Shown here in pieces: positions 1 to 64,000 of a stretch of DNA of 64,000 nucleotides. The notes below the pieces were generated by a model. That model worked only from the letters and a program-made list of their open reading frames with translations. It made no database searches and was not told the origin of the DNA. Made by a program: the position numbers and the translations under genes. The stretch is from Roseovarius aestuarii (GTDB taxonomy: Bacteria; Pseudomonadota; Alphaproteobacteria; Rhodobacterales; Rhodobacteraceae): the NCBI GenBank assembly GCA_027214255.1, contig JAPWHL010000006.1, positions 62,001 to 126,000 on the forward strand. Reading direction: 5' to 3'. Position 1 is the first letter of the stretch. Every line of letters begins with the position of its first letter.

Positions 1-280
1 GCAGCAGGGCGCGTACGTCTGCGGGCGTGCGCACGCCGCCGCCCACCGTCAGAGGGATATAGCATTGTTCGGCCGTTCGGCGGACGACGTCAAACATGGT
101 GCCACGATTTTCATGCGTGGCATGAATGTCCAGAAAACACAGCTCATCCGCGCCAGCAGCGTCATAAGCGCGGGCCGCATCGACCGGATCGCCCGCATCG
201 CGCAGGTCAACGAAATTCACGCCTTTGACGACGCGGCCATCGGCCACGTCGAGGCAGGGAATAATTCGGGTTTTCAACAT
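1..280 (-). CDS. hisF: Imidazole glycerol phosphate synthase subunit HisF, 3' end cut by window edge
   Basis: Cyclase subunit of imidazole glycerol phosphate synthase: it closes the imidazole ring of IGP with ammonia delivered by HisH, releasing AICAR to purine synthesis. The ATG lies at 278-280, and the first 93 residues read as a classic HisF N-terminus: [20 protein letters not shown], with the catalytic Asp11 in the CLD motif, then the LTVGGGVRT phosphate-binding strand near residue 78. An AAGGGC stretch upstream can act as ribosome binding site. The rest of the gene lies left of position 1. It follows hisA on the same strand, separated by an opposite-strand DUF302 gene. Identification is secure. 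Confidence 0.95.
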
Positions 281-374
281 GGGATCAGCGCCCTTCATGA
301 GTCACGCGATTGTTTATGGGCATTCGCACCAAGATGCCAGAGTATGGGTGTGGATTAAGGCAAAGGAGATGAAC

Positions 375-830
375 ATGAAAACATGGATCGCAGCCGCAGC
401 ACTCAGCGTGATGGCGAGTGTTGGCGTGGCCGGGGACGCTGGCATTACACAGGTAAAGGCGGCAGGCGACGTGAGCAGCACCATGGATGCTTTGGAAGCG
501 GCCGTCACCGGGGCAGGGGCCCAGGTCTTTGCGCGGGTTGACCATGCGGGCGGCGCCAAAGCCGTTGGAGAGGATCTGGCACCATCGCAACTGCTGATCT
601 TTGGCAATCCCAAGCTAGGCACGCCCGCGATGCAAGACGATGCGCTGGCCGGTCTCTTCCTGCCTTTGAAGGTGTTGGTCTATCGCGACGGTGACGGTCA
701 GGTCTGGTTGGCTTACGAATCACCGGCCAAGACATTCGAGGGGCTTAGCGGCGTGCCCGCGGATGCGGCTTATGTGCAAACGATGACCGGTGCATTGGCA
801 AAATTGACGGGCAAGGCATCGGGTATGTAG
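375..830 (+). CDS. Secreted DUF302 family protein
   Basis: A 151-residue protein with an N-terminal signal peptide (MKTWIAAAALSVMASVGVAG) and a DUF302 domain, recognisable from the GNPKLGTP signature (residues 77-84) followed by LPLKVLVYRDGDGQVW. DUF302 proteins are small and mostly uncharacterised; this one should be periplasmic. The ATG at 375 is preferred over the one at 369 because AAGGAG (363-368) is 6 bases from 375 but directly abuts 369. The gene sits between hisA and hisF, both on the opposite strand, so it is transcribed against the histidine genes. No function can be assigned. Confidence 0.85.
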   Translation: MKTWIAAAALSVMASVGVAGDAGITQVKAAGDVSSTMDALEAAVTGAGAQVFARVDHAGGAKAVGEDLAPSQLLIFGNPKLGTPAMQDDALAGLFLPLKVLVYRDGDGQVWLAYESPAKTFEGLSGVPADAAYVQTMTGALAKLTGKASGM

Positions 831-935
831 GACAGGTCGGGCGCAACGGCACCCTCAGACGCATTCGGGGTGCTGTTGTGCCGGTCTTTCCGTCGGGGAT
901 ATCTGTGAGCCTGCCTTATGTCGATCTGCCGCGCC

Positions 936-1658
936 TTAATCCTTAAGCGCGGTTAGTGCGGCCCCCAAATCCAATGCACCATCATACAATGCACGCCCCG
1001 ATATGGCGCCGTTCAGTGCGGCTCCACAATCGCGCAAGGCGATCAGATCTTCCAGCGAACTGACCCCGCCCGACGCGATCACCGGGATACTGACGGCGCG
1101 GGCCAACGCCGCTGTTGCGTCGATATTCGGACCCTGCATCGCGCCGTCGCGATTGATATCGGTATAGATGATGGCCGACACGCCTGCGTCTTCAAACGAA
1201 CGTGCCAGATCGGTCACTTCGACATCGGTTTCCTCGGCCCAGCCTTTGGTTGCCACGCGACCGCCGCGTGCATCGATGCCCACAGCCACGTGACCGGGAA
1301 ATGCGCGCGCCGCGTCGCGCACAAGCGTCGGATTTTCGACTGCCACAGTGCCCAGAATGACGCGCGCCAGCCCCTTGTCCAGCCATTGTTCAATCGTGGC
1401 CATATCGCGAATGCCGCCGCCAAGCTGAGCAGGCACCTTGCAGCGCTTCAAGATCGCCTCGACCGGGGCCGCGTTAACCGGTGTGCCCGCGAATGCGCCG
1501 TTCAGATCCACCAGATGCAGCCATTCACAGCCCGCAGCGACAAAGGCCTCGGCCTGCGCGGCGGGATCGTCATTGAATACGGTCGCGGCGTCCATTTCAC
1601 CGCGCAAAAGGCGCACGGCCTGTCCATCCTTGAGGTCGATTGCGGGGTAGAGGATCAT
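936..1658 (-). CDS. hisA: Phosphoribosylformimino-5-aminoimidazole carboxamide ribotide isomerase HisA
   Basis: HisA catalyses the Amadori isomerisation of ProFAR to PRFAR, the step before the HisFH synthase. The 240-residue length is normal for the (beta-alpha)8 family. Visible features are the N-terminal [17 protein letters not shown] with catalytic Asp8, the LGGGIRD phosphate-binding loop in the middle, YTDINRDG with the second acid near residue 170, and [13 protein letters not shown] toward the C-terminus. It lies downstream of hisB and hisH and upstream of hisF on the same strand, but the DUF2147 and DUF302 genes on the other strand separate it from both neighbours. Confidence 0.97.
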
Positions 1659-1812
1659 GGGTCTCGCTTTCCTATAGGCCTATGCGCCCTAAAAGCACGG
1701 CGGCCCGGAATTTGCAACGCGACCCAACGTCATTGTTGATCCAAAGGCCTTGATTGCGCCACCATCGCCGCAGCGTTTACGGAGGTTATGAACGCTTAGG
1801 GAGGATATGAAG

Positions 1813-2205
1813 ATGAAACGAATTTTACTGGCCGGGATGGTCGTGTTTTTGAGTGCAGGCATTGCCGCTGCGGCGGACCCTTTGGAAGGGACGTGGCGCA
1901 CTGCACAGGACGACAACGGTAATTCTGGGCTGATCAAGGTCGCGCCATGCGGGGCGAAACTGTGCGGCACACTGATCAAAGCCTTTGATCCGGCAGGCAA
2001 AGAAATGGCCAGCAATAACGTCGGGCGTCAAATTATTTCCGACACCGTCAACAATGGTGGAGGCAAATATTCGGGCAAGGTTTATTCGCCAGATCGGGGC
2101 AAAACCTACAAGTCCAAGCTGGTGCTAAGAGGTGACATGGTCACGGTCAACGGCTGCGTCATGGGGATTTGCCGCACGGGCGGGACTTGGAAAAAGGTCA
2201 AGTAA
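1813..2205 (+). CDS. Secreted DUF2147 family protein
   Basis: A 130-residue exported protein: signal peptide MKRILLAGMVVFLSAGIAAA, then a DUF2147 domain starting ADPLEGTWRT with the conserved CGAKLCG and C-terminal CVMGICRTGGTWKK parts. DUF2147 proteins have a small beta-barrel fold and are usually periplasmic; function is unknown. The ATG at 1813 is 8 bases after GGGAGG (1799-1804); an ATG at 1807 is too close to it. It is transcribed against the histidine cluster, between hisH and hisA, like the DUF302 gene further left. Confidence 0.87.
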   Translation: MKRILLAGMVVFLSAGIAAAADPLEGTWRTAQDDNGNSGLIKVAPCGAKLCGTLIKAFDPAGKEMASNNVGRQIISDTVNNGGGKYSGKVYSPDRGKTYKSKLVLRGDMVTVNGCVMGICRTGGTWKKVK

Positions 2206-2361
2206 AACGCATTAATCCGGCGTTGGGCTTCGGTCCACGGTTGGTGTTCAGCCGCGATTATCGTGCGGCTGAACATAGATTTAGACCCCAGCCCGTTCAG
2301 GCAGGCCAGTTGTGTGCGGCGGGTGCTTGACGAACTGGTTATGCTTTTCTGAAGGGCAATG

Positions 2362-3000
2362 TCAGGGTGCCCAGCGTAGGAAATTGGCGATGATGCTCAG
2401 GCCGGTTGTCTGGCTTTTCTCGGGGTGGAATTGGGTGCCGATCATTGTGTCGCGCCCGACCACCGCCGTGACTGGCTCGCCGTATTCGGCGTGGGCCAGC
2501 AGATGGGCGGGGTTGTCCACGCGAAACTGATAGGAATGGACGAAATAGGCATGATCTCCGGTTTGGATGCCGTCCAGAACGGGGTGCGTGCCATGCAAAA
2601 CCAGATCGTTCCATCCCATATGGGGGACTTTTAGCGTAGGATCACTGGGGGCAATCGGGCCAACTGTCCCGCCGATCCAGTCAAAGCCGGGGGTCTCGCT
2701 GTATTCCAGACCGCGCGAGGCCAGCATCTGCATCCCGATGCAAATTCCCATAAAGGGGCGGCCATGGGTGCGAACGACCTCGTCGATGGCCTCAAACACG
2801 CCGCGATGGTCAAACAGGGCCTCTCGACAGGCCGGGAACGCGCCATCACCAGGCAACACGACACGATCGGCCTGACGTATCACATCAGGGTCAGAAGTCA
2901 CTGTGACGGGGCCGTGCCCGCCCTCGCGGGCCATGCGTTGAAACGCCTTCTCGGCCGAGTGGAGATTGCCGCTCTCGTAATCGACGATGACCGTGCCCAT
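2362..3000 (-). CDS. hisH: Imidazole glycerol phosphate synthase subunit HisH
   Basis: Glutaminase subunit that channels ammonia to HisF. The 212-residue class I amidotransferase carries the full triad: nucleophile Cys87 in GICIGMQ and His192/Glu194 in FHPEKS. The PGDGAF oxyanion segment is near residues 51-56. ATG at 3000 is preferred over an in-frame TTG at 3009, because the GAGGA ribosome binding site is 10 bases before the ATG but only one base before the TTG. hisB precedes it by about 113 bases on the same strand with a 20-bp palindrome between them. A DUF2147 gene on the other strand follows. Confidence 0.96.
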   Translation of the reverse strand: MGTVIVDYESGNLHSAEKAFQRMAREGGHGPVTVTSDPDVIRQADRVVLPGDGAFPACREALFDHRGVFEAIDEVVRTHGRPFMGICIGMQMLASRGLEYSETPGFDWIGGTVGPIAPSDPTLKVPHMGWNDLVLHGTHPVLDGIQTGDHAYFVHSYQFRVDNPAHLLAHAEYGEPVTAVVGRDTMIGTQFHPEKSQTTGLSIIANFLRWAP

Positions 3001-3093
3001 TGCGTTCAAATCCTCATTGAAAGTCGCGAGATGCGGCAGGAATAACCCGCACCGCTTTGATATTGCGATTATTCTTCATCACGTCGGCGGCCA

Positions 3094-3113
3094 GCCTTCG
3101 GCGCGCCGAAGGC
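3094..3113 (-). repeat. 20-bp perfect palindrome directly after hisB
   Basis: GCCTTCGGCGCGCCGAAGGC reads identically on both strands and ends next to the hisB stop codon (3114-3116). As RNA it would form a very stable stem of up to 10 pairs with little loop. It lacks a T-run on either side, so it may slow polymerase or protect the hisB transcript end rather than terminate fully. Confidence 0.7.
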
Positions 3114-3701
3114 CTAAAGGCTGCCTTTGGTCGACGGGATTGCATCGGCCTTGCGCGGGTCAGTTTCCAACGCGTCACGCAGGGCGCGGGCGACGGATTT
3201 GAATGCGGCCTCGGCCATGTGGTGGCTGTTGATCCCATGCAGTGCATCCAGATGCAGCGTCATACCGGAATGCGTGGTGAAGGCCTGAAAAAACTCGCGC
3301 ACCAATTCGGTGTCGAACGTGCCGATCTTGGCCGTGGGCAGGTCCATGTTCCACACCAGATAGGGCCGCCCGCTTAGGTCAAGGGCGCTGCGCACCAATG
3401 CATCGTCCATCGCCAGCAAACATGCACCATACCGGCGGATGCCACGCTTGTCTCCCATTGCCTCGGCCAATGCCTGACCCAATGCGATGCCGACGTCCTC
3501 GACTGTGTGGTGGTCATCGATATGCAGATCGCCCGAGCAACGGACCGACATGTCCATCAACGCATGGCGCGCCAATTGATCCAGCATGTGGTCGAAAAAC
3601 CCGACCCCCGTCTGGTTGTCATAATTGCCGTTGCCGTCCAACGTCAGTGTAACGTTGATGTCGGTTTCGGCAGTCTTGCGGGTAATCGTCGCGCTGCGCA
3701 T
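3114..3701 (-). CDS. hisB: Imidazoleglycerol-phosphate dehydratase HisB
   Basis: Monofunctional IGP dehydratase, making imidazole acetol phosphate; a Mn-dependent enzyme that assembles into a 24-mer. The 195-residue length is typical of the alphaproteobacterial form without the phosphatase domain found in enterobacteria. The metal-binding histidine motifs are visible: [23 protein letters not shown], and [16 protein letters not shown] at 3701 follows AAAGGA with a 6-base gap; an in-frame ATG 33 bases upstream adds a non-conserved tail and lacks this site. It is the first histidine gene of the minus-strand cluster in the window. Confidence 0.96.
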
Positions 3702-3852
3702 TGGCGGTCCTTTGGCTGTGATATGGCCGAGCATATGCGCACCTTATAGGGCGGGTGTGGTTCTGCGCCAAGGGGGCAGGGAGTGCAACATGCAATGGCG
3801 GATAAGGCTGGAGCGCATTGCGGGCGTTAGGGCAGCCAAATAAGCAAAAAAA

Positions 3853-3880
3853 TTGACACAGGACACCGGTTCTATACCAT
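3853..3880 (+). promoter_or_regulatory. Putative sigma-70 promoter for the cysteine-rich exported protein
   Basis: A perfect -35 box TTGACA (3853-3858) is followed after 16 bases by TACCAT (3875-3880, 4 of 6 matches to TATAAT). The start codon at 3927 is about 46 bases further on. The -10 match is moderate. Confidence 0.5.
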
Positions 3881-3926
3881 AGGTGCCAATGCAAGGCTTC
3901 TGGCCAACCATATAATGAGGGATACG

Positions 3927-4214
3927 ATGCGCATTCTGCCAACATTCGCCACCGGGATCGCATTTGCGGTTCTTACAGCAACTTCGACGCTGGCGCAGGA
4001 CGCCAAGACCTACGCGGTTCCATCCAAGGAAAACTACTGCCCCGCTGGCTTGCAGCCTGTGACAGTAGATGGTTCGATCTGCTGTGGTGTGCCCAACCAG
4101 AGCATCAGCTATCAGCAAGCCATGCAGCACCCTGTTCGTGTGAAACATGTCAAAAAACAGCGCAGCTATAGCGCGCGCGCGCATTGCCCTGCCGGCACCA
4201 AAGGCTGTTCCTGA
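3927..4214 (+). CDS. Small cysteine-rich exported protein, unknown function
   Basis: A 95-residue protein beginning MRILPTFATGIAFAVLTATS with a cleavage site likely at TLAQ. The mature part has five cysteines: CPAG, ICCG, and CPAGTKGC at the end, suggesting a disulfide-bonded or metal-binding periplasmic peptide. The middle is rich in Gln, His, Lys and Arg. GAGGGA precedes the ATG at 3927; an in-frame ATG at 3915 is less well placed. A TTGACA-type promoter lies upstream and a strong hairpin downstream, so it looks monocistronic. I do not recognise the family. Confidence 0.75.
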   Translation: MRILPTFATGIAFAVLTATSTLAQDAKTYAVPSKENYCPAGLQPVTVDGSICCGVPNQSISYQQAMQHPVRVKHVKKQRSYSARAHCPAGTKGCS

Positions 4215-4246
4215 CTTCAGGCTAGACCGTTTGCTAGCGACTTAGG

Positions 4247-4280
4247 CAACAAAGGCGCGCCAATGGGTGCGCCTTTGTTG
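4247..4280 (+). terminator. Strong hairpin terminator after the small exported protein
   Basis: A 15-base stem (4247-4261 with 4266-4280, one G-T pair) closes an AATG tetraloop. The descending arm ends CCTTTGTTG and continues TATG, giving a U-rich 3' side. It lies 32 bases after the stop codon of the preceding gene. Confidence 0.75.
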
Positions 4281-4486
4281 TATGTGGCGTTCAGTGGGGT
4301 TGGCCGTTGGCTGGTGTCATCCACTTCAAGCATCAATACCCGTTTGATGGCCTTGATTGGCTGACATCGATGGCCCAGCGATAAAGAGGTGGAAACAACA
4401 AGCCTCTTGGTTTTTGCTCGAATCTATTCAGGCCTTACGCCGGCCTTGATGCGTCCCAACCAGAGATGACGCCAGTCCGGAAATGA
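4281..4486. other. Gene-free stretch between two terminators
   Basis: Part of the 344-base gap between the small exported protein and bactofilin. No open reading frame with a ribosome binding site is visible. One frame at 4316-4381 reads VIHFKHQYPFDGLDWLTSMAQ before a stop and could be decayed coding sequence, but I cannot match it to a family. Confidence 0.5.
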
Positions 4487-4490
4487 AAAC

Positions 4491-4520
4491 CGCCCCGCAC
4501 GGGGATAACCGAGCGGGGCG
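4491..4520 (-). terminator. Terminator for the M23/bactofilin operon
   Basis: CGCCCCG (4491-4497) pairs with CGGGGCG (4514-4520). Read on the minus strand, the hairpin follows the bactofilin stop by about 40 bases and is followed by GTTTTCATTT, as in a factor-independent terminator. Confidence 0.7.
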
Positions 4521-4558
4521 ATGTTTCACAGCCGATCTGTCAAACATGACAGGGCGGA

Positions 4559-5080
4559 TTATTCTTTAGGCTTGGCGGGCTTTGCCTCAAGATCGTCGGC
4601 CTTGGCTTTCGATTTGGGGGTCAAAGGATCGTCCTGACGCTGGACCGAACCTTCGAAATGCGCACCGCTCTCGATTGCGATTGTTTTGTGGATGATGTCG
4701 CCTTCAACACGTGCCGAAGATGTCAGGCGCACTTTCAAGCCACGCACGCGACCAATGATTCGGCCGTTGATCACAACGTCATCTGCGATGATCTCGCCTT
4801 TGATCGTGGCGGTTTCGCCGATGGTCAGCAGGTGGGCGCGAATGTCGCCTTCCACCACGCCTTCGACTTGAATGTCACCGGTGGTTTTCAAGTTGCCGGT
4901 GATATGCAAATCGGAGGAAAGAACCGACGCTGGCGGCTTGGCCTTGGGCGCTGCAGCCTTAAAATCACCGCCCGACGAGGGGACGGCAGGCTTTGGTGCG
5001 TCCAGTGGTTTGTCACCACTGGTGGGCTTTGCCGCATCTGGGCGGGGGCTTGGGTCGTTGATTTTGCTTTTAGAAAACAT
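4559..5080 (-). CDS. Bactofilin (polymer-forming cytoskeletal protein)
   Basis: A 173-residue bactofilin (DUF583). Bactofilins polymerise without nucleotide and scaffold cell-wall enzymes at the membrane. Residues about 53-150 form the right-handed beta-helix, seen as repeats of hydrophobic-polar strands (ITGNLKTTGDIQVEGVVEGD, then TIKGEIIADDVVING). The flanks, a Pro/Ala/Lys-rich N-terminal 50 residues and a Lys-rich tail, are disordered as usual. Its ATG overlaps the last 11 bases of the M23 peptidase gene, so the two are translationally coupled. In several bacteria bactofilins work with M23 peptidases in this arrangement. Confidence 0.93.
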   Translation of the reverse strand: MFSKSKINDPSPRPDAAKPTSGDKPLDAPKPAVPSSGGDFKAAAPKAKPPASVLSSDLHITGNLKTTGDIQVEGVVEGDIRAHLLTIGETATIKGEIIADDVVINGRIIGRVRGLKVRLTSSARVEGDIIHKTIAIESGAHFEGSVQRQDDPLTPKSKAKADDLEAKPAKPKE

Positions 5081-6377
5081 CTCTCGCAGCCTTGATATAG
5101 ATCATTGGGTTAATGGCCTTGCCGTTTACCCGCACCTCATAGTGTAGATGCGTCCCGGTTGAGCGTCCAGTGCTTCCCATATCACCAATACGATCGCCGC
5201 GCGAGACCCTTTGGCCTACCTTCACGCGAAGTTTGGATTGATGGGCGTACCGGGTCTCGATTCCAAAGGCGTGCTGGATCTTTACCAAACGCCCATAACC
5301 GGACTGCCAGCCAGCGTGTGTGACGACGCCGTCGGCGGTGGCATAAATAGGAGTTCCATGCGGGCCAGCGAAATCCGTGCCGCTGTGCATCCGGCCCCAG
5401 CGCTTGCCGAATCCCGAGGTGAACCGGAAGGCCGATTTGATCGGTATGTCAAACGGCGCCTTCTCTGCGGCGATCCGGTACAGGTTCAATCGATCCATCT
5501 GATTAAGGATGCGATTGGCGCGCAACGTATCAGGGGATGGGTCTTCGCCGCGGGTGGAAAAACTTAGCGGAGTCAACGGGCCGCCCTGTCCGGAATAGCC
5601 TTTCCGTACAGTGTTCAACATGGACTTCGTGTTCATCCCGGCGGCGCTGAACATTTTTTCCAATGGCTCGACCGAAATGGTCATCGCGTCTTCCAATTGA
5701 CGGAAGATTGCGTCGTTTTGATCCTGCATCAGGCGGATTTGATGCTGCATCTCTTCGGCATAAAGGATGGCATCTTGCGCGTTGGCTGTGATTTGGTCGC
5801 GCTCTTCGGCTGTGTCGGCCAAGGCGGCGGTCAGGAAGTCCAGCGTGTTGGAGCCCGCGGAATCCTCGTTGGCCAGCGAATCGTGTGCGCCGGAATTGTC
5901 TATCGCGGCGGTCAGTGTTTCGGCCTTATCGCGCGCGGCCTCGCGTTCGCGCATGGTGGTCTGGATAACCTCAATGCCGGTTTCCATCTCGCGACGCCGG
6001 GTTTCGGAGGCCAGCAATTCGGATTGCATGACCGAAATTTGTTGCAAGGCCGAATTGAAGCGCTCTTGCGCCTCAAGGGCTTCGCGGGCCCGGGTGTCAC
6101 GCTCGCTGCTGAGGGCGTTTAAACGGGCCTCGTATGTGCGTTGATCACGTTTAGCTTGTTCGCGAAAGTTGCCCGAACCGATGCTGTCCATCAGTAGGAT
6201 CGCGGTTGCAATGATGGCCCAAGCTACGATGGCTGAGGCACCCGTGAACGCGAGAAGTTGCGTTGCAGGGCGCAAACGGATGAAGCGTGTATCTGTATCC
6301 GAACGAAGAAAAACCCGACGCTCTGGGAAATGGCGCTCAAGGATGGCGTGTGTTTTTATTGCGATACGTGTGCGCAA
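5070..6377 (-). CDS. Membrane-anchored M23 family metallopeptidase
   Basis: A 435-residue murein endopeptidase or activator. One membrane helix lies near residues 41-63, followed by a long coiled coil (about 72-230) and a C-terminal LytM/M23 domain (about 310-425). Zinc ligands are all present: His331 and Asp335 in HSGTDF, and His410/His412 in THLHYE, so it should be catalytically active. The start is TTG at 6377, preceded by AGGGA. It overlaps the downstream bactofilin gene by 11 bases, pointing to a joint role in placing peptidoglycan cleavage. Orientation of the helix predicts a periplasmic catalytic domain. Confidence 0.93.
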   Translation of the reverse strand: MRTRIAIKTHAILERHFPERRVFLRSDTDTRFIRLRPATQLLAFTGASAIVAWAIIATAILLMDSIGSGNFREQAKRDQRTYEARLNALSSERDTRAREALEAQERFNSALQQISVMQSELLASETRRREMETGIEVIQTTMREREAARDKAETLTAAIDNSGAHDSLANEDSAGSNTLDFLTAALADTAEERDQITANAQDAILYAEEMQHQIRLMQDQNDAIFRQLEDAMTISVEPLEKMFSAAGMNTKSMLNTVRKGYSGQGGPLTPLSFSTRGEDPSPDTLRANRILNQMDRLNLYRIAAEKAPFDIPIKSAFRFTSGFGKRWGRMHSGTDFAGPHGTPIYATADGVVTHAGWQSGYGRLVKIQHAFGIETRYAHQSKLRVKVGQRVSRGDRIGDMGSTGRSTGTHLHYEVRVNGKAINPMIYIKAARDVF

Positions 6378-6653
6378 GTGTCCCTATCCCTTAGTTAGTC
6401 CCGTCCCGGCCCATTAGGGCGTAGCGCTTGTATTGGCGTGAGCTGCCTGCACCTTGGTCATTTGCTTACCCACAGCTTTATGGATGGGCAACTGTTTTGA
6501 CGATTACTGTGTTCGAATCATGGCGTATATCCGCTAAACGGCGAATTATTGCCGATATGCAACGGCTTGGACGTGGTCCTTGAGGTGATTGATGCGCGCG
6601 AATGTCGCAGTTTCAGACTGATGAAATGTCTCGGGGCCGCTCTGTTGTCGCGA
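6378..6653. other. Intergenic region upstream of the M23/bactofilin operon
   Basis: A 313-base gap (to 6690) holding the promoter region of the leftward M23 gene and the bcp terminator palindrome at its right end. No coding frame with a ribosome binding site is seen. A single DnaA-box-like TTACCCACA sits at 6466-6474. Confidence 0.5.
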
Positions 6654-6683
6654 ACGTAAGGTGCGCTTAAGCGCACCTTACGT
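6654..6683 (-). terminator. 30-bp perfect palindrome after bcp
   Basis: The two 15-base halves (6654-6668 and 6669-6683) are exact reverse complements, with core GTAAGGTGCGCTTAAGCGCA. It starts 7 bases after the bcp stop on the minus strand, so it probably ends that transcript. A shorter relative lies after uvrA at 19228-19248. Confidence 0.7.
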
Positions 6684-6690
6684 ATCGGAT

Positions 6691-7152
6691 TTACAGTTCG
6701 CGTGCCGCTGTCAGTACAGCCGCCGCGTGATCGGGCACTTTGACTTTACGCCAGATCTGCGCGATCCGTCCGTCCGCTCCGATCAGATATGTCGTCCGCT
6801 CAATGCCCATAAAGGTCTTGCCGTACATGCTTTTCTCTTTCCAAACGCCATAATCTTCGCAGGTCGAGCCATGCTCATCTGACAGCAGGGCCATGCCCAA
6901 CTGATGCTTGGTGCGAAACTTGTCATGTTTGGCGACTGAATCTTTGGAAATACCAAACACCCTGACGCCCGCTGCCTCAAATTCGGGAATGAGTGCGGTA
7001 AACTCCACCGCTTCCTTGGTACACCCCGCGGTGTCGTCGCGCGGGTAAAAGAACAAAACGACAGGCGCGCCTTTCAGCGCGCTCAGCGTAATGTCGCCGT
7101 CTCCGTCGCGTGGTAGGGTGAAATCCGGGGCGATATCAGCGATTTCCAGCAT
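6691..7152 (-). CDS. bcp: Thioredoxin-dependent peroxiredoxin Bcp (PrxQ type)
   Basis: A 153-residue peroxiredoxin of the Bcp/PrxQ family, reducing hydrogen peroxide and organic peroxides with thioredoxin in the cytoplasm. The peroxidatic Cys44 is in DDTAGCTKEAVEF. The resolving cysteine found five residues later in E. coli Bcp is Val49 here, so this enzyme probably works as a 1-Cys type or uses Cys98 (HGSTCEDYG), a position also occupied in E. coli. The YGKTFMGIERTTYLI segment is characteristic. Transcribed alone, with a long palindromic terminator. Confidence 0.94.
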   Translation of the reverse strand: MLEIADIAPDFTLPRDGDGDITLSALKGAPVVLFFYPRDDTAGCTKEAVEFTALIPEFEAAGVRVFGISKDSVAKHDKFRTKHQLGMALLSDEHGSTCEDYGVWKEKSMYGKTFMGIERTTYLIGADGRIAQIWRKVKVPDHAAAVLTAAREL

Positions 7153-7379
7153 GGTCAGTCCTTGGTCAGGGAAATGTGAGTGTTATATTAGAGCGTATCG
7201 ACATATTGTCGAACCACGGCATTATGCGATGACGCCGATGACACATACGTGTTGCTCGGAGTTCATAATCAGGCCGTGATTTACCAGTAACATGAAGCGC
7301 CTCAAGGGATGGCGGCAAGGATTGAACTTATCACGCGCAAGACCGCAGGACCGGACAGTGCCGGCCGTTTGACCCACAT

Positions 7380-10300
7380 ATGAGTACGGACTCACCTCAA
7401 TTGTCGTCTGCGACTCCTGACGAGCATGCCATTCGGCAGGGTCGCAAGCGGCGGCGGCGTAAGGCCGGGCTGTGGTCATTGCTGAGCATGGCAGTCTTGG
7501 CTGGCGTCCCGACATTGTGGGTCCTGTCCTATTTGGGAACACCTATTGTCGTTCCGGATTGGCTGCGCGCACGGATCACCGAGCGGATCAATGAGCAGAC
7601 TGGCCCGGTGCAGGTTGAACTCGGGCGCATGGTGGTGATCATCGAGAAAGGTTGGCAACCGCGTCTAGCCTTGCGCAACGTTGTGTTGCGGGGGCCGGAC
7701 GGGGTGCCATTGGCGCGGCTTTCCGAGTTGGGCGGAACAATTGCGCCGCAGCCGCTGTTGCGCGGCGAAGTTCAACCCGGATCGATCCGATTGTCCGGGC
7801 TGCAATTGAATGTGCGGCGCGAACGGGCAGGGCAAGTTGGGGTTCGCCTCAGCGATGCCACAAGGGCGGGCCCTAGCGCCAAGGTGGATGCGGGGCCAAA
7901 AACAACGCTTGGCCTGCAGACGTTGATCGAACAGCTGGATACAGCGCTTCAACGCCCTGAATTGGCGGCTTTGACCAATATCCAGGCCGATAACTTGACC
8001 CTCAGGTTCGAGGATGCACGGGCAGGTCGCGCATGGAATGTCGATGGTGGTCAAGTCACTCTTGCGCGGGCCGGTGATGACCTCAGCATTCGTGGCGACT
8101 TTTTTCTATTGGGCGAGCGGTCCTACGCGACCTCTTTGGAAGTCAGTTACGCCAGCCGGATAGGCGTTGATGCGGCAGAAATCGGCGTGAATTTCGAGGA
8201 TGTTCCTGCGGCTGAACTGGCATTGCAATCACCCGCGTTGGCATGGTTGGGGGCGCTGGATGCGCCGATTTCGGGCGCGCTGCGTGTCGGAGTGGACAGC
8301 GCGGGGGCGCTGGGACCGCTGAACGCAACCTTGCAGATCGGGCAGGGCGTATTGCAGCCAACCGAGGCAACGACCCCCATCGCGTTTGATGCGGCGCGCA
8401 GTTATTTTACCTACGACCCCAAGGCCCAAACTATCGAATTTGAAAGCTTGTCTTTGGACAGTCAGTGGGTCTCGGCCGAGGCCGAGGGTAAGGCGTTTCT
8501 GGTTGGGTTGGAGGACGGTTGGCCACGCGAATTGCAGGCGCAGATCCGCATCCGCAACATCGTTGCTGATCCGGCTGAACTTTACCCTGAACCCATCCAG
8601 ATCGACGGTGCGCGCATGGATATGCGTTTGGTGTTGGATCCATTCCGCCTTAGCGTCGGGCAATTCAGCCTTTCGGATCAGGGGCGCAACCTTGTGTTCA
8701 CGGGGGAACTGCGTGGTGAGGACACAGGTTGGGATTTGGCGCTGGATGGTCGGATGGATGGGCTAGGCAGTGATCGGCTGATGCAGCTTTGGCCAGAGAA
8801 GGCCGTTCCCAACACCCGCAAATGGGTAGGTGAGAATGTGGTTTCTGGCCAAATGAGTAACATTCAACTGGCTGTGCGGTCACGCCCCAAACACCGCCCG
8901 GACCTGTTTTTGGGTTTTGACTATGACCAGTTATCGACGCGGTTCATGAAACAGATGCCACTGATCGAAGGCGCGTCTGGGCATGCATCGCTCTATGATC
9001 AGAGGTTTGTGATCCGCGCGGATCAGGGGCAGGTGACACCGCCTGAAGGCGGAGCAATCGCAATTGCGGGGACCAGCTTTGTGGTGCCGGATGTGACGCA
9101 CCCTGACCCGCCCGCGCAGGTGTTATTGTCTGTCGAGTCTCAGATTACAGCGGCCCTTTCGTTGTTGGATCAAGAACCGTTTGAGTTTCTCAAGAAACAA
9201 GGCCGCCCGGTGACATTGGCCGAGGGGCGGGCCGCGTTGAATGGTGTTCTTGAATTTCCGTTGAAAAAGAACCTCCTGACCGAGGATGTGGACTTTGCCA
9301 TTTCAGGCAGGTTGTCGAACATGCGCAGTACGTCGCTTGTCCCCGGGCGTATTCTGCAAGGCGACGCGTTGCGTGTCAGCGTTGACAGCGAAACGTTGGA
9401 GGTGCGCGGCGATGGCCGTTTGGACAATGTGCCATTTTCCGGAAGCTGGCGTGCACCACTGGCGCAAAATGGCGGGCCCAGCCGGGTCAGTGGCACGGTT
9501 GATATTAACCAATCATTTGCGGACGAATTCGGCGTCGGCCTGCCCAAAGGCAGTTTGAGTGGCAAGGCCAAGGGCAAGATCGACATTTCTTTGGCCAAGG
9601 ACGGCAAGGGCGAATTCTCGCTGACCTCGGACTTGGCCGGTCTGGGCCTGTCGTTGCCGCAACTGGATTGGAGCCTTGCCCCCGCGACGCGCGGCGAACT
9701 CAAGGTGCGCGGGCGGCTGGATACCCCGCCCCAGATTGACCAGATTGCCCTGACCGCCCCAGGATTAAGCGCCAGTGGTGCGGTCAGCCTGCATGCTGAC
9801 GGTCAACTGGACCGTGCCACATTTAAACGCGTGCAGGTGGGTGGATGGCTGGACGCGCCAGTGACGCTGATTGGGCGTGGTGCAGGGCAGACGCCGGGCG
9901 TCGAAGTGCGCGGCGGGACTGTGGATATGCGCCAGACAACGCTTAGCAGCGGGCGCGAAACAGGGCAGGGTGCAGGGCAGAAACAGGGTGGCCCCGTGGA
10001 TTTGGCGCTGGACCGGCTGACCATTTCGGACGGGCTGGCGCTGACTGATTTTCGCGCACAGCTGGACACGTCTCGTGGGGCGGATGGTAATTTTTCCGGG
10101 CGGGTAAATGGTGGCGCGCCGATTACCGGACGGGTTGTGCCCAAAAACGGGCGCAGTGCATTTCGCATTCAGTCGCAGGCAGCCGGGCAGGTTCTGGGAT
10201 CTTCGGGGCTGTTAAAAGGTGCGCGCGGAGGCACGATGGACCTGATCCTGTCGCCGACCGAGGCGGCTGGCACGTATGACGGCCAGCTTGAGGCCAGCGA

Positions 10301-10817
10301 TGTCTGGCTGACGGATGCGCCCGCGCTGGCTGCTCTTCTCAGCTCGTTGAGTGTTGTCGGCCTATTAGAGCAAATGTCGGGGCATGGGATTCAGTTCAAC
10401 GAGATTGATGCGCGTTTCCGCCTGTCGCCGGACCGGGTCACGCTGTATTCCGGCAGTGCCGTCGGCGCCTCGATGGGGATATCCATGGATGGGTATTACT
10501 TTATGAATGAGGGGCGGATGGATATGCAGGGTGTGGTCAGTCCGATTTATGTCCTGAACCAGATCGGTGGCATCCTGACCCGTCAGGGGGAAGGGCTGGT
10601 TGGGTTTAACTATACATTGAAAGGGTCGGCAGCCAAACCACGGGTCAACGTCAATCCTTTGTCGCTGCTGACACCGGGGATGTTCCGTGAACTGTTTCGC
10701 CGCCCGCCACCAGCGCAAGTGTCGCGCGGCGAAACCGGGGCGACAATACCTCCTACACCCGCCCCTGAAACTGAAGTCACGACACCGCGCCAGATTGACA
10801 ATCGCCGCCGCCCCTGA
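7380..10817 (+). CDS. Giant AsmA-like/DUF3971 envelope protein
   Basis: A 1145-residue protein with a short basic cytoplasmic N-terminus ([12 protein letters not shown], about 19-30), one membrane helix (about 31-53) and a very long periplasmic part rich in alternating beta strands. This matches the YhdP/AsmA-like group (DUF3971 plus AsmA-like C-terminal region). These proteins are now viewed as bridge-like carriers moving phospholipid between the inner and outer membranes. The C-terminal 20 residues are Pro/Thr-rich and likely disordered. Its stop is 41 bases before the queA start, so the two may be co-transcribed. The family is clear; the exact role is inferred. Confidence 0.88.
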
Positions 10818-10857
10818 GAGGCCGCCATTTCCGTTAACACCAGTTGAGGCCCTGAAA

Positions 10858-11910
10858 ATGCAGTTGAGCGATTTTGATTTTGACCTGCCAGAAGAGCTGA
10901 TCGCAACACGGCCTGCGCGCCCGCGCAGTTCGGCGCGCCTGTTGGTGGCGCAAGGCAGGGCCATCACCGATGCACGTGTGTCAGACCTGACTCGGTGGCT
11001 GCGTCCGGGGGACCGTCTGGTGTTAAATGACACCAAGGTCATCCCCGCGCGCCTGTCCGGTCTGCGCAATCGCCAAAGCGCGCAAGGTCACACCGAGGCT
11101 CGGATCGAGGTCACATTGCTGGAGCCGCACGCAAACGGCTGTTGGAGTGCAATGGTAAAGCCATTGAAAAAGCTGAAACCTGGCGAGGAGGTCCGCTTTT
11201 CGGATATTTTGAGTGCGGTGTTGGAAGATAAGGTCGACGGCCACGGTTTGTTGCGGTTCAATCTGACAGGCGATGATTTCGATGCGGCTCTGGCGCAGGC
11301 GGGCGCGATGCCGTTGCCGCCCTATATCGCCGCGCGTCGGGCTGCAGATGCACAGGATGCGCAGGACTATCAGACCGTTTGGGCCCGCCACGCAGGGGCC
11401 GTTGCGGCCCCCACGGCGTCTCTGCATTTTGATGACGCATTGTTGGCGGCGCTGACCGCGCAGGGGGTCGATTTCACCCATGTAACCTTGCATGTCGGCG
11501 CGGGCACGTTTCTGCCCGTCAAGGTCGAGGATGTCACGACCCATAAAATGCACGCTGAATGGGGCGAGGTAACGCCTCAAGCTGCGTCCGAGATTGCTCA
11601 AACCCGCGCGGCAGGTGGGCGGATTGTTCCGGTTGGTACAACTGCCCTGAGGCTGATCGAAAGTGCGGCGGCGGCCACAGGGCAGATTGCGCCGTGGCAG
11701 GGCGAAACAGAGATTTTCATCTACCCCGGGTTTACATTCCATGTCACCGACGCGCTGATGACCAATTTCCATTTGCCAAAGTCTACATTGATGATGTTGG
11801 TCGCGGCCTTGATGGGGCAGGGCACGTTGCACAGCATTTATACGCATGCGGTTGCGGAAAAGTACCGATTTTTCAGCTATGGTGACGCATCCCTGTTGAT
11901 CCCGGATTGA
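10858..11910 (+). CDS. queA: tRNA preQ1(34) S-adenosylmethionine ribosyltransferase-isomerase QueA
   Basis: QueA transfers the ribose part of SAM to preQ1 at tRNA position 34, forming epoxyqueuosine. The 350-residue length is standard. Family signatures visible are [20 protein letters not shown] at the start, [43 protein letters not shown], and the C-terminal [20 protein letters not shown] at 10858 has GAGG about 8 bases upstream; longer in-frame starts run into the preceding gene. It lies shortly downstream of the AsmA-like gene. Confidence 0.96.
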
Positions 11911-12013
11911 AACGCTGTCACGGGGGCGCAGGCGGGGCCCACTGCGTCGCAAAACAGACGGACAGCGCGGCACCTGACGGGCCACACTCGCGGTCAAGCC
12001 AAGGAGTTCCACG

Positions 12014-13291
12014 ATGATCAAAGTCCTGTCGAGTGCCTGGGCGCTATTACTGGGAATGATGTTGCTGCAGGTCGGAAACGGCATGCAGGGTACGTTGCTG
12101 GGGGTGCGCGGCGAAATCGAAGGTTTTTCGACGCTTGAGATATCGTTGGTGATGTCGGGCTATTTCGTCGGCTTCCTGTTCGGATCGCGCATGGCGCCCG
12201 AGATGATCCGACGGGTCGGGCATGTGCGGGTGTTTGCCGCTCTCGGATCGATGATTTCTGCGGTCATGCTGCTTTATCCGTCGCTGACGGACCCTTGGAT
12301 CTGGGGGGCGGGCCGTATTTTGATCGGGTTCTGTTTTTCCGGCGTTTACGTGACGGCAGAATCTTGGCTGAACAACGCGGCCAGCAACGAAAACCGGGGC
12401 AAGGCGCTGTCGCTATACATGATCGTGCAGATGATCGGCATCGTATCGGCGCAAGGCTTGATGGTGGTGGCAGATCCGGGCGGGTTTATCCTGTTTATTA
12501 TTCCATCGGTTCTGATTTCCATCTCGTTTGCGCCCATTTTGCTGTCGATCAGCCCTACGCCCGCGTTTGACACGACTAAACCGATGTCTTTGCGTGAAAT
12601 CATGACGATTTCGCCGCTGGGCTGTGTGGGGATGTTCCTTTTGGGGGGGATTTTCTCGGCCCAGTTCGGCATGGCGGCGGTATATGGCGCGCGCGCGGGG
12701 CTGAGCGTGGGGCAAATTTCGATGTTTGTGTCGGCGTTCTATATCGGAGCCTTGTTGGTCCAATATCCGCTGGGCTGGCTGTCGGATCGTATGGATCGAC
12801 GGATGCTGATTATGATTTCGGCGGCTGTCATGTCGATTGGATCACTGTTCGGCATGGTTTTGGGCGGATGGTTCCCGGCCTTGTTGGTCTCGGCCTTTGT
12901 GGTAGGCGGATTGTCGAATCCGCTTTACTCGCTGTTGATCGCTTACACCTGCGACTTTCTCGAGCACGAAGACATGGCCGCGGCATCGGGGGGTATGGTG
13001 TTCATCAACGGACTGGGGGCCGTGGCCGGACCTGTGATTACCGGCTGGATGATGGGTGTGATCGGGCCGCACGGGTTCTTTTTGTTCATCGGTGGGCTTG
13101 GGGCGGCAATGGCCCTTTACGCGGGGTATCGGATGACACAACGGTCTGCACCATCGGTTGAGGACACCGACAGTTTTGCAACGGTTATGCCCTCGTCGTC
13201 TCCTATGGCGGTCAGCTATGCGCAGGAATATGCGATTGATGTTGCGCAAGAAGACGCCGAAGAGGCCGAAAGCAGTGACAATGTGAATTGA
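12014..13291 (+). CDS. MFS transporter (YcaD-like)
   Basis: A 425-residue major facilitator with about 12 membrane segments running from residue 8 to about 380, and a soluble acidic tail (AQEDAEEAESSDNVN at the end). The loop GSRMAPEMIRRVGHVRVFAA after helix 2 and GWLSDRMDRRMLIM after helix 8 are the usual MFS charge-rich motifs. The N-terminal half resembles the YcaD group of uncharacterised exporters. Substrate cannot be inferred. AAGGAG at 12001-12006 sets the ATG at 12014. It stands between queA and a DUF924 gene, all rightward. Confidence 0.85.
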   Translation: MIKVLSSAWALLLGMMLLQVGNGMQGTLLGVRGEIEGFSTLEISLVMSGYFVGFLFGSRMAPEMIRRVGHVRVFAALGSMISAVMLLYPSLTDPWIWGAGRILIGFCFSGVYVTAESWLNNAASNENRGKALSLYMIVQMIGIVSAQGLMVVADPGGFILFIIPSVLISISFAPILLSISPTPAFDTTKPMSLREIMTISPLGCVGMFLLGGIFSAQFGMAAVYGARAGLSVGQISMFVSAFYIGALLVQYPLGWLSDRMDRRMLIMISAAVMSIGSLFGMVLGGWFPALLVSAFVVGGLSNPLYSLLIAYTCDFLEHEDMAAASGGMVFINGLGAVAGPVITGWMMGVIGPHGFFLFIGGLGAAMALYAGYRMTQRSAPSVEDTDSFATVMPSSSPMAVSYAQEYAIDVAQEDAEEAESSDNVN

Positions 13292-13389
13292 TATGACGCG
13301 TTTGTAGCAATACGTGACTGTCAAAGCAGAGCGGAATGGACCTATCCTGAACAGGCTGCGAACACGGAGCGCATTAAGGAGCTAAGGTT

Positions 13390-13974
13390 GTGGTGACACC
13401 TGAGGACGTATTGAGTTTTTGGCTGGACGATGTTGGTCCCGGTGGATGGTATGAAGCCTCGGACGCACTGGATCAGAAGGTTCGAAACCTGTTCGAAGAC
13501 GCATGGTACAAGGCACGCGAAGGCACGCTGGGCCTGTGGCTGACCTATCCCAGTGGCACGTTGGCCTATATTCTTTTGATGGATCAGTTTCCGCGCAATA
13601 TGTTTCGTGGAAACGGCAATGCGTTCGTTACGGATAAATACGCTTTGGCGGCGGCAAAATCCGCCATCGGCCGTAAATGGGATTTGCGTATAGCGGAACC
13701 CGCGCGTCAGTTCTTTTACATGCCGCTGATGCATTCTGAAAACCTATGCGATCAAGAGCGTTGTATCCGTTTGGTGTGTGAACGCATGCCGGAAGGCGGG
13801 GCCAGCACCTTGTTTCACGCGCGTGCCCACCGCGAAGTGATCCGCCAATTTGGCCGCTTCCCCTATCGCAATCTGGCGCTGGAACGCGCCTCGACCCAGC
13901 CCGAAGACAGTTATGTTCAAGCCGGGGGCTATGGCCATACATTGCGCCAGCTGCAATTGCAGGACGCGGCCTGA
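13390..13974 (+). CDS. DUF924 family protein
   Basis: A 194-residue cytoplasmic protein of the DUF924 family, recognised from VLSFWLDDVGPGGWY near the start, ILLMDQFPRNMFRG in the middle, FFYMPLMHSEN, and the end pattern RFPYRNLALERASTQPE. The fold is helical and TPR-like; biochemical function is unknown. Translation starts with GTG at 13390, or a second GTG at 13393; no strong ribosome binding site separates them. Neighbours (MFS transporter, lpdA) give no functional hint. Confidence 0.88.
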   Translation: MVTPEDVLSFWLDDVGPGGWYEASDALDQKVRNLFEDAWYKAREGTLGLWLTYPSGTLAYILLMDQFPRNMFRGNGNAFVTDKYALAAAKSAIGRKWDLRIAEPARQFFYMPLMHSENLCDQERCIRLVCERMPEGGASTLFHARAHREVIRQFGRFPYRNLALERASTQPEDSYVQAGGYGHTLRQLQLQDAA

Positions 13975-14168
13975 TCGGCAAGGTCGATACAAACCACGGT
14001 CATTGATGGCTACTTTGTCATGCCGCTGCGCCAAGGGTGCAGCGGTTTTGTCGTTTGCGCATTGGCTTGGTTGCATGCCACAGTGAAACGGTGTGGCGAA
14101 TGTGGCGTGCATTGAACGGTGCTGGTAGATAGTTTAATATCAAACTAAATCGAAATTCGGAGAGAATA

Positions 14169-15563
14169 ATGGCCCCCAAATCCTTTGACTTGATCGTGAT
14201 CGGCGCAGGCCCCGGTGGCTATGTTGCCGCCATCCGTGGTGCCCAATTGGGCCTGAGTGTGGCCATCGTTGAGCGTGAAAATCTGGGCGGTATCTGCCTG
14301 AACTGGGGATGCATTCCAACCAAGGCGTTGCTGCGCAGCTCGGAAGTGTTCCATTTGATGCACCGGGCCAAGGAATTTGGGCTGAAGGCCGACAATATCG
14401 GGTACGATCTGGACGCGGTGGTCAAACGCTCGCGCGGGGTTGCGGGGCAATTGTCGGGGGGAATTGGCCACCTGATGAAGAAGAACAAGATCACCGTGTT
14501 CATGGGCGCGGCCACGCTACCCGGTCGGGGCCGTGTTCGTGTGAGTACCGACAAAGGTACCGAAGATCTGAGCGCGAAGAACATCGTATTGGCCACCGGA
14601 GCGCGAGCGCGTGAATTACCTGGCTTGGAGGCCGACGGTGATCTGGTCTGGACCTATCGCCACGCGTTGCAGCCCGTGCGCATGCCCAAAAAGCTGTTGG
14701 TCATTGGATCGGGCGCGATTGGTATCGAGTTTGCCAGCTTCTACAATACCTTGGGCGCGGATACGACCGTGGTCGAAGTAATGGATCGGGTGCTGCCCGT
14801 CGAGGACGAAGAAATCTCGAAATTCGCCAAGAAACAGTTTGAAAAGCAAGGCATGAAAATCATGCAAAAGGCGATGGTCAAGAAGCTGGACCGCGCCAAG
14901 GGCAAAGTGACCGCGCATATTGAAACTGGCGGCAAGGTCGAACAGCACGAGTTCGATACCGTCATCAGCGCTGTCGGTATTGTTGGCAATGTTGAAAACT
15001 TGGGGCTAGAGGCGCTGGGTGTGAAAATCGACCGGACACATGTAGTTACGGATGAATACTGCCGCACGGGCGTGGATGGTCTCTATGCGATTGGCGACAT
15101 CGCTGGCGCACCTTGGTTGGCACATAAAGCCAGCCATGAAGGTGTGATGGTTGCCGATTTGATCGCGGGCAAACACGCCCATCCGGTCAAACCCGAAAGC
15201 ATCGCAGGCTGTACCTATTGCCACCCTCAGGTTGCCAGCGTCGGCTATTCCGAAGCCAAGGCCAAAGAGCTGGGCTATGATGTCAAAGTGGGCCGTTTTC
15301 CTTTCATCGGCAATGGCAAGGCGATTGCGCTGGGCGAGGCCGAGGGGCTGGTGAAAACCGTGTTTGATGCCAAAACCGGCGAGTTGCTGGGCGCACATAT
15401 GATCGGGGCCGAAGTCACCGAGCTTATTCAGGGGTATGTCGTCGGGCGTCAGTTGGAAACTACCGAGGAAGACCTGATGAACACGGTTTTCCCGCATCCG
15501 ACCCTCAGCGAAATGATGCACGAAAGCGTGCTGGATGCCTATGGCCGCGTTATCCATATGTAG
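14169..15563 (+). CDS. lpdA: Dihydrolipoyl dehydrogenase
   Basis: E3 flavoenzyme reoxidising dihydrolipoamide in pyruvate, 2-oxoglutarate or branched-chain 2-oxoacid dehydrogenases. The 464 residues show the FAD site GAGPGGYVAA (12-21), the redox disulfide Cys43/Cys48 in GGICLNWGCIP, the NAD site GSGAIGIEFASFYNTLG, the second FAD motif YAIGDIAGAPWLAHKA, and the C-terminal HPTLSE active-site His-Glu. GGAGAG precedes the ATG. No E1 or E2 genes are nearby, so which complex it serves is not evident from context. Confidence 0.95.
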   Translation: MAPKSFDLIVIGAGPGGYVAAIRGAQLGLSVAIVERENLGGICLNWGCIPTKALLRSSEVFHLMHRAKEFGLKADNIGYDLDAVVKRSRGVAGQLSGGIGHLMKKNKITVFMGAATLPGRGRVRVSTDKGTEDLSAKNIVLATGARARELPGLEADGDLVWTYRHALQPVRMPKKLLVIGSGAIGIEFASFYNTLGADTTVVEVMDRVLPVEDEEISKFAKKQFEKQGMKIMQKAMVKKLDRAKGKVTAHIETGGKVEQHEFDTVISAVGIVGNVENLGLEALGVKIDRTHVVTDEYCRTGVDGLYAIGDIAGAPWLAHKASHEGVMVADLIAGKHAHPVKPESIAGCTYCHPQVASVGYSEAKAKELGYDVKVGRFPFIGNGKAIALGEAEGLVKTVFDAKTGELLGAHMIGAEVTELIQGYVVGRQLETTEEDLMNTVFPHPTLSEMMHESVLDAYGRVIHM

Positions 15564-15587
15564 GCCAATGGCCGGGGATCGCCTTTT

Positions 15588-16145
15588 GTGACAAGCCTGA
15601 ATCGCATCGTTATGCAGCGTAGTACGCGCGAGTGGTTGAACGCATTGCCGCTCGATCAAATGGAAGCTGCCGAAATCTCGGGTAAGCACGGGCGACGCTT
15701 TGCGTTTCGCAGCTATGAGAGGTTTCGCTATCCCAAGCAGGATATCTGCGAGGGCCCGTTTCTGGATGACGATGGGATGGTCCGGAAATTCGACATCGTG
15801 ATGGCCAATCAGGTGTGGGAACATCTGGAACGGCCATACCGGGCCACGCGGAATGTTCTGCGCATGCTGCGCGTGGGGGGCTATTTCTGGGTGGCGGTGC
15901 CATTTTTCATCCGCCATCACGCCTCGCCGGTTGATTGTTCGCGCTGGAATGCGCGGGGGCTGAAAAACTTGCTGATCGAGTGCGGTTTTGACGAGGAAAA
16001 CATCCGTGCCGAGCAATGGGGAAATCGAAACGCCGCACTGCGCAATCTGGAGGACACATGGCCCCCGGTCTATGATCCCGAGCGTGACGACCTGACCAAC
16101 GACCCCAATTTCCCGATTTGTGCGTGGGCTTTGGCGCGCAAATAG
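15588..16145 (+). CDS. Class I SAM-dependent methyltransferase-like protein
   Basis: A 185-residue protein with the second half of a Rossmann methyltransferase: KFDIVMANQVWEHLERPYRA (about 67-86), then LRMLRVGGYFWVAVPFF, the usual post-motif strand and loop. An obvious glycine-rich motif I (GxGxG) is missing, because the N-terminal part is short; EISGKHGRRFAFRSYERF lies where motif I would be expected. SAM binding is therefore uncertain. GTG at 15588 starts 24 bases after the lpdA stop, suggesting co-transcription. The substrate is unknown. Confidence 0.75.
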   Translation: MTSLNRIVMQRSTREWLNALPLDQMEAAEISGKHGRRFAFRSYERFRYPKQDICEGPFLDDDGMVRKFDIVMANQVWEHLERPYRATRNVLRMLRVGGYFWVAVPFFIRHHASPVDCSRWNARGLKNLLIECGFDEENIRAEQWGNRNAALRNLEDTWPPVYDPERDDLTNDPNFPICAWALARK

Positions 16146-16242
16146 AATGGGGGGCGCTCGATGGATGGGCCGCCGCCTTCAAATCCTTATCTGTGCTGCA
16201 TCAAGGACAGGATAGGTCGCAAAACTGCGCTGAAAATACACA

Positions 16243-16257
16243 GTTCACACTTTGTTC
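16243..16257 (+). promoter_or_regulatory. LexA (SOS) box upstream of uvrA
   Basis: GTTC (16243-16246), seven bases, GTTC (16254-16257): an exact match to the alphaproteobacterial LexA operator GTTC-N7-GTTC. It is 67 bases before the uvrA start in a 179-base gap, the expected place for SOS control. Confidence 0.88.
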
Positions 16258-16324
16258 ACATATTTTAGTTGGAGACTCGGGCGACAGCGCCTATTTGTAG
16301 CGAACTGATCCGGGGGATGCCTGC

Positions 16325-19207
<2,883 letters not shown>

Positions 19208-19227
19208 CGGCCAGCGGCGGGGCGCTG

Positions 19228-19248
19228 TAAGGTGGGCTTTAGCCCACC
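19228..19248 (+). terminator. Hairpin after uvrA, related to the bcp palindrome
   Basis: GGTGGGC (19231-19237) and GCCCACC (19242-19248) pair around a TTTA loop, 24 bases after the uvrA stop. With the preceding GTA it resembles the longer palindrome at 6654-6683. It also lies in the leftward path beyond the end of the YbdK-type gene, so may serve both strands. Confidence 0.6.
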
Positions 19249-19278
19249 ATCTATGGCTTGTGCCGGTTTTCGGGGCAC

Positions 19279-20412
19279 TCACAAGCCGTCGTGAAACTCC
19301 TCGGTCAGGTGGCGCACCACGGCGCGCAGGGCGCTGGCGGTGTCTTGGCCGGCGTTGATCGCATCTGCCATCACGTGGCGTTGCCTGTCGGCACTGGTGC
19401 CATTCGCAGCGATGTCGCGGGCGCGGCCCAATTCGTGAGCGGATTGAAGCGCCACGCTGTCCTCGGCGACCAGTTCCAGTAATTCATCGACCAGTACAGG
19501 CATGCCAACTACCTCGCCAAGGCCGAAATCAATCAGCCCTTCGCGCACGCCATAGCGCTGTGCGCGCCAACGGTTTTCTGACACAAGAAACGGGTCATAG
19601 CTGCGCCAGCGTTGGTTGCGAACGGCCAACCGCCACAGCATCCGCGCCAGTGCTTGCGTCATCGCGGCAAGCGTCAGCGCGTCTTCCATGCGCGGTTGGA
19701 CATCGCAGATGCGCGACTCGATAGTCGGGAATTTGGACGATGGGCGTAAATCCCACCAGATTTTCGAACAGTCCTGAATGACGCCCAGATCAACCAGCAC
19801 CTGCACCGCGCGTTCAAACTCTCCAAAGCTGGTCATTTGCGGGGGCAGCCCGGTGCGGGGCAGGTTGTCAAACACGGTCAGGCGATAGCTGTCCAAGCCA
19901 GTATCGCGCCCCTGCCAAAACGGCGATGAACAGCTAAGCGCCAACAGGTGGGGCAGGAAGTAACTTAGTTGGTTCATCAGGTCGACGCGGCGGTCCGGAG
20001 CGTCAATGCCAACATGTACATGCATCCCACAGATCAACATGCGCTGCACCACGCCGGCCAGATCGCTGGACAGGGCGTTGTAGCGGTCTTTGTCAGTGTG
20101 TCGCTGATTTCGCCAATCCGAGAACGGATGACACGAGGCAGCGATCGGCGCGAGGTTGTACTTGGCCGCCTGTGTCGCAATGCAGGCGCGCAGGTGTTTC
20201 AACTCTTCGCGGGCCTCGGCGATAGTGGCGCAGACTTTGGTCCCGATCTCAATCTGGCAATTCAGGAATTCAGGACTGACCTGATCCTGCAATTCCTGTT
20301 GGCAGGCGTCCATCAATGCCGCAGGAGCCTCGGTCAGGTCCAGACTGTCGCGGTCAACCAGCAGGTATTCTTCCTCGATCCCGATGGTAAAGGGCGGTTC
20401 GGTGATGGCCAT
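19279..20412 (-). CDS. YbdK-type carboxylate-amine ligase (GCS2 family)
   Basis: A 377-residue member of glutamate-cysteine ligase family 2. Hallmarks are [13 protein letters not shown] at residues 8-20, the metal/substrate segment CGMHVHVGI (about 131-139), and [12 protein letters not shown] (about 233-244). Enzymes of this group show weak gamma-glutamylcysteine synthetase activity in vitro, but the cellular role is unclear. AAGGAAG precedes the ATG. It converges on uvrA with a shared hairpin between them; the next minus-strand gene upstream encodes a GFA protein, 67 bases away. Confidence 0.88.
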
Positions 20413-20479
20413 AGACGAACTTCCTTAACTCTACCCGTTTAGAGTGCATATCTGCTTACTCTGTGGCAAGTGGCGTGTA

Positions 20480-20857
20480 TTAATTTGGCACTGGCCACCA
20501 CGATGGGCAACAGCCACTGAAGGCATGTGAGGTTGGACGGAAGGCCGGATCACTGGGGCTGTCAAAAACGCCTACGGCCAAGGCCACGACGGGCGCGACA
20601 TCAATCGCGCCCAGTGTGCTACCGCAGGTTGGGCAAAACGCGCGGCTGGTCACATCGGACGAGCGGTAAGTTGCAGGGGGCCCGCCGGGGCCTGTCCATG
20701 ATACGGATTCAGCGGGAAATTCGACCCAGGCCACGGAGGGAGCGCCGGAATGGCGTTGGCACATGCTGCACGAACATGTGTGCGGATTGCCCGCTTGCGC
20801 GTCGGCCTGAAACCGGATCGCACCGCAAAGACAGCCGCCAGTGAATGGTTTTGACAT
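20480..20857 (-). CDS. GFA family protein (glutathione-dependent formaldehyde-activating-like)
   Basis: A 125-residue zinc-binding protein of the GFA fold. Cysteine motifs are GGCLCGAIRF near the start, HTCSCSMCQRHSG in the middle and AFCPTCGSTLG near residue 80, the full set expected for two zinc ions. Despite the family name, most members have no proven formaldehyde activity. ATG at 20857 is preferred over a GTG at 20884, because the longer start would lie inside the mmsA terminator hairpin (20874-20905). No operon partner is evident. Confidence 0.88.
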   Translation of the reverse strand: MSKPFTGGCLCGAIRFQADAQAGNPHTCSCSMCQRHSGAPSVAWVEFPAESVSWTGPGGPPATYRSSDVTSRAFCPTCGSTLGAIDVAPVVALAVGVFDSPSDPAFRPTSHAFSGCCPSWWPVPN

Positions 20858-20873
20858 ATGTTTCCCGCACGTA

Positions 20874-20905
20874 AAAAGGGCCACGCGGATATGCGCGGCC
20901 CTTTT
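20874..20905 (-). terminator. Terminator of mmsA
   Basis: AAAAGGGCCACGC (20874-20886) pairs with GCGCGGCCCTTTT (20893-20905) with one mismatch and a six-base loop. On the minus strand the stem ends in TTTTTAC, 66 bases after the mmsA stop. Confidence 0.78.
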
Positions 20906-20970
20906 AAGGCTAGTCTGCGTCGACGGCTGGTGGCAAGTTTCTTGATGTCAATCCGCCCTGCTGCGATGGA

Positions 20971-22470
20971 TCAATCCATCGCTTTAAAGTTGAATTCGCC
21001 GCCTTCCTTGATGCCCGAAGGCCAGCGCGAGGTGACGGTTTTGGTCCGCGTATAGAACTTGAAGCTGTCCGGACCGTGCTGGTTCAGATCGCCAAACATG
21101 GATTTTTTCCAGCCGCCAAAGGTGTGATAGGCCAATGGCACAGGGATCGGGACGTTGATGCCGACCATGCCGATGTTGACGCGGTGCGCAAAATCACGTG
21201 CCGTATCGCCGTCACGCGTAAAGATCGCGGTGCCGTTGCCGTATTCGTGGTCCATCGCCAGTTTCAATGCGTCTTCGTAGGTCTTGGCACGCACGGTTGC
21301 CAAAACGGGGCCGAAAATCTCTTGCTTGTAGATTTCCATGTCAGGTGTGACATGGTCGAACAGGTGGGGACCAACAAAGAAACCGTTCTCATAGCCCTGA
21401 AGCGAGAAATCACGGTTGTCCACAACCAGTGTGGCACCTTCTTCGACGCCCTTGTCGATCAGGCTTAGGATGCGTTTCTTGGCTTCGGCGGTCACGACAG
21501 GGCCATAGTCCACATCATCGCCGTCTGTATAGGGCGCCACGCGCAGTTTCTCGATACGTGGCACCAGTGCCTCGACCAGACGGTCGGCGGTTTCGTCGCC
21601 CACGGGAACAGCCACGGAAATCGCCATGCAGCGTTCGCCAGCTGCGCCAAAGCCCGCACCGATCAGCGCGTCTGCGGCCTGATCCATGTCGGCGTCGGGC
21701 ATGACGATCATGTGGTTCTTGGCTCCGCCAAAGCACTGCGCGCGTTTGCCGTTCGCGGTTGCACGGGCATAGATATATTGCGCGATCGGAGTTGACCCTA
21801 CAAAGGATACGCCGCCGATTGTTTCGTTGTCCAACAAGGCATCCACGGCATCTTTGTCGCCGTTGACGACCTGAAAACACCCAGCAGGCAAACCAGCCTC
21901 GATAAACAGTTCGGCCAGCATCAAGGGCACCGAAGGGTCACGCTCGGACGGTTTCAAGACCACCGAGTTGCCACACACCAAGGCAGGGCCAACGTGCCAC
22001 AGGGGCATCATTGCAGGAAAATTGAAGGGCATGATGGCGGCAACGACGCCAACAGGTTGACGCATCGAAAAGATGTCGATGCCGGGGCCTGCGCCGTCGG
22101 TGTATTCGCCCTTCAGCATCTGGGGCGCGCCGATGCAATATTCGATCACTTCCAGACCACGTTGCAGATCGCCCTTGGCGTCCGGCAAGGTCTTGCCGTG
22201 TTCACGGCTAAGGGCTTCGGCCAGTTTGTCCATATCGCGGTTCATCAGGCCGACCATGGCCATCATCACTCGGGCGCGTCTTTGTGGGTTGGTGTTTCCC
22301 CAGGCAACCTGAGCCTTGGCGGCACTGGCGACGACATCATCAACCTCGTCCTTGGTGGCGATGGGCAATTTGGCCTGCACTTCGCCTGTGGCCGGGTTGA
22401 ATACATCGGAAAAACGTCCGGAGGTACCTTTGGTCATGGCACCGTCGATGAAATGGGTCAGTTCTTGCAT
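20971..22470 (-). CDS. mmsA: CoA-acylating methylmalonate-semialdehyde dehydrogenase
   Basis: MmsA oxidises methylmalonate semialdehyde or malonate semialdehyde with NAD and CoA to propionyl-CoA or acetyl-CoA, in valine, inositol, beta-alanine and C3-acid breakdown. The start at 22470 (MQELTHFIDGAM) with GGGAGA upstream gives 499 residues, the usual length. Aldehyde dehydrogenase motifs are FNFPAMMPLWHVGPALVCGN and catalytic Cys in GAAGERCMAISVA; the latter and KPSERDPS fit the CoA-dependent subgroup. A LysR-type gene diverges 102 bases away and likely regulates it. DMSP degraders use a close relative (DddC), so a link to the DMSP lyase at 26.3 kb is possible. Confidence 0.94.
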   Translation of the reverse strand: MQELTHFIDGAMTKGTSGRFSDVFNPATGEVQAKLPIATKDEVDDVVASAAKAQVAWGNTNPQRRARVMMAMVGLMNRDMDKLAEALSREHGKTLPDAKGDLQRGLEVIEYCIGAPQMLKGEYTDGAGPGIDIFSMRQPVGVVAAIMPFNFPAMMPLWHVGPALVCGNSVVLKPSERDPSVPLMLAELFIEAGLPAGCFQVVNGDKDAVDALLDNETIGGVSFVGSTPIAQYIYARATANGKRAQCFGGAKNHMIVMPDADMDQAADALIGAGFGAAGERCMAISVAVPVGDETADRLVEALVPRIEKLRVAPYTDGDDVDYGPVVTAEAKKRILSLIDKGVEEGATLVVDNRDFSLQGYENGFFVGPHLFDHVTPDMEIYKQEIFGPVLATVRAKTYEDALKLAMDHEYGNGTAIFTRDGDTARDFAHRVNIGMVGINVPIPVPLAYHTFGGWKKSMFGDLNQHGPDSFKFYTRTKTVTSRWPSGIKEGGEFNFKAMD

Positions 22471-22506
22471 GCGTTGTCTCCCTAAATGGTTGGTCGCACC
22501 ATACTC

Positions 22507-22524
22507 TTGCAATTTTGATCGCAA
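22507..22524. promoter_or_regulatory. Candidate LysR operator in the mmsA/lysR divergent region
   Basis: TTGC (22507-22510), ten bases, GCAA (22521-22524) is an inverted repeat of the size LysR regulators bind. It lies centrally in the 102-base divergent gap. Further TGCAAAAATGCAA direct repeats occur at 22549-22561. Confidence 0.4.
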
Positions 22525-22572
22525 CAGGGGCAATGTTTCAAAGAGGTTTTGCAAAAATGCAAAGGGGGGCAG

Positions 22573-23469
22573 ATGGAACCGCAGTGGGATGATCTAAAGG
22601 TATTTTTGGCCGTGGCCCGAAATGAAAGCCTGTCAGCCGCCGGGCGGGTTCTCAAGGTTGATCCGGCGACTGTGGGGCGGCGCATCGCGCGTCTGGAAGA
22701 GGCCCTGAACGCGCCGTTGTTTGTCAAATCCCCGCAAGGCTATGCCCTGAGCAACGAGGGAGCGCGTCTGTTGCAGAATGCCGAGCGCGCCGAGCAAGAG
22801 ATGAACACCGCATTTCAGGACCTGTCGGGGCAGGGGCAACAACTGAGCGGGCAGATCCGTCTGGGCGCACCTGATGGATCTGCTAACTTCCTTCTGCCAC
22901 AGGTCTGTGCAGAGATTGTTGAACGCAACCCAGACTTGGAAGTTCAGATCGTCGCACTGCCTCGTGTCATAAACCTGTCTCGGCGCGAAGCGGATATGGC
23001 CGTCGCCGTCAGTGCACCCACCGCGGGGCGGTTGAGCGTGCAGAAGATCACTGATTACAAACTGCATCTGGTGGCATCCACCAATTACCTCCGCAACGCG
23101 GCCCCGATCCATTCTCGCGACGATCTGCGCCATCACCGGATTGTCGGCTATATTCAGGACATGATTTTCGATAAAGAGCTGGATTATCTGGCCGAAGCAG
23201 GGCTGGAGCGGGTGGATTTGTCGTCAAATTCGGTTGCGGTTCAGTTCAACTGGATACGACAGGGGGCTGGGATTGGAATCATGCATGACTTTTCGATGCG
23301 TTTTGCGCGTGGATTGGTCAAAGTTCTGGAGAATGACATCAGCCTGACCCGCAGTTTCTATTTGATCCGCCATGCCGACGACCGCCGGATAGTACGTCTC
23401 AACCGGTTTGCCGAAGAGCTGACCAACGGCATGCGCCGCGAAATCGCGCGTTTGGAAGGGTTGGTGTAG
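22573..23469 (+). CDS. LysR family transcriptional regulator
   Basis: A 298-residue LysR regulator. The N-terminal winged helix-turn-helix spans about residues 3-62: WDDLKVFLAVARNESLSAAG, VDPATVGRRIARLEEALNAP, FVKSPQGYALSNEG. A periplasmic-binding-protein-like effector domain begins near residue 90 (SGQIRLGAPDGSANFLLP). ATG at 22573 directly follows AGGGGGGC; a start 24 bases upstream would include it. It diverges from mmsA and presumably senses a metabolite of that pathway. The effector is unknown. Confidence 0.93.
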   Translation: MEPQWDDLKVFLAVARNESLSAAGRVLKVDPATVGRRIARLEEALNAPLFVKSPQGYALSNEGARLLQNAERAEQEMNTAFQDLSGQGQQLSGQIRLGAPDGSANFLLPQVCAEIVERNPDLEVQIVALPRVINLSRREADMAVAVSAPTAGRLSVQKITDYKLHLVASTNYLRNAAPIHSRDDLRHHRIVGYIQDMIFDKELDYLAEAGLERVDLSSNSVAVQFNWIRQGAGIGIMHDFSMRFARGLVKVLENDISLTRSFYLIRHADDRRIVRLNRFAEELTNGMRREIARLEGLV

Positions 23470-23662
23470 GTCCACGTCCGGGGGCATGCGATCCACGGGC
23501 TTGTGCCGACGTGCCACGCAGGTGCGATTGGTGCTGTGTGACGCCTGTTTGGTGGGCGCGGGGCATAAAACGGCATTCATCCGCTCCAAGCCCAGCCACT
23601 TGACAGGTTGCCCCGTATCGCGGACCCTGAATTAACATAGAAGGAATAGGGGGGGATACGCG

Positions 23663-24097
23663 ATGCTGGTGCAACAAATCCTAAAGGCTAGGGGCAATAA
23701 CCCGGTGATTACCGTCAAACCCGGCACGTTGGTCGCAGATGCTGTAAGTACCCTTGCAGAACGGCGCATCGGTGTACTGGTCGTCTCCCCGGACGCGGAG
23801 CGTGCCGTCGGAATTCTGTCCGAACGTGATATCGTGCGTTCACTTGCGCTGCGCGGTGCCGGATGTTTGACGGAAGCAGTGGATCAAATGATGACCCGTA
23901 ACCCTGTCTGTGCATCGCCGGGCGACAGTTCGGATGCTGTCCTGAAAAGAATGACCGAAGGCCGGTTTCGGCACATGCCCGTCACCGAGGACGGTAAAAT
24001 GATCGGAATCGTCACCATTGGCGACGTTGTGCACGCTCGGCTTAGTGAACTGTCGATGGAAAAGGATGCGCTGCAAGGGATGATCATGGGGCATTGA
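23663..24097 (+). CDS. CBS-domain protein
   Basis: A 144-residue protein made of two CBS motifs: one at about residues 10-65 (TLVADAVSTLAERRIGVLVV, then VGILSERDIVRSLA) and one at about 76-132 (MMTRNPVCASPGD, GRFRHMPVTEDGKMIGIVTIGDVV). Such stand-alone CBS pairs bind adenine nucleotides and act as energy sensors for partner proteins. A purine-rich AGGGGGG sequence precedes the ATG. It stands alone between the LysR gene and coaD, so no partner can be named. Confidence 0.9.
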   Translation: MLVQQILKARGNNPVITVKPGTLVADAVSTLAERRIGVLVVSPDAERAVGILSERDIVRSLALRGAGCLTEAVDQMMTRNPVCASPGDSSDAVLKRMTEGRFRHMPVTEDGKMIGIVTIGDVVHARLSELSMEKDALQGMIMGH

Positions 24098-24245
24098 TCC
24101 GATTGGTTGACCACTTATAGGACCGCACGCACGTAATGGGCCGCGTGTTGCCTAGTGTGCCGCACGATTCTTGGCGAGCGATGTAGGCTTGCAATTCATG
24201 GAGTAGTCGTGCTGATTGAGACCCTAATTTACGACGGAGGGCGCC

Positions 24246-24737
24246 ATGCGCATCGGCCTGTACCCTGGTACATTTGATCCCATAACTTTGGGGCATAGCG
24301 ACATTGTTCGCCGCGCTTGTGCGCTGGTGGATCGATTGGTGATTGGCGTTGCAATCAACCGCGACAAGGGGCCGTTGTTCTCGCTGGAAGACCGCGTGGC
24401 GATGATCGAACATGAATGTAAATCGCTAAGCGCGCAAACGGGGACCGAGATCATCGTGCATCCGTTCGAGAATTTGTTGATCGATTGCGCACGCGATGTC
24501 GGGGCGCAGTTGATCATCCGTGGTCTGCGTGCCGTGGCAGACTTTGAGTATGAATATCAGATGGTTGGAATGAACCGAGTTCTGGATGACAGCGTCGAGA
24601 CGGTATTTCTGATGGCCGAAGCGCGCCATCAGGCGATCGCCAGCAAGTTGGTCAAGGAAATTGCTCGTCTGGGGGGGGATGTGAGCAAATTCGTCGCGCC
24701 AGCGGTCAACGACGCCCTGCGTGCTAAACTGGATTGA
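24246..24737 (+). CDS. coaD: Phosphopantetheine adenylyltransferase CoaD
   Basis: Penultimate step of CoA synthesis: ATP plus 4'-phosphopantetheine gives dephospho-CoA. The 163-residue enzyme carries the nucleotidyltransferase motif in YPGTFDPITLGHSDIV, the RGLRAVADFEYE substrate segment (about 91-102), and the SKLVKEIA stretch matching the ISSTxVR-type ATP-binding site. GGAGGG precedes the ATG at 24246. Neighbours are unrelated, and no T-rich terminator is obvious after it, though a GGGCGC/GCGCCC hairpin occurs at 24746-24765. Confidence 0.97.
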   Translation: MRIGLYPGTFDPITLGHSDIVRRACALVDRLVIGVAINRDKGPLFSLEDRVAMIEHECKSLSAQTGTEIIVHPFENLLIDCARDVGAQLIIRGLRAVADFEYEYQMVGMNRVLDDSVETVFLMAEARHQAIASKLVKEIARLGGDVSKFVAPAVNDALRAKLD

Positions 24738-24835
24738 ACGGAGCAGGGCGCCGGGCCTTGCGCCCAGTGCCCGTATGTATGGCGAGGGGCGGCGTTTCGA
24801 TTAAATTCGCCGCCTTAGACATGTCGCAAGGCGCT

Positions 24836-24979
24836 TTAGCGCCAGAATGCCAGCCACTCGATCAGTTCGTTCATTTTGTGGCCTAGGAAAAGTGTCGCCT
24901 GCCAATCCTGAAAAAACCAATCTAACCCAAGGGCGATCGCGATTATCAAGGCCAGCCAAACGGCGATTGAATTGGTCAT
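24836..24979 (-). CDS. 47-residue membrane protein downstream of gap
   Basis: A short frame reading MTNSIAVWLALIIAIALGLD followed by WFFQDWQATLFLG and ending IEWLAFWR. It has one clear membrane helix (about 5-20) and an aromatic-rich amphipathic end. I recall similar short proteins in Rhodobacterales next to gap, which favours a real gene. GGAAAAGAG precedes the ATG. It follows gap on the same strand, 97 bases away and behind the gap terminator hairpin, so it may have its own promoter or depend on read-through. Function is unknown. Confidence 0.72.
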   Translation of the reverse strand: MTNSIAVWLALIIAIALGLDWFFQDWQATLFLGHKMNELIEWLAFWR

Positions 24980-25017
24980 AAGGCGCTCTTTTCCTTGCCA
25001 CCGGGACAACATGCAAA

Positions 25018-25046
25018 CGGCCCCGCCGGTATGCCCGACGAGGCCG
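25018..25046 (-). terminator. Terminator of gap
   Basis: A 12-base stem (25018-25029 with 25035-25046, two G-T pairs) closes a five-base loop and is followed on the minus strand by TTTGCATG. It lies 30 bases after the gap stop. Confidence 0.7.
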
Positions 25047-25076
25047 CATTTCGCAAGAACCAGTGCAAGCCGTGGT

Positions 25077-26078
25077 TTAGCCCAGCTTGCCCATCAATGC
25101 GGCCAGATCGGCCATGCGCACCGAAAAACCCCACTCGTTGTCATACCATGCCAGCACACGCACCAACGTGCCGCCAATCACCTTGGTCTGGGCGGGTGCA
25201 AAGATGCTGCTTTCCTCGGTATGGCTGAAATCAATGCTGACCTTGGGCTCGGCATCATACGCCAGAATGCCTTTCATCGGGCCGGCTGCGGCCTCGGCCA
25301 CCAATGCGTTTACCTCGGCTTCGGTCACGGCTTTGCTGGCGACAAAGGTCAGGTCAACAGCCGAAACATTGGGCGTGGGCACACGAATGGCGGATCCGTC
25401 CAGCTTGCCTTTCAAGGCAGGCAGCACCTCACCCAAGGCTTTGGCCGCACCGGTAGAGGTGGGGATCATGCTCATCGCGGCGGCGCGGGCGCGATACAGG
25501 TCTTTGTGTCGCCGGTCCAGCGTGGGCTGATCGCCGGTATAGGCGTGGATCGTGGTCATGATGCCGCTCTCGATGCCGATGCCCTCGTGCAGCACCTTTG
25601 CCAGCGGCGCCAGACAGTTCGTGGTGCACGACCCGTTGGAAATCATCCGCTCACCGGCTTGTAACTCGGTGTGGTTGACACCCATAACGACTGTGCGATC
25701 CACGTTCTTGCCGGGGGCGGACAGCAAAACCTTGCCCGCGCCGCGCTCTAGGTGTTTTTTCGCCTTTTCCCCGTCGTTGAAATTGCCGGTGCATTCCAGA
25801 ACAACGTCAACTCCGGACCAGTCCAACTCGTCCATATTATAGGTCGAAAACATCTGCATCGGGCCTTTGCCCAGATCCATTGTGCCATCGCCCAGAGTGA
25901 TTTCATTTGCGAAACGGCCATGCACGCTGTCATACTTGATCAGGTGTGCCGCTGTTTCCAAAGGGCCGGTGGCGTTCACCTTTACGACCTCGATATCGCT
26001 GCGAGTGCTTTGGGCAATATGGGCCAGGGTGCAACGGCCAATACGGCCGAACCCGTTAATGCCGACTTTGATGGTCAT
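25077..26078 (-). CDS. gap: Type I glyceraldehyde-3-phosphate dehydrogenase
   Basis: NAD-dependent GAPDH of glycolysis and gluconeogenesis. The 333-residue protein has the Rossmann motif INGFGRIGR (8-16), the catalytic cysteine in SNGSCTTNCLAP near residue 150, and the C-terminal WYDNEWGFSVRM. AGGAGA precedes the ATG. It diverges from the DMSP lyase gene and sits one gene away from tkt, so carbon-cycle genes cluster here. A hairpin terminator and a 47-residue membrane ORF follow on the same strand. Confidence 0.97.
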   Translation of the reverse strand: MTIKVGINGFGRIGRCTLAHIAQSTRSDIEVVKVNATGPLETAAHLIKYDSVHGRFANEITLGDGTMDLGKGPMQMFSTYNMDELDWSGVDVVLECTGNFNDGEKAKKHLERGAGKVLLSAPGKNVDRTVVMGVNHTELQAGERMISNGSCTTNCLAPLAKVLHEGIGIESGIMTTIHAYTGDQPTLDRRHKDLYRARAAAMSMIPTSTGAAKALGEVLPALKGKLDGSAIRVPTPNVSAVDLTFVASKAVTEAEVNALVAEAAAGPMKGILAYDAEPKVSIDFSHTEESSIFAPAQTKVIGGTLVRVLAWYDNEWGFSVRMADLAALMGKLG

Positions 26079-26257
26079 GGGGCGTCTCCTTGTCGTGCGG
26101 GGCGTGAAGGTTGCCCCCGCTATAATGCGAGGGCTCTGGGGCGAAAAGGGGGAAAGCGGCGCATGCGCGCGTGGTGGCGGTAACAGTTGCAGCTATGTTA
26201 AGATGCGGGCTAACGTTGCGGACACTTCCGCAAAAACCTCAGCGATGAGAGGCAGAA

Positions 26258-26845
26258 ATGAATCAGGATGATATTGCAACCAAGGCGCGCGCCTTCGTGC
26301 AGGCAACAGCGGCTGCCTACGGCGGACATGTCCAAGACACAGCGTCGCGCCAATCAATCACACGTGTATTCGACGCGCTGGACGGGTCAGAGACTATTCA
26401 GCCGCAGCCTCCGGTCAGATACGATGTCTGCAAATGGGTGAATGACGTCACCGTGCCAGAGGGACTGCTTGGCGATGTGCTGGACAGTTTTCGCGCGTTA
26501 GAGCCTCACCTCTTATGGTCTCGCCGTACCGGGAGCCGCGCTAATGCCGGGCCCGGTTTTGAGGACGGGCACGCTAACGCCATGGTCGTTGGTAAAAACG
26601 CCCTGATCCGTCATGATCGCGTGTCGCTGGGCGTATCTTTACTGGCCCCCAATATTCGCTACCCCGATCACAATCACCCGCCCGAAGAAACCTATCTGGT
26701 CCTGACTGAAGGCGATTTTTTCCACGGTGACAGCGATTGGTTTACACCCGGTGTGGGGGGCTCGTTTCACAACACGCCCATGATCCAACATGCAATGCGG
26801 TCCGGCGACACGCCATTGTTTGCAATCTGGGCGCTTTGGTATTGA
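26258..26845 (+). CDS. dddQ: DMSP lyase, DddQ-type cupin
   Basis: Predicted to cleave dimethylsulfoniopropionate to dimethyl sulfide and acrylate. The 195-residue protein has an N-terminal helical part and a C-terminal single cupin with Tyr135, His138, His140, Glu144, Tyr146 and His178. These map at a constant offset of 15 onto the residues I recall as essential in the structurally studied DddQ (Tyr120, His123, His125, Glu129, Tyr131, His163), including the metal ligands and catalytic tyrosine. GAGAGG precedes the ATG. It diverges from gap, converges on tkt, and is followed by a double hairpin. Another DMSP lyase family cupin is the main alternative. Confidence 0.78.
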   Translation: MNQDDIATKARAFVQATAAAYGGHVQDTASRQSITRVFDALDGSETIQPQPPVRYDVCKWVNDVTVPEGLLGDVLDSFRALEPHLLWSRRTGSRANAGPGFEDGHANAMVVGKNALIRHDRVSLGVSLLAPNIRYPDHNHPPEETYLVLTEGDFFHGDSDWFTPGVGGSFHNTPMIQHAMRSGDTPLFAIWALWY

Positions 26846-26901
26846 CGGTGATAACTGGCATGAGGCCCTGTATCTTCTGGCCCGAAATATCCCGGGGGAG
26901 G

Positions 26902-26944
26902 CGGTGACACCCGCAAGGGTGTCACCGTCGGGGGCAGCGCCCCC
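26902..26944 (+). terminator. Double hairpin between dddQ and tkt
   Basis: Two stems in tandem. The first is an 11-bp perfect stem with a GCAA tetraloop (26902-26912/26917-26927). The second is GGGGGC-AGC-GCCCCC (26930-26944), followed by TTCTTT. The second fits a factor-independent terminator for the rightward lyase gene. Confidence 0.75.
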
Positions 26945-26991
26945 TTCTTTACCTGGCGTATCGCATCAACGCAGGTACGCAAACGCGCACC

Positions 26992-29007
26992 TTACAGAAG
27001 CGCGCGCACCTTGTCGGCCACCGCTTCGGCGGTGATGCCAAAGGTTTCGAACAATGTTTCGGCTGGGGCCGAGGCACCGAACCGGTCCATCCCGACGAAA
27101 TCCGCCTTGGCTTCGCGGCCCCGTTCCCCCAGCAACCAACGGTCCCAGCCCTGACGCACAGCGGCCTCGACACCGACACGCACCGGGCCTGCGGGCAGCA
27201 CACGTTTGCGGTACTTTTCGTCCTGCTCGGCAAACAACTCCATACACGGCATCGACACGACGCGTGTTCCGATGCCTTCGGCTTGCAATAGATCACGCGC
27301 CTTCATCGCGATTTCAACCTCCGAGCCGGTCGCAATCAGGATCGCCTGACGCTTGCCCGTTGCATCGGCAAGAACATACGCGCCTTGGGCCGAGATGTTC
27401 TTGGTCTTGTGCTCGCGGCGCAGGGTCGGCAGCCCCTGACGGGTCAGTGACAGAACCGATGGCGTGCCTTTGGACGTCAGGGCCAGTTCCCATGCCTCGG
27501 CAGTTTCAACCGTATCGCAGGGGCGGAAGACATACGTGTTTGGCGTTGCACGTGAAATTGCCAGATGCTCGACCGGTTGGTGGGTCGGTCCATCTTCGCC
27601 CAGACCGATGCTGTCATGGGTCATGACAAAGACGGTCGGCACCTGCATCAGCGCGGCGAGGCGCATCGCGGGGCGGGCATAGTCGGTGAAACACATGAAT
27701 GTGCCGCCGTAAGGGCGGATGCCGCCATGCAATACCATACCATTCATCGCGGCGGCCATGCCATGTTCGCGAATGCCCCAATAGACATACCGCCCTTTGC
27801 GGTTGTCGATATCAAACACGCCCAGATCGCCGGTCTTGGTATTGTTCGAGCCGGTCAGATCTGCCGAGCCACCAACGGTTTCCGGCAGGATCGGATTGAC
27901 CACTTCCAGCACCATTTCACTGGATTTTCGGGTGGCAACCTTGGGGCCTTCTTCGCTGATTTGTTTTTTCAACGCGCGAATGCGGGAGGACAGGGATTTG
28001 GGCACGTCGCGGGCAAAGATGCGGGCGAATTCTTCCTGGCGGCGCGGCGATGCGTCGGCCAGCCGCGCTTCCCAAGCGGCGCGATCTGTGGCACCGCGCT
28101 GGCCGATGGTTTCCCACTGGGCCTTGATGTCGGCGGGGACTTCGAAGGGGCCAGTGGTCCAACCATAGCGGGCCTTGGCTTCGGCCATCTGGGCCTCGTC
28201 CGTCAATGCACCGTGACCCTTGGAGGTGTCCTGTGCCGCGTGGCCCAATGCAATATGCGTCTTGCAGGCGATCATTGAAGGCTTCTTGCTGGCCTTGGCC
28301 TTGGTGATGGCCGCATCGATTTCTTCGGGGTTGTGACCGTCGATCTCGATGACCTGCCATTTGGCGGCGCGGAATCGTTTGACTTGATTGGTACGGTCCG
28401 ACAGCGAAACCTTGCCGTCGATGGTGATGTCGTTGTTATCCCAGAACGCGATCAGCTTGCCCAGCTGGTGGCGGCCGGCAAGGGTGATCGCCTCTTGGCT
28501 GATACCTTCCATCAGGCAGCCGTCGCCAGCGATAACATATGTGTAGTGATCTACCAGTTTACGCCCATAACGTGCGCGCAGGATCTCTTCGGCCATGGCA
28601 AAGCCGACGGCGTTGGAAATGCCCTGACCCAGAGGGCCGGTGGTGGTTTCAATCGCATCGGCCAGAAAATTTTCGGGGTGACCCGCGGTCCGTGCGCCGG
28701 GTTGGCGGAAATTCTTGATCTCGCTAAGCGGGAATTGCGCGTCGCCAACCAGATGCAGCAGCGAATAAAGCAGCATCGATCCGTGCCCGGCACTTAGGAT
28801 GAAACGGTCCCGGTCGGGCCATGTCGGCGCGGAGGCGTCGAATTTCAGGTGCTTTTCAAAAAGCACCGTGGCCACATCGGCCATGCCCATGGGCATGCCG
28901 GAGTGTCCGGAGTTGGCGGCATGTACGGCGTCCAGCGTCAGCGCGCGGATGGCGGCGGCCTTGAACCAGTGATCGGGATGGGCAGTGCGCAGCGTGTCGA
29001 TATCCAC
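26992..29007 (-). CDS. tkt: Transketolase
   Basis: Thiamine-diphosphate enzyme of the pentose phosphate pathway moving two-carbon units between sugar phosphates. The 671-residue protein shows the TPP motif [13 protein letters not shown] to [30 protein letters not shown], the central [13 protein letters not shown], and [20 protein letters not shown]. The start is GTG at 29007 ([20 protein letters not shown]), with AAGGA upstream. It converges with dddQ and diverges from the coiled-coil/zapA pair. Together with gap it forms a small carbon-cycle group. Confidence 0.97.
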
Positions 29008-29210
29008 GGGGTCAGCTTCCTTGGCTATGCTATGATCTGCGTGCTGAATAACAGTCCGGGGCCAAAGATCAAGTCAGGCGATCCATACAGGCCCTAACCT
29101 ATTCAACCCGGGGGGAGTATTTTCCTGTGGCATTGGTTAGACTCACCCCTAATCAGGCCGGGCAGCGATTCGCGCGCACCGGTCGCGACCCAAAAAGAGG
29201 ACATGCGCGG

Positions 29211-29747
29211 ATGAGTGATATCAACGCAATGCAGGGCCGGATCATGGCTGCGTTAGAGCGGATTGGCCAAGGGCTTGACGGGTTGGGGCCACAAGCCTCC
29301 CCCGATGAAACAGGTGAGCTGAAGGTGCTGCGTCAGCAACTGGATGATGAGCAATTGGCCAACGCCCAATTGGAAGAGCGTGTCAAATCCCTTAGCAAGC
29401 GCGTCAAGGAGGCCGAAGAGGCCGCCGAAACCGCCCGCGCCGCAGAAACCACGCGTCAGGATGCACTGCGTAAGCTGGACCGTGAATTGCAATCCATGCG
29501 ACGCGCCAATCAGCAGCTGCGCGATAACAATGCCGCTTTGCGTCAAGCGGGCGAGTCAGGCTCAGTGGAAGCGCATCTGATCAACAAGGCAATGTTGGCC
29601 GAACTGGAAGGGTTGCGCGCTGCGCAGGCCACGGACCGGGCTGAAATGGATGTTATCTTGGCAGAACTGGGCCAGATTGCGGGTGGACAGGCCAACGGCC
29701 ATGATAGGTCTGACGCAAATGATGTGGATCAGAAGGGGGATATCTGA
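29211..29747 (+). CDS. Coiled-coil protein upstream of zapA
   Basis: A 178-residue cytoplasmic protein with a short N-terminal helix (MSDINAMQGRIMAALERIGQ) and a long coiled coil at about residues 36-135, rich in Glu, Arg, Ala and Gln. No enzyme motif is seen. AAGAGGA precedes the ATG at 29211; a longer frame would extend far upstream without a site. The stop overlaps the zapA start by one base (TGATG), so translation is coupled. A partner role with ZapA in Z-ring assembly is a reasonable inference, but the family is not known to me. Confidence 0.82.
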   Translation: MSDINAMQGRIMAALERIGQGLDGLGPQASPDETGELKVLRQQLDDEQLANAQLEERVKSLSKRVKEAEEAAETARAAETTRQDALRKLDRELQSMRRANQQLRDNNAALRQAGESGSVEAHLINKAMLAELEGLRAAQATDRAEMDVILAELGQIAGGQANGHDRSDANDVDQKGDI

Positions 29748-30142
29748 TGCCAGAGGTTGATATCGAAATTGGCGGGCGCACCTTCGAAGTTTCGTGTCAG
29801 AAGGGTGAAGAGCACTATCTGCACTCGGCAGCCAAAATGCTGGACGACGAAGCGGCGGTTCTGGCTGCACAGATCGGACGTATCCCCGAAGCACGTATGT
29901 TGTTGATGGCAGGATTGATGCTGGCTGATAAAACGGCTGGCCTTCAGGACAAGCTACGCGAAATCGAAGATAAACTGGCCGAGCGTGATGCCGAGCTTGC
30001 GCAGTTGCGCGACGCGCCGCCCCCCGCACCCGAACGGGTCGAGGTGCCAGTGGTGCCCGCATCCGTAACGGATACGATGGCTGAAATCGCTGCCCGCGCC
30101 GAGGCGCTGGCCGACGAGTTGGATGCCAAGAAAGCGGGCTAG
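29747..30142 (+). CDS. zapA: Cell division protein ZapA
   Basis: ZapA binds FtsZ and promotes bundling of the Z-ring. The 131-residue protein opens with VDIEIGGRTFEVSCQKGEE and continues HSAAKMLDDEA, both typical of the ZapA globular head, followed by a helical coiled-coil stretch (about 57-90). The tail (about 90-131) is longer and more Pro/Val-rich than in short ZapA proteins. It overlaps the coiled-coil gene by one base. A bidirectional hairpin follows. In many proteobacteria 6S RNA lies downstream, but the gap here is too short for a clear one. Confidence 0.9.
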   Translation: MPEVDIEIGGRTFEVSCQKGEEHYLHSAAKMLDDEAAVLAAQIGRIPEARMLLMAGLMLADKTAGLQDKLREIEDKLAERDAELAQLRDAPPPAPERVEVPVVPASVTDTMAEIAARAEALADELDAKKAG

Positions 30143-30221
30143 GATAAATCCGCTCGGCTTGGGCTGTGGTGTCTGTCAACAGGGTCCACAGGCCACAAAC
30201 AAATTCGGGCGAGACAAGAAT

Positions 30222-30248
30222 AAGGCCGGGGTATTATTCCCCGGCCTT
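30222..30248 (+). terminator. Bidirectional terminator between zapA and the PRC-barrel gene
   Basis: AAGGCCGGGG (30222-30231) pairs with CCCCGGCCTT (30239-30248) around a TATTATT loop. T follows on the plus strand, and the opposite strand reads the same stem ending in CCTTATTC. It lies 80 bases after zapA and 36 bases beyond the end of the PRC-barrel gene. Confidence 0.78.
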
Positions 30249-30283
30249 TGACACATTCCCACATGACTACATGCGGATCGGGT

Positions 30284-30736
30284 TTATTGACCTGCTTCTG
30301 GACGCTCGATGCGCGTGATCTCGCTCATCTCGTCTTCTGTATAGCTGACCATGTAACGTGGACCATCCACATCATTGACGGTGATCACTTCGCTGGCCGG
30401 GAAAAACCACATGGATTCGTCCGCGTTGTCGGCCGGGTCAACCACGATACCGCGTAGCGTACCTTCGTTGGTCATCAGGACGTCGTTGACGTTCCCGATT
30501 TTCGTAACCTTTGCCGGGTCAACGTTGTCAACGTCCAGCACAGTACGGCCCATATTGGTCGTATAAACGTCGCTCCCCATCAAGGTTGCGGCACCATACC
30601 AGCTAAAATCGGGGCTCAGCGGTTTTTCTTGATAGTTTTCGGCGCTGGGTGTGTTGATATCTTTGGTCGCTTGGTCTGCCAGTGCGGGTGCAGCAACCAG
30701 TGCAAGGGCGGCGGTCAATGTTGCAAAGCGTTTCAT
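30284..30736 (-). CDS. Exported PRC-barrel domain protein
   Basis: A 150-residue protein with a signal peptide (MKRFATLTAALALVAAPALA) and a PRC-barrel at about residues 50-125: GSDVYTTNMGRTVLDVDNVD, KIGNVNDVLMTNEGTLRGIV, then WFFPASEVITV. PRC-barrels in exported form are common in Rhodobacterales and often linked to stress, though the role is not established. ATG at 30736 has AAGGAAA 8 bases upstream. It converges on zapA with a shared hairpin and lies divergent from uvrD. Confidence 0.86.
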   Translation of the reverse strand: MKRFATLTAALALVAAPALADQATKDINTPSAENYQEKPLSPDFSWYGAATLMGSDVYTTNMGRTVLDVDNVDPAKVTKIGNVNDVLMTNEGTLRGIVVDPADNADESMWFFPASEVITVNDVDGPRYMVSYTEDEMSEITRIERPEAGQ

Positions 30737-30948
30737 GTCATTTCCTTCCGATTGTTCATTCGTTGGTCTCGATGGTGACACAACGGCCAGCAATGGTTGC
30801 GGTTCCTGAGGTTATTTTGATTTTTCGGATGAAGAGGGTGGGAGTGTGTAAATAACTAGTTATAAATCAACTGGTTGTCTTGAATGTGATTTCCCGATCT
30901 TTCTTTTTACCTATCCTGCGTTTGCTGCCGGTGGGAAATAATCTGTCA

Positions 30949-30963
30949 GAACATAGCCTGAAC
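30949..30963 (+). promoter_or_regulatory. LexA (SOS) box upstream of uvrD
   Basis: GAAC (30949-30952), seven bases, GAAC (30960-30963): the reverse orientation of GTTC-N7-GTTC, an exact match. It lies 39 bases before the ATG at 31003, supporting both SOS control and that start over longer in-frame options. Confidence 0.85.
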
Positions 30964-31002
30964 ATCTTTCCCTTGTTTCAAACCCGCGCTACCCTGCACC
31001 GC

Positions 31003-33405
31003 ATGAGCGGTTACAGCGAATCTGACGCCTTTGAAGGCGCATCCTTGTCTGCGCGAGCGGTTGCCGCGCGCCCGGCCCCCTATCTTGACGGTCTGAATCC
31101 AGAACAGCGCCTCGCGGTGGAAACAATGGATGGCCCCGTCCTGATGCTTGCCGGGGCAGGGACGGGCAAAACCAAGGCCCTGACAACGCGGATCGTGCAT
31201 CTTTTGAACACCGGGCGCGCCAGCCCGAATGAAGTGCTTGCCGTGACCTTTACCAACAAGGCCGCGCGCGAGATGAAAAACCGCGTTGGCACGTTACTGG
31301 GGCAGACCGTTGAAGGGATGCCGTGGCTGGGCACGTTTCACTCGATCTGTGTCAAATTGCTGCGCCGCCACGCCGAACTGATCAGCGGGCAGGGGGGCGG
31401 TAACGCCGAGGATGTGATCGAAGGCCCCGCGCGTGAAATTACGCTGAAATCGAATTTCACTATTCTGGACACGGATGATCAGTTGCGCCTGCTAAAGCAA
31501 TTGGTGCAGGCCGCCGGAATAGATGACAAACGATGGCCTGCGCGCCAATTGGCCAGCATTATCGACAATTGGAAGAACCGCGCCTGGACACCAACGAGCG
31601 TCCCCGCCGCCGAGGTCGGGGCCTATAATGGCAAGGCAGCAGCGCTTTATGCGCAGTACCAACAACGCCTGATCGAACTGAATGCGGTGGATTTCGGGGA
31701 CCTTCTGTTACATGTCGTCACGATTTTTCAGACCCATGACGATATCCTGCGTCAGTATCAGCGTTGGTTCAAATACATCCTTGTCGACGAATATCAGGAT
31801 ACCAATGTCGCCCAATATCTCTGGCTGCGTCTTCTTGCGGGAGGACATAAAAATATCTGCTGTGTCGGGGATGACGATCAGTCGATTTATGGCTGGCGCG
31901 GCGCCGAAGTGGGCAATATCCTGAGGTTTGAAAAGGATTTTCCCGGCGCGCATGTGGTGCGGCTGGAGCAAAACTACCGCTCGACCCCGCATATTCTGGC
32001 GGCGGCTTCGGGCGTGATTGCCGGTAACGAAGGACGTTTGGGCAAAGAGCTGTGGACCGAGGCACAAGAGGGCGAAAAACTGCGCCTGATCGGCCATTGG
32101 GACGGCGAGGAAGAGGCCCGCTGGATCGGTGAGGAGATAGAGGCGATGCAGCGCGGAACCCGCGGTATGCGCGCCTTTGGTCTTGATTCTATGGCGATCC
32201 TCGTGCGGGCCAGCCATCAGATGCGGGCGTTCGAGGACCGTTTTCTGACCATCGGCCTGCCATATCGCGTGATTGGTGGCCCGCGCTTTTACGAACGTTT
32301 GGAAATTCGCGATGCAATGGCCTATTTTCGCTGCGTGACCAGTCCCAGCGACGATTTGGCGTTTGAGCGGATCGTTAACACGCCCAAACGCGGCCTTGGC
32401 GATAAGGCCCAACAAAAAATCCAGACGATGGCGCGCCAGAATTTTGTACCTTTGATCGAGGGCGCGCGCCTGTTGCTGGAGTCCAAGGGGCTGACCGGTA
32501 AGGGGGCTGCGGAACTTTCAAAACTGTTGGACGGGTTAGGGCGCTGGAGCCGCTTGGCCGGGGATGCAACGCTTAGCCACGTTGAACTGGCCGAGATCAT
32601 CTTGGACGAATCCGGTTATACGGGTATGTGGCAGGCCGACAAGACGCCCGAGGCGCCGGGGCGGTTGGAAAACTTGAAAGAGCTGGTCAAGGCATTAGAA
32701 TCCTTTGAAAACCTGACTGGGTTTTTGGAACATGTCAGCCTGATCATGGATAACGAACAAGGCGGCGACGAAGAAAAAGTCAGCATCATGACCCTGCACG
32801 CGGCCAAGGGGCTGGAATTTCCCGCGGTGTTCTTGCCGGGTTGGGAGGATGGCTTGTTTCCCTCGCAACGCTCGATGGACGAATCGGGACTGAAGGGCGT
32901 CGAAGAAGAACGGCGTCTGGCGTATGTCGGTATCACCCGCGCAGAAGAGCTGTGTACCATTTCGTTTGCGGGCAATCGGCGTGTGTTTGGTCAGTGGCAA
33001 TCGTCGCTGCCATCCCGGTTTATCGATGAATTGCCCGAACAACATGTCGAGGTGTTAACGCCACCAGGCTTGTACGGTGGCGGATATGGCGCCGCAGGCG
33101 GGGTGCAAAACAGCATCGATGCGCGTGTTGCAGATGCAAATGTCTATAATTCGCCGGGCTGGAAGCGGATGCAGGCCCGCGCCAGCCAGCGACCCGCTGC
33201 TCAGCCGCGCGCGGCCAAGGCGCCGGTGATTGATCTGGCGGTAACCAGCGCGCATACCGTGGGCGAAAGGGTGTTCCATCAAAAGTTCGGTTATGGCGAA
33301 ATTATTGGCGTTGAAGGCGACAAGTTGGAGATCGCGTTCGACAAGGCCGGAACCAAGAAAGTCGTGGCCCGATTTGTGTCTGGTGCCGGGGATGTGCCGT
33401 TCTGA
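31003..33405 (+). CDS. uvrD: ATP-dependent DNA helicase UvrD/PcrA
   Basis: Superfamily 1A 3'-5' helicase that removes the excised patch in nucleotide excision repair and clears protein roadblocks. The 800 residues from ATG 31003 include the Q motif LNPEQRLAVE (31-40), Walker A AGAGTGKT (50-57), motif II LVDEYQDTN, QSIYGWRGAE (motif III), and TLHAAKGLEF to VGITRAEELCTISF (motifs V and VI). The last 50 residues (VGERVFHQKFGYGEI) form the Tudor-like RNA polymerase-binding domain found in PcrA. A start at 30880 is open but would place the LexA box inside the gene. SOS induction is expected. Confidence 0.95.
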   Translation: MSGYSESDAFEGASLSARAVAARPAPYLDGLNPEQRLAVETMDGPVLMLAGAGTGKTKALTTRIVHLLNTGRASPNEVLAVTFTNKAAREMKNRVGTLLGQTVEGMPWLGTFHSICVKLLRRHAELISGQGGGNAEDVIEGPAREITLKSNFTILDTDDQLRLLKQLVQAAGIDDKRWPARQLASIIDNWKNRAWTPTSVPAAEVGAYNGKAAALYAQYQQRLIELNAVDFGDLLLHVVTIFQTHDDILRQYQRWFKYILVDEYQDTNVAQYLWLRLLAGGHKNICCVGDDDQSIYGWRGAEVGNILRFEKDFPGAHVVRLEQNYRSTPHILAAASGVIAGNEGRLGKELWTEAQEGEKLRLIGHWDGEEEARWIGEEIEAMQRGTRGMRAFGLDSMAILVRASHQMRAFEDRFLTIGLPYRVIGGPRFYERLEIRDAMAYFRCVTSPSDDLAFERIVNTPKRGLGDKAQQKIQTMARQNFVPLIEGARLLLESKGLTGKGAAELSKLLDGLGRWSRLAGDATLSHVELAEIILDESGYTGMWQADKTPEAPGRLENLKELVKALESFENLTGFLEHVSLIMDNEQGGDEEKVSIMTLHAAKGLEFPAVFLPGWEDGLFPSQRSMDESGLKGVEEERRLAYVGITRAEELCTISFAGNRRVFGQWQSSLPSRFIDELPEQHVEVLTPPGLYGGGYGAAGGVQNSIDARVADANVYNSPGWKRMQARASQRPAAQPRAAKAPVIDLAVTSAHTVGERVFHQKFGYGEIIGVEGDKLEIAFDKAGTKKVVARFVSGAGDVPF

Positions 33406-33524
33406 AGGCTTGGCACCGTAAAAATGCGCCCAATGACACCGCAGTCAGTGGCGATGGTGCTTTTGCCGATGTGACCACAATACCCTTAATGCATGGCACG
33501 GGAAAAATGAATGGGCGGGAAATA

Positions 33525-33601
33525 TGGTAGGCCCGGCAGGACTTGAACCCGCAACCAAAGCGTTATGAGCGCTCTGCTCTAACCAGTTGAGCTACAGGCC
33601 C
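33525..33601 (-). tRNA. tRNA-Ile2 (anticodon CAU)
   Basis: A 77-base cloverleaf on the minus strand: acceptor GGGCCTG with CGGGCCT, D-arm GCTC-AACTGGTTA-GAGC, anticodon stem GAGCG with CGCTT and loop CTCATAA, T-arm GCGGG-TTCAAGT-CCTGC, and encoded CCA (33525-33527). The CAU anticodon with this body matches the isoleucine tRNA that TilS modifies to lysidine for AUA codons, rather than elongator tRNA-Met. It diverges from purM. Confidence 0.9.
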
Positions 33602-33706
33602 CCCATGAGCAGCGGGATAATCAGACGAACGCGCCGCGTCAAGGTTCCAGATTGCGCGCGGGGCGGTGATGGGGTAACTCCGCGCCATAGCTTGGAGGGC
33701 CGTACA

Positions 33707-34750
33707 TTGACCGAGAAAAAGAACGGGATCACCTATGCCGATGCAGGCGTGGATATCGACGCGGGTAATGCGTTGGTGGATCGGATCAAACCTGCGGCCA
33801 AACGCACGGCGCGCCCAGGTGTCATGTCGGGCCTTGGGGGATTCGGCGCGTTGTTCGATCTGAAAGGCGCGGGGTATGACGATCCGATACTAGTCGCCGC
33901 GACCGACGGCGTCGGCACCAAGCTGCGCATTGCGATTGATACAGGCAACGTCGATGGTGTTGGCATTGATCTGGTGGCGATGTGCGTCAACGATCTGGTC
34001 TGCCAAGGCGCAGAGCCCCTGTTTTTCTTGGATTACTTTGCGACCGGAAAATTGGAACTGGACACCGCGGCGCGCATTATCGAGGGCATCGCCGAGGGGT
34101 GTGCGCGCTCAAACACAGCGTTAATTGGCGGGGAAACGGCGGAAATGCCGGGGATGTATCCGGCAGGTGATTTCGATCTGGCGGGCTTTGCCGTTGGCGC
34201 GATGGAGCGCGGTTCGGCTTTGCCTGACGGTGTGGTTGCGGGCGATGTGTTGTTGGGGCTGGCCAGCGACGGGGTGCATTCCAACGGTTATTCACTGGTG
34301 CGCAAGCTGGTCGAGGTCTCGGGCTTGGGCTGGGAGGCGCAATGCCCTTGGGCGGACGGTGATCTGGGCGCGGCTCTGCTGGCGCCAACGCGGCTTTATG
34401 TCAAACCGGCACTGTCAGCGATTCGCGCAGGTGGAGTGCATGCCTTGGCGCACATCACCGGGGGCGGATTGACGGAAAACCTGCCGCGCGTTCTGCCTGA
34501 TGGGCTGGGCGCGGATATCGATCTGAATGCGTGGGATTTGCCGGGTGTGTTCCAATGGCTGCAAAAGACAGGCGGCATGGATCAGGGCGAGTTGCTAAAG
34601 ACATTCAACTGCGGGATTGGCATGATCCTGTCAGTGGATGCGGCACGGGCCGATGACCTGCGGTCGGTGCTTCAGGCCGAGGGCGAAACAGTGGTCACAT
34701 TGGGCCATATCTCGCAGGGTACTGGAATGCGTTACACAGGTTCCTTGTGA
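33707..34750 (+). CDS. purM: Phosphoribosylformylglycinamidine cyclo-ligase PurM
   Basis: AIR synthetase, the fifth step of purine synthesis: FGAM plus ATP gives aminoimidazole ribotide. The 347-residue protein carries [13 protein letters not shown] near the start, the glycine-rich [21 protein letters not shown] and [14 protein letters not shown], and [16 protein letters not shown]. The start is TTG at 33707, placed 8 bases after GGAGG; upstream in-frame codons would overlap the tRNA gene on the other strand and are not conserved in character. It overlaps purN by four bases, so the pair is an operon. Confidence 0.95.
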
Positions 34751-35340
34751 GCAAGCGGGTCGCCATCCTGATTTCGGGCGGCGGCTCGAACATGATGTCA
34801 CTATTGGACAGTATGACGGGTGATCATCCTGCACGTCCCGTTCTGGTACTGTCAAACCGGGCCGATGCGGGGGGATTGGCCAAGGCAGAGGCCCAAGGCG
34901 TGCCGACGGCGGTCGTGGATCACAGACCGCACAAGGGCGACCGAGCAGCGTTTGATGCGCTGATTGATGAACAATTGCGCCGCGCTGGAGCCGATATTGT
35001 GTGCACTGCCGGTTTTATGCGGATTTTGACCGCGCCGTTTGTCGAACGTTGGGCCGGGCAGATCATCAATATCCACCCGTCGCTCTTGCCAAAGTATCCG
35101 GGATTGCACACGCATCAACGTGCGCTGGATGCCGGTGATGCCGAGGCAGGGTGTAGCGTGCATGAATTGACCGCCGATCTGGATGCAGGCCCGTTGTTGG
35201 GTCAGGCAAGGGTGCCGGTGCTGCCCGGAGATACTGCGGACAGTTTGGCCGCGCGCGTATTGACAGCCGAACATCAGTTGTATCCGGCGGTGTTACGCCG
35301 CTTTGCCAGTGGGGATCGCACGCCGGTGATGCTGCCTTAA
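34747..35340 (+). CDS. purN: Phosphoribosylglycinamide formyltransferase PurN
   Basis: GAR transformylase, using 10-formyl-tetrahydrofolate for the third purine step. The 197-residue protein begins [20 protein letters not shown] with the phosphate-binding loop SGGGSN, and has the catalytic set of this family: Asn and His in [13 protein letters not shown], then Asp in the DAGPLLGQA segment. Start is GTG at 34747, overlapping the purM stop as GTGA. Folate dependence links it to the one-carbon pools also fed by the GcvT-family proteins at 55-62 kb. Confidence 0.96.
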
Positions 35341-35511
35341 CAGGCATCCATGGGCTTGTGACGCACGCCAAACATTTTAATTCCCGACGGGCTGTCCTAT
35401 AGCTGGGTTAAGCGGTTCGTAGTGTTTAGGACTCCTCAGCAATCCGACACGCTGTAAGACCTACATTCCTTGTGGGCGATATCCGCCCGAGATAAGTGAG
35501 ACGCACGCGCG

Positions 35512-36675
35512 ATGAAAGAAATTACCACAACCCAAGATCTTGCCGATTTTTGCGCCCGAGCCGCGCAGCACCCTTATGTGACCGTCGATACGGAATTTCT
35601 GCGCGAACGAACGTATTATTCCAAGCTGTGCCTGGCGCAATTGGCCTATCCGGGCGAAGGCGACGAAACCGCCGTTCTGGTTGATCCATTAGCCGGCGGG
35701 TTGTCTCTGGAACCCCTTTACGAACTGTTTCGCAATAAATCCGTGGTTAAGGTGTTTCACGCCGCAAGGCAGGATTTGGAGATTTTCTATGTCGACGCGG
35801 GGCTGATCCCGACGCCGTTGTTTGACACTCAGGTCGCGGCAATGGTCTGTGGATTTGGCGAGCAGGTGGGATATGAAACGCTGGTGCGCAAAATCGCCAA
35901 GCAAGCGCTGGACAAAACATCCCGCTTTACGGATTGGTCTCGCCGTCCTCTGACCGACGCGCAGAAAACCTATGCGTTGGCGGATGTGACGCATTTGCGC
36001 AAGATTTATGAGTATCTGGCGAAAGAGCTGGAAAAGGGTGGGCGCGACAAATGGGTGGCTGAAGAGATGGCCGTCCTGACGGCGCCGGAAACCTATGTGA
36101 CCCTGCCAGAGGATGCGTGGAAGCGGATCAAGACACGCAACACATCGGGCAAGTTCCTGTCCATCGTGCGCGAACTAGCCCGATTTCGCGAAAGCTATGC
36201 TCAGGCGCGAAATATACCGCGTAACCGGGTTTATAAAGACGATGCATTGGTCGAACTGGCCTCGACCAAACCCGCGAATGCACAGGATTTGGGGCGCTCG
36301 CGGCTGCTTTTGCGTGAGGCGCGCAAGGGCGAAATCGCCGATGGTATCCTAAAGGCCGTGGCCGATGGTCTGGCCGTGCGCCCCGAGGATCAGCCCAAGC
36401 CGGACCTGAGCCGTGAAAAGATGCAGGTGAACCCGGCCATCGCAGATATGTTGCGCGTGTTGCTGAAAGGAATTGCCGATCGCGAAGGAGTCGCGTCGAA
36501 ACTAATCGCAACCGCGGCCGATCTGGATGCTATCGCGGCAGGGCATCGGGATGTGGATGCGCTGAAGGGGTGGCGTAAGACCGTATTTGGCGATGACGCC
36601 TTGCGCTTGTGCGACGGAAAAATCGCCTTGCGCGTCAAGGGCAGCGTCATTGAAACGGTTGAACTGGACGACTGA
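35512..36675 (+). CDS. rnd: Ribonuclease D
   Basis: 3'-5' exoribonuclease trimming tRNA 3' ends. The 387-residue protein has the DEDDy exonuclease domain: Exo I VDTEFLRE with Asp26 and Glu28, Exo II VFHAARQDLEIF, and Exo III TYALADVTHLRKIYEYL with the tyrosine and aspartate. HRDC-type helices fill about residues 210-290. A GGGCG-ATATC-CGCCC hairpin lies at 35474-35488, shortly before the ATG at 35512, and may affect translation. A GC-rich hairpin follows the stop. Confidence 0.94.
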   Translation: MKEITTTQDLADFCARAAQHPYVTVDTEFLRERTYYSKLCLAQLAYPGEGDETAVLVDPLAGGLSLEPLYELFRNKSVVKVFHAARQDLEIFYVDAGLIPTPLFDTQVAAMVCGFGEQVGYETLVRKIAKQALDKTSRFTDWSRRPLTDAQKTYALADVTHLRKIYEYLAKELEKGGRDKWVAEEMAVLTAPETYVTLPEDAWKRIKTRNTSGKFLSIVRELARFRESYAQARNIPRNRVYKDDALVELASTKPANAQDLGRSRLLLREARKGEIADGILKAVADGLAVRPEDQPKPDLSREKMQVNPAIADMLRVLLKGIADREGVASKLIATAADLDAIAAGHRDVDALKGWRKTVFGDDALRLCDGKIALRVKGSVIETVELDD

Positions 36676-36693
36676 GACTTTTACGCGATGCCA

Positions 36694-36718
36694 GCCGGAC
36701 AGATTGATCCTGTCCGGC
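36694..36718 (+). terminator. Hairpin after rnd
   Basis: GCCGGACAG (36694-36702) pairs perfectly with CTGTCCGGC (36710-36718) around a seven-base loop, 19 bases after the rnd stop. It lacks a strong T-run, so termination is likely but not certain. Confidence 0.55.
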
Positions 36719-36793
36719 GGTGCATTTCAAATTTACACAGAGCGCTTTTAACCAAACAAGGCGCCGGGCATGTCGCCTTGTTTCTGCGCGGGA

Positions 36794-37318
36794 TTAACGC
36801 CGGGTCGTTGCCGTGTTTGTCTGACCCAGCACGCGGATCACGCGGACCGATTCCAAAGTCTGCGTTGTCACGAATGTCCCTGCACTGACACGTCGCGTGC
36901 GCTCGGGGCCTTGGGGCGTGTCGGTGCGTTGTACCGCGCGCAGGGTATAGGTTAGCACGCCATCCACCGGCTTTTCGTCTTTGTTTTCTGGCCAGAGCCG
37001 GACATCAAATGCGCCCTGACGCAGGGACAGGCCCGTGGCCTTGATGATGGCCCCACCCGAGGAGCGTTCGACAGCCACGCCCTCAACGGCATAGATCGGC
37101 GTGCCCTCATAGGTTTCTTCCTCGGACTTGCGCTGAAAGATGCTGTCGCGCTTTTCGGGGATAAGCGGGTTATAGGCCTCGGCCTCGACAGGGGCTGTGC
37201 GCCGTTCGATCTTGGAGCCGCCGAACCAGTTGGCCGGATTGGCCCGACTATCACGCAAGCCGCCGCAGGCCGAAAGGGTCAGGCTGGAAACCATCAGAAA
37301 GGTTATCGCAAATCGCAT
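36794..37318 (-). CDS. Putative lipoprotein, unknown function
   Basis: A 174-residue protein with a lipoprotein signal: MRFAITFLMVSSLTLSACGG, where LSAC puts the lipidated Cys at residue 18. The remainder holds a beta-rich stretch (TPIYAVEGVAVERSSGGAII, then FDVRLWPENKDEKPVDGVLT). I do not recognise a named domain. AAAGGA precedes the ATG at 37318. It diverges from the SufE-like gene with a 143-base gap. The residue after the Cys is Gly, so retention signals do not clearly point to inner or outer membrane. Confidence 0.8.
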   Translation of the reverse strand: MRFAITFLMVSSLTLSACGGLRDSRANPANWFGGSKIERRTAPVEAEAYNPLIPEKRDSIFQRKSEEETYEGTPIYAVEGVAVERSSGGAIIKATGLSLRQGAFDVRLWPENKDEKPVDGVLTYTLRAVQRTDTPQGPERTRRVSAGTFVTTQTLESVRVIRVLGQTNTATTRR

Positions 37319-37461
37319 CTTTGGGGTCCTTTGCCCGGAGTGTTGCGCGGACTGTATCAGGCCAAAGCGCGCGGGCGCAAGGCGGCAGGCGCACCCGGAC
37401 TGGACCTTTGCGCGCGGTGGGCCTACCTGTAACATCACCGCGCAGACCTACAGGAGGAAAT

Positions 37462-37872
37462 ATGGCCCAGCCCGCCTTTGAAGACATCGTCGAAGATTTC
37501 GAGTTTCTGGAGGATTGGGAGGATCGCTATCGCCATGTGATCGAGCAGGGCAAGGCATTGCCCGCGCTGGATGAAGCGTTGAAAGTGCCGGCAACCAAGG
37601 TTGACGGCTGTGCCAGTCAGGTGTGGTTGCATCCGCGTATCGAAGACGGCGTGTTTTCGTTTCAGGGCGACAGCGACGCGTTGATCGTGCGCGGATTGAT
37701 CGCGGTATTGCACGCGCTGTATGACGGGCTGCCCGTGGGGGAGGTGGCGGGCGTTGACGCCGGTGGCGAACTGGCCCGACTGGGATTGAATGACCACCTG
37801 TCGGCGCAACGATCAAACGGTCTGCGCGCAATGATCGAGCGAATCCGGCTGGTGGCCAGCAACGAAGCCTGA
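37462..37872 (+). CDS. SufE family protein
   Basis: SufE proteins accept sulfur from the cysteine desulfurase SufS and enhance Fe-S cluster assembly. The 136-residue protein opens AQPAFEDIVEDFEFLEDWED and has the acceptor cysteine in VDGCASQVWLHP near residue 50, followed by the ALIVRGLIAVLHALYDG helix, all typical of the family. AGGAGG lies just before the ATG at 37462. No other suf genes are in the window, so it is a stand-alone copy, possibly CsdE-like. Confidence 0.93.
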   Translation: MAQPAFEDIVEDFEFLEDWEDRYRHVIEQGKALPALDEALKVPATKVDGCASQVWLHPRIEDGVFSFQGDSDALIVRGLIAVLHALYDGLPVGEVAGVDAGGELARLGLNDHLSAQRSNGLRAMIERIRLVASNEA

Positions 37873-37943
37873 GGGCGCGTTAAAATTGAGAGGCCGGGTG
37901 GAGACGCGAATGGAGGAGTCTGGGTATTTTGACCAAGAAAAAA

Positions 37944-38591
37944 TCAGGATGACAAGGTTTCCAGCGTTGTGGCCAGATCGCCGTAACCGGTAAAACGATA
38001 TTCGTAGTCCAGCCCAAGTCGCCTGGCGCAGTCTTCGGCGCGGGCGCGCAGGGCAGGGTTGTCTGTTTGGGCCTGATAGACCAGCTTGGTATAGTTTCCA
38101 AAAATCATATCACGCAGTTGGGGATGGCGATCCAGCCCCATCGGTTTCCAGACGAAAGCGTCAAACTGTTTCACTAGAAAATCAGTGAGGTAGAAGGCCG
38201 TGATTTCATCATCGAGTTCCTTGAACGCTTCGTTGCCTTCAAAGAATGAGTAACAGTGCGGCCCCGCGACCATCTGCACGCCCAACTCGCGACATTTGGC
38301 CTGTAACAATCCGCCCGTGCCGCAATCTGCGTAGACGATAAAAATCTGGTCGTAAGCATCGCGATGTTCTTTGACGGCTTTCTCGACCTCTTCGGTTATC
38401 TTGTCGGGATAGAGATGCAATTTCGCCGGAAGGCAGGTAAGCGTCATATGGGACCAGCCATTGAGGCGGATCAGGGCTAAAATTTCACGCGCCAGCGCGC
38501 CGCAAGCGATCAGGAGAATGCGCCCTGGTTTCGCCGGGTCGGGGGCAAGCCCTTGTTCGGTTAGGATGTCATCGGGGGGCAAGTCAGTCAT
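37944..38591 (-). CDS. DUF1638 domain protein
   Basis: A 215-residue cytoplasmic protein of the DUF1638 family. Conserved-looking parts are ILLIACGALAREILALI (25-41), HLYPDKITEEVEKA, the YADCGTGG motif (about 89-96), and HCYSFFEG. Several Cys and His residues (CG, DCGTGG, HCY) could bind a metal or cofactor. My recollection is that this family co-occurs with corrinoid methyltransferase genes; here it sits two genes downstream of a corrinoid protein on the same strand, which fits. GAGG precedes the ATG. Its activity is unknown. Confidence 0.85.
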   Translation of the reverse strand: MTDLPPDDILTEQGLAPDPAKPGRILLIACGALAREILALIRLNGWSHMTLTCLPAKLHLYPDKITEEVEKAVKEHRDAYDQIFIVYADCGTGGLLQAKCRELGVQMVAGPHCYSFFEGNEAFKELDDEITAFYLTDFLVKQFDAFVWKPMGLDRHPQLRDMIFGNYTKLVYQAQTDNPALRARAEDCARRLGLDYEYRFTGYGDLATTLETLSS

Positions 38592-38733
38592 TTGGGCCTC
38601 GGGCCGGATGGGTTGTGGGGCTAGTTTATGTTGACCGTGCCCGTGTGGCGATGCACAAACGCGGCAGGTTGGGTTGAATTACGCCATGTAGCGGCATGAG
38701 ATTGGAGCAAAGCCTGCGACCTTTTGCGATTGA

Positions 38734-38898
38734 TCACCGTCGCAGGCCCGGCCAAAGCAATAGCGAACACAGCAATCCAACAGGGATCAATGCGGCCCAG
38801 ATTGGTGGGGGGGGGGGCATTGTTGCAATCCCCCAAATCGTTGCGCCAGCGGCGGCAATGACACAGATTAGTAATGTGGCGAATGTCCGTTTTGGCAT
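38734..38898 (-). CDS. 54-residue two-helix membrane protein with a C11 tract
   Basis: A short frame with two membrane helices: MPKRTFATLLICVIAAAGAT at the start and AALIPVGLLCSLLLW near the end, joined by five consecutive prolines. The prolines are encoded across 11 consecutive C residues (plus strand G11 at 38807-38817). GGAGGGG lies 5 bases before the ATG at 38896-38898, a strong site that argues for translation. It follows the corrinoid gene on the same strand, behind a terminator, and precedes DUF1638. Loss or gain in the tract would change the second helix. The family is unknown to me. Confidence 0.7.
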   Translation of the reverse strand: MPKRTFATLLICVIAAAGATIWGIATMPPPPPIWAALIPVGLLCSLLLWPGLRR

Positions 38899-38944
38899 AT
38901 CGGCCCCTCCGTTGCCTCAGATATAGGCATGATTGGGGTATTAA

Positions 38945-38975
38945 AAAACCCTGCCTCAGTCAGGGGCAGGGTTTT
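38945..38975 (-). terminator. Terminator of the corrinoid protein gene
   Basis: AAAACCCTGCC (38945-38955) pairs with GGCAGGGTTTT (38965-38975) around a nine-base loop. On the minus strand the stem runs into TTTTTTAAT, a classic factor-independent terminator 27 bases after the stop. Confidence 0.88.
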
Positions 38976-39001
38976 GGGATCATGACATGATCGGGAAAGT
39001 A

Positions 39002-39706
39002 TTAGCCGGTTGCACCTTGGTTGTGCTTGCGGCCGACCCATTCCTTGGCAGTTTCCACGGCAACGGCCGCATCACGGCAATAGGCATCGGCCCCGATCGC
39101 TTTGCCGAATTCTTCGTTCAGGGGGGCGCCGCCGACCAGAACGATGTAATCGTCGCGAATGCCCTGTTCGACCATCGTGTCGATGACGACCTTCATATAG
39201 GGCATCGTGGTGGTTAGCAGGGCCGACATGCCCAGAATATCAGGCTCTTCTGCCTCAAGTGCCGCCAAGTACCCCTCGACCGGGTTGTTGATGCCCAGAT
39301 CGACGACCTCGAATCCTGCGCCTTCCATCATCATGCCGACAAGGTTCTTGCCGATGTCGTGAATGTCGCCCTTGACCGTGCCGATGACCATTTTGCCAAC
39401 GCGAGGAGCACCGGTTTCGGCCAGAAGTGGCTTGAGGATGAACATGCCGCCCTTCATGGCGTTAGCTGCCAGAAGTACCTCGGGGACGAACAGGATGCCG
39501 TCGCGGAAATCCTTGCCGACGATTGTCATGCCACCAACCAACGCCTTGGTCAGAATGTCATAAGGCGCCCAGTCGCGGCTGAGCAGGATGTTTACGCCCT
39601 CTTCGATCTCTTCCTTGAGGCCATCGTACAGGTCGTCAAACATCTGTTGAACCAGTTCGTCGTCGTCCAGTTCCGACAGGATGATTTCGTCTTCTTCGTC
39701 TGACAT
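39002..39706 (-). CDS. Corrinoid (B12-binding) methyltransferase protein
   Basis: A 234-residue cobalamin carrier of the MtbC/MttC type. Residues about 10-98 form the helical cap domain (VPEVLLAANAMKGGMFILKP), and about 103-225 the B12-binding Rossmann domain with DIHDIG (Asp114, His116, Gly119), whose histidine ligates cobalt, then SALLTTTM and VGGAPLN. Such proteins shuttle methyl groups between a substrate methyltransferase and a folate or thiol acceptor. AGGGA precedes the ATG at 39706. bmt lies upstream on the same strand beyond an opposite-strand radical SAM gene, suggesting a role in betaine-derived methyl transfer. Confidence 0.93.
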   Translation of the reverse strand: MSDEEDEIILSELDDDELVQQMFDDLYDGLKEEIEEGVNILLSRDWAPYDILTKALVGGMTIVGKDFRDGILFVPEVLLAANAMKGGMFILKPLLAETGAPRVGKMVIGTVKGDIHDIGKNLVGMMMEGAGFEVVDLGINNPVEGYLAALEAEEPDILGMSALLTTTMPYMKVVIDTMVEQGIRDDYIVLVGGAPLNEEFGKAIGADAYCRDAAVAVETAKEWVGRKHNQGATG

Positions 39707-39939
39707 GAATGCAATCCCTGTAGTTGCGGCACCATGGAGGGGCCTAGTGTTGCTAGAGTCCCGTTTGGGCAATTTGGCGCAAACGCACTGTCCAAATTAC
39801 GACACTGGCCGCGTCGCTACCGACGTATAGCGCGGTTTTGAATTGAAAACCTCGACAAATGACGATGCCGTGATGGAAAAATGGGCATGTAGATCATGAG
39901 GTGCTTGCTTATGTTCTCTTTTTGTTCCATATTGATGGA

Positions 39940-41025
39940 ATGAGCTATCATGCATCATTCCCTTTAAGTCAGCGCCATCCCGGCCGCGGGGTGGGCAGCA
40001 ACCATACGGGACGGTATGAAGCACATGAGCGGCTGTATCAGCCCGACGGGTGGGAGGCCCCGGACGAGGGTGCGGTTTTGCGGACGCAAACCACGCTGGA
40101 GGTGCCGCGTCGCGTGATCAGCTATAACCGCTCGCCCGATTTGCCATTTGATCGTTCCATCAATCCGTATCGCGGGTGCGAGCATGGTTGTGTCTATTGT
40201 TTTGCGCGCCCGACACATGCCTGGCTGGGGCTGTCGGCAGGGCTGGATTTTGAAACGCGATTGGTTGCACGCCCCGAAGCGCCAGCGCGTCTGCGGGAAG
40301 AATTGCGCCACCGCGCCTATACGCCTCGCACGATTGCAATCGGGACGAACACCGATCCGTACCAGCCTATTGAGAAAGAGCATCGGATCACGCGCCGATT
40401 ACTAAAAACCCTGCGCGAATTTCAACATCCTGTCGCCGTCGTGACCAAGGGCACGTTGATCGAACGTGACATCGATATCCTGGCCGATATGGCCCGGGAT
40501 CGTCTGGTGCGGGTTGGTGTTTCGATCACCACGTTGGACCCGCAGTTGTCGCGCCGCCTAGAGCCGCGTGCGCCCAGCCCAGCACGTCGGTTGCAGATCA
40601 TTCGCGCGCTCAGCGATGCCGGGATTGACGTGCGGATTATGACCTCGCCTTTGATTCCGGGCCTGACCGATCATGAGCTGGAAGGTCTGTTGGAGGCCGG
40701 GCGCGACGCGGGCGCGATTGCGGCCAGTTGGATCATGCTGCGCCTGCCGCAGGAAGTATCTGGATTGTTCAAGGAATGGCTGGCCACGCATTACCCGGAC
40801 CGGGCTGGCCGTGTGATGGGCCTGTTGCGCGATATGCATGGTGGTCAGGAATACGATGCGGCGTGGGGGCGTCGCATGCGCGGGCAGGGGCCTTACGCCG
40901 AGATGATTGCTCAGCGGTTTGCGGTGGCGGTCAAGCGATTGGGATTCGCCGCCCGGCTGCCCGACCTGCGCACAGATTTGTTTCGCAAACCTGCCGAGGT
41001 CGGGGATCAGCTGACATTGTTCTGA
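39940..41025 (+). CDS. PA0069-type radical SAM protein
   Basis: A 361-residue radical SAM protein with the 4Fe-4S motif in CEHGCVYC (CxxxCxxC) about residues 80-87. The N-terminal GRGVGSNHTGRYE and the segment NPYRGCEHGCVYCFARPTH mark the PA0069 family, related to spore-photoproduct-lyase-like Rv2578c proteins; the reaction is unknown. The ATG at 39940 has only a weak site, and inverted repeats (39925-39940 and 39937-39961) surround it. GTG at 39901 is an alternative. It lies between bmt and the corrinoid gene but on the opposite strand. Confidence 0.88.
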   Translation: MSYHASFPLSQRHPGRGVGSNHTGRYEAHERLYQPDGWEAPDEGAVLRTQTTLEVPRRVISYNRSPDLPFDRSINPYRGCEHGCVYCFARPTHAWLGLSAGLDFETRLVARPEAPARLREELRHRAYTPRTIAIGTNTDPYQPIEKEHRITRRLLKTLREFQHPVAVVTKGTLIERDIDILADMARDRLVRVGVSITTLDPQLSRRLEPRAPSPARRLQIIRALSDAGIDVRIMTSPLIPGLTDHELEGLLEAGRDAGAIAASWIMLRLPQEVSGLFKEWLATHYPDRAGRVMGLLRDMHGGQEYDAAWGRRMRGQGPYAEMIAQRFAVAVKRLGFAARLPDLRTDLFRKPAEVGDQLTLF

Positions 41026-41043
41026 CTGCGGCCAAGTGTGGCC

Positions 41044-42054
41044 TTAGCCGCCACGGCGACGTGTGCGGCGGGGCTGTGGGGTGTCGTCGCCAGTGCCGTC
41101 TGCGGTTGATGAGAATGGCCCCAACGCGTCAACAATCTGATCCAGAGTGGGGCGCGGTCCCCGCTCGCGGCTTTCGAGTGCAGCGCGCATATGGCTAAGA
41201 TGTTCAGGCATCGTGCCACAGCACCCACCGATGATTGTTGCACCTGCATCACGTGCAAGGCAGGCGTAGTCGGCCATCAATTCGGGCGTACCGTCGTAAT
41301 GGATGTGACCTTCGACGAATTTGGGGATGCCTGCGTTGCCTTTGGCTACGATGGGCCGCCCGGTGCCCTGTGCGGCAAACCCCAGAACTGTGCGCATCAG
41401 GTCGGACGCACCAACACCGCAATTGGCGCCGTAGGCGAGTGGCGGGTTTGAGAGGGTTTCCACCATATCCGCCATCGCAGAAGAAGTAACACCCATCATG
41501 GTGCGACCGGCTGTGTCAAAGCTCATCGTGCCGACCCATGGCATGTCCACCAGCGAAAAGGCCTCGGCGGCGGCTTTGTATTCTTCTGGGGCCGAGATTG
41601 TCTCGAGCCACAGCACGTCCGCGCCGCCTTCTTTTAGGCCCTCGGCCTGTTCGTGAAAGATTTCGACGGCCAATTCGTGAGTGAGAGCACCCATCGGAGC
41701 CATGATTTCGCCGGTCGGACCGACCGAACCGGCAACGATCACGTCGCGATCCTGACGGTCGGCCACGTCGCGGCCCAGTTCCGCCGCGATACGTGACAAT
41801 TCACGCGCGCGTTTTTGAGCGCCGTGCAATTTCAGTCGCGCGGCGTTGCCTCCGAACGAGTTGGTCAGAAACAGATCGCTGCCTGCATCCACTGCCATGC
41901 GATAGAGTTTGGTGATCCGGTCGGGGTGCTTGTCATTCCAGAACTCAGGCGGGTCGCCTGATTCCAGTCCCATGTTAAACAGGTTGGTGCCCGTGGCCCC
42001 GTCGGCCAGAATCCAGTCGCGCTGCGACATCATGCGGGAAAGTGCGTTGCTCAT
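41044..42054 (-). CDS. bmt: Betaine-homocysteine S-methyltransferase
   Basis: A 336-residue zinc-dependent homocysteine methyltransferase. The fold opens DWILADGATGTNLFNMGLES; zinc-thiolate ligands are Cys212 (YGANCGVG) and Cys278/Cys279 (IGGCCGT). Bmt in roseobacters transfers a methyl from glycine betaine to homocysteine, giving methionine and dimethylglycine. The last 20 residues are basic (RRTRRRGG) and probably disordered. AAGGA precedes the ATG at 42054. Two genes downstream on the same strand is the corrinoid protein, and the DMGDH-like genes at 55-62 kb could use the product. Other homocysteine methyltransferases are the alternative. Confidence 0.87.
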   Translation of the reverse strand: MSNALSRMMSQRDWILADGATGTNLFNMGLESGDPPEFWNDKHPDRITKLYRMAVDAGSDLFLTNSFGGNAARLKLHGAQKRARELSRIAAELGRDVADRQDRDVIVAGSVGPTGEIMAPMGALTHELAVEIFHEQAEGLKEGGADVLWLETISAPEEYKAAAEAFSLVDMPWVGTMSFDTAGRTMMGVTSSAMADMVETLSNPPLAYGANCGVGASDLMRTVLGFAAQGTGRPIVAKGNAGIPKFVEGHIHYDGTPELMADYACLARDAGATIIGGCCGTMPEHLSHMRAALESRERGPRPTLDQIVDALGPFSSTADGTGDDTPQPRRTRRRGG

Positions 42055-42110
42055 ATGCCCGTCCTTTTTAGGTTTGTTGCCTTGTTTCATGGGTGCGGGT
42101 GGGCCGCAAT

Positions 42111-42123
42111 TGCATAATATGCA
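42111..42123. promoter_or_regulatory. AT-rich palindrome upstream of bmt
   Basis: TGCATAATATGCA is a 13-base palindrome (six-base arms around one A), 56 bases before the bmt ATG. Read leftward it contains TATTAT, a good -10 candidate, so it may be an operator overlapping the promoter. Confidence 0.4.
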
Positions 42124-42155
42124 TTAAAATGATGCGCCACAGTCCATCAAACGTG

Positions 42156-42187
42156 CCAAAGGCGCACCGTTTCCAGCGCGCCTTTGG
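42156..42187 (-). terminator. Terminator of the ATPase zeta-subunit gene
   Basis: CCAAAGGCGC (42156-42165) pairs with GCGCCTTTGG (42178-42187) across a 12-base loop, about 22 bases after the stop of the leftward gene. No extra T-run follows. Confidence 0.5.
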
Positions 42188-42209
42188 GAAAAAACAATCG
42201 GTTGAACGG

Positions 42210-42524
42210 TTATGCCTCGTCGACCAGTTGCGCTTTGGCTTGCGTCATCAATTCGGCGCGTTTGGCGCGGATTGTGTCGGCGTCGGCCTTGTCGCCCAGA
42301 TCGGCGGCGACTTTGCGCACAACATCTTCGTGCCCTGCTTCTTCGAAATCCGCTTTGATCACTTCGCGCGCATAGGCGTCTGCATCTTCGCCGGTTTTGC
42401 CCATCAGTTCCGCAGCCCATAGGCCCAACAGCTTGTTACAGCGGGCGTCGGCCTTGAATTTCATTGTTTCGTCATGGGCAAATTTGTTCTCGAACGCGTT
42501 CTCGCGGTCATCAAAAGTGGTCAC
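42210..42524 (-). CDS. F1-ATPase inhibitor zeta subunit (DUF1476)
   Basis: A 104-residue all-helical protein of the DUF1476 family. In Paracoccus denitrificans this family is the zeta subunit that binds F1-ATPase and blocks ATP hydrolysis through its N-terminal part, here TTFDDRENAFENKFAHDETM. The helical bundle follows (about 20-100, NKLLGLWAAELMGKTGED). Translation starts with GTG at 42524 after AAAGGGG. It lies between bmt and purC, transcribed leftward, with no ATP synthase genes nearby. Confidence 0.92.
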   Translation of the reverse strand: MTTFDDRENAFENKFAHDETMKFKADARCNKLLGLWAAELMGKTGEDADAYAREVIKADFEEAGHEDVVRKVAADLGDKADADTIRAKRAELMTQAKAQLVDEA

Positions 42525-42696
42525 GGGTCAGTTCCCCTTTGCATGTTACATGGTCGATATCAGATATGACGTCGCACTGCGTGCTGTGCAAGGGCTGCGT
42601 GTGTGCTTGCGGCAAAGCGGCCCATGATCTAAGGATGCGCGCAGGTGCAAGGGGGAGTCGCCCCCGCGCGCCTCAGGGCAATCGGGTGGAGACATC

Positions 42697-43458
42697 ATGG
42701 CACGTCGCAAAAAGATTTACGAAGGCAAGGCCAAGACCCTTTATGAAGGGCCAGAGCCGGGCACGATTGTCCAATACTTCAAGGATGATGCTACTGCCTT
42801 TAACGCCGAGAAGAAGGCAGTGATCGAGGGCAAGGGGGTGTTGAACAACATCCTGTCCGAATATTTCATGACCGGACTTGGCAATATTGGCGTTCCGACG
42901 CATTTCATCAAACGACTGAATATGCGCGAGCAACTGGTCCGGGCCTGTGAAATCATTCCGCTGGAAGTGATCGTGCGCAACTATGCCGCAGGCTCGATGG
43001 CGAAACGTTTGGGCATGGACGAGGGCACGCAGCTGCCCCGGCCCATCGTGGAATACTGCCTGAAAGACGACAAGCTGGGCGATCCGCTGGTGACAGAAGA
43101 ACATATTGCGGCCTTTGGTTGGGCCAGCCAGCAGGACATGGACGATATCTTGTCGCTTGCGCTGCGCGTCAACGATTTTCTGGGCGGCGTTATGTATGGC
43201 GTGGGAATCAAGCTGATTGATTTCAAAATCGAGATTGGCCGCGTCTATGATGGCGATTTCCAACGCTTGATCCTTGCCGACGAAATCAGCCCCGATAGCT
43301 GTCGTTTGTGGGATATTGAGACGGGCCAGAAACTGGACAAGGACGTGTTCCGCCGTGATCTGGGCAGCCTGACGGATGCCTATACAGAAGTCGCTAAACG
43401 TCTGGGCGTTCTGCCCAAAGGGGCCACCCCGATGGCCCGCCCGACACTGATTAACTAA
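42697..43458 (+). CDS. purC: SAICAR synthetase PurC
   Basis: Phosphoribosylaminoimidazole-succinocarboxamide synthase, joining CAIR and aspartate with ATP. The 253-residue protein shows [13 protein letters not shown] at the start, the ATP site region [17 protein letters not shown], and [14 protein letters not shown] to [14 protein letters not shown], all hallmark segments. GGAG precedes the ATG. purS follows 49 bases downstream with its own AAGGAG site, then purQ overlaps purS, making a purC-purS-purQ operon. Confidence 0.97.
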
Positions 43459-43507
43459 GCTGAAACCCGACAAAGCCCCACCGGCAAAGCCTTAAGGAGA
43501 CCCCGAT

Positions 43508-43738
43508 ATGAAAGCGCGCGTGCATATCATGTTGAAAACCGGCGTTCTGGACCCGCAGGGCGAGGCCGTGCGCCACGCATTGGGCTCGTTGGGCTTTGAA
43601 GGCGTTAACGGGGTTCGTCAGGGCAAGGTGATCGAACTGGATCTTGCCGACGGCGCGACCGAGGCGCAGGTAAAAGAGATGTGCGAAAAGCTGCTCGCGA
43701 ATACGGTCATCGAAAGTTACTCGGTGGAGATGTCCTGA
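43508..43738 (+). CDS. purS: FGAM synthase subunit PurS
   Basis: Small bridging subunit of the three-part formylglycinamidine ribonucleotide synthase with PurL and PurQ. The 76-residue protein begins [20 protein letters not shown] and contains [20 protein letters not shown], a standard PurS pattern. AAGGAG lies 8 bases before the ATG. Its stop overlaps the purQ start by one base (TGATG). purL is not in the window. Confidence 0.96.
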
Positions 43739-44406
43739 TGCACGCCGCTGTCATCGTTTTTCCGGGATCAAACTGTGACCGTGATCTGGCTGTCGCGCTG
43801 AAAGCGGCGGGGGCCAAGGTCTCGATGGTCTGGCACAAGGATACAAGCCTGCCGGATGGGGTTGATCTGATCGCCATTCCGGGTGGGTTTTCCTTTGGTG
43901 ACTATCTGCGCTGCGGTGCGATTGCTGCCAACTCCCCGATTTGTCGCGCCGTTGTCGCGCATGGCGAAAAGGGCGGATATGTCTTGGGTATTTGCAACGG
44001 GTTTCAGGTGTTGACCGAAACCGGTCTGTTGCCCGGCGCGTTGTTGCGCAATGCGGGATTGAAATACATTTGCCGCCCCGTGGGGTTGCGCGTTGAGACC
44101 ACCGATAGCCCCTATACCGCGCGTTACAGTGACGGGCAGGAAATCACGATTCCGATCGCTCATCATGATGGGAACTATCATTGTGATGCGGACACTCTGG
44201 CGCAATTGCGCGGCGAGAATCGCGTGGCGTTCCGCTATGTCGACACGCCGAACGGTGCACTGGATGACATTGCCGGGATATTGTCGCCCAACCGTAGGGT
44301 GCTGGGTATGATGCCTCACCCGGAACGGATGGCGGAACCTGCCCATGGAGGGACTGATGGTGCGCCTATGTTTGCCGGGCTGGTCGACGATCTGGTGAGC
44401 GCCTAG
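43738..44406 (+). CDS. purQ: FGAM synthase glutaminase subunit PurQ
   Basis: Glutamine amidotransferase that supplies ammonia to PurL. The 222-residue class I domain has Cys86 in [10 protein letters not shown] and the His-Glu pair in [11 protein letters not shown] near residue 196. FPGSNCDRD and [15 protein letters not shown] are further family marks. ATG at 43738 overlaps the purS stop. dctB follows 49 bases after the stop but is unrelated in function; no clear hairpin separates them, so read-through is possible. Confidence 0.96.
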
Positions 44407-44454
44407 GCCTGTCGGGGACTTGAGCCGCGCGCCCGCCCGCCGTACCTTAACGCC

Positions 44455-46224
44455 ATGAGCCGCTCGAACGCCCCAACTGTTGCGCGTCGCCCCCGCCGTG
44501 TCAAAGGCACCGGTTGGCGTGTGCGTCTGGCCTTGGTGCTGTTGACTGCGCTGGCCATTGCGACTGTGTTCGTAACCAACAAGCTGCTGTCTGACCGATT
44601 TACGGAAACCACGCGCAATCGTGCTGAATTACGGTTGGTGCTGTATTCGGGGAACCTGCTGAGCGAATTGCGTCAGAACGCCATCGTGCCGCAGTTGCTG
44701 GCGCGGGATCCGGCGCTGATCAGCGCATTGGATTCCAAGGATTACACCCAGTCCACGCAACGCTTGATTTCGTTCATCGGCGAAATCGGCGCGGCCTCGC
44801 TGACCTTGTTGGACAAAGATGGGCGCGCTGTTGCGACAACGGATCGCAACCGATTGGGTGAAACACACCGTGCCGCGCCATATTTTGTTGATGCATTGCG
44901 GTCTCGGGATACGGTTTTCACCTTGCTTCAACGCGACACAGGCAAGTTTGATTTCTTTTATTCGCGCCGGATCGACAGCCAGAATAACCCGGCTGGCGTG
45001 ATCTTGGTCGAGGTGGATTTGAACAAATACGAACGCGCATGGGCGGGTATTTCGGATGCGGTGGTGGTCACTGACAGTGCCGGTGAAATCATCCTGTCGA
45101 CCGAGCCACGCTGGCGTGGCCTGTCCGAGGCCGAGGCATTGGCGCGCGAACCCGTTTCATCTGCGATTGAACGCGCCATTCAGGCGACTGCGGATTGGAC
45201 GACGTTGCCCGCTGATGCCTATGTCCGCGGCGAGGCGGTGATGCGGGTCGAGGGCAGGGTGGCGTTTCGCGGTTGGCGCATTGCCAATTTTTCCACCTAC
45301 ACCAGCGTCCGTGAAAAAGTGAACGGGTTTTTGGCGCTTGAGATTATGGGATTCGCGATCCTGCTGGCGCTGGCCTTCTATTTTTTGAACCGTAAGACGG
45401 CGGTGCGTATGGCCCTGTTTCAGCGCGAGTCGGCAGAGCTTCGCGCATTGAACATGCGTCTACAGCGGGAAATCGCCGAGCGTGAACGGGTTCAGGAGAA
45501 CCTTGCCGTGGCCGAGCAGACCTTGGCCCAAAGCTCAAAACTGGCTGCCTTGGGGGAAATGTCGGCCGCTGTCAGTCACGAATTGAATCAGCCTTTGGCG
45601 GCGATGAAAACCTATCTGGCGGGGGCGCGTTTGTTGCTTAGCCGAAACCGCCCCGAAGAGGCGGTCAGCAGCTTTCAGCGGATTGATGACCTGATTGAGC
45701 GTATGGGGGCGATCACCCGGCAATTGAAATCCTATGCACGCCATTCAGGCGACACGTTTGAGCCTGTAAATCTGGGAGATTCGCTGGCCTCGGCGCTTGC
45801 AATGATGGAGCCCCAACTGCGTCAGCGCCGCGTGACGATCAATCGGATTTTACCGGAAACGCCGGTCATGGTGATGGGCGACAGGGTGCGCATCGAACAG
45901 GTGATGATCAACCTTTTGCGCAATGCGATGGATGCCACCCAAGGCGTGGCCGAAGCCCAGATTGATCTGGTGCTGGCGGCCGGAGATACGGCCATTTTTA
46001 CCGTGCGCGACAATGGTCACGGATTGGAGGGGATCGAGAACCTGTTTGAACCATTCTATACCACCAAACTGCCCGGTGACGGTGTTGGTCTGGGGCTTGC
46101 CATTTCATCGGGGATCGTGAACGACCTAGGAGGACGCCTGACTGCGCGAAATGCTGCGGGCGGGGGGGCTGTATTTGAAATGCGCCTTCCTATCTTGACC
46201 AAGGACCAACAGGCAGCCGAGTAA
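44455..46224 (+). CDS. dctB: DctB-like sensor histidine kinase
   Basis: A 589-residue membrane kinase. Two membrane helices (about 22-44 and 293-312) bracket a large periplasmic double-PAS sensor region, as in DctB. A coiled coil (about 325-365) leads to the dimerisation helix with phosphorylated His375 in AVSHELNQPLAAM; the ATPase part has NLLRNAMDAT (N box), DNGHGLEG and GVGLGLAISSG. DctB proteins sense C4-dicarboxylates, but no dctPQM genes are in the window. No strong ribosome binding site precedes the ATG. The response regulator gene follows 17 bases downstream. Confidence 0.85.
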   Translation: MSRSNAPTVARRPRRVKGTGWRVRLALVLLTALAIATVFVTNKLLSDRFTETTRNRAELRLVLYSGNLLSELRQNAIVPQLLARDPALISALDSKDYTQSTQRLISFIGEIGAASLTLLDKDGRAVATTDRNRLGETHRAAPYFVDALRSRDTVFTLLQRDTGKFDFFYSRRIDSQNNPAGVILVEVDLNKYERAWAGISDAVVVTDSAGEIILSTEPRWRGLSEAEALAREPVSSAIERAIQATADWTTLPADAYVRGEAVMRVEGRVAFRGWRIANFSTYTSVREKVNGFLALEIMGFAILLALAFYFLNRKTAVRMALFQRESAELRALNMRLQREIAERERVQENLAVAEQTLAQSSKLAALGEMSAAVSHELNQPLAAMKTYLAGARLLLSRNRPEEAVSSFQRIDDLIERMGAITRQLKSYARHSGDTFEPVNLGDSLASALAMMEPQLRQRRVTINRILPETPVMVMGDRVRIEQVMINLLRNAMDATQGVAEAQIDLVLAAGDTAIFTVRDNGHGLEGIENLFEPFYTTKLPGDGVGLGLAISSGIVNDLGGRLTARNAAGGGAVFEMRLPILTKDQQAAE

Positions 46225-46241
46225 CCTTTGAGAGGGACATC

Positions 46242-47576
46242 ATGGCCAATGCAATGAAAATCGCGATTGTCGACGACGAAAAAGACATGCGCCAATCCAT
46301 CAGCCAATGGCTGGCTTTATCGGGCTATGACACCGAAACATTCCCCAGCGCGGAAGACGCGTTAAAGGCGCTGGGACCGGATTATCCCGGTATCGTGGTC
46401 AGCGACATTCGTATGCCGGGCATGGATGGCATGCAGTTTCTAAAAAAACTGATGGGCGCGGACAGCTCGCTTCCGGTGATCATGATTACCGGCCACGGGG
46501 ATGTTCCTATGGCTGTCGAAGCGATGCGCGTCGGGGCTTATGATTTTCTGGAAAAGCCGTTCAATCCGGACCGTATGACCGAATTGGCCAAAAAGGCGAC
46601 GAATGCGCGCCGTCTTACTTTGGACAACCGTGCGTTGCGTCGAGAGTTGTCGGATGGCGGACAGTTGATGAAAAAGCTGATCGGGTCCAGCCCGGTTATG
46701 GAACGTCTGAAAGAAGATATTCTGGATCTGGGGCAGGCCGATGGCCACGTCCTGATCGACGGAGAAACCGGCACCGGCAAGACGCTTGTGGCGCATGCGT
46801 TGCACGCTGTTGGCGCACGCGCAGGGAAGAAATTCGTACTGGTGTCATGCGCCGCGATGGAAGAAGACGCACTGATGCGCCGCCTGTTTGGCCCTATGTT
46901 GCCCGAGGACAGCCGCCTGCCAGCGGTTGAAGAGGCTCGCGGTGGCACTTTGGTGGTGGAAGACATCGAGGCTTTGACCGACGCAGGGCAAGCGCGGCTG
47001 CTGACATATCTTAACGACGAGGGCACCCCTCCCGAAACCCGGTTGGTCGCAATCAGTAACTTGCAAGACGAAGGCCGCACCAGCGAGGATGCCTTGCGCC
47101 CCGACCTGTTTTATCGCCTTGCGTCCTTGCGCATCACGGTGCCGCCACTGCGCCAGCGAGGCGAGGATATTCTGACGCTGTTCACGCGATTTGCGGATCA
47201 GTTTGCCGATGACTACGGCTGCGACGCGCCCAAAGTCAGCGCGCAAGAGGCGGCGCAGCTTTTGCAGGCCCCGTGGCCCGGCAACGTGCGACAGCTATAC
47301 AATGTTGCCGAACGCGCCGTGCTACAATCACGACGCGGGTCCGGCACCATCGTGTCGTTACTTCTCAGTGATCATCAGGAAATGCAGCCGGTCATGACGA
47401 CTGAGGGCAAGCCACTGAAAGAATACGTCGAGGCGTTCGAGCGGATGTTGATCGACAATACGATGCGTCGCCACAAAGGTTCTATCGCCTCCGTCATGGA
47501 TGAACTGTGCCTGCCCCGCAGGACGCTGAACGAAAAGATGGCCAAGTACGGCTTGCAACGCTCGGACTACCTGTAA
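46242..47576 (+). CDS. dctD: DctD-like response regulator lacking the sigma-54 contact motif
   Basis: A 444-residue NtrC-family regulator: receiver domain (5-120, phospho-acceptor Asp55 in VVSDIRMPGMDG), AAA+ domain (about 145-375) and a C-terminal helix-turn-helix (about 405-440). Walker A GETGTGKT (174-181) is intact and PWPGNVRQLYNV is present. The GAFTGA loop that contacts sigma-54 is absent: LFGPMLPEDSRLPAVEEA stands in its place. Walker B reads TLVVEDIE rather than the usual TLFLDEIG. It may therefore act without sigma-54, as Rhodobacter capsulatus NtrC does. GAGAGGG precedes the ATG. Confidence 0.85.
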   Translation: MANAMKIAIVDDEKDMRQSISQWLALSGYDTETFPSAEDALKALGPDYPGIVVSDIRMPGMDGMQFLKKLMGADSSLPVIMITGHGDVPMAVEAMRVGAYDFLEKPFNPDRMTELAKKATNARRLTLDNRALRRELSDGGQLMKKLIGSSPVMERLKEDILDLGQADGHVLIDGETGTGKTLVAHALHAVGARAGKKFVLVSCAAMEEDALMRRLFGPMLPEDSRLPAVEEARGGTLVVEDIEALTDAGQARLLTYLNDEGTPPETRLVAISNLQDEGRTSEDALRPDLFYRLASLRITVPPLRQRGEDILTLFTRFADQFADDYGCDAPKVSAQEAAQLLQAPWPGNVRQLYNVAERAVLQSRRGSGTIVSLLLSDHQEMQPVMTTEGKPLKEYVEAFERMLIDNTMRRHKGSIASVMDELCLPRRTLNEKMAKYGLQRSDYL

Positions 47577-47638
47577 GCAGGGGTAGAGGCGTTGTGACGT
47601 CTCACCTGCTTGGTTGCGATAGCACGCAAACGACAAAA

Positions 47639-47662
47639 GGGGCCGAAGTCATATTCGGCCCC
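47639..47662 (-). terminator. Hairpin between dctD and the rne leader
   Basis: GGGGCCGAA (47639-47647) pairs perfectly with TTCGGCCCC (47654-47662) around a six-base loop. The T-run (CCCCTTTTGTCG) lies on the minus-strand side, although dctD on the plus strand is the only gene ending here. It may simply stop dctD transcripts, but its polarity favours leftward transcription. Confidence 0.55.
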
Positions 47663-48184
47663 GCGCAGTCGGGTCGGCCGATCCTGCGTCGCTCGTTCGA
47701 GGCGTGCTGCCTCTGACAGTACCGGAAAAACTGGTCGGGTAAGTGGTACTGGACATCCACAACTTAAGAATGCAACCGCAGTGTAACAATTTGCCCATTG
47801 TCATTGCGCCCCTTCCGGCCTTACTGTGCCTTATGGAGGGCCAATCGGCCCAAGCCGACCTCCTATGAGTTTCGCTGTCAGGGGTTCCTCCTGTGTGCCA
47901 CACCGTGCACCAGACCCCCGACAGACCGATTGGGCGCTGCTTTTCTATGTAGTGCCATCTGAATGCCCGGTCCCCCGAAAGGGGCAGGCCGGGACTTGAA
48001 TGGGCGCCGCGACGCGGTGCCGGAGAACCAACGCGATGACGCGCGCGCGACATGACAGACAGTCTTTGGGGGTCCTTCTGGGCCCCCGTCTGCCTGCGCG
48101 GACCATTGCCAATGACAGACACCCCTTGCAACGCAGCATCGCCCCCCCGGGGCGCTCAGGCTTGCCCGGGTGCATACGGACAAC
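47663..48184 (+). promoter_or_regulatory. Long rne upstream/leader region
   Basis: Between dctD (stop 47576) and rne there are 608 bases with no credible gene. Several GC-rich stems are present, the clearest at 47966-47993: CCCGG pairs with CCGGG and encloses CCCC-GAAA-GGGG with a GNRA-type tetraloop. rne messages in other proteobacteria carry long leaders through which RNase E controls its own mRNA; a similar role is inferred. No promoter boxes stand out. Confidence 0.5.
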
Positions 48185-51067
48185 ATGGCCAAAAAAATGC
48201 TTATCGATGCCACCCACGCGGAAGAAACCCGCGTTGTTGTGGTCGATGGAAACAAAGTTGAAGAGTTCGATTTTGAATCTGAAAACAAACGGCAGATCGC
48301 CGGAAATATCTATCTCGCCAAGGTCACACGGGTAGAACCGTCGCTGCAGGCAGCCTTTGTAGACTATGGCGGAAACCGCCACGGATTTCTGGCGTTTTCA
48401 GAAATCCACCCGGACTATTACCAGATTCCCGTCGCTGACCGCGAAGCGCTTATGGAAGAAGAGCGCGCCTATGCCGAAGCGGCCAAGGCCGATTCAGACG
48501 AGGAAAGTAAACCCAAGCGCCGCTCGCGCGGGGGGCGTGGTCGTGCCAAGGCCGAATCCACCGTTTCTGAGGACGCAGTGGAAACCGCTGATGTTTCGGG
48601 GATGGAAACCATCGATCTGGACGGCGATGATGATGCCAGGACAGACGAGGGTAGCTCGCCCATGGAGCGGGTCGCCGAGACCCCGGTAGAAGAGCCGGCC
48701 GATGCGGCTGACGCTTCGGGCACCGAGGCCGAAGTTCAAGACTCGGATGATGCCGACGCCCATGACGATACCACGGATGGTGGCGACAACGACGGTGACG
48801 AAAACACCCGCGCCGCCCGCAAGGATAACACGATTGAGGTTGTTGCGGATGAGGATGAGCCCGAGGATATCCGGCCTCCACGCAAACCGCGTCCCAAGCG
48901 TTATAAAATCCAAGAAGTCGTCAAGGTTCGCCAAATCTTGCTGGTTCAGGTCGTCAAAGAAGAACGCGGCAACAAAGGTGCGGCTCTGACAACCTATCTG
49001 TCCCTCGCGGGCCGCTATTGCGTTTTGATGCCCAACACCGCGCGCGGCGGTGGTATCTCGCGCAAGATTACCAACGCGCCAGACCGCAAGAAACTGAAGG
49101 AAATCGCGAACGAGATCGACGTGCCTAAGGGCGCGGGCCTGATCGTACGCACCGCTGGCGCCAAGCGGACCAAGTCCGAGATCAAGCGCGACTATGAGTA
49201 TTTGCAACGCCTGTGGGAGCAAATTCGCGCTCTGACATTGCAATCCATTGCCCCTGCGAAAATCTATGAAGAGGGCGATCTGATCAAACGCTCGATCCGC
49301 GATTTGTATAATCGCGACATCGACGAGGTTCTGGTCGAGGGCGAGCGTGGCTACCGCATCGCCAAGGACTTCATGAAGATGATCATGCCGTCCCATGCCA
49401 AGAACGTGCGCCACTATGCGGAAACCATGCCGCTGTTCGCGCGCTTTCAGGTCGAATCTTATCTGTCAGGCATGTTCAACCCCACGGTTCAGCTGAAATC
49501 GGGCGGATACATCGTGATTGGTGTTACCGAGGCGCTGGTTGCCATCGATGTGAACTCGGGTCGTGCCACGAAGGAAGGCTCGATCGAGGAAACCGCGACC
49601 AAAACCAACCTTGAGGCGGCCGAAGAAGTGGCCCGCCAATTGCGTCTGCGCGATCTGGCCGGGCTGATCGTGATCGACTTTATCGATATGGACGAGCGCA
49701 AGAACAACGCCGCCGTCGAAAAGCGCATGAAGGACAAGCTCAAGACCGATCGCGCGCGCATTCAGGTGAGTCGGATTTCCGGGTTTGGCCTGATGGAGAT
49801 GAGTCGCCAGCGTCTGCGCCCGGGCATGATTGAGGCCACGACACAGCCGTGCCCGTCGTGCCACGGTACCGGCTTGATCCGGTCAGATGACAATCTGGCG
49901 TTGAATATCTTGCGTCAAATCGAAGAGGAAGGCGTACGCAACCGCTCGCGCGAGGTGTTGGTGCGCGCACCTGTTGGCATCTCGAACTTCCTGATGAACC
50001 AAAAACGCGAACATATCGCTCAGATTGAGGTCCGGTACGGCCTGTCTGTACGTATCGAAGGTGATCCCAGCCTGATCAGCCCCGATTTCGCGATGGAAAA
50101 GTTCAAGACAGCCACTCGTGCCGTGCCCGAGCAGGTGTCGCCGGTCGTGTCTGTTGACAGCTCGATCATGGACGATGTTGACGACGCGATTGAAGCAGAT
50201 CCGGATGAACTGCCCGCCGCCGAAGATGACGACCGCGCCAGCGCCAACGACCAATCCCGGAACGCAAGCAACGATCGCGGGTCGGAAGACGATGAAGACA
50301 AGCCCAAAAAGCGCCGTCGGCGCCGGCGTCGGCGGTCCAAGTCGCGCGACGGCGAAGGATCGGATGAAAACGGAAATGGCGAAAACCGTTCGGAAGATGC
50401 GGCTGCCGATGCGCCTGCGCCTGATGGCGACGCTTCTGACGACAAGGCTGGCGATGACAAAACCGCGTCGGATGACGGTCATCAGGATGAGAAACCGAAA
50501 CGTCGCACACGTTCGCGGACGCCAAGGACCAAGCAACCCGCACAGGCCGAGGCAATCGAGGCCGAAGTGAAAACCGAGTCCACTCCTGAAGGGGAGGCTC
50601 CGGCGGAAACGGTGGCCGAAACGCCCGTTGAGGCGGAAGAAAAGCCCAAGCCCAAGCGTACTCGTAAACCACGGGCGAAAAAGTCGGACGTGGTTGAGGC
50701 CGCCCCGGCCGAGGCTGAAGCCAAGCCTGACGATGCCGCCGCTGCGGATGCGCCCGAGGCCGAGGCAAAGCCCAAACCCAAACGCGTGCGCAAACCACGG
50801 GCGAAAAAAGCCGATGTCGCGCCTGCCGCTGAGGTTGCTGACGAATCGGCAAGCACCGAAGCAACGCCAGAGCCTGCTGCAGCTGCGGTTGAAACACCTG
50901 TCGTGGTGGCTGAAGCCGCACCGCAAGAGGCAACGCCAGAGCCGACTCCTGAGCCCAAGGTAGAAGAGCCCAAGGCAGCACCTGAGCCAGTGGCCGAAGC
51001 AACGCCAGAGCCCGCCGCCGAACCCGAACCGCCCAAGCGCCGAGGGTGGTGGTCACTGGGCCGCTGA
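48185..51067 (+). CDS. rne: Ribonuclease E
   Basis: Endoribonuclease of mRNA decay and rRNA processing; 960 residues from ATG 48185. The S1 domain (about 36-285) contains the alphaproteobacterial acidic insert (about 97-220, runs of Asp/Glu/Ala). The catalytic centre has Asp in AIDVNSG and in LIVIDFIDMDERKNN, and the Zn-link is CPSCHGTG (about 558). The C-terminal 300 residues are disordered, with an Arg patch KKRRRRRRRRS and a duplicated KPKPKR-RKPRAKK motif (50642-50683 and 50768-50809), probably RNA- or partner-binding. A GTG at 48170 is a weaker alternative start. Confidence 0.95.
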   Translation: MAKKMLIDATHAEETRVVVVDGNKVEEFDFESENKRQIAGNIYLAKVTRVEPSLQAAFVDYGGNRHGFLAFSEIHPDYYQIPVADREALMEEERAYAEAAKADSDEESKPKRRSRGGRGRAKAESTVSEDAVETADVSGMETIDLDGDDDARTDEGSSPMERVAETPVEEPADAADASGTEAEVQDSDDADAHDDTTDGGDNDGDENTRAARKDNTIEVVADEDEPEDIRPPRKPRPKRYKIQEVVKVRQILLVQVVKEERGNKGAALTTYLSLAGRYCVLMPNTARGGGISRKITNAPDRKKLKEIANEIDVPKGAGLIVRTAGAKRTKSEIKRDYEYLQRLWEQIRALTLQSIAPAKIYEEGDLIKRSIRDLYNRDIDEVLVEGERGYRIAKDFMKMIMPSHAKNVRHYAETMPLFARFQVESYLSGMFNPTVQLKSGGYIVIGVTEALVAIDVNSGRATKEGSIEETATKTNLEAAEEVARQLRLRDLAGLIVIDFIDMDERKNNAAVEKRMKDKLKTDRARIQVSRISGFGLMEMSRQRLRPGMIEATTQPCPSCHGTGLIRSDDNLALNILRQIEEEGVRNRSREVLVRAPVGISNFLMNQKREHIAQIEVRYGLSVRIEGDPSLISPDFAMEKFKTATRAVPEQVSPVVSVDSSIMDDVDDAIEADPDELPAAEDDDRASANDQSRNASNDRGSEDDEDKPKKRRRRRRRRSKSRDGEGSDENGNGENRSEDAAADAPAPDGDASDDKAGDDKTASDDGHQDEKPKRRTRSRTPRTKQPAQAEAIEAEVKTESTPEGEAPAETVAETPVEAEEKPKPKRTRKPRAKKSDVVEAAPAEAEAKPDDAAAADAPEAEAKPKPKRVRKPRAKKADVAPAAEVADESASTEATPEPAAAAVETPVVVAEAAPQEATPEPTPEPKVEEPKAAPEPVAEATPEPAAEPEPPKRRGWWSLGR

Positions 51068-51074
51068 TCTTAAC

Positions 51075-51110
51075 GCCCGCCCTGTAGAACAGGGCGGGCG
51101 ATTTTATTTT
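51075..51110 (+). terminator. Terminator of rne
   Basis: GCCCGCCCTGT (51075-51085) pairs perfectly with ACAGGGCGGGC (51089-51099) around AGA and is followed by GATTTTATTTT. This is a textbook factor-independent terminator starting 8 bases after the rne stop. Confidence 0.93.
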
Positions 51111-51198
51111 CTCGAAGTGCTGTCACCGAAAACGACGGGCCACGCGCGTGCATCGACGCGCGTTCGGCTTTACAGGTTCCTTGCGGTAGGTGTTGCCC

Positions 51199-51420
51199 TT
51201 AACCGCCTTTGCGAATGCGATAGATCTGCACCGCGCCGGTCTCTTGGACGCTGACCAATGTATGCCCGGCTTCGGCGCAAAAGTGCGGAACGTCGATTAC
51301 GGCTGCGGGGTCATCCGCGTGCAGCAACACCTCACCGCCAGCTGGCAGGCCGGACAGGCGTTTGCGCAGTTTCAAAACAGGCAGGGGGCATAGCAGCCCA
51401 AGGGCGTCAATCTCTTCCAT
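51199..51420 (-). CDS. TusA-like sulfurtransferase
   Basis: A 73-residue protein of the TusA/SirA fold: MEEIDALGLLCPLPVLKLRK, with the active-site Cys11 in the CPxP motif at the first helix. TusA proteins carry persulfide sulfur for tRNA thiolation, molybdopterin or other pathways. ATG at 51420 matches the family length; no good ribosome binding site precedes it, and an upstream extension to 51465 is possible. It diverges from ccdA with a 137-base gap. Confidence 0.88.
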   Translation of the reverse strand: MEEIDALGLLCPLPVLKLRKRLSGLPAGGEVLLHADDPAAVIDVPHFCAEAGHTLVSVQETGAVQIYRIRKGG

Positions 51421-51557
51421 ATGAATGGCAGATAAGCCGCACGCGCGCTTGTGTCCACCAATCATCGCGCGCCCTGCGGCACCTTGCCCGCCTTTACATA
51501 CGCAAATGTGAGCATGTGCCCGGTGACGTCGCCGCCCAACTGGGGTATGCGAACGAC

Positions 51558-52310
51558 ATGTTTGAATTCGAAATCATGACGGCCGCCTTGGCCCCCGCCC
51601 TGATCGTCTCGCTGCTTGCGGGGCTAGTGTCGTTTCTTAGCCCTTGCGTGCTGCCGATCGTGCCGCCCTATCTGGCCTATATGAGCGGTGTCACCCTGTC
51701 GGAGCTGTCCGAAAACGGTACTACGCGGGGGCGCGCGATCATTCCGGCCCTGTTCTTTGTCATGGGCTTGTCGACGATATTCTTGCTGCTCGGAGCTGCG
51801 GCATCGGCCATAGGTATTGCATTTTTGCAGTACCAAGACACGTTCAACACCATCGCGGGCGTATTGGTCATGGTGTTCGGTCTGCATTTTTTGGGCATCA
51901 TTCGGGTTGGTTTCCTGAACCAAGAGGCGCGGATGGATGCAGGCGACAGAGGAGGGAGCGCCTTTGGAGCCTATATTCTGGGCTTGGCTTTTGCTTTTGG
52001 TTGGACGCCCTGTATCGGGCCGCAATTGGGGGCGATCCTGTCGCTGGCGGCCTCGGAAGGTTCCGTCGCGCGCGGCACTCTTTTGTTGGCGGTCTATGCC
52101 GTGGGGCTTGGCGTGCCATTCCTGCTGGTCGCGATATTCCTGCCACGTCTGACGGGGTTCATGGGGTGGATGAAACGGCATATGGACCGGATCGAACGGG
52201 TTATGGGCCTGTTGCTGTGGACCATCGGGTTGATGATGTTGACCGGTGGGTTCTCGGCCTTTGCGTTTTGGCTGCTTGAGGTGTTTCCAGCGCTGGCGCG
52301 GCTGGGCTGA
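51558..52310 (+). CDS. ccdA: Cytochrome c biogenesis protein CcdA
   Basis: Inner-membrane thiol-disulfide carrier that brings electrons from cytoplasmic thioredoxin to periplasmic partners such as CcmG. The 250-residue protein has six membrane segments and the two conserved cysteines: Cys30 in SFLSPCVLPIVPPY and Cys152 in GWTPCIGPQLG, which form the redox pair. ATG at 51558 lacks a strong ribosome site; a second ATG at 51576 (MTAALAP) is an alternative. The next gene starts 100 bases downstream on the same strand. Confidence 0.93.
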   Translation: MFEFEIMTAALAPALIVSLLAGLVSFLSPCVLPIVPPYLAYMSGVTLSELSENGTTRGRAIIPALFFVMGLSTIFLLLGAAASAIGIAFLQYQDTFNTIAGVLVMVFGLHFLGIIRVGFLNQEARMDAGDRGGSAFGAYILGLAFAFGWTPCIGPQLGAILSLAASEGSVARGTLLLAVYAVGLGVPFLLVAIFLPRLTGFMGWMKRHMDRIERVMGLLLWTIGLMMLTGGFSAFAFWLLEVFPALARLG

Positions 52311-52410
52311 TCCTGCCACCTAAGGGTCTTACTGTGGCCCTACTCCTGCGCTAGGGTTGCCTCAAACGACCCCGCAGGACTGGCTAGGCAACTGGCCAAA
52401 CAGGTATGGC

Positions 52411-53622
52411 ATGACCGTTCAGACTCCCAATCCCGTCGCGCGCCGCCGGGTGTTCTATATTCCCGGCTACGATCCGATCCATCCGCGGCGCTATCGCGAA
52501 CTGTATCGTAGTGAAAGCGCGGCGCAGGCTGAAATTTCGGGTTATGCTGTGACGTTGCGCCCCAAGGAAGGCAAGGGCGGGCGCTATGGCTGGCAGGTTG
52601 AAGGGCTGATAGATGGGCAACGCTGCGAGACGCGCGTTGATGTGCTGGTCTGGTCAGATATTGTCCGCGTTTCCATGGGGTTGGGAATTTTCGCCACCTA
52701 TATGCAACTGATCCGAACGGCGTGGGTCTATATTGCCAGTGGCGCGTTGGGACGGTTGATGCGATTGCGCAAAGGGCCGGTCATTGCTGCGCTTTACCCT
52801 GTTGGTTTTTTGCTGGTGCAATTGCTGATCGCGCTGGGGGTGGCATGGGGTCTGGGGCAGGTCATGGCATTGGCGCATCCGTGGCTGGCATGGGGCGGGT
52901 TGGGTGCCGTGCCATTTGTGCTGGAGTGGTTTCGCAAGCGAGACGGCAAGTTTTTCGCCTATTACCTGATGCATGACTATGCCTATTCTGCACGCCATAA
53001 AGGGGTAAATCCACCCGAGTTGGAGGCGCGCATGACCGAATTTACCGAAGAAATCGCCACGGCCATGGCCTCGGACGTGGATGAGGTTCTGGTGGTCGGG
53101 CATTCTTCGGGGGCCCATCTGGCAGTATCGATCCTGTCGGATTTGATCCGTTTGGGCCGTATACCTGAAAACGGCCCGGCCCTGTCCTTTCTGTCGCTGG
53201 GGCAGGTGGTGCCGATGGTTTCCTTCCTGCCCAATGCGCACCGGTTGCGGGCTGATCTGCAATTTTTGAGCGAAAGCGAGGCATTAACATGGGTGGATGT
53301 GACCGCGCCCGGTGATGGCTGTGCCTTTGCGCTGTGCGATCCTGTTGCCGTGTCTGGTGTGGCGCGCGATACAAAATGCTGGCCGCTTGTGATTTCGGCG
53401 GCGTTCACCCAAACGCTAAGCCCCGCACGCTGGAAGGAATTGCGATGGAAGTTCTTTCGTCTGCATTTTCAGTATATGTGCGCTTTTGATCGCCCTGGTG
53501 ATTATGATTATTTTCAGATCACCGCCGGGCCGCGGACACTTGGCGACCGGTTTGCAGGGCGCGCGCCCTCGGGCAGTCGCATTGAGGCTCCGGTGAATAA
53601 ATTCACGGAATTGGCCGCGTGA
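52411..53622 (+). CDS. Membrane-associated alpha/beta hydrolase-like protein
   Basis: A 403-residue protein with a nucleophile elbow GHSSG (230-234, Ser232) preceded by the strand DEVLVVG, as in alpha/beta hydrolases. VFYIPGYDP at 14-22 resembles the first strand and oxyanion loop. Two predicted membrane helices lie between these parts (about 123-145 and 150-170), an unusual insertion. DVTAPGDGCAFALCDPV (about 296-312) may carry the catalytic acid. It overlaps the P450 gene by four bases (GTGA), so the two are coupled. The substrate is unknown; lipid-like compounds are a guess. Confidence 0.8.
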   Translation: MTVQTPNPVARRRVFYIPGYDPIHPRRYRELYRSESAAQAEISGYAVTLRPKEGKGGRYGWQVEGLIDGQRCETRVDVLVWSDIVRVSMGLGIFATYMQLIRTAWVYIASGALGRLMRLRKGPVIAALYPVGFLLVQLLIALGVAWGLGQVMALAHPWLAWGGLGAVPFVLEWFRKRDGKFFAYYLMHDYAYSARHKGVNPPELEARMTEFTEEIATAMASDVDEVLVVGHSSGAHLAVSILSDLIRLGRIPENGPALSFLSLGQVVPMVSFLPNAHRLRADLQFLSESEALTWVDVTAPGDGCAFALCDPVAVSGVARDTKCWPLVISAAFTQTLSPARWKELRWKFFRLHFQYMCAFDRPGDYDYFQITAGPRTLGDRFAGRAPSGSRIEAPVNKFTELAA

Positions 53623-54992
53623 CGATTCCGGTTCTGCCTCCCAAACCACCATCGCGGGATGGGCGCGTGTCGCTTTGGCGGTATTTGAAGCTGTTCAAGG
53701 CAGACATTCTGTCGGCACAACCGTCGCGTCTTTATCGCGCGTGGATGGCCGAATTTCGCACGCCGTTTTTCCGCTCGTATCTGTGCAATCAACCTGAACT
53801 GGTCGATCTGGTCCTAAAGGGACGCCCCGATGACTTTCCCAAATCCAACCGTATTCGCGAGGGGTTGAACCCGCTTTTGGGAAACTCGGTTTTTGTGACC
53901 AACGGTGAGGTGTGGAAACGCCAACGCCGGATCATCGACCCAGCTTTTGAGGGGGGACGCTTGCGCGATGTGTTTCCGGCTATGTACGCGGCAGGGCTGG
54001 GCGCGGTTGCGCGTCTGGCCCCGCTGGCGGACGGGCAACCGCGCGAGATTGAGGGCGAGGCAAGCCACGTCGCGGCCGACGTCATTTTTCGCACATTGTT
54101 TTCGATCCCGATTGAAAACGATGTCGCCGCCCGTGTGTTTAACGAGTTTCGCGACCATCAGCGCACACAGCCTGTGGTCAACATCGGTGCGTTGATCCCA
54201 TTGCCCCGATGGATGCCCCGGTTCCACAAGCGCAAGACCAAGGCGACAGCCGCCGTTATTCGCGATCTGATCACGCAACTGACGGCCAGCCGCCAACGCG
54301 ACATCACTGCAGGCACCGCGCCGGACGATCTGGCGACCAAGATAATGACCACCGCAGACCCAGAAACAGGTCAGAGGTTTGGCACCGATGAAATGGTCGA
54401 TCAGGTTGCGATATTTTTTCTGGCCGGGCATGAAACCAGTGCTTCGGGCTTGGCGTGGGCGCTGTATCTTCTGGCGCTCTATCCCGAATGGCAAGAGCGC
54501 GTCGCCGCCGAGGCAGAGGCAGCCTTTGGGGGCAGTGAACCGCAGTTTTCACATATGTCAAAACTGGGTATCACGCGGGACGTATTTCGTGAAACGCTGC
54601 GCCTGTACCCACCCGTCCCGATGATGGTGCGCGAAGCGTCTTGCCCAGAGACCTTTCGCAACCGTCCGGTCGCCAAAGGCGCGCAGATCGTGCTGAGCCC
54701 GTGGCACCTGCATCGTCACGAACGCATTTGGGGCAATCCCGACGGGTTTGATCCTGCGCGCTATGGGACCGAGGAAGGGCGTGCTGCGATGCGTTGCGCC
54801 TATATGCCGTTCTCTGCCGGACAGCGTGTCTGCCCCGGTGCAGGGTTCGCGATGATCGAGGGGGTCTTGTTGTTGGCCATGTTGACCCGCGCCTATCGGT
54901 TTGAGACTGTGGCCGAGCGCCCCGCGATGCCTGTCGCGCACCTGACGGTGCGCGGCAAGGACGGGATTTGGCTGAAGATCACACCGCGTTAA
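53619..54992 (+). CDS. Cytochrome P450
   Basis: A 457-residue heme-thiolate monooxygenase. The I-helix oxygen-activation motif is AGHETSA (269-275), the ExxR pair is Glu325/Arg328, and the heme ligand is Cys405 in FSAGQRVCPG. A WKRQRRIIDPAF C-helix is at about 99-110. No membrane anchor or fused reductase is seen, so it should use separate ferredoxin partners, which are not in the window. GTG at 53619 overlaps the preceding hydrolase gene. The substrate is unknown; coupling to the hydrolase hints at a shared, probably hydrophobic, substrate. Confidence 0.95.
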   Translation: MTIPVLPPKPPSRDGRVSLWRYLKLFKADILSAQPSRLYRAWMAEFRTPFFRSYLCNQPELVDLVLKGRPDDFPKSNRIREGLNPLLGNSVFVTNGEVWKRQRRIIDPAFEGGRLRDVFPAMYAAGLGAVARLAPLADGQPREIEGEASHVAADVIFRTLFSIPIENDVAARVFNEFRDHQRTQPVVNIGALIPLPRWMPRFHKRKTKATAAVIRDLITQLTASRQRDITAGTAPDDLATKIMTTADPETGQRFGTDEMVDQVAIFFLAGHETSASGLAWALYLLALYPEWQERVAAEAEAAFGGSEPQFSHMSKLGITRDVFRETLRLYPPVPMMVREASCPETFRNRPVAKGAQIVLSPWHLHRHERIWGNPDGFDPARYGTEEGRAAMRCAYMPFSAGQRVCPGAGFAMIEGVLLLAMLTRAYRFETVAERPAMPVAHLTVRGKDGIWLKITPR

Positions 54993-54995
54993 GGG

Positions 54996-57404
54996 CTATC
55001 CGCGCATTCTGCTGCCATCAGGATCAAACAATGGTTGACAGATCAGTGTTGCGTCACACATCTGGCCCAGAATTTCGATTTTCACCTGCAAGTCTTCCTT
55101 GGCCAATGCGCGCGGGATCAGAGCCAGCGCGATGGATTTTTCGGCATGGTGTGAATAACCGCCAGAGGTACAGAACCCTTGTACCTCTCCGTCGATCCAG
55201 ACCGGTTCATAGCCCGCAACATCGGTATCGTTGGCGTTGACTACAAACGCCACCAACTGACGTTTGGCCCCCGTGTCGCGCTCGGCCTCGGCGGCGGCAC
55301 GGCCGATGAAATCGGTGTTTTTCGCCCACTGGATAAACCTGTCCATACCCGTCTCGCCGGGGGTGTAATCGGGCGAAAATTCGTTCAGCCACGACCCAAA
55401 GAACTTGTCCAATCGCAGGCTCATCATCGCGCGCATGCCAAAGGGGCGCATGCCATGTGGCTGACCCGCTTGCCACAGCTCCTCCCAAAGGGCGCGCTGT
55501 GCCATCGGATCGCAATAGATTTCGTAACCCAGATCACCTGTATAGCTGACGCGCTGCACCAGACAATCGACCTTGCCCACGGTGGCATGGCGCAGGTCCA
55601 TGAAACGCATGTCGCCAATCGTATCGCGCGTGCAGGCCATCAACACCTCGCGCGCCTTGGGTCCTGCAATCTGGAACCCGTTCAGGCGGTCCGAGATATT
55701 TTCAACCGCGACGCCCTCGGCTTCGTTGCGCTCGAACCAGCGCATATGCACGGCCTGCGCACCATAAGACGCGGTTAACTGGAATGCCTCGGGGCCCATG
55801 CAGGACACGGTGAAATCACCGATCAGTCGCCCAGCGTGCGACAGCATCGGTGTCAGGCTAAGCCGCCCGGGGGTGGGGATGCGCCCCGCCATGATTCGAT
55901 CCAGCCAGCTGCGGGCATTCGGCCCCGTGACCAGATATTTACCAAAGTTATGCACCTCGTTTATGCCGACGGCGGTGCGCACGGACGAAACCTCGCGCGC
56001 GGTGGCCTCAAAGGCATTCGAGCGGCGAAACGATGGTGTTTCAAAGCGCGGCTCATCTCCGGTGGCAAAGTAATTGACCACTTCTAGCCCGAATTGCTGA
56101 CCCCAGACCGCGCCCATGGCGTCAAACACATCATACATCGGCGTCTGTCGAAACGGGCGCGCCGCGGGCAACTCTTCGTTAGGGTAGCTTACCGAGAACC
56201 GTTTTTGATAGTTCTCAATAACCTTGGGACGGGTATAGCCGGGTGTGATCCAGTCGCCAAACCGGGCGACATCCATTGCGGTTACGTCGCGCTCGCATTC
56301 GCCTTCGATCATCCATTGGGCCAGCATGAGGCCCACGCCGCCCCCTTGGCTAAAGCCAGCCATCACGCCGCAGGCCGACCAGTAATTGCGCATGCCTGCC
56401 ACGGGCCCGACCAAGGGGTTCCCATCAGGCGCAAAGGTGAAGGGGCCGTGAATGACCGATTTGACCCCTGCACGTTCCAATGCGGGAAAACGCCTGTAGG
56501 CAAATTCGATCGAGGCTTCGATCTTGTCCAGATTGTCGGGCAGCAATTCGTGTCCGAAATCCCAAGGTGTGCCGTCCACGGCCCAAGGTTTGCAGGGTTG
56601 TTCGTAAAACCCGATGCACAATCCGCGCCCTTCTTGGCGCAGATAGGATTCGCCCGCCGGGTCCATTACATGTGGATGTTCGGACGTGCGTTCGTAAATT
56701 TCGGGGATGTCATCCGTGACGATATACTGATGCTCCATCGGGTGAAGGGGCAGGTACACGCCTGCCATCGCGCCCACCTCGCGCGCCCATAGCCCGCCGG
56801 CATTCACTACGTGCTCGGCATGCACGACGCCTTTTTCGGTCACAACATCCCAAGTGCCGTCAGCGCGCTGGTTGGTTTCAACCACTTTGCAGTGGGTTTC
56901 GATCGTGGCCCCGCCCATCCGCGCGGCTTTGGCATAGGCGTGGGTGGTGCCGGATGGATCAAGATGCCCGTCCAGCGGATCATAAAGCCCGCCAAGGATG
57001 CCGTCGACATTGGTGACAGGAGCTAGTTTCTTGATCTCTTCGGGGCCGATAACCTCGGTGTCCAGACCCATGTAGCGATGCTTGGCACGCTCGGCCAACA
57101 GCATATCCAGACGATCGCGATTGTCGGCCAGTGTGACGCCGCCGACATGGTGCAACCCGCAGGACATACCGGTAATGTCCTCAAGTTCTTTGTACAGCTT
57201 GATCGTATAGCCCTGAAGTGCGGCCATGTTGGTGTCGCCGTTCAACGTATGAAACCCGCCCGCCGCGTGCCATGTGCTGCCACTGGTCAGCTCCGAGCGC
57301 TCGATCAGCATCACATCTGACCAACCAAGCTTGGTCAGATGATATAGCACCGAACAGCCAACAACGCCGCCGCCGATCACGGCAACTCGGGTGGTGGTTT
57401 TCAT
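54996..57404 (-). CDS. GcvT-family FAD oxidoreductase, dimethylglycine/sarcosine dehydrogenase-like (copy 1)
   Basis: An 802-residue two-part enzyme. The N-terminal FAD-dependent oxidoreductase (about 5-370) has VIGGGVVGCSVLYHLTKLGW and SGSTWHAAGG, where His46 matches the histidine that carries covalent FAD in DMGDH. The C-terminal half (about 425-795) is a GcvT/aminomethyltransferase domain that can pass the methyl-level carbon to tetrahydrofolate. Dimethylglycine, sarcosine or similar methylamines are likely substrates. AAAGGAGA precedes the ATG at 57404. It converges on the P450 gene, the stop codons being 3 bases apart. Copy 2 starts at 59888. Confidence 0.9.
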   Translation of the reverse strand: MKTTTRVAVIGGGVVGCSVLYHLTKLGWSDVMLIERSELTSGSTWHAAGGFHTLNGDTNMAALQGYTIKLYKELEDITGMSCGLHHVGGVTLADNRDRLDMLLAERAKHRYMGLDTEVIGPEEIKKLAPVTNVDGILGGLYDPLDGHLDPSGTTHAYAKAARMGGATIETHCKVVETNQRADGTWDVVTEKGVVHAEHVVNAGGLWAREVGAMAGVYLPLHPMEHQYIVTDDIPEIYERTSEHPHVMDPAGESYLRQEGRGLCIGFYEQPCKPWAVDGTPWDFGHELLPDNLDKIEASIEFAYRRFPALERAGVKSVIHGPFTFAPDGNPLVGPVAGMRNYWSACGVMAGFSQGGGVGLMLAQWMIEGECERDVTAMDVARFGDWITPGYTRPKVIENYQKRFSVSYPNEELPAARPFRQTPMYDVFDAMGAVWGQQFGLEVVNYFATGDEPRFETPSFRRSNAFEATAREVSSVRTAVGINEVHNFGKYLVTGPNARSWLDRIMAGRIPTPGRLSLTPMLSHAGRLIGDFTVSCMGPEAFQLTASYGAQAVHMRWFERNEAEGVAVENISDRLNGFQIAGPKAREVLMACTRDTIGDMRFMDLRHATVGKVDCLVQRVSYTGDLGYEIYCDPMAQRALWEELWQAGQPHGMRPFGMRAMMSLRLDKFFGSWLNEFSPDYTPGETGMDRFIQWAKNTDFIGRAAAEAERDTGAKRQLVAFVVNANDTDVAGYEPVWIDGEVQGFCTSGGYSHHAEKSIALALIPRALAKEDLQVKIEILGQMCDATLICQPLFDPDGSRMRG

Positions 57405-57470
57405 GGCGGCTCTCCTTTTGCCCATGTGCACAACATGTCTCTCACTGATCGTGATGCAGTCAGTTGAGGC

Positions 57471-57487
57471 TTGTCCATATGCGACAA
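57471..57487. promoter_or_regulatory. Inverted repeat between DMGDH copy 1 and the Lys-rich protein gene
   Basis: TTGTC (57471-57475), seven bases, GACAA (57483-57487), in the 192-base divergent gap 66 bases upstream of the DMGDH copy 1 start. A regulator site is plausible but no regulator gene is adjacent. Confidence 0.35.
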
Positions 57488-57596
57488 GATGTGTCGCCCG
57501 CGTTATGTCAGTCCCCCGTCACGTTCTGAAATTTGGTGGATTGAAGGCATGTGTGGTAAAGTAAGGCATAATTCACAGATTTTGGGAGTATTTGAC

Positions 57597-58280
57597 ATGT
57601 TTCGATTGCTCATCCCAGTCGTGTTAATCATTGCCTTTTTGATGCCGGGATTTCCGGTTTTGGTTTCAGAAGTTGCGGGGGCCGCTTTTGCCGAAGGTGG
57701 GCGTGGGCCCGTTGACAAAATCGACACGAAAAAGCCCGGCAAAAAGGTGAAAAAAGCAGCAAAAAAGGGCGCCAAGAAAAAGCAGGATCCGAAAACGTTT
57801 GTGCCCGCAACCTTGATTTCAAAACACGACTCGGTCAACTATATTCAAGAAGACTTGGAGGCCGAGGCCAAGCGCGACAATCTCAAACGCATGGCGACCA
57901 GCCGCAAGCATATTAGTGCCCTTCGGGCCCATATCGACACTGCTTTTATCGCCACCCAAGGCAGCACAGCCAGAAACGAACCCAATCGCATCAATCAGCA
58001 GTTGGCGAAATACCGCAGCCAAAAAACCAACACCGTATTGCGCGGATACGCCCGTGCATTGATCGGTGCCATCGCCGCGGATCGCGCGGATATGCTGGCG
58101 CGTGATCTGCTTACCCGATACCGGGCCGCGGAGAAGGCTGGCGAGGACCTGAAGGCGGCCCTGATCAAAAGCGATTATGAAGAAGCGCGGCGGCATTACT
58201 ATGGTAAAGTACGTCAATTACCCGAGCCGTCCCGGAAGTTGTTCAAGGGCTTGCCACAAGATCCTTCTGTTAAAAACTAG
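57597..58280 (+). CDS. Exported or membrane-anchored lysine-rich protein, unknown function
   Basis: A 227-residue protein with an N-terminal hydrophobic segment (MFRLLIPVVLIIAFLMPGFP, possibly cleaved near AGAAFA), then a strongly basic stretch KKPGKKVKKAAKKGAKKK (about 45-62), and a helical remainder ending PEPSRKLFKGLPQDPS. The basic patch could bind nucleic acid, lipid or peptidoglycan, but nothing more specific is visible. GGGAG precedes the ATG at 57597. It diverges from DMGDH copy 1. I do not recognise the family. Confidence 0.78.
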   Translation: MFRLLIPVVLIIAFLMPGFPVLVSEVAGAAFAEGGRGPVDKIDTKKPGKKVKKAAKKGAKKKQDPKTFVPATLISKHDSVNYIQEDLEAEAKRDNLKRMATSRKHISALRAHIDTAFIATQGSTARNEPNRINQQLAKYRSQKTNTVLRGYARALIGAIAADRADMLARDLLTRYRAAEKAGEDLKAALIKSDYEEARRHYYGKVRQLPEPSRKLFKGLPQDPSVKN

Positions 58281-58376
58281 GCCGGGTTAGCGCAATTTAG
58301 GTCGGGTGTGGTTCCTTTAGGGGAATGTCGCTGCGGGCACCGTATTTTGTATATTGTGGCAACATCGTTTATTTCT

Positions 58377-58432
58377 TGAACGATCAATCTAGCTTAGACA
58401 ATGGATGGGTCTACTAACGGAATGATCGTTCA
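58377..58432 (+). repeat. Inverted repeat flanking the translation start of the DUF2254 gene
   Basis: TGAACGATCA (58377-58386) and TGATCGTTCA (58423-58432) are exact reverse complements separated by 36 bases. The right arm ends on the A of the ATG. They could be protein operators or form an RNA stem that hides the start. Confidence 0.6.
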
Positions 58433-59772
58433 TGTTTAAATCTATCCGCTTGCTGCCTGCCACGTTATGGCGTCGTGCGCGTGCCCTGTCGCGTGAACTG
58501 TGGGTGCGTGTTGTGCTGATGGGATTGCTGTCAATCCTGTCGCTGGGCGTCACGCAATTGGTCGACGATTTCGTGCCCACCGAGATGGCCTCGCGGATGT
58601 CGGGGGAGGCGGCCGACCGGTTGCTGAACCTGATCGCCAACGCAATGTTGGCTGTCACGATTTTTTCCATGACGGTTATGGTCTCGGTCTATCAAAGCTC
58701 GGCATCTCAATGGACGCCGCGCGTGCATCAGTTGATCATGCAGGATCAAGTCACGCAAAAGACGCTAGCCGCGTTTATTGGCACCTATCTTTATGCCCTT
58801 GTCGCGATCATTCTGCGCGAACTGGGCGTGTTCGTGGATGATCATGCGTTTGTCCTGTTCTGGGTGACAGTTCTGGTTCTGGCCTTTGTCGTCTGGTCAT
58901 TGGTGCGCTGGACGCTACATTTGCAAACATTCGGAAGCCTTCTGGACACTACCCGCCAACTGGAAAGCCAGACGCGCGAACAGTTCAAAGAACGTTTGAA
59001 GACGCCGTGTCTGGGGGCCAATCCATTGGTCGGGGGGATTCCCGACGATGCTTGGCCCGTCCGCGCGCGCGAAAGCGGGTATGTGCAACATCTCTATCCG
59101 GAGGGTCTGCAAGAAGCGGCCAAGCAATTTGACGTACAGATCTATCTAAACCACGCGGTCGGTAGTTTCGTGTTCCTCAACCAACCGCTTTTGTGGGTGG
59201 AGGGTGCGTTCAAAGCCAAGAAGAAATCTGACAAGGACGATGAGCCGATGGATCAGGATGGATTCGAGGATTTGCTACGCGATCATGTGAAACTGGGCGA
59301 TTTGCGCACCTATGATCAAGATCCACGGTTCGGACTGACAGTGATGGGGGAAATTGCCTCCAAGGCCCTGTCACCGGGGATTAACGATCCGGGCACCGCG
59401 ATTGACGTGATCACCCGCGTCGGGCGTATCTTGTCCAGCTATAGCGATGAAACCGAATGCGGCGATGCACCTGCGCTGGATCGTTTGTGGGTGCCGCCGC
59501 TGGATCCGTGGGATTTGTTGGATGACGGGTATGGCGCGCTGATGCGCGACGGGGCCGGGGTGTTGGAGGTACAGCACCGGTTGCAGCGCACATTGGACGG
59601 ATTGATGAGCCATCCGGACAAAGGGCTGCGCCGGGCAGCACAGCAGACCGCAGAACTGGGCCTGCGCCGCGCATTAGAGGCTATGAATTTTGAACCCGAT
59701 CGCGACCGCCTGATGAACGCGGCGCATTCAGACGTACGCGCGGCTATAACAAAAGATCAGGGTGCGGCCTGA
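58432..59772 (+). CDS. DUF2254 membrane protein
   Basis: A 446-residue inner-membrane protein with four predicted membrane segments (about 27-45, 63-82, 107-126 and 138-160), followed by a long soluble C-terminal half. SPGINDPGTAIDVITRVG and the preceding GEIASKA segment identify the DUF2254 family. Function is unknown. A 10-base inverted repeat spans its translation start. It lies between a Lys-rich exported protein and DMGDH copy 2, all rightward, with a 115-base gap to the latter. Confidence 0.88.
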   Translation: MFKSIRLLPATLWRRARALSRELWVRVVLMGLLSILSLGVTQLVDDFVPTEMASRMSGEAADRLLNLIANAMLAVTIFSMTVMVSVYQSSASQWTPRVHQLIMQDQVTQKTLAAFIGTYLYALVAIILRELGVFVDDHAFVLFWVTVLVLAFVVWSLVRWTLHLQTFGSLLDTTRQLESQTREQFKERLKTPCLGANPLVGGIPDDAWPVRARESGYVQHLYPEGLQEAAKQFDVQIYLNHAVGSFVFLNQPLLWVEGAFKAKKKSDKDDEPMDQDGFEDLLRDHVKLGDLRTYDQDPRFGLTVMGEIASKALSPGINDPGTAIDVITRVGRILSSYSDETECGDAPALDRLWVPPLDPWDLLDDGYGALMRDGAGVLEVQHRLQRTLDGLMSHPDKGLRRAAQQTAELGLRRALEAMNFEPDRDRLMNAAHSDVRAAITKDQGAA

Positions 59773-59887
59773 GGGGAACGGATAATTCAGGGCTTTGTAA
59801 ACTTGCGACGCAAAATGTCGCTGCAAGGCAACTGGAACTTGGCGGCCCTGCCAATGTGCACTGGTTTTTGCAGCCAAGGAAAGTGCC

Positions 59888-62308
59888 ATGAAAACCCACG
59901 CACAGGCCGTCGTAATCGGCGGCGGCGTTATCGGTTGTTCGATCCTCTATCACCTGACAAAATTGGGCTGGAGCGATGTCGTCCTGTTGGAACGCGATGA
60001 ACTGACCAGCGGATCGACCTGGCACGCAGCGGCCAATATCCATGGGCTGCATGACAGCGCCAATATCAGCCGGATTCAACACTACACGATGAACCTCTAT
60101 AATGCGCTTGAGGCTGAAACCGGCCAAAGCTGTGGGGTGTTTCAGCCCGGCTCGCTGTATTTGGCGCAGACCGAGGCGCGCGAGCATCAGCTGCGCCTAC
60201 AGGCCGCCAAGGCCAAGCTCTATGGCATGAACTTTGCCGAGATCGACCGCGATCATGCGCAAGAGCTGCATCCGCTGGTCAATTTTGACGGCATCCGCTG
60301 CATCATGTGGGAACCCGACGGCGGCAATGTGGACCCCTCGGGTGTGACCAATGCCTATGCATCCGGCGCGCGTCAGAACGGGGCCGAGATTCACCGTTTT
60401 ACCCCAGTTACGGCGACAACTCCCCAATCTGATGGCACGTGGATCGTTGAGACGCCCAAGGGCAATATTGCCACGCCCTGGGTGATCAATGCCGCTGGTT
60501 TGTGGGGGCGCGAGGTGGCCGCGCTGGCGGGCATCACCCTGCCGTTGCAGCCGACAGAGCATCAGTATTTTGTGACCGAAACCATTGCCGAGATCGCCGC
60601 ATTGGATCGCCGGCTGCCGTCGGTGGCGGATCGTGACGGCGAATATTATCTACGCCAAGAGGGCAAAGGGCTGTTGATCGGGGCATATGAGCGCGACATG
60701 CGGTTCTGGGCCGAAGAAGGTACGCCGCTGGACTTTGCGCATGAGCTGTTTGCCGATGATCTGGACCGGATCGAAGACAATATGATGCGTGCGATCGACC
60801 GCGTCCCAGCGGTGGGCGAGGCGGGAATCAAACGGGTCATCAACGGCCCGATGATCTGGTCCCCCGACAGCAACGTGATTCTTGGTCCCGTGCCTGAACT
60901 CAAGGGGTATTTCTGTTGCAATGGTATCATCCCGGGCTTTAGCCAATCGGCTGGCATGGGCTTGATGGTGGCGGATTGGATCGTGACCGGTGAGATGCGC
61001 TATGACATGTTCGCATGGGATATGGCGCGCTTTGGTGATTGGGCGGACAAGGCCTTTACCAAGGCCAAGGTGGGCGACCAATACGCGCATAGGTTCGCCA
61101 TTCATTTCCCCAATGAAGAACGCAGCGCAGGACGGCCCTGCCGCGTGCGCCCTGCCTATCAGCGTCAAAAAGAACTGGGCGCGGTGATGGGTCTGAATTA
61201 TGGCTGGGAGCATCCTTTGTGGTTTGCCGACACGCCCGGCGTGTCAGACACCAACGGGTTTACGCGCCAGAACTGGTGGGGGCCGGTGGGGCGTGAATGC
61301 AAGATGCTGCGCGAGTCTGCGGGCATAATCGATATCTCAAACTTCGCCAAATACCGCTGCGCGGGGACTGGGGCAGAAGGATGGTTGAACGCAGTGTTTG
61401 CCAACCGGATGCCCAAGGCCATTGGGCGTTCTTGCCTGACGCCACTGATCTCGGTGCGGGGGGGGATCGCAGGGGATTTTACCGTCACGCGCACCGGCGA
61501 GGACGAATTCTGGATCATCGGATCGGGCATGGCCGAGCGTTATCACAAGCGGTTCTTCAACATGGTGCCGCTGCCTGAGGGTACGGTATTTGAAAGCCAC
61601 ACAGAGGCGATGTGTGGCTTTAACGTGGCTGGACCCAAGTCGCGCGAAATGCTGGCGCGTATGACCAACGCGTCGCTCGACACGGCAGATTGGCCCTTTA
61701 TGCGTTCGGCGCAGATTGAGCTGGGTGGCATCAAGTGCTTGGCTCTCAGGGTCAGCTTTACGGGTGATTTGGGCTGGGAGCTGCACTGCGCTGAGGCCGA
61801 TCAGCTAAAGCTGTATGATGCCTTGATCGCGGCGGGCAAACCCTTTGGCGCGGGGCCGGTGGGCGGGCGCGCATTGATGAGCCTGCGTGTCGAAAAAGGC
61901 TATGGCAGTTGGAGCCGCGAATACAGCCCAGAATACTGGCCGCAAGAGGTGGGCTTGGCGGGGCTGTGCAAGATGGACAAAGAGTTTTTGCACAAATCCG
62001 CTGCCGCGTCAGTGATGGATAAGGCACCACGCGAAACGTTGGTTTTGTTGCATCTGGACGAGGCACAAACCGCCGCATCCAACGCAGACGCAACCGGTGG
62101 CGAACCGATCTTTAAAGACGGTGTTGGCATCGGCCGTGTCACATCGGGCACCTATGGTTATAGCGTGGGCATGAGTCTGGCGCTGGGCTATGTCAAAGGG
62201 GCCGAGGCCGGTGACACGGTTGACGTGATGGTGTTGGGCCGCCCGCACAAGGCAGTGATTTTAGCCGAGCCGCCATTCGATCCAAAGGGCGAGCGGCTGC
62301 GCGGGTAG
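59888..62308 (+). CDS. GcvT-family FAD oxidoreductase, dimethylglycine/sarcosine dehydrogenase-like (copy 2)
   Basis: An 806-residue relative of copy 1 with the same layout: FAD-binding VIGGGVIGCSILYHLTKLGW, GSTWHAANIH with a histidine equivalent to the covalent-flavin site, and a C-terminal GcvT region (FNVAGPKSREMLARM, SFTGDLGWELHC). The segment after the flavin histidine differs (AANIHGLHDS against AAGGFHTLNG), so substrate preference probably differs. AAGGAAA precedes the ATG. It is transcribed opposite to copy 1, about 2.5 kb away. Dimethylglycine or sarcosine oxidation is the leading guess. Confidence 0.9.
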   Translation: MKTHAQAVVIGGGVIGCSILYHLTKLGWSDVVLLERDELTSGSTWHAAANIHGLHDSANISRIQHYTMNLYNALEAETGQSCGVFQPGSLYLAQTEAREHQLRLQAAKAKLYGMNFAEIDRDHAQELHPLVNFDGIRCIMWEPDGGNVDPSGVTNAYASGARQNGAEIHRFTPVTATTPQSDGTWIVETPKGNIATPWVINAAGLWGREVAALAGITLPLQPTEHQYFVTETIAEIAALDRRLPSVADRDGEYYLRQEGKGLLIGAYERDMRFWAEEGTPLDFAHELFADDLDRIEDNMMRAIDRVPAVGEAGIKRVINGPMIWSPDSNVILGPVPELKGYFCCNGIIPGFSQSAGMGLMVADWIVTGEMRYDMFAWDMARFGDWADKAFTKAKVGDQYAHRFAIHFPNEERSAGRPCRVRPAYQRQKELGAVMGLNYGWEHPLWFADTPGVSDTNGFTRQNWWGPVGRECKMLRESAGIIDISNFAKYRCAGTGAEGWLNAVFANRMPKAIGRSCLTPLISVRGGIAGDFTVTRTGEDEFWIIGSGMAERYHKRFFNMVPLPEGTVFESHTEAMCGFNVAGPKSREMLARMTNASLDTADWPFMRSAQIELGGIKCLALRVSFTGDLGWELHCAEADQLKLYDALIAAGKPFGAGPVGGRALMSLRVEKGYGSWSREYSPEYWPQEVGLAGLCKMDKEFLHKSAAASVMDKAPRETLVLLHLDEAQTAASNADATGGEPIFKDGVGIGRVTSGTYGYSVGMSLALGYVKGAEAGDTVDVMVLGRPHKAVILAEPPFDPKGERLRG

Positions 62309-62376
62309 GGCCGATATGTGGCGGGGTGGGGGCCCTGCCATGTTGCAAAGGTTGCTGGCGCGCTTGATGACAGGCG

Positions 62377-62931
62377 TCAGATTGTATTCTGGCGCCCTGT
62401 CATACTGGCAAGAACATCATCTTTCTTGATCATGTGATGCCAGATGACGGCCATGAAAATATGCCCGAGAACCAGCAGAGCCAGAATCCAGCCCATTTCG
62501 CCGTGCCATTCTGCGGGGGCTTGCATCCATGCAATTTCGGTCTCTTGCGGGGCAAAGATCTCCACGCCGAAATAGCTTAGGCCACGCGTCCCCCCCGCCG
62601 CAGACAGAAGCCGGACCGCAGGCACGATCACCATAAGGGCGTATAGTGCGGCGTGCCCTGCAACAGCGGCTTGCCCACTTAATCCGGCATGTTTCGGCCG
62701 TCGGGGTAAATTCGCCAATCCCCAAGCCCCGCGAAATAGAACCAACGCAAACAGGGTGACGCCCAGCGTTGTGTGATAGCTCCAAAGCGCTTCGCGCACC
62801 GCGTTTTCGCGCGGCAGGGCCCAATGTGCGGCGGCTGAGAGAAACTGTGCACCAAACAGGATGGCCATGCCCCAATGAAGCGAACGGCTTACAAGGCCAT
62901 AGCGGTTGGAACTGTCTATTATTTGGGCCAT
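62377..62931 (-). CDS. Cytochrome b561 family protein
   Basis: A 184-residue four-helix membrane protein with heme-ligating histidines in SRSLHWGMAILFG (about 19), WSYHTTLGVTLF (about 53), and near the C-terminal end VLGHIFMAVIWHHM. This matches the bacterial CybB type that exchanges electrons with ubiquinone, including superoxide oxidases. CGGAGA precedes the ATG at 62931. It converges on DMGDH copy 2 with a 68-base gap. The physiological partner is unknown. Confidence 0.9.
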   Translation of the reverse strand: MAQIIDSSNRYGLVSRSLHWGMAILFGAQFLSAAAHWALPRENAVREALWSYHTTLGVTLFALVLFRGAWGLANLPRRPKHAGLSGQAAVAGHAALYALMVIVPAVRLLSAAGGTRGLSYFGVEIFAPQETEIAWMQAPAEWHGEMGWILALLVLGHIFMAVIWHHMIKKDDVLASMTGRQNTI

Positions 62932-63058
62932 GTTTGTCTCCGTTGCGCTTCTGTTTCGATTTGGTGATCTGCATTTGCGACACGATCAGGCAGGCAAAAC
63001 CTGCCAGCGCGGATCGGTAATATTCGGGCCGTTCAACAGGGGCAATCCGCCCCACCTT

Positions 63059-64000
63059 TCACAGCTTTTTGATCTTTAGCTTTGTTATCCGGTTGTCCTT
63101 ACGGGCCAGAACCTCAAAGCGAAAGCCGTGGAAATTGAACACTTGATTCACTTTGGGGATCATCTGGGCCTCGTGGATAACCAGACCGGCGATGGTGTTG
63201 GCCGCGTCATCGGGCAGGGTCCAGTCGGTTGCGCGGTTGAGATCGCGGATGGTCATCGCGCCTTCGACCACAAACTGACCATCATCGGTGCGTTTGATGG
63301 TGAACTCGGCGTCCGGATCAAATTCGTCGGTGATTTCGCCCACGATTTCTTCAAGGATGTCTTCCAGCGTGATCAGCCCTTGGAGAGAGCCGTACTCATC
63401 CACGACCAGTGCAAAATGCGTGCGCATGCGCAGAAACTGGCGCATCTGTTCATCCAGCGTGGTGGTTTCGGGCACGAAATAAGGCTTCATCACCACGGAT
63501 GCTATGTCAAAATCCTGCAAGGCCTTGGCGCTGCCGTTTGCGCCCAGAACCAGCTTGTGCATGGCGCGCAGCAGGTCCTTGGCATGCACGATGCCGATGA
63601 TGTTGTCCGGGTCATCGCGGTAGATCGGTAGGCGAGTGTGGCTGGATTTCAGACATTGTTCCAAAATGGCCTCGGGCGGTTGTGTGCCGTCGATCATTTC
63701 AATGCGCGAGCGGTGCAACATGATTTCCTCGACCGCGCGGTCGCCCAGATCCAAAGCGCCCAAGATGCGGTCACGATCTTCTTTTTCCACCACGCCTTCG
63801 GAATGGCCCAGATAAAGCGCGCCTGCGATTTCTTCGCGCACGGCCAAGATGTGGCTGTCTGGGTCGGTCTTAACCCCGAACAGGCCCAGAACGCCACGCA
63901 CAAAGAACCGCACGGCGGACACCACAGGTGAAAACACGCGGATTACCAGCCGGATCATCGGTGCCGCGCGGCTGGCGGCGGTTTCGGCATTGGTGATCGC
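63059..64000 (-). CDS. CorC/HlyC-type CNNM transporter, 5' end cut by window edge
   Basis: The last 313 residues of a CNNM/CorC-type protein. The frame is open through the right edge: residues AITNAETAASRAAP precede the internal Met at 63958, so the DUF21 membrane domain is partly outside. Inside are paired CBS motifs (HTRLPIYRDDPDNIIGIVHA and TTLDEQMRQFLRMRTHFALV, then GLITLEDILEEIVGEI) and the CorC/HlyC C-terminal domain (VEGAMTIRDLNRA). The family is tied to Mg/Co efflux or to general ion balance. It is upstream of cytochrome b561 on the same strand. Confidence 0.9.
   Translation of the reverse strand, partial: AITNAETAASRAAPMIRLVIRVFSPVVSAVRFFVRGVLGLFGVKTDPDSHILAVREEIAGALYLGHSEGVVEKEDRDRILGALDLGDRAVEEIMLHRSRIEMIDGTQPPEAILEQCLKSSHTRLPIYRDDPDNIIGIVHAKDLLRAMHKLVLGANGSAKALQDFDIASVVMKPYFVPETTTLDEQMRQFLRMRTHFALVVDEYGSLQGLITLEDILEEIVGEITDEFDPDAEFTIKRTDDGQFVVEGAMTIRDLNRATDWTLPDDAANTIAGLVIHEAQMIPKVNQVFNFHGFRFEVLARKDNRITKLKIKKL

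Follow-up and report, generated by a model that had tools for sequence, protein, structure and literature searches.

The closest described systems are known from P. inhibens and R. pomeroyi. In P. inhibens, methionine synthase consists of a Bmt-type protein and a B12 protein together with a pterin protein encoded far away, and DUF1638 mutants were reported to need methionine (Price 2018, PMC5764234). B12 reactivation was suggested there as its role, without a mechanism, and the authors stated that they could offer nothing specific for DUF1638. In R. pomeroyi, MtgC is common to methionine synthesis and glycine betaine demethylation and also accepts glycine betaine methyl groups via MtgB-type enzymes coded elsewhere; the corresponding mtgC mutant was described neither to grow on betaine nor to consume it, even with methionine (Mausz 2025, PMC12478193). 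The same study found Roseobacter MtgC to be distinct from anaerobe MtgC and names DUF1638 only in a listing along with RamA.

The window analysed here, a stretch of 64,000 nucleotides from the marine bacterium Roseovarius aestuarii, carries five genes of this kind within 37944-42054, four of them on the (-) strand. ORF and Pfam analysis confirmed all of the arrangement described by the first-pass annotation, with bmt, a B12 protein, a tiny membrane protein and DUF1638 on one strand and a reversed radical SAM gene in between, each at the position assigned to it:

41044..42054, (-) strand: bmt / mtgE, 336 aa, predicted homocysteine-binding methyltransferase module of a split methionine synthase
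39901..41025, (+) strand: PA0069-family radical SAM gene, opposite strand, between mtgE and mtgC
39002..39706, (-) strand: mtgC (mtbC, cbp), 234 aa, predicted cobalamin-binding carrier protein with DIHDIG
38945..38975, (-) strand: terminator-like hairpin and run of T, directly 3' of mtgC
38734..38898, (-) strand: ORF of a two-helix membrane protein, 54 aa, accessory
37944..38591, (-) strand: DUF1638 protein, 215 aa, proposed to be a metal-centred partner of the corrinoid protein that acts together with RamA

By locus number, P. inhibens PGA1_c13340-c13370 are the same four genes in the window's order (DUF1638, B12 protein, radical SAM, homocysteine methyltransferase), and as in this genome the pterin protein and RamA are reported to be encoded elsewhere and no PF02965 protein is described (PMC5764234); the window additionally has the gene for the tiny membrane protein in the DUF1638-mtgC gap, the comparison being one of four locus numbers. 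The R. pomeroyi MtgBCDE system likewise has homologues of MtgC, MtgD, MtgE, RamA and DUF1638, several MttB-type genes and a MetF gene adjoining mtgD, with the difference that mtgE (SPO1884) lies far from mtgC (SPO2160), which are about 1.3 kb apart here (PMC12478193).

The partners were found elsewhere in the assembly (121 contigs, estimated 100% complete). As the first-pass annotation had stated, neither a corrinoid substrate methyltransferase of MttB type nor the reactivase RamA was found on the window's stretch of its contig (C88), both being on other contigs, with seven full-length MttB family (PF06253) matches over the cut-off plus one fragment and a single RamA. MtgD (L011:1207-2262) was identified by PF00809 (3.1e-27) and by NF005719, the family of methyltetrahydrofolate:corrinoid methyltransferase (404 bits, cut-off 259), and a MetF-like gene adjoins it (1.7e-46 to 7xg9). 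No MetH was found in this genome, which gave 0 matches to the PF02965 activation domain, and both of its PF02574 proteins are of single-domain size. The gene content is that of a split methionine synthase, namely separate PF02574, B12 and pterin proteins together with RamA and DUF1638, and no PF02965. MetH performs the same chemistry, and the MtgE, MtgD and MtgC modules match MetH regions; MetH is one chain with its own activation domain, whereas here the proteins are separate and RamA and DUF1638 replace PF02965.

The mtgC product matched Pfam B12-binding (3.3e-25) and B12-binding_2 (1.6e-16), reflecting binding domain and cap, and its nearest solved chain is 1y80 (5.8e-52). Its DIHDIG fits DxHxxG, the motif of cobalamin proteins. 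It scored below the NCBIfam cut-offs for anaerobe MtgC (NF047995, 165.8 vs 310 bits; NF047996, 194.2 vs 370 bits), in agreement with the distinct Roseobacter MtgC of Mausz 2025. The bmt product matched Pfam S-methyl_trans (PF02574, 2.8e-59), and its GANC and GGCC cysteines align with their MetH counterparts. NCBIfam PRK07534, whose label betaine-homocysteine methyltransferase derives from annotation, was also matched.

That label raises the question whether Bmt alone might be a betaine-homocysteine methyltransferase independent of MtgC, leaving the B12 protein to other reactions only. The score is well above the cut-off (597.7 vs 338 bits), and purified P. inhibens Bmt was reported to form methionine from betaine and DMSP in vitro without tetrahydrofolate or cobalamin (PMC12366255). 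However, the nearest solved chains of the window protein are of MetH type (T. maritima, 2.7e-38) and BHMT follows at only 1e-11, and the betaine-binding residues of human BHMT are said to be absent in such homologues (Mausz 2025, PMC12478193). The mutants point the same way, as the fitness profiles of the P. inhibens bmt, B12-protein and pterin-protein homologues match and mutants in any of them require methionine (PMC5764234), and mtgC and mtgD mutants of R. pomeroyi are methionine auxotrophs (PMC12478193). We therefore regard a cobalamin-independent Bmt as improbable, although the betaine activity may be an additional one.

From these comparisons, the locus is very probably the mtgE-mtgC-DUF1638 part of the split, B12-dependent methionine synthase of Rhodobacteraceae, which also serves as glycine betaine demethylase. 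This judgement jointly covers the roles of MtgC, MtgD, MtgE, MttB and RamA, which were demonstrated in relatives and are assigned here on homology and gene content. MtgC would carry the cobalamin, MtgD would connect methyltetrahydrofolate and MtgC by moving the methyl group from one to the other in either direction, and MtgE would pass it from MtgC to homocysteine; MttB-type proteins would load MtgC from betaine and probably from other methylated compounds too, and RamA would use ATP to reduce cobalt that has been oxidised to Co(II). The locus adds one more example to an enzyme set that is already in print. This bears out the methyl-transfer module suggested by the first-pass annotation, whose two options for the partner of the B12 protein both apply in relatives, Bmt in the P. 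inhibens split enzyme (PMC5764234) and enzymes coded elsewhere in R. pomeroyi (PMC12478193). It had named unimpaired growth on betaine of a strain lacking the corrinoid gene as an argument against the module; the result published for the R. pomeroyi mtgC mutant is the opposite.

Linkage in relatives, on which the module was also said to depend, is present. In a survey of the best 80 of 581 confirmed loci, nearly all Rhodobacteraceae by title, 76 have mtgC as the immediate upstream neighbour of DUF1638 in the same orientation, which is more than chance. Two of the four exceptions (L112, L125) have less than 0.7 kb of sequence upstream of DUF1638; in the others, both from Roseinatronobacter (L099, L110), mtgC is absent there despite 3.7 and 8 kb covered. 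The hairpin directly 3' of mtgC is strong (-18.6 kcal/mol vs -7.7 for shuffles, sd 2.2, z -4.9), so that in this genome DUF1638 and mtgC may not simply be cotranscribed; a simple scan of the whole region revealed no excess of terminators over shuffles (5 vs 4.9).

The other two genes do not appear to belong to the core of the module. The 54-aa ORF matched no Pfam or NCBIfam family. It is a real gene, and mismatches within its family by codon position (0.53/0.42/0.65) have the pattern of coding sequence. Of the 76 gaps between mtgC and DUF1638, 35 contain a family member, a non-independent count, as 30 of the 31 sequences behind the profile came from the same loci, and the sole other match in the 80 loci (L125) is also just upstream of DUF1638. 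This conserved position would fit a protein that anchors, or is required by, DUF1638 or MtgC. Yet a family member is found in 0 of 23 gaps shorter than 130 bp and, where the gap is longer, is missing from 6 of 36 and from 12 of 17 loci, and such a function is very unlikely. The radical SAM gene (Pfam Radical_SAM, 1.6e-23; NF033668, 499 bits, cut-off 360) runs opposite to the other genes in 55 of the 67 loci covered and does not intervene between mtgE and mtgC in nine loci; with its homologue reported as fitness-neutral in P. inhibens (PMC5764234), it is probably a neighbour outside the pathway.

DUF1638 is the member of the set for which the first-pass annotation saw no known function. This holds for the mechanism, none being given; the methionine need and the proposed B12 reactivation role have been in print since 2018. 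The window protein is a clear PF07796 member (8.3e-34; 117.2 bits vs a gathering cut-off of 27). Across 31 aligned sequences from three clades, with a mean identity of 15% between clades A and C, the only invariant residues are Cys30, Cys90 and Cys113. Five further kinase-type sequences, found later, keep all four positions of the putative site, which brings the three cysteines to 36 of 36 sequences; as the fourth residue, all 24 stand-alone forms have His59, whereas all 12 kinase-type forms have a cysteine at the adjacent position 58. All 126 clade A stretches have Cys30, His59, Cys90 and Cys113. In the window the codons are:

38502..38504, (-) strand: Cys30, invariant in 36/36
38415..38417, (-) strand: His59, clade C having the adjoining Cys58
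38322..38324, (-) strand: Cys90, invariant in 36/36
38253..38255, (-) strand: Cys113, invariant in 36/36

The fourth putative ligand of clade C is thus one position off, not at the identical position. In an AlphaFold2 model (pLDDT 88, pTM 0.79), the secondary structure has the four residues where strands 1, 2 and 3 end on their C-terminal side, or beyond that point, and from the strand order, not from coordinates, we infer that they may converge on one site. The model gave no weighty fold match (best Foldseek E 0.016, best Z 7.7). Comparison with PF00148 nitrogenase-like domains by VIA-align stayed in the chance range (Z 7.0 over 84 residues to 9d9u, 6.5 to DPOR), and profile comparison with nitrogenase-like cofactor domains led to a probability of 1%. 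A putative metal site of DUF1638 was not found in the literature searched. On the conservation pattern we lean towards a metal or Fe-S site formed by Cys30, His59, Cys90 and Cys113.

The distribution of DUF1638 follows that of RamA. In one set of 240 genomes of the class, 43 have DUF1638, and 42 of these also have RamA and 42 have MttB; the MetH activation domain is no predictor (19/43, p 0.24). The exceptions are G127, without RamA in a genome that is 74% complete, and G125, without MttB. RamA lies within 10 kb of 23 of 44 DUF1638 genes; conversely, 13 of the 240 genomes have RamA without DUF1638, eight of them with MttB and several of them incomplete. In clade B, the operon RamA-corrinoid protein-URO-D-DUF1638-sensor, the last being a PAS/GAF protein, is found in 10/10. 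RamA / RACo activases (PF14574) thus co-occur with stand-alone DUF1638 in 42/43 class genomes and 10/10 clade B genomes; unlike them, DUF1638 itself shows neither an ATPase nor a ferredoxin domain in a Pfam search. In clade C, DUF1638 is fused to a histidine kinase in 10 of 12 sequences, the remaining two being cut by contig ends, and a corrinoid protein and URO-D adjoin in nine of 11 covered loci. Six kinase-type sequences are over the PF07796 cut-off (L154, L155, L156, L157, L160, L216), as is L159 in the genome search; L158 passes there (28.9) but not as protein (26.1), and L215 (26.1) and L217 (19.3) are below. The two loci lacking the corrinoid protein and URO-D (L218, L219) had no PF07796 match at E 0.01, are unrecognised by Pfam as DUF1638 and were joined via alignment A3 (2.5e-50, 1.8e-47) and the four cysteines. 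RamA was present in 11/11 tested genomes with stand-alone DUF1638 and in 0/5 tested with only the fused form, two of these five being just 65 and 71% complete and the test covering fused-form genomes other than G250, G272 and G327. The clade B and clade C URO-D proteins were also considered as thiol methyltransferases of the MtaA/MtbA type, for which H-x-C is the zinc motif; it was absent in 14 of 15 sequences, and the single one (C_L193) has it at residue 64, away from the late cysteines.

Taken together, DUF1638 probably works on the corrinoid protein itself, and we infer from these patterns a metal-centred corrinoid-protein partner, serving reactivation here and sensing in the kinase clade. 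It would assist RamA in restoring the Co(I) state of MtgC, either by relaying electrons or by binding MtgC while it is in the Co(II) state. If it carried an Fe-S cluster and were simply the electron donor of RamA, the near-identical distribution of both, the clade B operons with RamA and the three invariant cysteines plus histidine would be expected. The kinase-fused forms, however, keep the site and the corrinoid neighbour in the five genomes where RamA (PF14574) was not found, which argues that DUF1638 is not part of RamA chemistry alone; moreover, clade B RamA proteins have Pfam Fer2, and in this genome the N-terminal part of RamA resembles a 2Fe-2S domain by eye, where Pfam reports none. 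A mere electron donor is therefore rather unlikely. Against the proposed role of DUF1638 counts that RamM of Methanolobus vulcani alone partly reduced its MtgC in vitro in an assay without DUF1638 (PMC6855144).

With a methyl-corrinoid protein as its neighbour, the Cys3-His or Cys4 set could also hold zinc, one cysteine taking the methyl group, comparable to Ada, either as sensor or for clearance of dead methylcobalamin. The kinase fusion would then make methylation a signal, but the URO-D neighbours examined lack the H-x-C of thiol methyltransferases, and we consider this reading decidedly improbable. A role in corrinoid synthesis or repair instead of reactivation, considered by Price 2018 (PMC5764234), hardly suits kinase fusions, and in P. 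inhibens the B12 synthesis genes were reported essential and DUF1638 non-essential, with mutants cured by methionine; there is little chance that it applies.

The preferred metal-centred partner can be extended, tentatively, to a corrinoid-protein reader, with clades B and C possibly forming an undescribed two-component system and the window DUF1638 an enzymatic sister of its sensor. In these Pseudomonadota clades, a URO-D methyltransferase would move a methyl group from a signal compound onto a dedicated corrinoid protein, the Cys3-His/Cys4 metal centre of the DUF1638 domain would read whether the cobalt is methylated or oxidised, and the kinase fused to it or encoded alongside would relay this state. 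The mec cassette of dichloromethane degraders similarly has URO-D-superfamily methyltransferases near a two-component sensor, reportedly with a PocR domain, and the paper on it does not mention DUF1638 (PMC9768040). DUF1638 is the one unexplained member of the published set, and its cysteine set and kinase fusions make its role testable. If the kinase clade reads the corrinoid state, these bacteria would sense methylated compounds by performing methyl transfer itself, a mode of sensing not found in the literature searched.

The first-pass annotation had suggested a possible methyl-transfer module made of bmt (mtgE), a B12 protein (mtgC), a two-helix protein and DUF1638 (PF07796), four genes of one strand with an opposite radical SAM gene among them, and this layout and its coordinates were borne out:

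41044-42054, minus strand, bmt (mtgE)
39901-41025, plus strand, PA0069-family radical SAM gene, placed between bmt and the B12 protein gene
39002-39706, minus strand, B12 protein (mtgC)
38734-38898, minus strand, 54-aa two-helix membrane protein
37944-38591, minus strand, DUF1638

The flanking genes are of the housekeeping type (rnd, sufE-like, ATPase zeta and purC-like, with sufE and purC identified by eye). A strong terminator-like hairpin lies 3' of mtgC. Rfam at gathering level matches a single feature of the window, a tRNA (33528-33601), and hence no riboswitch preceding bmt or mtgC. The neighbourhood survey covers the near family only, since the contig scan retained the 80 best among 581 confirmed relatives, the nearest of which are Roseovarius loci. 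At 76 of these 80 loci mtgC lies immediately upstream of DUF1638 on the same strand, two of the remaining four being too short to judge, so that the linkage in relatives on which the proposal depended is present. Two Roseinatronobacter loci (L099 and L110) carry DUF1638 without mtgC upstream. The sequence ahead of mtgC extends over 4.5 kb or more in 67 loci; 48 of these have a co-directional mtgE no more than 4.5 kb away, and 55 have the radical SAM gene in opposite orientation. In 39 loci the radical SAM gene separates mtgE from mtgC, and 9 loci carry mtgE but lack the radical SAM gene. The record of one locus (L119) is titled as an Exiguobacterium profundum MAG and is probably mislabelled, its genes being Rhodobacteraceae-like (mtgC 85%, DUF1638 71%). 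With a profile rebuilt after removal of seven false seed members, relatives of the tiny gene were detected in the mtgC-DUF1638 gap of 35/76 Rhodobacteraceae-type loci, distributed by gap length as 0/23 (below 130 bp), 30/36 (130-450 bp) and 5/17 (longer). These are small two-helix membrane proteins typically starting with M-P-L, and the window member has no match in Pfam or NCBIfam; the tiny gene is real but dispensable.

The gene set of the window locus has already been described in the literature, in P. inhibens and R. pomeroyi. Its four large genes correspond in P. inhibens to PGA1_c13370, c13360, c13350 and c13340; three of the five methionine genes lie at that locus, and the pterin protein and a protein like RamA (the RACo-type corrinoid activase) are coded elsewhere (PMC5764234). 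A mutation in any of the genes for Bmt, the B12 protein, the pterin protein, RamA or DUF1638 is rescued by methionine, mutation of the radical SAM gene is fitness-neutral, and the authors by their own account have nothing specific to propose for DUF1638 (PMC5764234). In R. pomeroyi, for which Mausz et al. introduced the part names MtgB, C, D and E, mutants in mtgC and mtgD require methionine and fail to grow on glycine betaine even when it is supplied, and RamA and DUF1638 are reported to be more abundant on N-osmolytes (PMC12478193). Normal betaine growth of a corrinoid-gene knockout, the result that the first-pass annotation had named as speaking against the module, is therefore not what the mtgC mutant gave (PMC12478193). 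The methionine need of the mutants and the dual role of MtgC have been demonstrated in these relatives by others. Purified Bmt of P. inhibens makes methionine straight from betaine and DMSP in vitro (PMC12366255), which counts against the simplest form of the model.

As the genome of R. aestuarii holds the remaining pathway parts, both partners that had been considered for the B12 protein, Bmt and an enzyme coded elsewhere, are available to MtgC. It codes for one RamA (679 aa, with RACo domains) and one MtgD (contig stretch L011:1207-2262), which matches methyltetrahydrofolate:corrinoid methyltransferase with 404 bits (cut-off 259); another candidate for MtgD, L010, was rejected as a dihydropteroate synthase. 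The gene adjoining mtgD was read by eye as MetF and matches the solved MetF structure 7xg9 at 1.7e-46 in a sequence search; it has no Pfam family, and its NCBIfam MetF matches are weak and far under the cut-off. Flanking the mtgD region opposite this gene, L011:13-798 resembles by eye the terminal part of a B12-dependent ribonucleotide reductase. The MttB family is represented by seven full-length genes and one fragment, L008, a remnant of 55 positions with one stop. At L002:5-4355, the immediate neighbours of an MttB-family gene code for an aldehyde dehydrogenase on one side and for an FAD-dependent oxidoreductase on the other, perhaps another methylated-amine pathway. A second small homocysteine methyltransferase is present, and the MetH activation domain PF02965 was not found in this genome.

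Counts over a single set of 240 class genomes gave 43 with DUF1638, 55 with RamA, 51 with MttB and 127 with the MetH activation domain. RamA accompanies DUF1638 in 42/43 genomes and occurs without it in 13, MttB likewise in 42/43 and without it in 9, and the MetH activation domain is found in 19 of the 43 (p 0.24), indicating that DUF1638 tracks the MtgC-RamA system and not the absence of MetH. The match to RamA had been found by Price et al. across 158 alphaproteobacterial genomes (PMC5764234), and the co-occurrence with MttB extends it. RamA lies within 10 kb of 23/44 DUF1638 genes and on the same contig as 29/44. The phylum survey detected DUF1638 in 44/299 genomes, and a control genome outside Pseudomonadota, Methanosarcina acetivorans, also gave a match.

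Apart from the window type (clade A), DUF1638 occurs in a second stand-alone form of about 200 aa (clade B) and as the start of a larger protein (clade C). When the clade C alignment served as query, the latter, fused type was found in 12/398 genomes at E <=1.8e-47, weaker matches being clade B. Histidine kinase domains were assigned by Pfam in 10 of the 12 clade C sequences seen, as HisKA with HATPase (L155, L156, L157, L158, L215, L217, L218 and L219) or HATPase only (L154 and L216); the other two, L159 and L160, end at contig ends. All ten clade B loci share the gene order RamA, corrinoid protein, URO-D-family protein, DUF1638 and PAS/GAF protein, the last gene coding for a full hybrid kinase in L163 and for Pfam PAS or GAF domains only in L161 and L162; these operons, L161 and L162 among them, are possibly a corrinoid-based signalling system. 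In clade C, a corrinoid protein and URO-D lie directly upstream in 9/11 loci with that side covered, and receivers or more kinases usually follow downstream. Apart from the window protein, 13 corrinoid proteins were examined, eight of clade B and five of clade C loci, and all keep the D-x-H-x-x-G motif. The H-x-C motif of MtaA/MtbA is absent from 14/15 URO-D proteins, which may thus draw the methyl group from a substrate rather than hand it to a thiol. Downstream of the operon, L161 also codes for an NMT1/THI5-like binding protein and a hybrid kinase. L218 and L219, from two genomes of one genus (G272 and G327), have no corrinoid protein or URO-D nearby and are unrecognised by the Pfam model; they are the most divergent kinase-fused sequences, yet keep all four cysteines, and their function has perhaps changed. 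RamA was present in all 11 tested genomes with stand-alone DUF1638 and was not found in the five tested with the fused form only (three 95-99% complete, two 65 and 71%), a tally that leaves out G272, G327 and a third genome, G250. The partner common to DUF1638 in all three clades is the corrinoid protein, not RamA.

A cross-clade alignment of 14 A (from 126 clade A), 10 B and 7 C sequences, with mean identities of 21% (A-B), 15% (A-C) and 17% (B-C), left only Cys30, Cys90 and Cys113 (window numbering) invariant over the 31 sequences. His59 is present in 24/24 A and B sequences and lost in 7/7 C sequences, where the preceding residue is a cysteine; a test on five later-found C sequences showed the four cysteines in 5/5. 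Within clade A, Cys30, His59, Cys90 and Cys113 are kept in 126/126 stretches, including the window copy (L014). Such a set, with three cysteines that never vary and a fourth position occupied by either His or Cys, has the pattern of a metal or Fe-S site. The alignment named A2 omits 10/80 loci, namely six redundant Ruegeria and L112, L120, L122 and L125, the last with a stop codon. In an AlphaFold2 model (71 sequences, pLDDT 88, pTM 0.79), Cys30 sits where strand 1 ends, His59 and Cys90 directly follow strands 2 and 3, respectively, and Cys113 lies in a lower-confidence loop, so that the four residues may converge at one place.

A search for a solved relative gave three sequence matches at E up to 10, all above 0.3, and no solved structure was similar enough for naming the fold. 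A nitrogenase-like fold was attractive because such proteins bind clusters through cysteines located at the ends of strands; the matches (VIA-align 9d9u, Z 7.0, 84 residues, 2.4 A; DPOR, 6.5) were rejected as evidence, and a profile comparison with PF00148 (19 proteins) gave a probability of 1%. Glutamate racemase, arylmalonate decarboxylase, sugar-binding proteins and succinyl-CoA synthetase all stayed below Z 8, the tool's level for common arrangements, and no fold family is claimed or rejected on these model-based matches.

In the literature searched, which included few subscription papers, DUF1638 appears in PMC5764234, PMC12478193 and a proteome table, the locus tag PGA1_c13340 in two papers, and a corrinoid protein with a sensor kinase only in dichloromethane degraders, with a sensor of another type. 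Beyond the observed gene content, conservation, co-occurrence and fusions, we infer that DUF1638 acts on the corrinoid protein via a metal centre, because this protein is the partner common to clades A-C. In the window clade, DUF1638 may contact MtgC, by electron relay or docking, and would help restore Co(I) from Co(II); the clade C form would have a sensing role and tell the kinase the state of the cobalt.
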